The position numbers and the translations under genes were made by a program. Shown in pieces: positions 1-27,487 of a stretch of 27,487 nt of DNA. The notes under the pieces are model-generated. The model had not been told where the DNA came from. It searched no databases and saw nothing but the letters and a program-made list of their open reading frames with translations. Within the stretch, counting starts at the first letter, position 1, and each line of letters begins with the position of its first letter. Source of the DNA: a virus; IMG/VR virus record IMGVR_UViG_3300045258_000106, positions 1 through 27,487 of that record; one strand, written 5' to 3'.

Positions 1-133
1 GCACGAGAGTTTCGGTGCACACGATTTTATCGCCGGGCCGGAAGGTGTGGTTGATCACGACCGGCGGCGCCCACGGCGCGATGCCATCGGCGCAGCCCGC
101 GAGACCGAGCGCGAGCAGCGCGGCGGTGCGCAC
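1..133 (-). CDS. Lipoprotein, start only (cut by window edge)
   Basis: Forty-four codons are visible, beginning at a GTG (133-131) and running open to the left edge. The N-terminus has one positive residue, a hydrophobic run and a lipobox ending LGLAGC, so it should be cleaved by signal peptidase II and lipidated on Cys14. The mature part begins ADGIAPWAPPVV. The start lies 4 bases past the stop of the beta-helix gene, so it is the next gene of the late operon. An overlapping ATG (138-136) opens a frame that stops after about 27 codons, which favours the GTG. In phages such small lipoproteins can be outer spanins or lysogenic-conversion proteins; the family cannot be told from this fragment. 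Confidence 0.62.
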   Translation of the reverse strand, partial: MRTAALLALGLAGCADGIAPWAPPVVINHTFRPGDKIVCTETLV

Positions 134-137
134 CGCA

Positions 138-1244
138 TTACAGCCGGCGTCCGGGCGGCCGGCGCACGGTGCCCGTCTCGGCAGTCTGCATGATGCTGAG
201 GATGACGCCTTCGCCGTGCTCGATCTCGCCGCCCTCGTCGCAGTCGCTCACCGTGACGACGCCGCTGCCGATCAGGCTGGCGAGCTTGGGCCAGTTCTCG
301 TCATTGCCTGCGCCGCCGTAGCCCTGGACGCGGCACGAGCGGATGGTGGCGGGGTTGCAGACATAGCCGCGCAGCAGGTTCTTCTGCGGCCCGAACGTCG
401 AGCCCGAACAGTTGCGCAGATAGATGCGGTTCTCGAAGTAGATGCCGTCGCCGGCATTGTTCTCGAAGCCGCAGTCGCTGACCGTTTCGCAGCCGCAGCG
501 CGTGAGCAGGCCGACATCCTTGTTGCTGCAAAAGTAGAGGCCGGACAGCCGGACATCGGGCGGGCCATCGTACTGATCCATCATGATGCCGGGGCCGCCG
601 TTCTGCCGGTGCGTGCCGCCGAACAGGCGCAGCGCCGACACCATGCCCTGGTTGCCCGATGGCCCGGCGTTGCGGAAAATCAGCCCGGCGCCTTTGCAGT
701 CCATCGTGCCGACGCTGTAGAGGTTGCCTTCGAAGATCGAGCCGACCGTCTGCATCCCGGCTTCGCCGCCGATGTACTCGAACCACAGATCGCGCCACAG
801 CGGATTGACGAGCCAGCGGTCGTTGAACGGCACCTCAACGATGACACCGCCTTCCTCGTCGCCGTTGCCTAGCATCGAGAAGTTGGCCAGCACCATCGAG
901 CGCGAGCACGTGCTGACTGGCGTCTGGTCGTCCATGTAGAAGCGCAGGACCGGCGCGCCCTTGACGTGGGAGGTGATGCGATAGCCGTGCCCGTCAAGGC
1001 CGTGCCAGCCGGTGTGGCTCCTGTCCATGCGGATGGCGACCGTCGCGTCGAGCGCAACGTCGGCATTGAGGTGCAGCACACGGCCCTCGTCGTAGGCCGC
1101 CTGCAACGCCGCCTGGAAGTCGCTGTCGCACCGGCCGGCGCGCGGCGGCGACTGACGTCGGTATTCGCCCAGCTTGCGGCGCTGCTCGGCGTACTCGAGA
1201 TCGCGGCGCTCGATGAGGTCGCGGCGCTCCCGGTCGGAGATCAT
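138..1244 (-). CDS. Beta-helix (pectate-lyase-like) protein, probable tailspike
   Basis: 368 residues. The first ~30 are charged and helical (ISDRERRDLIERRDLEYAEQ). Residues ~43-100 look like the entry of a pectate-lyase-3 type right-handed beta-helix: a helix FQAALQAAYDEG, a short strand (RVLHLN), then a G-rich turn before TSHVKGAPVLRF. The rest is a succession of short strands with N/G/C turns (for example CETVSDCGFENNAGDGIYF), typical of parallel beta-helices. No catalytic residues can be assigned. Placed after the tail-tip genes, it probably is a spike or polysaccharide-binding/degrading protein. The frame is open up to 1451, but ATG 1244 follows the upstream stop by a few bases and avoids overlap with the membrane protein gene. 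Fold is a confident guess, role is inference. Confidence 0.7.
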   Translation of the reverse strand: MISDRERRDLIERRDLEYAEQRRKLGEYRRQSPPRAGRCDSDFQAALQAAYDEGRVLHLNADVALDATVAIRMDRSHTGWHGLDGHGYRITSHVKGAPVLRFYMDDQTPVSTCSRSMVLANFSMLGNGDEEGGVIVEVPFNDRWLVNPLWRDLWFEYIGGEAGMQTVGSIFEGNLYSVGTMDCKGAGLIFRNAGPSGNQGMVSALRLFGGTHRQNGGPGIMMDQYDGPPDVRLSGLYFCSNKDVGLLTRCGCETVSDCGFENNAGDGIYFENRIYLRNCSGSTFGPQKNLLRGYVCNPATIRSCRVQGYGGAGNDENWPKLASLIGSGVVTVSDCDEGGEIEHGEGVILSIMQTAETGTVRRPPGRRL

Positions 1245-1249
1245 GTCGC

Positions 1250-1417
1250 TCACCGGAGCGGCGGCCCGAAGACCTGCCAGCCCAACAGCCCAAAGAGCAG
1301 GAACGGGATGAGCGCGATGCCGAGCACGCCGTAAGTACCAAGCAGCGCGAAGTGCCACGCGATGCCGACCACGAGCCAGATAATCATCAGGACCCAGAAC
1401 GCGAGACCTCGTGTCAT
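1250..1417 (-). CDS. Small two-helix membrane protein
   Basis: 55 residues. Start ATG 1417 is set by a perfect AGGAGG about 7 bases upstream; an in-frame ATG at 1465 has no comparable site. Two hydrophobic segments are visible, roughly residues 5-25 (LAFWVLMIIWLVVGIAWHFAL) and 28-48, followed by a short polar tail ending FGPPLR. It is probably an inner-membrane protein. Two-TM proteins of this size can be holins, superinfection-exclusion proteins or simply unknown phage membrane proteins. Its position between a wHTH gene and the beta-helix gene, near a lipoprotein, would fit a lysis or exclusion role but nothing in the sequence proves it. Confidence 0.68.
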   Translation of the reverse strand: MTRGLAFWVLMIIWLVVGIAWHFALLGTYGVLGIALIPFLLFGLLGWQVFGPPLR

Positions 1418-1444
1418 TGGTCGATCCTCCTGTAGAGTGCACGC

Positions 1445-1813
1445 ATGACAACTCCCAACCAGCAACGCGTCGTTCGATCGGTCGGCAGCGACGAGGCCGA
1501 ACTAATCGGCCGCCAGTTGATGCTCGATGTCCTAGACGAGATGAACGGCCAGGCCGACCATTGGGTGCTCGTGGCGTCGGCGCAGCGGCGCATCCGTATC
1601 CCAGGCGGCCAGATCACGCCGGCCATCGCCGCCGTCATGGCGCGCGGCTGGCTCGAAACCGACACCACGTTCCACGGCGTGCGCCGCGTGCGGCTCACCG
1701 CCGAAGGGCGGGCGCTGTTCGGCAACTATGCGCGGATGCACGTCGTCGAGCGGTCGAGGATTGGCCCACGAGGCGTGCGGCGGCGGCTGCCCTCGCGTTC
1801 TCTCAGCGTTTGA
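1445..1813 (+). CDS. Probable winged-helix DNA-binding protein, opposite strand
   Basis: 122 residues, read against the late operon. The core (about residues 20-95) alternates helices and ends in VRRVRLTAEGRALF, the strand-helix pattern seen in winged-helix regulators, after a helix pair QITPAIAAVMARGWLE that could be the recognition element. The last ~15 residues are Arg-rich and low complexity. The start is only 27 bases from the start of the divergent membrane-protein gene, and the 3' end overlaps the end of the collar-protein gene by 11 bases (convergent). The ribosome site is weak. It looks like a moron with its own regulation. The fold is a pattern-level call; a shadow ORF is less likely given the sensible protein composition. 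Confidence 0.6.
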   Translation: MTTPNQQRVVRSVGSDEAELIGRQLMLDVLDEMNGQADHWVLVASAQRRIRIPGGQITPAIAAVMARGWLETDTTFHGVRRVRLTAEGRALFGNYARMHVVERSRIGPRGVRRRLPSRSLSV

Positions 1814-2585
1814 TGATCTTTGTGGTGATGATGGTTGGCTGTGTGTTCTGATGCGCTGTGCCGCCGCCCGCTGATCCGGTGTTTGCTGGGGCAGACATGC
1901 CTCCGGTCGAAGCGACATAGCCAACGTAATTTCCGCCGGCCACCGTCGTCTCGTAAGTGGTGCCGCCGGTCGTCAGGAACGACACCGTCGCTGGCGGGAC
2001 GTGGACGTGGTCGGTCATGGCATGGACGTGCGCAGGAAGGTCGCCGGTGGCCAGCGCATATTTGTCGACGCCGCCGGTCGCCCCCATGGCGTTGGCTATC
2101 GTCGTCAGGCGGCCCTGGCCGCCGTCGAGCATCGCCGTGACGCGGCCCCGGCAGTCGGGCAGTGCGAAGGTTGTACTGCCATCGCCCGAGCCGTAGGCGG
2201 TGCTGATGGCGGCGAACAGCAGGGCGTCGGTCGTGCGGCTCTTGAGCGAGCCGTCGCACAGATAGAAACCGGGCGGCGCAACGAGGCCGCCATAGTCCCA
2301 CATCACGCCGGCCGGGATGCCGCTGTTCCATGTCACCGCGCCGGTCGTCGTGTCGTAGGAGAACAGCGCCTTATCACCGACAGTCGCACCCATGTAGATG
2401 TTGACGACCCAGTTTGAAGCGCCCGCGCTATCGTTGACCCACATCATGCCGGGCACGGCATAGGTCGGCCGCGCCGCGCCGCGATGCATCGAATGCAGCG
2501 CATCGCGCCACTGGTTCAAGCTGTCGGCCAGTTGCACCCCGTCGACGACATACGGGTCCAGTGTGCCGAAATTGAATTGGCTCAT
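1803..2585 (-). CDS. Phage tail collar-domain protein (fibre/baseplate)
   Basis: 260 residues. The middle carries the tail-collar signature: GLVAPPGFYLCDGS (about 100-113), then GDGSTTFALPDCRGRV (about 135-150), and the C-terminus ends with HQNTQPTIITTKIIKR, the usual end of collar-domain fibres. His-rich PAHVHAMTDHVHVPPA (about 185-200) resembles the metal-binding HxH loops of T4 gp12-like fibres. N-terminal 1-95 is a conserved attachment part with GMMWVNDSAGASNWVV. It should form a short trimeric tail fibre touching the host. It follows the J homologue, where lambdoid phages place their fibre genes. Confidence 0.88.
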   Translation of the reverse strand: MSQFNFGTLDPYVVDGVQLADSLNQWRDALHSMHRGAARPTYAVPGMMWVNDSAGASNWVVNIYMGATVGDKALFSYDTTTGAVTWNSGIPAGVMWDYGGLVAPPGFYLCDGSLKSRTTDALLFAAISTAYGSGDGSTTFALPDCRGRVTAMLDGGQGRLTTIANAMGATGGVDKYALATGDLPAHVHAMTDHVHVPPATVSFLTTGGTTYETTVAGGNYVGYVASTGGMSAPANTGSAGGGTAHQNTQPTIITTKIIKR

Positions 2586-2629
2586 GCGTTTGGCCCCCGT
2601 GAAGCCCGATGTTTCTGGAAGAGGAAGTG

Positions 2630-5600
2630 CTAGGCGTGCCCGCCGTAGCCCTGGACGAAGTAGTCGACGCTGCCGCCCGCCGTGGCCGTGCCGCTCGAGT
2701 TGCGGTGTTCCAGCTTGAAGTGCGTGCGGTCGCTCTCGGTGATGACGATGGTGCCGCCCGGCGAGAGCGACTGCCGCGCGGTGATCTGCACCGTCGGCGT
2801 CGCAACGAACGGCGAGACGTAGGTCACGACAAGATGCCCGGTGCCGTCGAGCACCTGGTCGCTGCCCTGCACGTTACGGAGCGGCAACTCCACCACCACG
2901 CGCGCTTCGTGGGTGCGCAATGTCGTCTGCAGGTCATAGAGCGCGCCGACCATGCGCCACTCGAACTTCTGCGCGGTGATGACGGTCGACTTCAGCGGAA
3001 ACCAGTCGAGCCACGTCGACCCATCCACCGAAACGCGCGCCTCGATATGGGCATCCCAGGCAGCAGACGTTCCGATAGCGAGCGGAACCGCAATCGCCAG
3101 CGGTATCCAAGTCGACATCATGTTGATTGCCGTCGTGCCGGCTTGCGCCAGCGGGTCTTGCGAGGCAATCGGCACCCAGTCGGCCATGAAGACGTTGGCG
3201 ATGAAGCTGCCATAGCCTTCGACGTAGGCGCTCATTGTCGCCAGCGTGTAGCCGCCCGGCCCGAGGTCCAGGCCCTTGAACACACGGCTGAGCGTCACTT
3301 GCTTCAGGGGCGACGGATCAACCGGCACGACGTAGCCGCCGCCGCCGCTAACGACGGCCGAAGCGACGGTAGTGCTGCCGCTTTCCCTGACGATGGTCAC
3401 GCCGTAGGTGTCGTCTGGCGCGGCGAGTGTCAGCACGTCGGCGGCGCGGGTGACATCGGCGCTCGTGGTGACGATAGGCGAGCCCATTGTCGGCGCTTGC
3501 ACGAGCTGCGGCAGTCCGATGCGCACGGTCACGTCCGCAGCAAGTCCACTAAAGGCGTGGAAATGAACCTGCTGGGTCACAAAGGCCGTCGCGGCATTGT
3601 TAAGGGTGCGCGTCAGGACTTTTTGCTGCGTCTTGAGCGCCGCCCCGGTCAACGGCAGGCTGACCGATTGAGTAAACACAAGCTGGCCGCCAACGTTGTT
3701 TTGCTCGACCACGAATTGCTGAAAGTTGATGTTGGTCAGGCTGCCGCCGACCAGCCGCATGTAAACCGATGCGGTCCAGACTTGGCCGGACAAGGCGGCA
3801 GCGTGCGTTGACGTGTCGAAAATGTGAACCTTGGTATCGTTGGCGGAAGGCGTGCCAAAGTAACGAATGTCGATATAGGGGATGCCGTCCTCGGTGCCGG
3901 TGCCAACAATCGTCCGGGTCACGTTGTTGGTTGTGGTGCCTATTGACCAGTTCGTCGGCGGGGTGCCGGGCGTGCCCGCGACCGCGCCGCCTGCCGAGGC
4001 ATTGCGGATCGAATTGGTCCGCGCCGGCTCGTTGAGCAGGCCGCGCAGCGCCCCCGTGGTCGGGCTGTAGTCGAAGCGGGCCACGTTGGTCGCCGCGCTC
4101 GCGAGCGCGGGCGTGCTGTTGAAAGACCAGCCGGTCGATGCGCGCGTAAGCGTTGCGCCAGCGGGCAGCGAAGCCCCGGTGAAGTCGTAGGCCACGTCGG
4201 GTATGTGCGAGCCGAAATTATAAACGCCGACTCTTGTGGGTGTCTGGTTGAGCGTGAGGCCACGGTCGCCGGGAAAGACGCCGGGCGGTATGACTTCGGG
4301 CACTAGCGGTGGCGGCATCCATAGTTCGTCGACGTTGTGATGCCACACGGCGCCAAGGTCGCCGGCCCACGCGGGCTCCTCGTGCCAGTCGAGGATGATG
4401 GTGCGTTCGGTCTGCTGGGGCTCGACCTCGATCTCGATCCAGTCGTCGCTCTCCTGCCCCAGGCTGTCGATGGCCTTGAGCAAATAGGTGCCATACCGGA
4501 TCGGCGTGTTGACCTGCGTGGTGTTGCGGTCGACCTGGGCAATCGAGGTGGTTGCGCGGCTCCATTCCGCGCCGCCGATGATGCCGGTGAACTTTATCCA
4601 GTAAAACACCACGTCGATTTCGCCGGTCGGCGTCCACAGCAGCGTGACCATGTTGCCGCCCTGCGGCGTGGCATAGAACCCGGTCGGGCACAGCGGCTTC
4701 GCGGACAGGCCGATAGGCACGAACGTCAGGCCGACCGGCGCCGAGTAGCGGCCCAGGCTGTCGAACGCCCGCAACCGCACCGTCCATTGCCCTTGGCGCA
4801 TGGCGGGCACTTCCTGCGTAATGCCCGCGATTGTGGTGAACGACCGATAGTCGCCGTTGGGGCCGCTCAATTCCATCTGGTAGCGCGTCACGCGCGGATC
4901 AGGCGATGCGGTCCACGAGATAATGACGGCGAATTGCGGCCGACCCGCACCGTCGAGATAGATGAACTCGGTGAAGCTGATATCGGACGGAGGGTAGATT
5001 GGGCCGGTCGGGATCAGGGAATGCGGCGGCTCGGGAATGTACCAGCCGTAATCAACGTAAGTGTATTTGTTGATGTCCCATTGCGTGGCGAGTACTTGGT
5101 ATTTTCCGCCGCCCGCGTCGGTCACGACAGCGACGCGCCAGTAGGTCGGCGCGATCTCGGTATTGGTGAGCAGCCACATCGTGCCCGCGTCGGCTCCGAC
5201 GGGTTTGCTGCTGACGCGGAACTGGGTGTCGGTTACCGCCGCGACGATGGTGGCGGCATAGAGACCGGGGTTCTGCCCTTCCGCCGCCGAGCCAAGCTGA
5301 AAATAAATCGTCCATCCGCCCATGTATTCCAGTGGATGCGGCGTCTTATCGAGCGTGATGGTATCGACCCCGGCATCGTGCAGCAGGCGGCCCGCGAGCC
5401 GTGCCCCGGCGCGGCTGGGATCGTTGATCGCGATCATTTCGCCCGGCCGGATGTTGGCGTTTTCGAGGCCGGTCTGAAACGACACCACCTCGGTCTCGTA
5501 CTGAGACGTGTAAATGAAATATCGGCCAAACCGGATGGCTTGCCCTCGGTTGGTGCAGCCGAAGGCCGATATCTGGGTTTCTTTGTAGCCCTGCTCCGCG

Positions 5601-6949
5601 ACGAGCTTCGCATCCTGCACCAGTTCAACCGCAGGCTTGTAGGCATCATCCGGGTCGTTCCAAGTAATGGCGGCGGCGGTAAAGCGCGAGCGGTAGTCGG
5701 TGCCGGTGTATTCGAAGATGCCATTAGCCACGTCGGCCGGGCCGAACAGGCGCGTGGCGCTGAGACCGCCGCGATCCTGCACGCAGAACACGGTGCCGTT
5801 GGCAAAAAACAACGTGGCACACATCGACGAGGCGACGGCCGTGAGCACCTGCCACGCATCCTGGCGCGTGTTGATGACGCAATTGCACGTCCAGCGCGGT
5901 TGCGTGCCGCCCTTGCCATCGGGCACGGCGCTGTCGTTGTAGAACGCCGCCTCGTACAGCGACCACTTGTCGATGGCGTTGATGTCGAGGTAGCGGCCGA
6001 GGCCCCAGCGTTCGTTGGTGAGCAGGCCGTAAAGTATCCACGCCGGGTTGTTGGTCCACGCGATCTTGAAGCTGCCGTCCCACGGGCCGTAATAGGCGTG
6101 ATAGACGGGGTCGTAGTTGGTCGGCACCGGCAGCCGGATGCCGTTGATCAGATAGGCGCGCTGCGGAATGTTGGGAAAGTCTTCAGCGTCGATGGTGGCG
6201 GCAAAGATCGCGGTGTCGTCATATGAAATCTGGCCATCCTGAATTTCAGTAAGGCTCGACCAATAGAAAGTGTTCGCCTCGCCCTGGACGGCCGGCTGCT
6301 GGATGCGCGTCACCCGGACGTCGATGCTGGTCGTCGCCTGATAGGCGAACTGGAGACGAAACGACCTCTCGTAGGGCGACATCGTCTTGCCGTAGACCTG
6401 CTCGGCATAACCATAAATCCAGCCGCCGCCGTCGATCTGATAGTCGATCTCGTAAGCGGCTCCCGTGCCGTTGATGTCGCCGTCGCTCTCGGTCATGTAC
6501 ATTTGCGGCCAGCGCAGCGTGACGCGCACCGCCGAGAGGTCGGAGGAACTGAGCCGGCGCACGATGGGGAGATAGGGCGTGCACTCCACGCCGACCACGA
6601 TCTCGGCCTCGGCCATCGCAAAGCCGGGCACGGGTGACTGATCCGGCGTGCCCGAAGCCATAAATGCTTGAGCGATGCGGAAATTGTAGCCGCCAGGAGT
6701 GTAGACCGGCGTGCCGTCGAGAATGACGCCTGACCAGAAACTTTCGGCGGTCACATTGTCGGCCGTGGCGATGCCGTCAATGACGCCCTCGGAAAGCACT
6801 TCCAGAATACGCGCGAAGGCGATGCTTTTCAGCGTGTTGGGATACTCGACCGGCTTGTAGGGTTGCGCGCCGCCGCCGCCGCCTTTGCCGCCCTTGCGGG
6901 CGATGCGTCGGCCCTCGGGCAACTCGGAGAACCGGAAACCGTCTGTCAT
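2630..6949 (-). CDS. J: Tail tip attachment (host specificity) protein J-like
   Basis: 1439 residues, longer than lambda J (about 1130). The N-terminus after a Gly-rich tail (KGGKGGGGGAQPYKP) has the J-type motif VLSEGVIDGI...FWSGVILDGTPV (about 51-82), followed by the baseplate-hub-like region to about 640 (NPAWILYGLLTNERWGLGRY at ~301-320). Two fibronectin-III-like domains follow (~655-745 and ~752-845). Residues ~918-1215 are a separate beta-rich module: it begins DVAYDFTGASLPAGATLTRAS, contains LLNEPARTNSI and ends SADVTRAADVLTL, a pattern found in phage spike/fibre carbohydrate-binding-like modules. The C-terminus ends FVQGYGGHA. Start overlaps the stop of the I homologue (ATGA). Determines receptor binding at the tail tip. 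Confidence 0.92.
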   Translation of the reverse strand: MTDGFRFSELPEGRRIARKGGKGGGGGAQPYKPVEYPNTLKSIAFARILEVLSEGVIDGIATADNVTAESFWSGVILDGTPVYTPGGYNFRIAQAFMASGTPDQSPVPGFAMAEAEIVVGVECTPYLPIVRRLSSSDLSAVRVTLRWPQMYMTESDGDINGTGAAYEIDYQIDGGGWIYGYAEQVYGKTMSPYERSFRLQFAYQATTSIDVRVTRIQQPAVQGEANTFYWSSLTEIQDGQISYDDTAIFAATIDAEDFPNIPQRAYLINGIRLPVPTNYDPVYHAYYGPWDGSFKIAWTNNPAWILYGLLTNERWGLGRYLDINAIDKWSLYEAAFYNDSAVPDGKGGTQPRWTCNCVINTRQDAWQVLTAVASSMCATLFFANGTVFCVQDRGGLSATRLFGPADVANGIFEYTGTDYRSRFTAAAITWNDPDDAYKPAVELVQDAKLVAEQGYKETQISAFGCTNRGQAIRFGRYFIYTSQYETEVVSFQTGLENANIRPGEMIAINDPSRAGARLAGRLLHDAGVDTITLDKTPHPLEYMGGWTIYFQLGSAAEGQNPGLYAATIVAAVTDTQFRVSSKPVGADAGTMWLLTNTEIAPTYWRVAVVTDAGGGKYQVLATQWDINKYTYVDYGWYIPEPPHSLIPTGPIYPPSDISFTEFIYLDGAGRPQFAVIISWTASPDPRVTRYQMELSGPNGDYRSFTTIAGITQEVPAMRQGQWTVRLRAFDSLGRYSAPVGLTFVPIGLSAKPLCPTGFYATPQGGNMVTLLWTPTGEIDVVFYWIKFTGIIGGAEWSRATTSIAQVDRNTTQVNTPIRYGTYLLKAIDSLGQESDDWIEIEVEPQQTERTIILDWHEEPAWAGDLGAVWHHNVDELWMPPPLVPEVIPPGVFPGDRGLTLNQTPTRVGVYNFGSHIPDVAYDFTGASLPAGATLTRASTGWSFNSTPALASAATNVARFDYSPTTGALRGLLNEPARTNSIRNASAGGAVAGTPGTPPTNWSIGTTTNNVTRTIVGTGTEDGIPYIDIRYFGTPSANDTKVHIFDTSTHAAALSGQVWTASVYMRLVGGSLTNINFQQFVVEQNNVGGQLVFTQSVSLPLTGAALKTQQKVLTRTLNNAATAFVTQQVHFHAFSGLAADVTVRIGLPQLVQAPTMGSPIVTTSADVTRAADVLTLAAPDDTYGVTIVRESGSTTVASAVVSGGGGYVVPVDPSPLKQVTLSRVFKGLDLGPGGYTLATMSAYVEGYGSFIANVFMADWVPIASQDPLAQAGTTAINMMSTWIPLAIAVPLAIGTSAAWDAHIEARVSVDGSTWLDWFPLKSTVITAQKFEWRMVGALYDLQTTLRTHEARVVVELPLRNVQGSDQVLDGTGHLVVTYVSPFVATPTVQITARQSLSPGGTIVITESDRTHFKLEHRNSSGTATAGGSVDYFVQGYGGHA

Positions 6950-7599
6950 CCCGGTATCTGCTCGGTGCTGAGCGAGCCCGAGACCACCACCGAGCCAACG
7001 AGATGCCTGCCGAACACCAGCGGCACCGGGCCGCCCTGCTGGGTGTTGTTGACCACGCCGTTGAAAAAGAACGACGGCCGGTCGTCGGGCCGCGCCTGAT
7101 CGGTGGCTTGCCCTTGCGCTGCCGGGTTGGGCGTCAGCAGGCCGACGATGCCGGAAGTCACCAAACTGAGACCGACCAACGCCACGGTGCCGTAGCTCAG
7201 ACCCAAGGTCGCCGTCGAGCTTCCCGCCAGCGCCGCACTGAAGCCGGCAATGCCGGGGGCGGTCGCCGCGCCATAGGTCAAGACGCTGGCAACGGCGATC
7301 AGGATGACGCCGACGACGACGATGCCGATCTCCGCAATATCATCGCCGCGCGGGGCGGTCGCCGGCACGATGTGGAGCGCCTGGCCGCCCATGTTCATGT
7401 TGAGATGTTCGCCGCCGACGCCGTTGCGAATGTGCGGCGAGCCGACGATGACGCGCCAGCGGCCCTTGCGAAACACATCGCGCAGCGGCGGGCACAGCAT
7501 GATCAGCGCGCGCACGGCTTCGCCGGGCGAGGCGACCTCGAGCCGCCAGCGCCGGCCGTGCGTGCGGCCGGGTGCGCCGTGGAGAAAAATATCGCGCAT
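6946..7599 (-). CDS. I: Tail assembly protein I-like
   Basis: 217 residues, close to lambda gpI (223). The N-terminal half is a ubiquitin-like part, the middle has two hydrophobic helices (about 92-112 and 118-160: IGIVVVGVILIAVASVLTYG, then an AALAG/ALVGLSLV stretch), and the C-terminus carries the family signature FFFNGVVNNTQQGGPVPLVFG. GpI is needed for tail-tip assembly but is not kept in the virion in lambda. It sits between the K and J homologues as in lambda, with coupled starts and stops on both sides (overlap with K at 7599, ATGA with J). Confidence 0.9.
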   Translation of the reverse strand: MRDIFLHGAPGRTHGRRWRLEVASPGEAVRALIMLCPPLRDVFRKGRWRVIVGSPHIRNGVGGEHLNMNMGGQALHIVPATAPRGDDIAEIGIVVVGVILIAVASVLTYGAATAPGIAGFSAALAGSSTATLGLSYGTVALVGLSLVTSGIVGLLTPNPAAQGQATDQARPDDRPSFFFNGVVNNTQQGGPVPLVFGRHLVGSVVVSGSLSTEQIPG

Positions 7600-8378
7600 C
7601 AGCGGACATCCTTATGGCGCAGGGCGAAGCTCACATGGCGCTCGTAGCGCAGCCGCGGCACCATTGCCGACAGGCGCGTGCGGTCGTGAGCGCGCTGACC
7701 GGAGGCGTGATGCATCAGCAGGTGACGGTCGACGACGACGGCGCCGTGCATCGGCATTTCAAAGCGAAAGGCGAACAGCAGCACGTCGCCGGGCTGCGTC
7801 GCTTCCGGGGTTGATATGCGTTCGAAGCCGAGGGCGGTGAAGCCGTCCATGTAGAGGTTTTTATTTTTGCCGTGCGTCCACCATTCCCAGTCGCGCGGCT
7901 GGTCGGGAAAGCCCAGGTCGCCGTGCTTCTCGGTGTACCAGTCGCGCATCAGCGAATAGCAATCGTGGACGCCGTGTCGGAAGGCACGGCCGATCAGCGG
8001 CGCGCGCGGCAGCACGTCACCGAAGGCGAAGAAATCCGGCACCGGCCACGTCGTGATGACGAACGGAATGCCGAGTTGCTGCTGATAGATCATGTCGCTG
8101 GCGCTCGGGCAGGGCAGGCCGTCAGGATGCGAATGGAAGAACACCTCGGCTTCCGACACCGCGACCAAGTCGGCATCGCTCAGCACCACGTCGTCGGTCG
8201 GCGTCGTGCTGCGATTGTCGAGCCGCACATACTGGCCCTCCCACACCATGCCGGCCGCTTCGTTGGGATAGGCTTCGCTGGTGTGAGCGCGAGCGGCGGC
8301 CTGTATCTCGGGCGTCCAGGCGGCCGGCATCGGCACGGCGACCGGCAGCGCCACCGGCATCGGCGCAAGTTGCAGCAT
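7599..8378 (-). CDS. K: Tail tip protein K-like: JAB metalloprotease plus NlpC/P60 peptidase
   Basis: 259 residues with two enzyme domains. Residues ~20-115 are a JAB/MPN domain: Glu40, then the HSHPDG...PSASD motif with His82, His84 and Asp95 as probable zinc ligands. Residues ~130-250 are an NlpC/P60 cysteine peptidase: HGVHDCYSLMRDWY with catalytic Cys140, PGDVLLF, and MHGAVVV with His211. The pair cuts peptidoglycan cross-links during assembly or infection. All expected catalytic residues are present. An N-terminal Pro/Val-rich leader (PMPVALPVAVPMP) precedes the JAB domain. GAGG lies a few bases upstream of the start; 12 bases separate it from the L homologue. Confidence 0.92.
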   Translation of the reverse strand: MLQLAPMPVALPVAVPMPAAWTPEIQAAARAHTSEAYPNEAAGMVWEGQYVRLDNRSTTPTDDVVLSDADLVAVSEAEVFFHSHPDGLPCPSASDMIYQQQLGIPFVITTWPVPDFFAFGDVLPRAPLIGRAFRHGVHDCYSLMRDWYTEKHGDLGFPDQPRDWEWWTHGKNKNLYMDGFTALGFERISTPEATQPGDVLLFAFRFEMPMHGAVVVDRHLLMHHASGQRAHDRTRLSAMVPRLRYERHVSFALRHKDVR

Positions 8379-8390
8379 GTGTAAGCCTCG

Positions 8391-9086
8391 CTATTTGACT
8401 TTGCCGACGCCGGGGAAGAAGCGCGCGGGCAGGGGCGCGTAATAACCGAAGCGCAGCCGGCAGCCTGTCAGGTTGCGCGAGCACTGATCTTGCCGGTAGT
8501 CGGCGGTCGCATTGTTGTTGACGTCGAAGTATCGGAAATCGGTGTAGGGACAGCTTGCCTTTGAATAATCAAAGAGGCCGGTGGTGGGGTCCCAGTAGCG
8601 ATAGGTATGACTGCACACGTCGCGGAGGATTTGCCGCCGGGGCAGTTGCGTGCCTTCCAAGTCCCACAGAGCGGCGAGCTTGAACACCATGGCGACGGCC
8701 GTGTGGCTGGTCTTCTGCGCCACCACGAACTTATCGCGGGTGATGTAGGCGCTGCCATCGGGCGTGCTGCCGTCGTCGAGAAAACGGCGCAGCGTCATGA
8801 TGCGCACGAGGAACGCGCCGACCAGCCCGTCATAGCTGTCGATCAGCAGGTTGCCCGAGCCGAACAGGTTGGAGATCGTGACGCTGGGCTGCGGGATGGT
8901 GCCCTTGGTGGTCATCTCGAAGCCCTGCGCGTCCATCGGGATCGGCGCATAAGGCTGGCCGCCCCAGTTGATCGGATGGTCGAAGTCGGTGGCCGACGTG
9001 AAGTAGAGCGTCGGGCCGCCGCCTTTGCAGGGCGAGGTATCGAGTTGAAAGAGCGTGATGATGCCTTGCGTGGTGAGGCTGGTCAT
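8391..9086 (-). CDS. L: Minor tail protein L-like, Fe-S cluster type
   Basis: 231 residues, against 232 in lambda gpL. The N-terminal part resembles the tail-hub domain; the C-terminal part has four cysteines in the spacing expected for the gpL cluster domain: Cys158 (RDVCSHTYRY), Cys179 (ASCPY), Cys202 and Cys209 (QCSRNLTGC), ending RFGYYAPLPARFFPG. In lambda this domain holds a [4Fe-4S] cluster. Lies between the M-like and K-like genes in canonical order and overlaps the upstream stop by four bases (ATGA at 9083-9086). Confidence 0.92.
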   Translation of the reverse strand: MTSLTTQGIITLFQLDTSPCKGGGPTLYFTSATDFDHPINWGGQPYAPIPMDAQGFEMTTKGTIPQPSVTISNLFGSGNLLIDSYDGLVGAFLVRIMTLRRFLDDGSTPDGSAYITRDKFVVAQKTSHTAVAMVFKLAALWDLEGTQLPRRQILRDVCSHTYRYWDPTTGLFDYSKASCPYTDFRYFDVNNNATADYRQDQCSRNLTGCRLRFGYYAPLPARFFPGVGKVK

Positions 9087-10408
9087 AGCGGCAACTGGAG
9101 CGGTTGCGGGTTGAACATGCGCGCAAGCGTGACCTGCAAGGCGCCCACCACCTCGTTGTCCTGGCCGGTGCGGTCAATGATGGTGGCCGACCACTCGCTC
9201 GCGCAGACCGCAACGGTGTTGAGTTTATCGGGCGGCAGGAAAGCGAAGCCCTGCGCGCCGTAGGTTCTCAGAAAAGCATTCATTGCGGTCAGTTGGTCGA
9301 GGTCCGCAAACGGGAAAACATAGGCCATCGTGGACTGCACCGGGTTAAGGCCGCGTGTCGAACGGTGAGCGTAGCCGTCGCTGAACTGGACGGTGTTCAC
9401 CGTCAGCGTGTTGGTGCGGCTCGGCCCCAGTGCCGCGCACCATTCGTGCGGCCACGCCGGCAGATTGATTGGCGAGCTCGTGCCGAAGCCGGCGGCGGCG
9501 AGCACGGCCGGGCCGAGCGTGACGTGCAACGTGCCCGTCCGCGGCAGCAACGGGACATGCCCCGCGCCCGCCAGCGTGACGGGGCCGAGCGTCGTGCCAA
9601 GCGTGCCCTTCAGCGCCACCCGGCCGGCACCGGCCAGAACGAGCGGCCCGAGCGTTATGCTGGCAACGCCGACGTCGGGCACATAGCCGATAAAACCGAA
9701 GCTCTGAAGCGTCAGCGGCCCGAGCGTTGCCGCCAACGTCGCGCTGCGTGGCGCCGTGACGAGGCCAATGCCGTTAAGAGTAGCCGGCCCCAGCGTGGCC
9801 GCCAGCGTGCCTTGCACCAGTTCGCGCCCGGTGCCGGTCAGAAGCAGGTCCGCCAGCGTGGCGTTGAGCGTGCCGGTGAAAGTCTGATTGCCGACCGTGC
9901 CCGTGCCCGCCAGCACCACCGCGTCGAGCGGGACTGGACTGACCCTAAGCGATGCCAGCGGGGCAGAGGCAATAGGCCCGTGACCGAGCAACGACCCGAA
10001 CGTCAACTCCGGCGCGAACCGGCCTTGCACGAGCACGTCACTCGCGCCGGCAAGCACCAGCGCGCCCAGCGTCGTGCCGAGCGTGCCGCGTGCCGGGATG
10101 CTGCCCGTTGCCGTGAGCGTGACTGCGCCCAGCGTTGCGGCGAGCGTGCCGCGCGATGGCACCGAGCCCGTGGCGACGAAGCCAAGCCCGCCCAGCGTTG
10201 CTGCCAGCGTGCCCTGGCCTGGCACTTTGCCGGCGCCCGCCAGCAGCATAGCGCCCAGTGTGGTGCCGAACGTGCCCTTGACCGCGACCTTGCCGATGCC
10301 GGCCGAGATCAGCGGATCGAGCGTGGCGCTGAGCGTCGCCGTGCCGCCGCCGGCAAGACCCGTCAGCGCGGCGAGCGGCCCAAAGGCTAGAGGGCCGCGA
10401 CCGAGCAT
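9083..10408 (-). CDS. Two-block repeat protein fused to a second minor tail protein M domain
   Basis: 441 residues. Residues 22-310 contain twelve units of 21-24 residues built on GTLAATLG..(T)L.ATG.V...; unit starts at 22, 45, 66, 87, 108, 129, then 179, 200, 223, 247, 268, 292. Each block of six is led by a similar segment, LGRGPLAFGPLAAL (2-15) and LGHGPIASAPLASL (141-154). Residues ~313-441 are a phage minor tail (M-like) domain, with YAHRSTRGLNPVQS and a final MFNPQPLQLP, clearly paralogous to the gene at 11566-11952. The repeats should make a beta-structured, surface-exposed extension of the tail tip. No catalytic motif is seen. The ribosome site is weak (GTGAG), so the start is slightly uncertain. 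Confidence 0.82.
   Translation of the reverse strand: MLGRGPLAFGPLAALTGLAGGGTATLSATLDPLISAGIGKVAVKGTFGTTLGAMLLAGAGKVPGQGTLAATLGGLGFVATGSVPSRGTLAATLGAVTLTATGSIPARGTLGTTLGALVLAGASDVLVQGRFAPELTFGSLLGHGPIASAPLASLRVSPVPLDAVVLAGTGTVGNQTFTGTLNATLADLLLTGTGRELVQGTLAATLGPATLNGIGLVTAPRSATLAATLGPLTLQSFGFIGYVPDVGVASITLGPLVLAGAGRVALKGTLGTTLGPVTLAGAGHVPLLPRTGTLHVTLGPAVLAAAGFGTSSPINLPAWPHEWCAALGPSRTNTLTVNTVQFSDGYAHRSTRGLNPVQSTMAYVFPFADLDQLTAMNAFLRTYGAQGFAFLPPDKLNTVAVCASEWSATIIDRTGQDNEVVGALQVTLARMFNPQPLQLPL
9479..10345 (-). repeat. Tandem 63-72 bp coding repeats, two blocks of six
   Basis: Inside the repeat-M fusion gene, units of mostly 63 bp recur in frame, each coding a GTL-x-x-TLG core. The blocks are separated by about 90 bp that resemble the gene's own 5' end at protein level. 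On the plus strand the units are visible as repeated gcccagcgttg / gccgagcgtcg cores. Unit copies differ by substitutions, and a few are 23-24 codons rather than 21, so this is a diverged rather than fresh expansion. Confidence 0.85.
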
Positions 10409-10441
10409 CTGACGCTCACATCAAGGAGGCGGGGAAGTCGA

Positions 10442-11149
10442 TCATCGCACCCTCGTCACTGTCCACCAGCACGGGTGACTTCCGGCGTTTGTGGTAAGTG
10501 TAAAGTAGTGCTGAAACGACAACGTCGTGGAGCCGTTAAAATCCAAGGTGTCGCTGCCGCTGTTCATCATCTCGTAGCCGTTCACCGGGCAGTTCTGGAC
10601 GGAGAAAACTACCGGCGTGGCAGCATTCAAAGAATAGCCAACAAGCATCAAGCCGCTTGCGTTCCCTACCGTTGACAGGTTCCAGTTGATTTGCCATCGG
10701 CCCGCAGGAGGTGTCCACGTATTGCCGACAAGCGCCACCCCTGTGTCATTGCTTATTTGTGTAATTCCCAAGGTTGTCCAAGCGTTCATCGGCAAACTCG
10801 TGCCACCATTAAAGCTGCCCCGGATCACCTGACCGACCGACGCAAAAAACCGGCCGATGACATCGATAAAGACCGATTTCGAGTTTGCCGCGAAGCTCAC
10901 CAGGGCATTGGCGTTGCTCGACGCACGCACTGTCGTGCGAGTGACTGTATTGGTCGCGCTGTAGCTGCCTTCGCCCGTCTCCCACGCGCCCGTGATGGGG
11001 TCGACGATGGTGTAGTAGAACTGGTCAGCGACCGCGCAGACCGTCGAGAACGTCCGCCAGCCGAGCGGCGAGGTGCCCGACACAGTCAGCGCCCCCGTGC
11101 CGGTCGTGACCGATGTGTCGAGGACACGGTCGGCGTAGACCCACGCCAT
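10442..11149 (-). CDS. Beta-rich tail surface/fibre protein
   Basis: 235 residues. N-terminal ~1-100 has VLDTSVTTGTGALTVSG...GWRTFSTV and GEGSYSATNTVTRTTV, a pattern found in many phage structural proteins and probably the virion-anchoring part. The C-terminal ~110-235 is beta-rich with TWTPPAGRWQINWNLS and resembles a C1q/TNF-like jelly-roll head, a common receptor-binding fold. The part coding this head is visibly less G+C-rich than its neighbours (for example around 10740-10780), suggesting exchange of the tip domain. Start overlaps the stop of the previous gene by one base (TGATG at 11149). Confidence 0.68.
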   Translation of the reverse strand: MAWVYADRVLDTSVTTGTGALTVSGTSPLGWRTFSTVCAVADQFYYTIVDPITGAWETGEGSYSATNTVTRTTVRASSNANALVSFAANSKSVFIDVIGRFFASVGQVIRGSFNGGTSLPMNAWTTLGITQISNDTGVALVGNTWTPPAGRWQINWNLSTVGNASGLMLVGYSLNAATPVVFSVQNCPVNGYEMMNSGSDTLDFNGSTTLSFQHYFTLTTNAGSHPCWWTVTRVR

Positions 11150-11553
11150 CAGGCGTTCCCGTCGGTCAACGTGAACGCCGTGATGCTCACCGTCTGCCCA
11201 GCAACGATTGACGTGTTGTCGAGTTGCAGGTCGCCGGTTCCCTGGCCGACCGAGCCTTGGAACTCACAAACGGTTCCAGCCGTATTGTGAATGCGGAAGT
11301 GCGCGGCAGTGCCCGCCGCGTCGGCGCTGGTATCCTGCCAGGGCCCGCCAGCGATGGACTTCGTGCCGCCCGTCGCCGCCGCCAGCCAATCGGTCGGCAG
11401 GGTAAACGTCGCGAGCACGGTGCCCGCGTTCGCCGCCGCGCAGTTCGCGGGCTGCGCGCCCGTCCGAATGGTCAACAGTGGCGCGGTGCCTAACTGGGTC
11501 TCGACGGCATCAAGTCTCGCGTTGCGCGTAAGCACGCCTAATTGAACGGCCAT
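11149..11553 (-). CDS. Conserved-looking phage structural protein, function unknown
   Basis: 134 residues. A short helical start (RNARLDAVETQLGTAP) is followed by a beta-rich body rich in small and polar residues (TGGTKSIAGGPWQDTSADAAGTAAHFRIHN) with no signal peptide or membrane segment. AAGGA lies seven bases upstream of the start. Transcribed and translationally coupled with the fibre-like gene that follows, so the two probably act together on the tail surface. No known family is recognised with certainty. Confidence 0.66.
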   Translation of the reverse strand: MAVQLGVLTRNARLDAVETQLGTAPLLTIRTGAQPANCAAANAGTVLATFTLPTDWLAAATGGTKSIAGGPWQDTSADAAGTAAHFRIHNTAGTVCEFQGSVGQGTGDLQLDNTSIVAGQTVSITAFTLTDGNA

Positions 11554-11565
11554 GTGTCAGTCCTT

Positions 11566-11952
11566 TTATGTAGTCGGCGCGCTGACGGGCTGCGGATTGA
11601 ACGAGCGCACGAAGGTCGCCGCCAGCGTGCCGACGATGCCCTTTTGAGGGTTCATGTCGGCCACGGTGTTCGACCACGCATCGACGACGACAAAGACATC
11701 GGTCGCGCTGTCCGGTGGCGTAAACCAGAAGCCGGCCGTGGCGTTTGCCTGGAGGAAACTGTCATAGGCGGTCAGTTCATCGACGCCGACGAACGGCACC
11801 TGCACCGACCAGCTTGGCCGCGCCGGGTTGAGCCCGCGCGTGCTGCGGTGGATGTAGCCATCGCCGTAACCGTTGGTGTCGACAGCAAGCGTGGTCGAAC
11901 GCGACGCGCCGGGCATCACGCACCACGGCCAATAGGGATTGTTATGCGCCAT
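11566..11952 (-). CDS. Minor tail protein M-like (single-domain copy)
   Basis: 128 residues, near the size of lambda gpM (109). Shared signatures with the C-terminal domain of the 9083-10408 product include HRSTRGLNP, a following SxxxxVPF/VFPF block with LTAYDSFLQ/LTAMNAFLR, FxFxPPD, and the end FNPQP. It directly follows the tape measure gene, the canonical place for M. GpM-like proteins join the tape measure complex to the tail tip. The name rests on position and on resemblance to the phage minor tail family; the paralogy inside the window is directly visible. Confidence 0.8.
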   Translation of the reverse strand: MAHNNPYWPWCVMPGASRSTTLAVDTNGYGDGYIHRSTRGLNPARPSWSVQVPFVGVDELTAYDSFLQANATAGFWFTPPDSATDVFVVVDAWSNTVADMNPQKGIVGTLAATFVRSFNPQPVSAPTT

Positions 11953-11961
11953 GGCTTTTTC

Positions 11962-14043
11962 TCACCCGGTGGCGCGGCTGTAGAGCGACCCGCCCGGCCG
12001 CTTCTCGTTCTGGATCACGTCTTTGATGGCGGCTTTCATCTGCCGGCCGAACTGAAGCATCTTCGCCGGATCGGCGGCGCCCTGCGTGCTGTTCATGTCG
12101 ACATTGACGGTGATGCTGTCGCCGCCGCCACCGTTCGCGCCGTTGGGCACGATGTTGCCGGCCGCTGTCGGCACGAACAGTTCCGGCCCGCGCTCGCCCA
12201 CGACGTAGGACTGGCCCGCGCTCACCGGGCCGCCGCCGGCGCGCGGCGTAAGCCAACCCAGGCCATTGGCTCCGATACCGGCATTGAACCCGCCCGCCGG
12301 CACGGCCGCAGCAGTAACGTCACCACTAATCGCGCCAAAGATCGTCTTAAACACTTGGCTGACGGCGGCCCGCAACGCCATGTCGGCCAGCATGTTGGCG
12401 AAGTTGAGCGCGATCTGCTCGAAGGTCTTATCGCTCTGGCCTTCAAGGGCTTTCAGCCCTTCCGTCATTGCGCTGGTGAGGCCGCTGAACACCTGCTCGC
12501 CCTGCGAGTACAGATCATTCTGCCGGGCATAGGCAGCGGCCGCGTGCTCGAAGCCGGCGGCGAGCGAGCCCAGATTGTCGTCGTAGCGCCTGGCTTCCAG
12601 CGCGGCCTGATTGATCTGCTCGCTCTGCTGCTTCAGCGCGCGATTGTAGGTGTCGATCTGCACCCGCCCGGTGGCGTATTCGCGATTGAGGTCGCGCACG
12701 GCGTGCTGCATCGCTTCCGTGCCATCGCCCAGCTTCTCTTCCAGCGCGGCGGCCTTGACGTTGTCCTGTAACCGCTGCTGCACCAGCGACCGCTCGACTT
12801 CGGCGGCGGTGACGGCGTCGCGCAACCGCTGCTTCTGCGCGGCGCTTGCCTGATCATACTTTGCGCCGAGCTTGCCCGCGATGTCGTCGATCTGCTGCTG
12901 CACGGCGACGTTGCGCTGCAGGATTTCGATGGGCTCCTGCGCGCTCTTTTTAATCGTCGCAAAGGCCGACTCTGCCGACTTGGCCAGCGCGTTATAGCGT
13001 TTGATCTGTGCTTCAATCAGGTCGTCGTCCGCGCGCCCGCCGCCGCCACCGCCGCCGGTCGGCACTGTCGGCACCGTCGTCTTGGGGTCCTTGGCCGCGT
13101 CTTGAATGGTCTTCTCGGCCTTGGCGATGTTAGCCTCGGCATCTTTCACCGCCTGAGCGGTCTGGTCGCGCACCGCCCGCGCCGCATCGGCAGCCGCCTT
13201 GGCATCGGCCAGCGCCTGCGCCGTGTTGGCTCCCTGGCCGCGCGCAATGGCGTCGGCTTGCGCCTTGAACGGATCGCCGCCGCCGGCCGGCACGGCCTCC
13301 TGCGCGCGCTTGGCTGCCGCCTCGGCGCGCTGGAACGCTACCTCGGCATCGAGCGACGCCGTCTTCAGCGTGTTGAGTTGCTGAGCGGCGCGCTCAGCCG
13401 CCGAGACGCCGACCAGTCCACCGGCGCCGGTGAAGATCGCCATCAGTTCGCGGACTGACTGGATCGTGCCTTTGTAGACCTCGAAATAGGCGAGGCTCGC
13501 GCCCATGTCGTGGATCATCTTGGCGATGGTGCCAACGACAGTGTCGAGAGCGCCGCCCTGGAATTGGGCGCGCACCGTGCCGATGGTTCGCCCGAAATTC
13601 TCTAGCTCGCGGTTGACGTCGGCAAAGGCGGTGCGCAGCGTCCCGCTCATGAGCTCGCCCTGCGAGCGCATCGCGTCGGTCATCGCGTCCAATTCGGCGC
13701 GATGCGTTTTGAAATAGGCGGTGTTCTGATCGAACGTCTGGCCGGCGGCCTTGGCGTTCTTCTGCATCGCCTCGATCTGGTCGGCGGTGAAACCGAGCTT
13801 TTTGCCGAGCTGCTCCTGCTCGTCGGCCGCCTTGGCGGTTTCAGCGACCCAGGCCGCAATCTTGGTGACGGCAAAAGCGTCGACGGCGGTTTTAAGAAGG
13901 CCGATTGCGCCGCTCACCTTTGCGTTGGTGTCGGCGGCCGCCTTGCCGAAATTTTCAAGACTCTTTTGGCCGGCCTCCATCTTGGTCGAAAACTCGGCAA
14001 AGTCAGCGACGAATTTTACAAGGACGTCGCCAATGGCTGCCAT
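11962..14043 (-). CDS. H: Tail tape measure protein
   Basis: 693 residues. Starts MAAIGDVLVKFVADFAEFSTKME, the usual tape-measure opening, followed by a helical region with KKLGFTADQIEAMQKNAK (about 80-97). A long Ala/Glu/Lys/Gln-rich helical stretch (~225-500), probably coiled coil, is interrupted by a Gly-rich linker around residue 330. The C-terminus has GGGPVSAGQSYVVGERGPEL (603-622), the common tail tape-measure motif. At about 0.15 nm per residue the tail would be near 100 nm long (inference from the ruler model). Preceded by GGGGAG and by the chaperone T gene. Confidence 0.92.
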   Translation of the reverse strand: MAAIGDVLVKFVADFAEFSTKMEAGQKSLENFGKAAADTNAKVSGAIGLLKTAVDAFAVTKIAAWVAETAKAADEQEQLGKKLGFTADQIEAMQKNAKAAGQTFDQNTAYFKTHRAELDAMTDAMRSQGELMSGTLRTAFADVNRELENFGRTIGTVRAQFQGGALDTVVGTIAKMIHDMGASLAYFEVYKGTIQSVRELMAIFTGAGGLVGVSAAERAAQQLNTLKTASLDAEVAFQRAEAAAKRAQEAVPAGGGDPFKAQADAIARGQGANTAQALADAKAAADAARAVRDQTAQAVKDAEANIAKAEKTIQDAAKDPKTTVPTVPTGGGGGGGRADDDLIEAQIKRYNALAKSAESAFATIKKSAQEPIEILQRNVAVQQQIDDIAGKLGAKYDQASAAQKQRLRDAVTAAEVERSLVQQRLQDNVKAAALEEKLGDGTEAMQHAVRDLNREYATGRVQIDTYNRALKQQSEQINQAALEARRYDDNLGSLAAGFEHAAAAYARQNDLYSQGEQVFSGLTSAMTEGLKALEGQSDKTFEQIALNFANMLADMALRAAVSQVFKTIFGAISGDVTAAAVPAGGFNAGIGANGLGWLTPRAGGGPVSAGQSYVVGERGPELFVPTAAGNIVPNGANGGGGDSITVNVDMNSTQGAADPAKMLQFGRQMKAAIKDVIQNEKRPGGSLYSRATG

Positions 14044-14044
14044 G

Positions 14045-14290
14045 TCACTCTCCCCGCCATTGCGCGCGCAGCCGGTCGATCTCGGACACCTTGGGCTCGG
14101 CCGGTGCGGGAGTGCGGTCGCGGATCACATAGAAATCAGACGACGCGACCGGCGCGCTGTCGGCCGTGCGCTGCAAGTTCACCATCGTCGACAGCACCAT
14201 GGCGCAGTGAATGTCAGCGAGCCTGTCGGGCAGCGGCTCGTGCAAAGCGTCGAACAGTTGCCAGTGGAACAGTTCGCGTTTGGTCATCAC
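14045..14290 (-). CDS. T: Tail assembly chaperone T part (made by -1 frameshift)
   Basis: 81 residues from the ATG at 14290, but the frame is open without a stop back through 14368, coding FLLKPERVFLHRLALAL before that ATG. This lies in the -1 frame relative to the upstream chaperone G gene, so the natural product is probably a G-T fusion of about 216 residues (109 from G plus 107). Between tail tube and tape measure genes, this is the lambda G/GT arrangement: G and GT coat the tape measure and recruit tail tube subunits. An independent start at 14290 is not excluded but no strong ribosome site is seen. Confidence 0.82.
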   Translation of the reverse strand: MMTKRELFHWQLFDALHEPLPDRLADIHCAMVLSTMVNLQRTADSAPVASSDFYVIRDRTPAPAEPKVSEIDRLRAQWRGE

Positions 14291-14358
14291 GGTTTCGATT
14301 TCGCCAACAGTCTTGTGCAGCGCCAGGGCGAGCCGGTGCAGGAATACCCGCTCCGGCT

Positions 14359-14373
14359 TCAGGAGGAAGGGCC
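14359..14373 (-). other. Candidate -1 ribosomal frameshift site
   Basis: Read on the minus strand the last codons of chaperone G are GGC CCT TCC TCC TGA. The heptamer C-CCT-TCC (14371-14365) lets the prolyl-tRNA re-pair from CCT to CCC one base back, after which TTC CTC CTG continues in the T frame. It is not a perfect X-XXY-YYZ heptamer, so the exact slip point is tentative; the frame relation (-1) and the open T frame across this point are directly seen. Confidence 0.5.
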
Positions 14374-14694
14374 GGCGGCCTCGCCCACGTCGTGGCCGTT
14401 GGTCGCGCGCACGAGGGCGTCGTCGTCGGCATCAACACCCATGCCATTCACGCGGGCCGCCTTGGCGCTAAACCGCACGAGGGCGCCGCGCAGACGAAAT
14501 GGCAGCGCCTCGATCTCGTCGATGCTGGCGAACACCGGCTGATCGGTGTCGGCCCACCGCATCGAGAGTACGAGCAGCATGTATGAGCCCGCCTCGCCGC
14601 CAAGCTCGAAGGCTGCATTTACCGGCTTGCCTTCGCGGATGCTGAACTCCGCGAAGGTCACGGGCCTGCCGTCCCAGATGTCGCGCTCGCTCAT
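14359..14694 (-). CDS. G: Tail assembly chaperone G
   Basis: 111 residues. Begins MSERDIWDGRPVTFAEFSIREGKPV, with an acidic, Gly-poor C-terminus ending EAAGPSS. The size and place directly after the tail tube gene fit lambda gpG-type chaperones, which hold the tape measure soluble. Start overlaps the tail tube stop (ATGA, 14691-14694). The downstream T frame is reached by -1 slippage close to this gene's stop codon. Sequence identity to gpG itself is not visible; the call rests on position, size and the frameshift architecture. Confidence 0.8.
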   Translation of the reverse strand: MSERDIWDGRPVTFAEFSIREGKPVNAAFELGGEAGSYMLLVLSMRWADTDQPVFASIDEIEALPFRLRGALVRFSAKAARVNGMGVDADDDALVRATNGHDVGEAAGPSS

Positions 14695-15410
14695 GCGGCC
14701 ACCTGCGCAAGCTCCGGCGGCGGCGGCGCCGTAAATTCTTCGAAGGCGGTGCCAGGAGCCGGTGGCGTCTTGTAGAAGTGGACGGTGCCGTCGATCTGCC
14801 CGCCCACGGTGTTGGTGATAGCGACGTTGACGCCGAGCGCCACATCGTAGGTGTTGACGATCGCCATGAAGGTGAAGCCGCAGCCATCGGGAAGCCGGAT
14901 GTCGAGCGCGACCTTCGCCCCGCTGCGGTAGGCGTCGCGGGCGACCTGAAGCGCAAGGTCGGCACAGTCATAGAAACCGGGAGCCGTCCACGTGCCGATA
15001 GCGGGCAGACCTGCAACGATCTTGTGCGCGTCGTCGCACAGGGTCGTCACGTCGATGGTTGCCCCGGCCGGCTGGTTGGCGGTGAAGTTCGCGCGGCACA
15101 GTTCAAGAAATGTCGGCTTGTCGATGGTGCCGACAGTCGAATTGATCGTGGCGACTTCGTTCGTGGTGTCGCTGTCTTCCAACGTGATGACCTGGGCGGC
15201 GACCAGGCTCACCTTGAACGGCATGTTGTCTATCGAAGGCCACCCCGTCAGGCGCGGGATAACAACCGTTCCCACGATAGGCGCGGTGCCGGTGGCGAGC
15301 GTAATCACGCACGGCTTCGCCTTGGTCGCGCTGGCAACCTTGATCGTTTGCACAGTGCCGGTGGTGTCCTGGATGACGATTGTTGAACCTTGAGACGATA
15401 GACGCGACAT
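14691..15410 (-). CDS. Major tail (tube) protein
   Basis: 239 residues. N-terminal SQGSTIVIQDTTGTVQTIKVASATKAKPCVITL, a central part with KVSLVAAQVITLEDSDTTNE, and a C-terminal DGTVHFYKTPPAPGTAF are the alternating-strand pattern of lambda gpV-like tube proteins. It would polymerise as hexameric rings round the tape measure. The Pro-rich tail (EFTAPPPPELAQVAA) is likely an extended arm. GAGG lies six bases before the start; the stop overlaps chaperone G (ATGA). Confidence 0.82.
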   Translation of the reverse strand: MSRLSSQGSTIVIQDTTGTVQTIKVASATKAKPCVITLATGTAPIVGTVVIPRLTGWPSIDNMPFKVSLVAAQVITLEDSDTTNEVATINSTVGTIDKPTFLELCRANFTANQPAGATIDVTTLCDDAHKIVAGLPAIGTWTAPGFYDCADLALQVARDAYRSGAKVALDIRLPDGCGFTFMAIVNTYDVALGVNVAITNTVGGQIDGTVHFYKTPPAPGTAFEEFTAPPPPELAQVAA

Positions 15411-15422
15411 GGCGGTCCTCCT

Positions 15423-16034
15423 CTATTTGGGCATTGCGCTGACCGCCGCGTCGATCAGCTTGCGAAAGGTGTCGCGGCACGAGTTGATGGCTTCGCTGGC
15501 GGTGGCGTTGAACGTCGGCGCCAGCCACGGCATGGGCTTGACGCCGCCGCGTGACGGCGCGGCTTCCCAGCGGGCGCGGGCGCGGGCCGACCGCGTGCCG
15601 GCGCGCAGGCTGCTCGCGCGCGATGCCTTGGGCGTGCGCACCGACTTTCGCGGCTTGGTTCCGCGTTCCATGAACAGCCACCAGAAGGCGGTCTGCCGGA
15701 TGTCGACTTTTTTGCTTCGGCGATGGGCCGCGCGCTTGCGCACCATCGTCTTGAACGGCGTGTCCGCGCCGGCAATGCTCTGCGGATATTCGACGACGTA
15801 TGCCTTGAGCTCGTCGTTTTTCGCATCGTGCTGGACCGCCACCGAGATGCCGGTCTTGATCGCGCCGGTAACGCGCTTGAAGCCGGTCGTGTAGGTCGCG
15901 TCCCGCATCGGCTTGGCGATGGCCCAGCCCGCCTCGCGCAACGCATCGCGCCCGATCTCGCGTTGCGCGTCGGTGCTGAGCTTCTTCATGTTGTCGAGGC
16001 ACTGGCGCAGCCCGGTGACTTCGATGCCGGCCAT
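15423..16034 (-). CDS. HK97 gp10-like neck/tail protein
   Basis: 203 residues from ATG 16034; the frame is open to 16205 but the longer N-terminus is an Arg-rich shadow of the upstream gene, and TTAAGGCA directly precedes this ATG. Domain features: LRQCLDNMKKLSTDAQREIGRDALREAGWAIAKP (helical N-terminus), then FMERGTKPRKSVRTPK, the GTK loop typical of HK97 gp10, and a C-terminal PWLAPTFN. An Arg/Ser-rich insertion (~145-165) separates them. Proteins of this family act at the head-tail joint or tail end. Stop codon of the upstream gene lies four bases before the start. Confidence 0.82.
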   Translation of the reverse strand: MAGIEVTGLRQCLDNMKKLSTDAQREIGRDALREAGWAIAKPMRDATYTTGFKRVTGAIKTGISVAVQHDAKNDELKAYVVEYPQSIAGADTPFKTMVRKRAAHRRSKKVDIRQTAFWWLFMERGTKPRKSVRTPKASRASSLRAGTRSARARARWEAAPSRGGVKPMPWLAPTFNATASEAINSCRDTFRKLIDAAVSAMPK

Positions 16035-16038
16035 TGCC

Positions 16039-16518
16039 TTAACCCGGCCCTGGCAGCGGCGCGGGTGGCGCCTCGGGAAAGCCCGGCCAGTTGCCGAAGC
16101 CCGAGCCGCGCGCATCGCGCCGCGTCTGGAACGTGTAGCGGGCGGTGAGCGCCACCTGCCACCACTCGCCCATCGCCGCCGGGTCGACATCGTGCGGGCC
16201 GTCAACCTGCGTAATCAGCAGCCCGTTCGAGCGGTAGCCGTGAAACGTGGCGCGCACATAGTCGACGGCCTGATCGAGCGCCGCCGGCCCCAGGCCGCTC
16301 TGGGTGAACAGGCCGATCAGGAACGTGCCGCTTTCCTCGACCCACGGCTGGCTGCCCAGCGTGACATCGGTGCGCGCCTCGGGTTGCAGCACGGCCGCGC
16401 CCCACGGGTCGGGCGCATCGTTCATGTCGGCCTGCTGGTTGACGGCTTCGATGTAGGTGATGGCGTCGGTGGGGATCGCCGCCTGCCAGCGCGCCAGGAA
16501 GATTTCGAGCGGCGTCAT
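16039..16518 (-). CDS. Tail terminator-like (DUF4128-type) protein
   Basis: 159 residues, starting MTPLEIFLARWQAAIPTDAITYIE at 16518 (an upstream in-frame ATG at 16584 falls inside the previous gene). The body has WVEESGTFLIGLFTQSG and ARYTFQTRRDARG near the end, compatible with the small alpha/beta fold of tail terminators that cap the tube and meet the head. Start overlaps the previous stop (ATGA 16515-16518). Position between head closure and gp10-like genes, right before the tail tube gene, supports the role; the family name is a best guess. Confidence 0.68.
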   Translation of the reverse strand: MTPLEIFLARWQAAIPTDAITYIEAVNQQADMNDAPDPWGAAVLQPEARTDVTLGSQPWVEESGTFLIGLFTQSGLGPAALDQAVDYVRATFHGYRSNGLLITQVDGPHDVDPAAMGEWWQVALTARYTFQTRRDARGSGFGNWPGFPEAPPAPLPGPG

Positions 16519-16859
16519 TGCGAGCCGCCGCGCAGCAGCAGCTTGAAGAACGTCGGCGCATCGTCGTTGGGCGAACCGCGCCATTCCTCGACGGCATAGG
16601 ACGCCGTTGCGGTGCGCAGCCGGTCGTAGCGCGCCGGGATCGGCCGGGCCGGGAAAGTCGCCTTGAACTGCGCGGCGTCGACCACGGCGGCGACGTCCTG
16701 CTGCATGGCGCTGGCGAACAAGTCGTCGGAACGCACGCCACGAATGAAGGCGAGCAGCGCCGCCGATGCGCCAGCGCCGGGCACATAGGTCGCCGGCCGG
16801 GCGAACAGCGAGAAGGCGAAGCGCAGGGCCGGTGCGGTGGCGTCGACTAGGTTGGTCAT
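16515..16859 (-). CDS. Head closure / head-tail joining protein
   Basis: 114 residues from ATG 16859 (ATGA overlap with the previous gene). Begins MTNLVDATAPALRFAFSLFARPATYVPG, a start seen in small stopper proteins that carry a beta-barrel; the C-terminus has RPIPARYDRLRTATASYAVEEWRG. Such proteins sit under the portal-connector ring and close the head. Assignment rests on size, place between connector and terminator genes, and the general pattern; no diagnostic motif is present. Confidence 0.68.
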   Translation of the reverse strand: MTNLVDATAPALRFAFSLFARPATYVPGAGASAALLAFIRGVRSDDLFASAMQQDVAAVVDAAQFKATFPARPIPARYDRLRTATASYAVEEWRGSPNDDAPTFFKLLLRGGSQ

Positions 16860-17662
16860 GGCGGCACGACCGGCGTCGTCACCGGGATCAGCGGCGAGCC
16901 CATCTGCACGCGCACGTCGACGTAGCTGTCGAGCAGCGTGATCCACGGGCCGAGCATCGGGTCGCCGCCGCCGCGTGAGCGCGAAGCGGCTTCGACGAAC
17001 GCGCCGGCCGTGTCGAGATCGACTTCGCCCACGTCAACGATGTTGATGCGCGAGATGGTGCCGCCGCCGAAGCCGCCGCCGGCCTGCTGGGCCGAGCGGC
17101 CCTGCCACATCGGCATGATGATGTTGAGCAGAGCTTCGTAAAGATCGCCGGGGATGGTCGCCCAGCCGGCGGTGTAGGTGATGCGGAAGGCGCCCTGGCG
17201 CAGCCAGCCGCTCACGTCATGCGCCCACGCCACGCCGTCGAGGCCGAACAGCTTGCCGCTCGCCGGCTCGAACATGACCTTGGTCGGATCGCGGTCGGTG
17301 GTCGCGCCGGGCCATCCGCTGGTGATGGCGTCGATGCTGACGACCGGGCAGTAGCGCAGAAACGGCGAGCCGATGGGCCAGTAGTCGAGGATCGGCGGTT
17401 CGATGCTGTTGGACCGCTCGGCAACCAGCGACCAGTCGTCGATGAACTGGGCCGGCGGCACCGGCAGGGCGCGGCAGCAATACTTCTCGAAGCGCGCCCA
17501 CACGTTGTCGATGCGGCGTTGCAGCCACGCATCGTGCGTCGTGTCGTCGAGCGGGATGTTGAGATCGTCCTTGATCATGTCGAGCAGGCCGGGCGGCGCA
17601 TCAGCAGCGGCCACGGCTTGCCCTTCGGACGCGACAAGGCGCGGCCCGTTCGGTTCGTCCAT
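16856..17662 (-). CDS. Head-tail connector (gp6-like adaptor)
   Basis: 268 residues. The helical start LLDMIKDDLNIPLDDTTHDAWLQRRIDNVWARFEKYC is the signature of gp6-type connectors (PF05135-like), followed by a strand-rich insertion (FLRYCPVVSIDAITSGWPG) and a helix DLYEALLNIIMPMW. A Gly-rich stretch AGGGFGGGTISRINI precedes the C-terminal domain. It would bind as a dodecameric ring beneath the portal. Longer than the ~110-residue HK97 gp6, mainly through the middle insertion. GGAG lies eight bases before the start. Confidence 0.8.
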   Translation of the reverse strand: MDEPNGPRLVASEGQAVAAADAPPGLLDMIKDDLNIPLDDTTHDAWLQRRIDNVWARFEKYCCRALPVPPAQFIDDWSLVAERSNSIEPPILDYWPIGSPFLRYCPVVSIDAITSGWPGATTDRDPTKVMFEPASGKLFGLDGVAWAHDVSGWLRQGAFRITYTAGWATIPGDLYEALLNIIMPMWQGRSAQQAGGGFGGGTISRINIVDVGEVDLDTAGAFVEAASRSRGGGDPMLGPWITLLDSYVDVRVQMGSPLIPVTTPVVPP

Positions 17663-17677
17663 GTGGATGCTCCGTGG

Positions 17678-18325
17678 CTAGGCGGCGCGGCCGGTGAGAT
17701 CGTCGAACAGCTTTTTGACCATCGGCTTCAGCGTGCCGATCTCGCGGCCGTTCTCGGTGATGGTGCCTTCGGCATCGACGGCGAAGGAAATCGTGCGGGC
17801 ATATTTGCCGCCGATTTTTTCCCAAATGCCCTCTGCCTCAGTGCCGTTCGGGTCGACGCCCATCGACATCTTGACCGCCGAGTGTTCGCCGTAGCGGAAC
17901 ACGCGGTCGCCCGGCAGGTAGTTGGTTTCGGCCGACCAGTAGCCGCGCACGATGGGCACGGCGATCTCGCGCTCGGCCTCGATGACGCGACCGTCCGAAA
18001 GGTGCGCCATGCAGACAAACTTGTGATCGTCGACCCAGCGCATGTCGAAGCCCGAGAGGCCGACGACCAAGGGCAGCCACGAACCATCGTCGTCGAGCAG
18101 AGGCTGCGCCGTGGTATCGCGGCGCGCCATGAACAGCCCGCCCATGGCGCGCACCACAGTGCCGGCACCGTGGCGCCCCTCGGTCCACACCGGCGGCGGC
18201 ACGAAGGGCGGCAGCGGCTTGGCCGCGATGGCGCGCTCGATGGCCGCCTCGAGGTCGGCGCGCAGCCGCGCGAAGTGCTCGGCCATGACATCGGCCACCA
18301 GGGCGTCGATCTCGTCGCGGCTCAT
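17678..18325 (-). CDS. Hypothetical head-region protein with W-rich C-terminal domain
   Basis: 215 residues. The N-terminal ~1-35 is a charged helix (DEIDALVADVMAEHFARLRADLEAAIERAIAA), then a Pro linker (PLPPFVPPPVW). A small beta domain follows with GAGTVVRAMGGLFMARRDTT and DDDGSWLPLVVGL, the pattern of short carbohydrate-binding-like or decoration domains, and later EAEREIAVPIVRGYWSAETNYLPGDRV with a second such W/Y-rich pattern. The C-terminus has NGREIGTLKPMVKKLFDDLTG. GGAGG precedes the start, which overlaps the portal stop (ATGA). Possible minor capsid or decoration protein; no function is proved. Confidence 0.68.
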   Translation of the reverse strand: MSRDEIDALVADVMAEHFARLRADLEAAIERAIAAKPLPPFVPPPVWTEGRHGAGTVVRAMGGLFMARRDTTAQPLLDDDGSWLPLVVGLSGFDMRWVDDHKFVCMAHLSDGRVIEAEREIAVPIVRGYWSAETNYLPGDRVFRYGEHSAVKMSMGVDPNGTEAEGIWEKIGGKYARTISFAVDAEGTITENGREIGTLKPMVKKLFDDLTGRAA

Positions 18326-19719
18326 GCGGCCCTCCGGGTCAGGCGTTGGCGCACCAGTGCGCGCACGCGCGCCGAATCGGGCGCGCTGTTGGTGGTGGGC
18401 GCGGGCACATCGGGCTCGGCTTGCGGCGCGTCGGGCGGCGGGGCCGGCGGCGGCTCGTTGGCGGCCGACAGCGGCACGTACTGCATCTGCACGCGCGGCT
18501 CCTCGCCGCCGGGCACGGGGCCGAGCCCTTCCTGGGCGCGCACTTCGTTGATCGACTGCCAGCCGGCATTGAGCGCGGTCTGGTAGGCGGCGAAGCGCAC
18601 GTCGATCTCGGTGCGCAGCAGTTGCGTCAGGTCGAACTTGATTTCGTAGTTCGCGGGAAACTGGAAGGCGCGTTCGAAGCGTTCTTCCAGCGCCTCGATG
18701 TGGTTGGCGAGGCAGTTGCTGAGATAGGCGCGCGCCAGTTGCTCGCTGTTGCGATAGGTGATCTTGGCGGTGTCGCCCAGCATGAACGGCGGCACGCGGA
18801 ACACGCGCGCCACGTCCTCGATGGAGAACCGCAGGTGTTCGATCAACTGCGCATCCTGCGCGGTAATCGTAATCGGTTTCCAGTCGAGGCCGTTGGGCAG
18901 GATGGCGACCTTGCCGTATTCACGCCCACGATAGGCGATGTCCCATTCTTCCTTTGCCTTGCGCTTCTGCTCGTCGCCCAGGTTGATGCTCGATTGCAGG
19001 ATGCCGGACGGCCGCGACGAGTTGGCGAAGAACTGCTGGCTGTCGCGCAGGATCTGAATGCCGACCGCGCTCGACGCCGACGCGGCAAAGATCGGCGTCA
19101 CGCCGACCAGCGGATAGCCCGGCACCAGCGGCACGCGGTGATGGATCATGTCGCGTTCGGGGACGACGGTGTTGGGCGCGAGGCCGGCCAGGAAGTCTTC
19201 GCCGCATTCGTAAAACACCGAGCCGTCGACCGACGAGATGAGCGGCTTCACCCGGTACGGATTGAGCACATGCAGTTCGACCGGCTCACCGCGCCCGTTG
19301 CGCTTGCCCATGTAGCAGTAGCCGTTGCCTTGCAGCAGATAGCTCTGCACGAAGGCGCACAGCAGGTCGTAGTGCGTCTGATACTGGTTAGGCTCGCGGA
19401 ACAGCGTGGCGTAGTAGTCGGCGGGCTGCGCAATGCGGGCGTTGGTCTTCTGGTCGACTTTGAAAATCTGGATCGGCAGCTTGGCAACGTCGTTGCTGAT
19501 TACGTTGACGCAGGCATAGACCGCGCTGAAGGCCGCCATTTCGAGCCCGTTGTGCGGGCCGTTGCGGTTCATCTGCCACGAGCCGAGCGGGCCGCGATCA
19601 CCGTTGCCCCACCACGCCGGATTGGCCTGCGACGGCCACAGCCAGCTTCCGACCGCTTTCTGGAAGGCGTTGGGGAACACGCGCGCGGCGACGCGGGAGA
19701 TCAGCGCGGGCGCGGCCAT
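18322..19719 (-). CDS. HK97-family portal protein
   Basis: 465 residues from ATG 19719; the open frame extends to 19953 but the added N-terminus is Arg/Asp-rich shadow and would overlap the 58-residue gene. Portal features: AVYACVNVISNDVAKLPIQIFK (~66-87), LVQSYLLQGNGYCYMGKRNGRGEP near 120-145, RFSIEDVARVFRVPPFMLGD (about 290-310), and NSEQLARAYLSNCLANHIEALEERFERAF. The C-terminal ~50 residues are Pro/Ala-rich and disordered. It forms the dodecameric DNA channel and nucleates capsid assembly. Unusually it lies downstream of protease and capsid genes. Confidence 0.92.
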   Translation of the reverse strand: MAAPALISRVAARVFPNAFQKAVGSWLWPSQANPAWWGNGDRGPLGSWQMNRNGPHNGLEMAAFSAVYACVNVISNDVAKLPIQIFKVDQKTNARIAQPADYYATLFREPNQYQTHYDLLCAFVQSYLLQGNGYCYMGKRNGRGEPVELHVLNPYRVKPLISSVDGSVFYECGEDFLAGLAPNTVVPERDMIHHRVPLVPGYPLVGVTPIFAASASSAVGIQILRDSQQFFANSSRPSGILQSSINLGDEQKRKAKEEWDIAYRGREYGKVAILPNGLDWKPITITAQDAQLIEHLRFSIEDVARVFRVPPFMLGDTAKITYRNSEQLARAYLSNCLANHIEALEERFERAFQFPANYEIKFDLTQLLRTEIDVRFAAYQTALNAGWQSINEVRAQEGLGPVPGGEEPRVQMQYVPLSAANEPPPAPPPDAPQAEPDVPAPTTNSAPDSARVRALVRQRLTRRAA

Positions 19720-19721
19720 GG

Positions 19722-19898
19722 TCAGTGCGCCTCGGGCTGCACGAAGCGGAGCGCAATGTAGTCGGCCGCTTCCGCCCTGGTCATTTGCAGCACGGTGCCG
19801 GTCGGCTGATAGGCGCCGTCCCAGCGCATCGATGCGATCAGGATCACCTTCACCATCTCGTCGTCGGCCGGCGGCTTCGGCTTGCGTCTGTCGGCCAT
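19722..19898 (-). CDS. 58-residue hypothetical protein between capsid and portal
   Basis: Starts ATG 19898 after a clear GGAGG, and stops at TGA 19722, two bases before the portal ATG, so it is translationally linked to portal. It begins MADRRKPKPPADDEMVKVIL, with a basic start, then IASMRWDGAYQPTG and a helix RAEAADYIALRFVQPEAH. It lacks membrane or cysteine features. Small proteins with a VxV..I..GxxxPxGxxxxLxxxxAxxxIxxGxA pattern are common in head modules, and this one fits it. Role unknown, perhaps a connector or decoration element. Confidence 0.7.
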   Translation of the reverse strand: MADRRKPKPPADDEMVKVILIASMRWDGAYQPTGTVLQMTRAEAADYIALRFVQPEAH

Positions 19899-19912
19899 CG
19901 TTGCCTCCGTGG

Positions 19913-19965
19913 AAAAAGTCGCGCGCGCCGGTTGGCCTCTGGCAGAAGGACAACCGGACGCGCGC
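19913..19965 (-). terminator. Intrinsic terminator-like hairpin after the capsid gene
   Basis: Plus-strand arms 19921-19934 and 19951-19965 form a 14-bp G+C-rich stem with a single bulged base and a 16-base loop. On the minus strand it is followed within three bases by a run of five T (19917-19913). It lies in the longest gap of the head region (19899-20026), after capsid and before the 58-residue gene and portal. Could terminate or weaken transcription past the capsid gene. Confidence 0.65.
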
Positions 19966-20026
19966 TAGGTACGCCCCCTCAGGAAACGGGGAGGTAAGGG
20001 CTGGGGGCGTGGTCGCTTCAGTCCAT

Positions 20027-21427
20027 TTACGGATGGAAGCCGGTGATCTCCTGCACCGCAGCGGCGCGCCGCATCAGCCAGAAGATGTAACGCTCGGCCT
20101 TGATGCCCAGCAGGTTTTGCTGCCACAGCGAGACCAGCGGCGTCGGCGGCGTGGCCGGTGCGGTGTCGAGTTGCAGCGACGCTTCCTGCGAAGTGTCGAC
20201 CGTCACCCCACCGTCGTCGGCCACCATGAGCTCGGACTGCTCGAGCAGGGTGATCGACGATGTTACCGGCGTGCCCGCGACGGTCGGAACGTTGCCCGAG
20301 ACGAGAACCGGAATGCCCATCAGCATGGGAACCGCCGCCGGCGCCCCCGGCTGACCGGACAGGCTCATGCTCGGGAAGGCGAACACGTCCTGCGTCGTGC
20401 GCAACGCGGCGAGGAACGCCGCCGCCTGGGGATGCATGATCCAGATCGGGTTGCGCATCTGGATGTTGGCAGCGGCCATCGCCAGGATCGCCGCCGTCAG
20501 GTCGGTCGTCACCGCGGCGACGGTCGCCCCGCTCGACGGGATGTTGGGCGAGGTGTTGTTGATCGACCCCGGATGCACGCCGGCCACCGCAGCGACGGTG
20601 CCGTCGATGAACTGCTGGTCGATGAACTGCGCGATAGCCGCGATCAGGTCGTCGCGTACCAGCATCTCGGCGCTCGGCACCGAGAAGCGGGCTAGCTCCT
20701 GGGTGATGACGACAATGACCGCGATCTTCGACCACGGGACCGTCACCTGGTCGAACGTGAGCTTGCTGACCGGCTTGCTGAGCCCTTCACCGACCCAGCC
20801 TGCGGAAGCGCCCGCCGTCTGGCGCGGAATTTTCACGTTGAACGGCACGGTGCGATAGCCGTTGAGTCGCCCGAGGATGGTCGCCGGCCGCAACAGGTCG
20901 ATGAACTCGTCCGACATGATGCGGTAGTTGACCAGCGGCGCCGCCCACGTCGGGTCCTGCGTGGTGCCCGCCGCAACGGCGGCGCGCTGCAGCCAGTGGT
21001 CGCTGGTGGTCGAGCCGACTGTAACCGCGTGGCGCAGCACGCTCCCCACTTCGGGCGTCTCGTTGTCCCAACGCTTGGCAAGCTCGACCGCCTGCAGGAG
21101 GTTGCCTTTCGCCAATGCCAGAGCGCCGACCATGCGGGTGAAAGCCTGACCGGGAAACGGCTTGAAGGCGCGGGCCTGCAAACCTTGCGGCTCGAGCGGC
21201 GACGGCGCCGGCAGGGCGCGTTTGCCGATCATCTGTTCGGCTGCGGCAAGGCGCGTCATCTGGCCGTCGATGTCGTCGACCTCGTTCTTGTCCTTGTCGA
21301 ACGCCTTCTGCTCGTCCTCGGTGAAGTTGCGATCCTCACCGGCCGCCAACTCGCTGAGCGCCGTCATGGCGTCGAGGTGCTTGTTCCTCTTGGCCTGCAG
21401 GCTGTCGATTTGTTTTCTAAGAGACAT
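20027..21427 (-). CDS. Major capsid protein, HK97 family
   Basis: 466 residues. Residues 1-~70 are a coiled-coil delta/scaffold part (RKQIDSLQAKRNKHLDAMTALSELA... EDEQKAFDKDKNEVDDIDGQM) expected to be removed by the protease encoded upstream. The mature part has GTTQDPTWAAPLVNYRIMSDEFID, an HK97-fold N-arm/E-loop style strand region, a hydrophobic spine helix LIAAIAQFIDQQFIDGT, and a P-domain with LMGIPVLVSGNVP, ending with KAERYIFWLMRRAAAV. The start lies within the protease gene's 3' end (11-base overlap). A candidate Lys/Asn cross-link pair cannot be assigned by eye. Confidence 0.93.
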   Translation of the reverse strand: MSLRKQIDSLQAKRNKHLDAMTALSELAAGEDRNFTEDEQKAFDKDKNEVDDIDGQMTRLAAAEQMIGKRALPAPSPLEPQGLQARAFKPFPGQAFTRMVGALALAKGNLLQAVELAKRWDNETPEVGSVLRHAVTVGSTTSDHWLQRAAVAAGTTQDPTWAAPLVNYRIMSDEFIDLLRPATILGRLNGYRTVPFNVKIPRQTAGASAGWVGEGLSKPVSKLTFDQVTVPWSKIAVIVVITQELARFSVPSAEMLVRDDLIAAIAQFIDQQFIDGTVAAVAGVHPGSINNTSPNIPSSGATVAAVTTDLTAAILAMAAANIQMRNPIWIMHPQAAAFLAALRTTQDVFAFPSMSLSGQPGAPAAVPMLMGIPVLVSGNVPTVAGTPVTSSITLLEQSELMVADDGGVTVDTSQEASLQLDTAPATPPTPLVSLWQQNLLGIKAERYIFWLMRRAAAVQEITGFHP

Positions 21428-22079
21428 TCTTCGCCCCCATTAAAAAACCCGGCCGAAGCCGGGTCAGGGTGATTTGATTGCGCCGCTGCTGGGCGGCGAC
21501 GCGGGCAGATGCCCTCTCGTCGAAGACCAGCAGCCGGCGTTGCGTCGCATCGCTGAGCGCGAGCGAGCGGGCGAGGGCGAGCGCCTGCGCATTGGCAGGC
21601 ACCGGCACCACGCTCAATTCGAGAAGCTCCTGGCCGACGAACTCGTAGCCGGTCGGCCAATCTTCGTGCTTGGGGTCGTCGGGCGACCAGATGTAATTCG
21701 GCGCCTTGGTCGGCAGGAAGCCGACCGACACCGCGTTGAGGAAGCCGCCCTTCAACGCGCTGTAGACATCGTCGGCGGCTTCGCTGTCGCCCTCGGGGCG
21801 AAACTCGGTCGTGGCGATCAGGCGCGAACCTTCGACGCCGATGTCGGTGACTTTGCCGATTGGCACGGCGGTCGAGTCGTGGCCGAACAGCAGCACCGGG
21901 TTATTTTTGAAGTGCGAGAGGTCCCAGCCGCTGGCGCGAATGATGTCGCCGTAGCGGTCGACGCTTTCGTCGCTGGCGACGAACGTTGCGCGGCGCGCGC
22001 CCTCGACTTCTGCCGTTTTCTCGACCTTGCCGTCGCGTGTCAGATGCTCGCCGACTTTCGGTGCTTTGCGCTGGTTCAT
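21417..22079 (-). CDS. HK97 prohead protease
   Basis: 220 residues. Catalytic motifs of the U35 family can be placed: GHD with His67, AVSVGF with Ser118, and ELLELSVVPVPANAQA with the acidic residue around Glu151-Glu154. The N-terminal part (ATFVASDESVDRYGDIIRASGW) is the usual start of the protease fold. C-terminal ~30 residues are Arg/Gln-rich with QQRRNQITLTRLRPGF. It cleaves the delta domain of the capsid protein. Start overlaps the stop of the 56-residue gene (ATGA). Its 3' end contains a terminator-like hairpin. Confidence 0.93.
   Translation of the reverse strand: MNQRKAPKVGEHLTRDGKVEKTAEVEGARRATFVASDESVDRYGDIIRASGWDLSHFKNNPVLLFGHDSTAVPIGKVTDIGVEGSRLIATTEFRPEGDSEAADDVYSALKGGFLNAVSVGFLPTKAPNYIWSPDDPKHEDWPTGYEFVGQELLELSVVPVPANAQALALARSLALSDATQRRLLVFDERASARVAAQQRRNQITLTRLRPGFLMGAKNVS
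21443..21465 (-). terminator. Hairpin with T6 inside the protease 3' end, before the capsid start
   Basis: On the minus strand ACCCGGC-TTCG-GCCGGGT forms a perfect 7-bp stem closed by a UUCG tetraloop, followed at once by TTTTTT and AA. This is a textbook intrinsic terminator shape, yet it lies in coding sequence (the last 15 codons of the protease) and only ~16-22 bases upstream of the capsid ATG. It could partly terminate, attenuate, or mark the processed 5' end of a capsid mRNA. Confidence 0.7.
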
Positions 22080-22246
22080 GGGTCTCTCCTGGCGACGCGG
22101 TTCGGCGCAGGCTTGGCGCTCTTGACGCTGGTCGACGGCGTGCGATTACGCGCGGGCTTGGTGTGCTTTTCGATGGCCCTGGCGGGCATGTTCGAGGCGA
22201 GCCCGAGTCCCGCGCGTGGGCGGGTGAGGCCGGTCTTGGTCGGCAT
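22076..22246 (-). CDS. 56-residue basic hypothetical protein
   Basis: Starts ATG 22246 after AGGAG six bases upstream, 8 bases past the large terminase stop, and ends with a TGA overlapping the protease ATG (ATGA). The translation starts MPTKTGLTRPRAGLGLASNM and ends PAPNRVARRDP: very rich in Arg, Lys, Pro and Ser, no hydrophobic core, so probably disordered and nucleic-acid binding, or only a translational coupler. It was too short for ordinary length cutoffs, but the signals on both ends make it a convincing gene. Confidence 0.66.
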   Translation of the reverse strand: MPTKTGLTRPRAGLGLASNMPARAIEKHTKPARNRTPSTSVKSAKPAPNRVARRDP

Positions 22247-22254
22247 GGCTGCTC

Positions 22255-23943
22255 CTAGATGACGAAGATGCTTTGGTCGCCGCCCTGCAACGACGCGGTG
22301 TAGCGGCCGATGGCCATAATGAGCGCCGTCATGCCGTCGATGCGGCCGATGCTGTGCTGCTTGTGCGGCATCTCGTTGAGGTTCTTGTCGCGCTGCACTT
22401 TCAGGTTCGACGCCATCACCGTCAGCACCGGATTGTTGCCGTGGTCGAGCTTGCGGCCCGATACGAGCGCCTGCAGTTCCTTGGTCGGCGCGGTGTAGGA
22501 GCGCAGGCCCTGGATGAACTCGACCATGTTGATGCCGTCCGCCGTAAGCTCGGTCGAAAGCTGCGTCGCGTTCCACGGATCGAAGGCGATGTCCTGCAGG
22601 TCGAAGTGCTTGCTGTCGCTCAAAACAGCCGCCTTGATCTCGGCGTGATCTATGACGTTCCCCGGCGTGACCTCGATCCACCCCTCGTCGACCCACCGGC
22701 GATAGGGCATCCGGTCCCGGTCGGCCCGTTCCTCGAGCGTGTCTGACGGCATCCAGAAGCGCGACGCGACGCGCATGATGCCTGCTTCGTCCGGCTCGAA
22801 CAGTTTGATGAACGCCGTGATGTCGATCTTACTCGACAGGTCGAGCCCGCCCCAGCACCGCGTGCGCTCCAGCTTGTCCGGGTCGAAGCGGCCCCGGCTG
22901 TTGCGCGCCCACGTCGCCATGTCGATGGCGGCCTCGGCCGACGCCGTGCGCACGTTGAGCCGCAGCCGCTTGAAGGCATTGAGCGCGCCCGGTGACTTGC
23001 CGGCCTTGCGCGCCTGCCGTTCGAGGTCGTCACGCTTGACGCTGATGCCGAGGTTGGGATTGGCCTTCGCCCAGGCGACGGGATCGTCCCAGCGGTCGCC
23101 CTTGTCGATGGTGGCGATGAAGGCGAACACGTCGTCGTCCTCGACCACGCCTTCCAGCACCTTGATGGCGTAGTCGTTTTCCGCGGCATAGACGCTCTCG
23201 GGACTGTCGTCGCCCGCCGTGGTGATGATCCACAGCAGCGGTTGCCGGCGGGCGCCGAGTGCCGTGTCCATCACGTCGAGCAGCGCGCGCGTGCGGTGGC
23301 GGTGAAGCTCGTCGACCAGCACGCAATGCGGGTTGAGGCCGTCGAGCGTGCGGTCGTCCGACGACAGCGGCTCGAACTTCGAGTTGGTGACATCGACCGA
23401 AAGGTTGAGCTTGAAGCGGCTGACCACGCGCAGCAGGTCGGGCGAGGTCGTCACCATGCGCTTGGCTTCGTCGAAGATGATGCGCGCCTGGTCGCGCTTC
23501 GTGGCGGCGGCGTAGATTTCCGCGCCGGGTTCGCCGTCGCACGTCAGCATGTCGAGGCCGACGCCCGCGAGCAGCGTCGACTTGCCGTTTTTTCTCGGCA
23601 GTTCGTCGTAGACGTAGCGAAAGCGGCGCGTGCCGTCGCGGCGCTTCCAGCCGAACACCGAGCCGACCACGAAGCATTGCCAGGGGCTCAAGTGCACCGG
23701 CTTGCGTGCCCACTCGCCCTTCGAGTGCCGCAGGAACCGCGCGTAGAAATTGATGCGGTGCTGGGCAACGTCGGGCCGCCATACCAGCCCGCGCTTGCGG
23801 CCTTGCTTCAGGTCGCGGAGGTGGCGCTGGCAGGCCAGCCGGACCAGCCGGCAGGCCACGATTTCCTTGGCGCATACCGCGCGCGCATAGGCGGTAGCGT
23901 CGTCAAGCGCAGGCGGCCCAGTAACCTTACGTTTCCGGGGCAT
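22255..23943 (-). CDS. terL: Terminase large subunit (Terminase_1/HK97 gp2 type)
   Basis: 562 residues. ATPase part: Walker-A-like ELPRKNGKST (about 114-123), Walker B CVLVDELH (207-214, Asp211/Glu212), and TTAGDD coupling motif (241-246). Nuclease part: GGLDLSSKID with Asp368, FDPWNATQL around 450, and IGRIDGMTALIMAIG near the end, all expected in RNase H-like metal-binding nucleases. It packages DNA with the small subunit at the portal. The start ATG 23943 has GGAG nine bases upstream. It is separated from terS by an opposite-strand operon, so it must be transcribed from its own promoter near 23944-24049 or by readthrough. Confidence 0.93.
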   Translation of the reverse strand: MPRKRKVTGPPALDDATAYARAVCAKEIVACRLVRLACQRHLRDLKQGRKRGLVWRPDVAQHRINFYARFLRHSKGEWARKPVHLSPWQCFVVGSVFGWKRRDGTRRFRYVYDELPRKNGKSTLLAGVGLDMLTCDGEPGAEIYAAATKRDQARIIFDEAKRMVTTSPDLLRVVSRFKLNLSVDVTNSKFEPLSSDDRTLDGLNPHCVLVDELHRHRTRALLDVMDTALGARRQPLLWIITTAGDDSPESVYAAENDYAIKVLEGVVEDDDVFAFIATIDKGDRWDDPVAWAKANPNLGISVKRDDLERQARKAGKSPGALNAFKRLRLNVRTASAEAAIDMATWARNSRGRFDPDKLERTRCWGGLDLSSKIDITAFIKLFEPDEAGIMRVASRFWMPSDTLEERADRDRMPYRRWVDEGWIEVTPGNVIDHAEIKAAVLSDSKHFDLQDIAFDPWNATQLSTELTADGINMVEFIQGLRSYTAPTKELQALVSGRKLDHGNNPVLTVMASNLKVQRDKNLNEMPHKQHSIGRIDGMTALIMAIGRYTASLQGGDQSIFVI

Positions 23944-24049
23944 TTATGGGACTCCGCAGGGTGCGACAGTCTGACCTATGGGCCATAAAGCTAAGGCCGA
24001 CCATATTAGTAAGACCGGCGGCGAACACCGCCCAGAAGGAGGCGATCAG
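23944..24049. promoter_or_regulatory. Divergent control region between terL and the small-gene operon
   Basis: Only gap from which both terL (left) and the rightward operon (right) can start. It contains the inverted repeat TATGG-G-CCATA (23977-23987) plus further TATGG at 23945-23949 and CCATA at 24001-24005, so the same pentamer occurs four times in about 60 bp. A short GGCGG/CCGCC hairpin precedes the AAGGAGG ribosome site at 24036-24042. No convincing sigma-70 box pair is visible. Operator sites for the operon's own HTH protein are a reasonable guess. Confidence 0.45.
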
Positions 24050-24238
24050 ATGACCATCCACGATGCCGCATCCATCCTCACCACAAAAGCCAAGGCCGAA
24101 GCTGCCCGCGCCATGCTGGCCGCGCTGAAAGCAATCCAAGCTGATCCAGCTTGGCACACGATGCCATCGGATACATGGGCGGTCGCCTCGCGCGCCATCG
24201 CCTTGGCTGAAGCCGCCGGCATCAAGGCGGAGGGCTGA
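24050..24238 (+). CDS. Small hypothetical, copy 1 of a paralogous pair
   Basis: 62 residues from ATG 24050, set by AGGAGG seven bases upstream; an in-frame ATG at 23978 lacks such a site. Translation starts MTIHDAASILTTKAKAEAAR and holds AMLAALKAI, WHTMPSDTWAVASRAIALAEAAGIKAEG. Helical, alanine-rich. The gene at 24485-24697 shares the AMLAALK and A.A.AEAAGIK parts and a 22-bp identical DNA stretch, so the two are duplicates. First gene of a rightward operon lying between the two terminase genes. Family unknown. Confidence 0.7.
   Translation: MTIHDAASILTTKAKAEAARAMLAALKAIQADPAWHTMPSDTWAVASRAIALAEAAGIKAEG
24108..24129 (+). repeat. 22-bp direct repeat, first copy (second at 24561-24582)
   Basis: Identical 22 bases encode AMLAALK in both copies of the paralogous small gene. 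Spacing of the copies is 453 bp. The remainder of the two genes has diverged, so the match marks either recent local gene conversion or strong constraint on this motif. Confidence 0.8.
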
Positions 24239-24244
24239 GCCATG
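24224..24244 (+). repeat. 21-bp gene-junction repeat, first copy (second at 24467-24487)
   Basis: The end of one gene, its TGA stop, the embedded SD (GGAGG-like, GCGGAGGG) and the next gene's ATG are base-for-base identical at 24224-24244 and 24467-24487. Since the flanking genes differ, the shared unit is the translation junction itself. Confidence 0.82.
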
Positions 24245-24481
24245 CTGCACTCATTCAAGGTCGGTGACCGCGTCAGGCTTGCACGGCCGGTTGACCGCTA
24301 CCCCGATTTCCTCGCGCCACAGGGCATGGTCGGCACCGTCCATGACGTTGCCGTTGACGGCTCCATCTCGGTGCAGATGGACGCGCCGCTAGAGGGTGCC
24401 GAAGACTGGGACAACTGCATCTGCTGGGATGACTGGCAGTTGGACGACCTCGCCCTCGACCTCGAAAAGGCGGAGGGCTGA
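24242..24481 (+). CDS. Small SH3/KOW-like hypothetical protein
   Basis: 79 residues, MLHSFKVGDRVRLARPVDRY then FLAPQGMVGTVHDVAVDGSISVQMD, the start pattern of KOW/SH3-barrel proteins (VGDRVRL...GTV...VxV). The C-terminal third is very acidic and has a Trp/Asp cluster (EDWDNCICWDDWQLDDLALDL). Acidic small proteins can mimic DNA or bind basic surfaces, which is of interest if the operon is anti-defence. The start follows the preceding stop by three bases, within a junction repeated before the next gene. Confidence 0.72.
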   Translation: MLHSFKVGDRVRLARPVDRYPDFLAPQGMVGTVHDVAVDGSISVQMDAPLEGAEDWDNCICWDDWQLDDLALDLEKAEG

Positions 24482-24484
24482 GCC

Positions 24485-24697
24485 ATGACCGACAAAGCCC
24501 GCGCTAGCGCAAACCGCCGCTGGGACAAGAAACAGGCCGACGCCAAGGATACCGCCGCCAGCGCCATGCTGGCCGCGCTGAAGGATACCGACGCGCATTT
24601 TCTGGCGTCTTTCGGGGCCGCGGCTTGGCAGCATAGCGAAGCCGCCAGGACGCTTCGCGCCGCCATCGCCCAGGCCGAGGCGGCAGGCATCAAGTGA
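24485..24697 (+). CDS. Small hypothetical, copy 2 of a paralogous pair
   Basis: 70 residues, Ala/Lys-rich and helical; translation starts MTDKARASANRRWDKKQADA and continues with AMLAALKDTDAHFLASFG and AAIAQAEAAGIK. The shared parts with the 24050-24238 product are AMLAALK and AEAAGIK. N-terminal part is more basic than in copy 1. The stop codon overlaps the HTH gene start (TGATG). Confidence 0.7.
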   Translation: MTDKARASANRRWDKKQADAKDTAASAMLAALKDTDAHFLASFGAAAWQHSEAARTLRAAIAQAEAAGIK

Positions 24698-24933
24698 TGA
24701 GCCAGAAACTTCTACAGGCCGCCGGCACCGTGCTGTGGGGACCGCAGTATCGCTCGGAGATGGCGCGCCAGCTTGGCCGCAACCTGCGGACGGTGATGCG
24801 GTGGGACTCCGGCGAACGCCCGGTCCCCAAAGAGGCGTTGTATCGGCTGGCCGACCTGCTCGCCCACCAGCGGGCCGCCAGCGAGAAGTTACAGGCCAAA
24901 CTTACCGCCGAAGCCGAACGCCGCGGTCAATAA
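24697..24933 (+). CDS. HTH DNA-binding protein (Cro/YdaS-like; Aca-like candidate)
   Basis: 78 residues from ATG 24697 (TGATG overlap with the preceding stop). Helix-turn-helix: YRSEMARQLGRNLRTVMRWD (18-37) followed by SGERPVPKEALYRLADLL, the usual arrangement of phage regulators of the YdaS/Cro type. The C-terminal ~20 residues form a charged helix (ASEKLQAKLTAEAERRGQ). It is the fourth gene of the rightward operon and the best candidate to autoregulate it through the TATGG/CCATA elements at 23945-24005. Length and position resemble anti-CRISPR-associated regulators, but that is inference. Confidence 0.8.
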   Translation: MSQKLLQAAGTVLWGPQYRSEMARQLGRNLRTVMRWDSGERPVPKEALYRLADLLAHQRAASEKLQAKLTAEAERRGQ

Positions 24934-24958
24934 ATTGTCGGCAAAGGTCAATGGGCGT

Positions 24959-24992
24959 CAGCCCCGCTCCGGGTAAAACGGACGCGGGGCTG
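24959..24992 (+). other. Strong RNA hairpin between operon halves
   Basis: CAGCCCCGC (24959-24967) pairs with GCGGGGCTG (24984-24992), and TCCG (24968-24971) pairs with CGGA (24979-24982) with one bulged C and a 7-base loop. No U tract follows, so it is not a classic terminator. It lies in the 107-bp gap between the HTH gene and the membrane-protein gene and could end or shield the first half of the mRNA, or regulate the downstream ATG about 48 bases away. Confidence 0.6.
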
Positions 24993-25040
24993 CTCCCGTG
25001 CCGGGGTCCAATTCAGGAGCCCCTATTTGGAGACGATCAA

Positions 25041-25202
25041 ATGCTCGACAACATTCCTGTGTGGCTGGCGGCGCTGCCGCCGCCGCTCAACGCGCCCGTC
25101 CTCATCGGCCACTTCTTCGGCTGGCAAGGCAGCGTCATCGCGGCCGGGATCGGCGCGGTGGTCGCTGGCGCGCTGGTCTGGATGCGCTCGGCCAGAACCT
25201 AG
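25041..25202 (+). CDS. Small single-pass membrane protein
   Basis: 53 residues, MLDNIPVWLAALPPPLNAPV then a transmembrane segment around GWQGSVIAAGIGAVVAGALV (28-47), ending WMRSART, a positive C-terminus that suggests N-out/C-in. GGAG occurs 8-11 bases before the ATG inside the start unit GGAGACGATCAAATG, which recurs before two other genes of the operon. Could be a holin-like, exclusion or pore-forming protein; nothing diagnostic is present. Too short for a normal cutoff in this frame. Confidence 0.62.
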   Translation: MLDNIPVWLAALPPPLNAPVLIGHFFGWQGSVIAAGIGAVVAGALVWMRSART

Positions 25203-25214
25203 GGAGACGATCAG

Positions 25215-25517
25215 ATGAAACTGCTTTTGTTGTCCGCGCTCGCCAGCACGCTGGTCGCCAGCGCATCGACCGCGCAAACGCTGCCCGATGCCGCGCCCAG
25301 AACGGAGCTAGGCGATGTCGCGACCTCAATGACGCGCGCTCGCGAAGCCCTGCTCAAGTTGGTCAAAGCGGTCGGTGGCAAATGCGCCGAACCAAGCGTC
25401 ATCTTCAGAGACCCGGCCGCTCCGATGGTCCTCGTCTGCGCCGATGGTTTTGCCTACTCGATGGACCACAACCCCAACAGTCCCACCGGCATCCGACGCA
25501 TCGACCAGCTACCGTGA
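25215..25517 (+). CDS. Small secreted protein with signal peptide
   Basis: 100 residues. Signal peptide at 1-~20 (MKLLLLSALASTLVASASTA|Q), then a helix (RAREALLKLVKAV) and a beta part with Cys57 and Cys75 that could form a disulfide: GGKCAEPSVIF...MVLVCADGFAYSMDHN. The mature protein should be periplasmic. Preceded by GGGAGACGATCAG, the same start unit as the membrane-protein gene. Last gene of the operon, 20 bases before a strong terminator. May act with the neighbouring membrane protein on the envelope, e.g. as a superinfection block; this is inference. Confidence 0.72.
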   Translation: MKLLLLSALASTLVASASTAQTLPDAAPRTELGDVATSMTRAREALLKLVKAVGGKCAEPSVIFRDPAAPMVLVCADGFAYSMDHNPNSPTGIRRIDQLP

Positions 25518-25537
25518 CGCGGCGCTTGCTTAACGCA

Positions 25538-25569
25538 AAGCCCCGGCCTCACCGCCGGGGCTTTTCTTT
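25538..25569 (+). terminator. Intrinsic terminator of the small-gene operon (bidirectional shape)
   Basis: AAGCCCCGGC (25538-25547) pairs perfectly with GCCGGGGCTT (25554-25563), loop CTCACC. On the plus strand TTCTTT follows, a good T-tract. On the minus strand, read after terS (stop 25572), the stem is followed by a weak TTTGCGTT. So the element ends the rightward operon and may also end transcripts coming leftward through terS, isolating the cassette from the late operon. Confidence 0.85.
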
Positions 25570-25571
25570 GC

Positions 25572-26075
25572 CTACTCGTCGAGCTTGTCGGGCTTCTCGG
25601 CCAAGTAGGCTGCCAGCGGCGTGCCGGCGATCTGACCAGCGCGCCCGGCCGGCAGCGGTTCGCCGCGCCCAATGCTGGCGCGCGACGACGGACTGAAACC
25701 CATCTCGGCACCGGCCCGCAGCATGATAAGCGCCTGCCTGTTTACAATTGGCAGAAACGGATTTTGGATCGCGTTGCCTTCCTTCGTTTTGACCACCTGG
25801 CCGAGCTTGCGCACCTCCTGGGCGGCGCGGGCGTGCTCGATGCACGCCACCGTCCACACCACCAGCACCTCGCGGTCGGTCCCGGTCAGCAAGCCGGGCG
25901 AGGCGTTCTCGATGGCGTAGTGCCACTGCGCGCGCTGGTCGTCGTCAAACCATGCCGGCGGCGACCACAGGATGCCGACGCCCTCGGGTTCGTCATTCGA
26001 TGGCGGCAGCTTCGACGGATTGCCGTGCAGCAGTTTCAGATGCGTCGGCGTCGGCTTCGTCCCTCGCGCTCCCAT
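25572..26075 (-). CDS. terS: Terminase small subunit, P27 family
   Basis: 167 residues. Opening GTKPTPTHLKLLHGNPSKLPPSNDEPEG is typical of the P27 family, followed by helical DNA-recognition region (LLTGTDREVLVVWTVACIEHARAAQEV) and NPFLPIVNRQALIMLRAGAEMGFSPSSRASI, the family's C-terminal signature. Start ATG 26075 has GGGAGGCGACG directly upstream although it lies within the 3' end of the ParB-methyltransferase gene (83-bp overlap). Recognises the packaging site and loads the large subunit. Unusually separated from terL by an opposite-strand operon of ~1.5 kb. Confidence 0.9.
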   Translation of the reverse strand: MGARGTKPTPTHLKLLHGNPSKLPPSNDEPEGVGILWSPPAWFDDDQRAQWHYAIENASPGLLTGTDREVLVVWTVACIEHARAAQEVRKLGQVVKTKEGNAIQNPFLPIVNRQALIMLRAGAEMGFSPSSRASIGRGEPLPAGRAGQIAGTPLAAYLAEKPDKLDE

Positions 26076-27426
26076 CGTCGCCTCCCAATCGTTCGGCCCT
26101 GACCTCGACGAACGAGCGGCCGTCGCCCTCGAGCGTCGCGCTCTCGCCCGTGAAGTTCTGCCAGCGCATCACCGCGACGTCGACGTAGGCCGGGTTTAGT
26201 TCAATCGCGAGTGCCGTGCGCCCGCAGGTTTGCGCCGCGATGATCGTCGTGCCGCTGCCCACGAACGGGTCGTAGACCGTCTCGCCAGCGCGGCTGTTGT
26301 TGATGATGGGCCGCAGCATCGCCTCGACCGGCTTTTGCGTCGAGTGGCCGGTCTCTGACTTGTGCGGTTTGCTGATGTGCCAGAGCGTCGTCTGCTTGCG
26401 GTCACCCGCCCAATGCCCGGTAGCGCCTTTGCGTACCGCATACCAGCAAGGCTCGTGCATGTGATGATAATGCCCACGCCCGACAACCAGCGCGTCCTTC
26501 GCCCACACGACCAGCGCGCGCATCTCGAAGTTACACGAAACAAGGCTGGCCGCGACTATCGGGCTTTGGACATCTGCGTGCCAGACGTAGGCAACGTCGC
26601 CGGGGAACAGCGCCCACGCCTCGCGCCAATCCGCGCGGTCGTCGTTGCTCACTTTGCCGATGGCGCGGCCACCGGGTGTGCCACGCCCCATCGAGGCATA
26701 ACCAGCCCGCGCCGCATCGTTGCGCCAGTTCGCGTCATAGCTCACGCCATAGGGTGGGTCCGTGACCATCAGCAGCGGCTTGGCCCCGGCCAGGACGCGC
26801 TCGACGACCGGCGCCGAGGTGCAATCGCCGCACGCCAGCCGATGCTTGTCCAGCAGCCAGACGTCGCCCAGGCGCGACGCCGGAACAGCCGGCGGCTCGG
26901 GCACAGCGTCTGGATCAGTCAGCCCCGCCTTGATGGCGGCGCGCGCGAATAGCTCGCCAATCTCACCGTCCTCGAACCCGGTGAGGCCCAGGTCGAACCC
27001 GGCCTCCTTCAGGTCGCCCAATTCGAGCGTTAGCAGCGCGGCGTCCCAGCCGGCGTTGAGCGTGAGCTTGTTGTCGGCAATGACGTAAGCGCGCTTCTGA
27101 TTGTCGCTCCAGCCCCGCGCCACCATCACCGGGATCGTCGCGAGCCCGAGCCGCTGCGCCGCCAGCACGCGCCCATGACCGGCGATGATTTCGTCACGCT
27201 CGTCGACCAGCACCGGCATCGTCCAGCCCCACTCGCGGATCGACGCCGCGATCTGGGCAACCTGCTCCTCCGAATGCGTGCGGGCGTTGCGCGCGTAGGG
27301 AACCAGCGCGGCGAGCGGCCGGCGCTCGACCTTGTCGGCCGGCCAGCCTTGCGGATCGGCTTCTTGGGCCGCGACAGTGGCCGGTTTTTTGCCCCGTGTG
27401 GGGCCTCGACGCACCGGCTGGGGCAA
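25993..27426 (-). CDS. ParB-like nuclease domain / N6-adenine DNA methyltransferase fusion
   Basis: 477 residues from a TTG start with a strong AAGGAGG seven bases upstream; no ATG is available in the frame within the window. ParB-N domain at about 37-105 (PLAALVPYARNARTHSEEQVAQIAASI, then IIAGHGRVLAAQRLG with GHGR 83-86). Methyltransferase at ~200-425: DPPYGVSYD (223-231, catalytic) before DPFVGSGTT (386-394, SAM binding), i.e. beta-class order, with HSTQKPVEAMLRPI between. Last ~45 residues are acidic and Ala-rich. These fusions next to terS are common in alphaproteobacterial phages and probably protect DNA from host restriction; the ParB domain's role is unclear. Confidence 0.9.
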   Translation of the reverse strand: MPQPVRRGPTRGKKPATVAAQEADPQGWPADKVERRPLAALVPYARNARTHSEEQVAQIAASIREWGWTMPVLVDERDEIIAGHGRVLAAQRLGLATIPVMVARGWSDNQKRAYVIADNKLTLNAGWDAALLTLELGDLKEAGFDLGLTGFEDGEIGELFARAAIKAGLTDPDAVPEPPAVPASRLGDVWLLDKHRLACGDCTSAPVVERVLAGAKPLLMVTDPPYGVSYDANWRNDAARAGYASMGRGTPGGRAIGKVSNDDRADWREAWALFPGDVAYVWHADVQSPIVAASLVSCNFEMRALVVWAKDALVVGRGHYHHMHEPCWYAVRKGATGHWAGDRKQTTLWHISKPHKSETGHSTQKPVEAMLRPIINNSRAGETVYDPFVGSGTTIIAAQTCGRTALAIELNPAYVDVAVMRWQNFTGESATLEGDGRSFVEVRAERLGGDDGSARDEADADASETAARQSVEAAAIE

Positions 27427-27438
27427 TGGGGCCTCCTT

Positions 27439-27454
27439 GGGCCAAAATCGGCCC
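27439..27454 (-). other. Hairpin just before the methyltransferase ribosome site
   Basis: GGGCC-(6 bases)-GGCCC at 27439-27454, read on the minus strand as GGGCC-GATTTT-GGCCC, ends a base or two before AAGGAGG. With the TTG start it could tune translation. Five base pairs only, so weak evidence. Confidence 0.35.
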
Positions 27455-27487
27455 CCTAACGAATAGTCCCGGCCGCATGTCTCGGCG

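Follow-up and report, generated by a model that had tools for sequence, protein, structure and literature searches.

An exchangeable gene island between the terminase subunit genes of a phage group encodes a predicted Aca2-like DNA-binding protein and a putative leader RNA

What are six small genes doing between terS and terL of a phage, on the strand opposite to the late genes? The locus lies in a 27,487-base virus record, here called the window. A preliminary description had read it as one operon laid out like an anti-CRISPR (acr)-aca locus, with candidate defence inhibitors, a helix-turn-helix (HTH) protein and two envelope proteins that could be exclusion factors, and had allowed for an ordinary moron. 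On re-analysis the coordinates and strands held: six plus-strand ORFs occupy 24050-25517, flanked by minus-strand terL and terS, and all six were called as coding when a codon-usage gene finder was trained on the late genes. The G+C content of the island is 65.1%, against 65.7% for the phage. The features are as follows.

22255..23943, minus strand: TerL, terminase large subunit (TerL_nuclease E 2e-44, TerL_ATPase E 8e-38; Pfam/PHROG)
24038..24052, plus strand: ribosome-binding leader of o1, GGAGGCGATCAGATG; similar strings precede o5 and o6
24050-24238, plus strand: o1, 62 aa, Ala-rich, paralogue of o3
24226..24244, plus strand: junction repeat GGCGGAGGGCTGAGCCATG, copy 1, at the o1 end/o2 start, with the S-D sequence embedded in the last codons
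24242-24481, plus strand: o2, 79 aa, acidic, SH3-like
24469..24487, plus strand: junction repeat GGCGGAGGGCTGAGCCATG, copy 2, at the o2 end/o3 start
24485-24697, plus strand: o3, 70 aa, Ala-rich
24697-24933, plus strand: o4, 78 aa, HTH protein
24957..25043, plus strand: structured leader RNA, with hairpin 1 (24959-24992, 3′ bulge), hairpin 2 (~25003-25023), a ribosome-binding site and the o5 start codon
25041-25202, plus strand: o5, 53 aa, single-span membrane protein (one hydrophobic stretch)
25215-25517, plus strand: o6, 100 aa, predicted secreted (signal-like N terminus)
25538-25569, plus strand: predicted intrinsic-terminator-like stem with a T-run, closing the island; sequence common to L003-L007
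25572..26075, minus strand: TerS, terminase small subunit (Terminase_4 E 2e-11; phrog_83)

The reading of o5 and o6 as a membrane and a secreted protein followed by a terminator was thus borne out at the level of prediction. The single operon was borne out in part. Genes o1 and o2, and likewise o2 and o3, are separated by 3 b, and o3 overlaps o4 by 1 b; o5 follows only after a structured gap of 107 b, with o6 a further 12 b downstream. Because o4 and o5 are 107 bp apart, a one-operon layout is certain only for o1-o4, and the locus is better described as two units than as a six-gene operon: a coupled o1-o4 unit, and o5-o6 beyond a hairpin-rich leader. The 19-bp junction repeat occurs twice (0.02 copies expected) and places the ribosome-binding site of the next gene inside the codons for ..AEG-stop. 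No sigma-70 consensus promoter for the island was found in this region of the window.

A TerL scan gave 69 related viral contigs (L numbers), a second, profile scan added more, and for gene calls in these relatives we trained a simple caller on the window. Among close relatives, terS and terL range from overlapping to lying 4.1 kb apart. The TerL tree contains a fully supported clade of 31, 29 of which were scored: 17 carry an insert of 0.15-4.1 kb and 12 do not. In clade members without an insert terS and terL overlap, and in the outgroups they overlap or nearly so, bar one 258-bp gap. Whether or not an insert lies between them, TerS keeps its C terminus and TerL its N terminus. The insert is missing from this site in 12 clade members and nearly all outgroups and leaves the flanking genes intact, as expected of a moron or accessory island. 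Its cargo differs from phage to phage and is mostly oriented against the late genes; late-strand ORFs were called in the inserts of L016 (one), L034 (one) and L028 (three). The island of L003 has o2 in common with the window (91% identity) plus a distant o4, whereas that of L002 has o4 in common (78%) among different neighbours. At the DNA level, L002 matches the window from terL to 24049, in the first part of o4, at 24924-25043 and at the start of o6, and the L003 match inside the island is confined to o2. In many other islands, as in this one, the last gene encodes a small protein of membrane, secreted or lipobox type. We conclude that the slot belongs to one clade, that it runs counter to the late genes and that its cargo is exchanged gene by gene. 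Since the cargo is mosaic, mostly antisense to the late genes and variable among relatives, the six genes are not core genes; the preliminary description had anticipated variable cargo and named invariance as the finding that would tell against it, and invariance is ruled out by variable presence and cargo in the TerL clade. A foreign gene between the terminase subunit genes has been described in Burkholderia phage CSP3 (orf15; PMC10269572), but that is one ASCH-domain gene, whereas here a multi-gene, mostly antisense island is exchanged across a clade.

The usual first or early gene of these islands encodes a Lys/Ala-rich tail with a DUF3489-like winged-helix domain and is absent from the window, L002 and L003. 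Proteins of this kind, with the DUF3489-like part at the C terminus, occur in L004-L008, L010, L014, L016 and L018, and theirs is the first gene except in L014; the domain was Pfam-confirmed for L004 only (E 9e-23), the remaining relatives being assigned by eye. Examples lie at L004:3062-3469, L005:2749-3138, L006:1222-1623 and L007:5472-5810. L029, L030 and L034 encode a Lys/Ala-rich protein that appears similar to these.

The contigs of the closest relative, L002, and of four others in the TerL clade encode a tyrosine integrase, which supports a temperate lifestyle for the group; none is present in the window record, a 27-kb fragment. TerL relatives at 53-55% identity occur in Bradyrhizobium, Bauldia, Ferrovibrio and another alphaproteobacterial MAG, from which we infer that the hosts are probably alphaproteobacteria.

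The small proteins o1-o3 gave few clues. The claim that o1 and o3 are related held, their alignment score being reached in only 1 of 5000 shuffles, and two o1/o3-like genes directly precede the o4 homologue in a different phage, L074. For the acidic protein o2, the proposed SH3 likeness came down to sub-threshold SH3-type matches (SH3_15 E=3.6e-4). Searches of o1, o2 and o3 against Pfam, PHROGs and NCBIfam returned nothing over a curated cut-off, and no small ORF matched a known inhibitor or defence family in the Pfam, PHROG, NCBIfam and PADLOC libraries. More broadly, no protein encoded in the window's island could be matched to one whose function is known in the family libraries searched, and PADLOC detected no known defence system in the island, its only hit being a weak match of the o4 HTH to RmrA (E 3e-4). 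Inhibition of host defence is a possible, candidate role for o1-o3.

More could be said of o4. Compared over 55 codons with its L002 homologue it has 22 nucleotide differences, and since 15 of these are at third positions and only 3 amino acids change, o4 is under selection at the protein level. A profile of o4 and eleven relatives, searched against the PDB, matched only YdiL (1s4k, the best match, E 4e-5), four Aca2 entries (E 0.0017-0.0024) and, weakly, HigA2. As a control, a single-sequence search with an unrelated small Xre protein of L028 returned other HTH proteins and no Aca2. The predicted model of o4 (pLDDT 93.7) retrieved Aca2 in first place with Foldseek (TM 0.75, rmsd 1.8-2.1, E ~0.1), and AcrIF25, Aca2, SO3848, Aca10, YdiL, Aca1 and Aca7 with VIA-align (Z 6.5-8.3). 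For a helical protein this small, a Z of about 8 is modest, and fold alone would not decide; we accept the nearness of o4 to Aca2 and YdiL because profile and fold agree. The model also matches HigA2, which ranks below Aca2.

The likeness has limits. Against PF08965 (Aca2_YdiL), o4 scores 12.4 bits (E 0.18), below the Pfam cut-off of 23.8. It aligns to residues 1-73 of Aca2 only; its fold and its residues 20-70 match the Aca2 DNA-binding domain. Aca2 has a C-terminal dimerisation domain besides its HTH (PMC8434428) and in Pectobacterium phage ZF40 is 116 aa long; the 78-aa o4 is without that domain. The gene order, small ORFs followed by a small HTH gene (o1-o2-o3-o4), is that of the ZF40 acr-aca operon (PMC8434428), but the window contains no known Acr. 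YdiL, the best PDB sequence match of the o4 family, and SO3848 are encoded by chromosomal stand-alone genes (PMC8434428), unlike o4. In acr-aca operons the core promoter carries an inverted repeat that is conserved (PMC9410906); in the window no clear operator or promoter inverted repeat was found, the one weak candidate being GGCC-N10-GGCC at 23981-23998, with arms also present in L002. We conclude that o4 is, by sequence and predicted structure, nearest to an Aca2-like DNA-binding domain in a minimal, 78-aa form, short of a proven Aca. The acr-aca-like layout stands in its gene order and in the identity of its nearest HTH relatives; the promoter repeat is weak and the dimerisation domain is absent. 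Ahead of the first cargo gene of L003 (reverse complement of 3186-3330) lies a nearly perfect 20-bp palindrome, ATGTCTTAAATTTACGACAT, which may be an operator and has no counterpart in the window.

Phages of Acidovorax, Klebsiella, Mannheimia, Edwardsiella and Dinoroseobacter encode relatives of o4, as do 12 of 297 genomes sampled from one order; a first profile scan of genome contigs found none, nor did four host MAGs contain any. Klebsiella phage BUCT541 (L156:2269-2848) has a 68-aa gene and an o4-like HTH gene as a two-gene unit between opposite-strand genes, near the large terminase gene. An opposite-strand gene that looks, by eye, like DUF2493/SLOG lies near the o4-like HTH gene in L072, L073, L074 and L079.

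For o5 and o6, the evidence comes from position. In L004, L005 and L006 the gene that follows an o5-type leader encodes an Imm_superinfect protein (PF14373, E 4e-15 to 7e-16), and that of L004 also matches phrog_1039, 'immunity to superinfection' (E 1e-19). In T4, the proteins Imm and Sp prevent DNA from being injected (PMC11436027). The island resembles this kind of exclusion in having Imm-family proteins at the o5 position in three relatives, but o5 itself is unrecognisable as Imm: it has no match to PF14373, and its similarity to two Imm proteins is marginal (37 and 69 of 2000 shuffles reach the score), so that o5 as a diverged Imm is not established. Because of this marginal similarity, any functional link between o5 and Imm relies on position and leader; because Imm_superinfect occupies the o5 position in three islands, the earlier suggestion of exclusion factors gains weight. 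No family match was obtained for o6 in Pfam, PHROG and NCBIfam searches. We infer, from position, an exclusion function for o5-o6.

Taken together, we consider it fairly probable that the locus is a moron island serving superinfection exclusion and possibly counter-defence, in which o4 is an autoregulator and the leader tunes the second unit. The island would be an insertion placed precisely where terS meets terL, in a temperate phage group of probable alphaproteobacterial hosts. Genes o1-o4 would be expressed as one translationally coupled unit whose last product binds DNA and, by analogy with Aca2, limits its own operon. Genes o5-o6, standing where close relatives have Imm-type superinfection-immunity proteins, would be an envelope unit whose products modify the cell surface or membrane to counter rival phages, and the hairpin leader between the units would insulate or tune translation of the downstream cargo gene. 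The slot is a fixed site at which a phage group trades accessory, probably conflict-related genes, with tiny proteins of no known family tied to a superinfection-immunity position, and Aca2-like regulators extend to a minimal form in soil phages of probable alphaproteobacteria.

A true acr-aca locus, with o1, o2 and/or o3 as anti-CRISPR or counter-defence proteins and o4 as their Aca repressor, strikes us as rather unlikely. It would account for the gene order and for the closeness of o4 to Aca2, and also for the neighbourhoods of o4-family genes in other phages and prophages: a small same-strand ORF lies directly upstream of about 10 of 19, compared with a background of 22.6% among comparable genes, and an opposite-strand gene also follows in about 6 of 19, against 5.3%; the o4-family numbers were tallied by hand, on a set picked after the pattern was seen. 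These roughly ten partners are mutually unrelated, and several partner-HTH pairs are two-gene units set against their neighbours. However, the background of 22.6% means that small upstream ORFs are common in phages, no small ORF immediately precedes the o4-family genes of L072, L073, L079 and L080 (a tiny membrane gene follows the HTH gene instead), no inhibitor family was matched, and the promoter repeat is weak. Aca-like genes occur also without acr genes (PMC9410906). The partner in phage EPP-1, considered as a relative of AcrVA5, is a GNAT-like protein with only weak GNAT matches and no PDB link to an inhibitor.

We also doubt that the island is an ordinary moron of host-fitness genes, with no role in conflict and an HTH protein that only sets the expression level. 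That the slot is also occupied by DUF3489 proteins and others to which no conflict role has been assigned, and that most of the cargo has no known function, would fit such a view; the Imm_superinfect genes in three of the nearest islands and the fast turnover of cargo, typical of conflict genes, speak against it. Far less probable still is a toxin-antitoxin-like unit of o3 as toxin and o4 as HigA-type antitoxin. Aca proteins do resemble HigA (PMC9410906), and the o4 model matches HigA2 too, but HigA2 is outranked by Aca2, and o3 is Ala-rich, has a paralogue, o1, within the operon and matches no toxin family in Pfam, PHROGs or NCBIfam.

The gap between o4 and o5 is 93% identical to that of L002 and 80-84% identical to those of L004-L006. 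Five copies of the leader fold far more stably than shuffled sequences, with z of about -4 to -6, whereas L006:748-825, the sixth copy examined, is no more stable than its shuffles (z 0.02). Many island gaps share one design: a GC-rich hairpin in which a single base bulges out on the 3′ side and the upper stem varies, then a second hairpin and a ribosome-binding site, ending at the start codon of many cargo genes. The loop of hairpin 1 is of the GNRA type in 10 of 14 copies. A descriptor scan of 26.4 kb of island coding strand found 16 such hairpins, a few of which are not leaders, against 1.3 in shuffles and 4 in a control with the bulge on the opposite side; islands thus carry 0.606 per kb, compared with 0.036 in other sequence. 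The leader is absent before o1 of the window and from L003, L010, L029, L030 and L034. A covariance model recovered copies on which it had not been trained at L008:4123 (E 1e-9) and L018:3059 (E 5e-8), more weakly at L014 and L007, and further copies in the contigs of L073 and L079; it found none in the contigs of five relatives without an island (L015 having a 154-bp gap only). Across 19 copies, 97.1% of cells pair and 39 cells are changed on both sides, against 12.2 in shuffles, and the covariation score is 0.514 against 0.145 (reached in 0 of 500 shuffles; at most 0.125 when slid), with an alignment that was fitted to the model, which favours the score, and seed hairpins that were chosen by pairing.

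No Rfam family reached its gathering score; the best window match (E 0.058) was an sRNA on the other strand, and six relatives gave none at E 0.5. The leader hairpin thus appears to be previously undescribed. The nearest described analogue that we found is the SAS/ESAS of cluster K mycobacteriophages, likewise a repeated element with inverted repeats just before the start codons of non-structural genes (PMC3203893), but it differs in sequence, and the element here is a bulged, often GNRA-capped, covarying hairpin in other phages. We tentatively suggest that the leader is a new regulatory RNA family marking exchangeable accessory genes, read by a protein or the ribosome and giving cassettes of different phages a common control. 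A degenerate transcription terminator of the preceding gene seems a less likely identity: the leader does begin ~17-50 nt past the upstream stop codon, and unrelated phages have terminators made of similar AGCCCCGC stems with T-runs, but its copies have no T-run after hairpin 1, 16 of 17 island matches in relatives have their end no more than 4 nt from a start codon, the linker after the stem is recurrent and the bulge is preserved. If the leader is indeed a regulatory RNA, it could serve as bait for counter-defence and exclusion genes, an RNA signature by which more accessory genes are found without gene-to-gene sequence similarity.

Broader searches with parts of the leader were less specific. 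The hairpin 1 pattern, run across all of IMG/VR, gave extra matches that were mostly ordinary terminators, and the string AGGAGACGATCATG, considered as part of the motif, proved to be a common ribosome-binding site ahead of other phages' structural genes. The RNA model had one match among 199 genomes from the order to which a Bradyrhizobium MAG belongs, with 23 of the candidate places in each genome scored. One contig, L197, found through a single 18-mer, has four leader copies among small uncharacterised genes (L197:8515-11644), three of them with the same hairpin.

Two further features of the window were noted. ARAGORN called a tRNA-Leu (aag) at 4319-4402 within a long tail-tip gene, probably a false positive. 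On the minus strand, at 25993-27426 and overlapping terS by 83 bp, a gene encodes a ParB-type N-terminal domain fused to an N6/N4 DNA methyltransferase.
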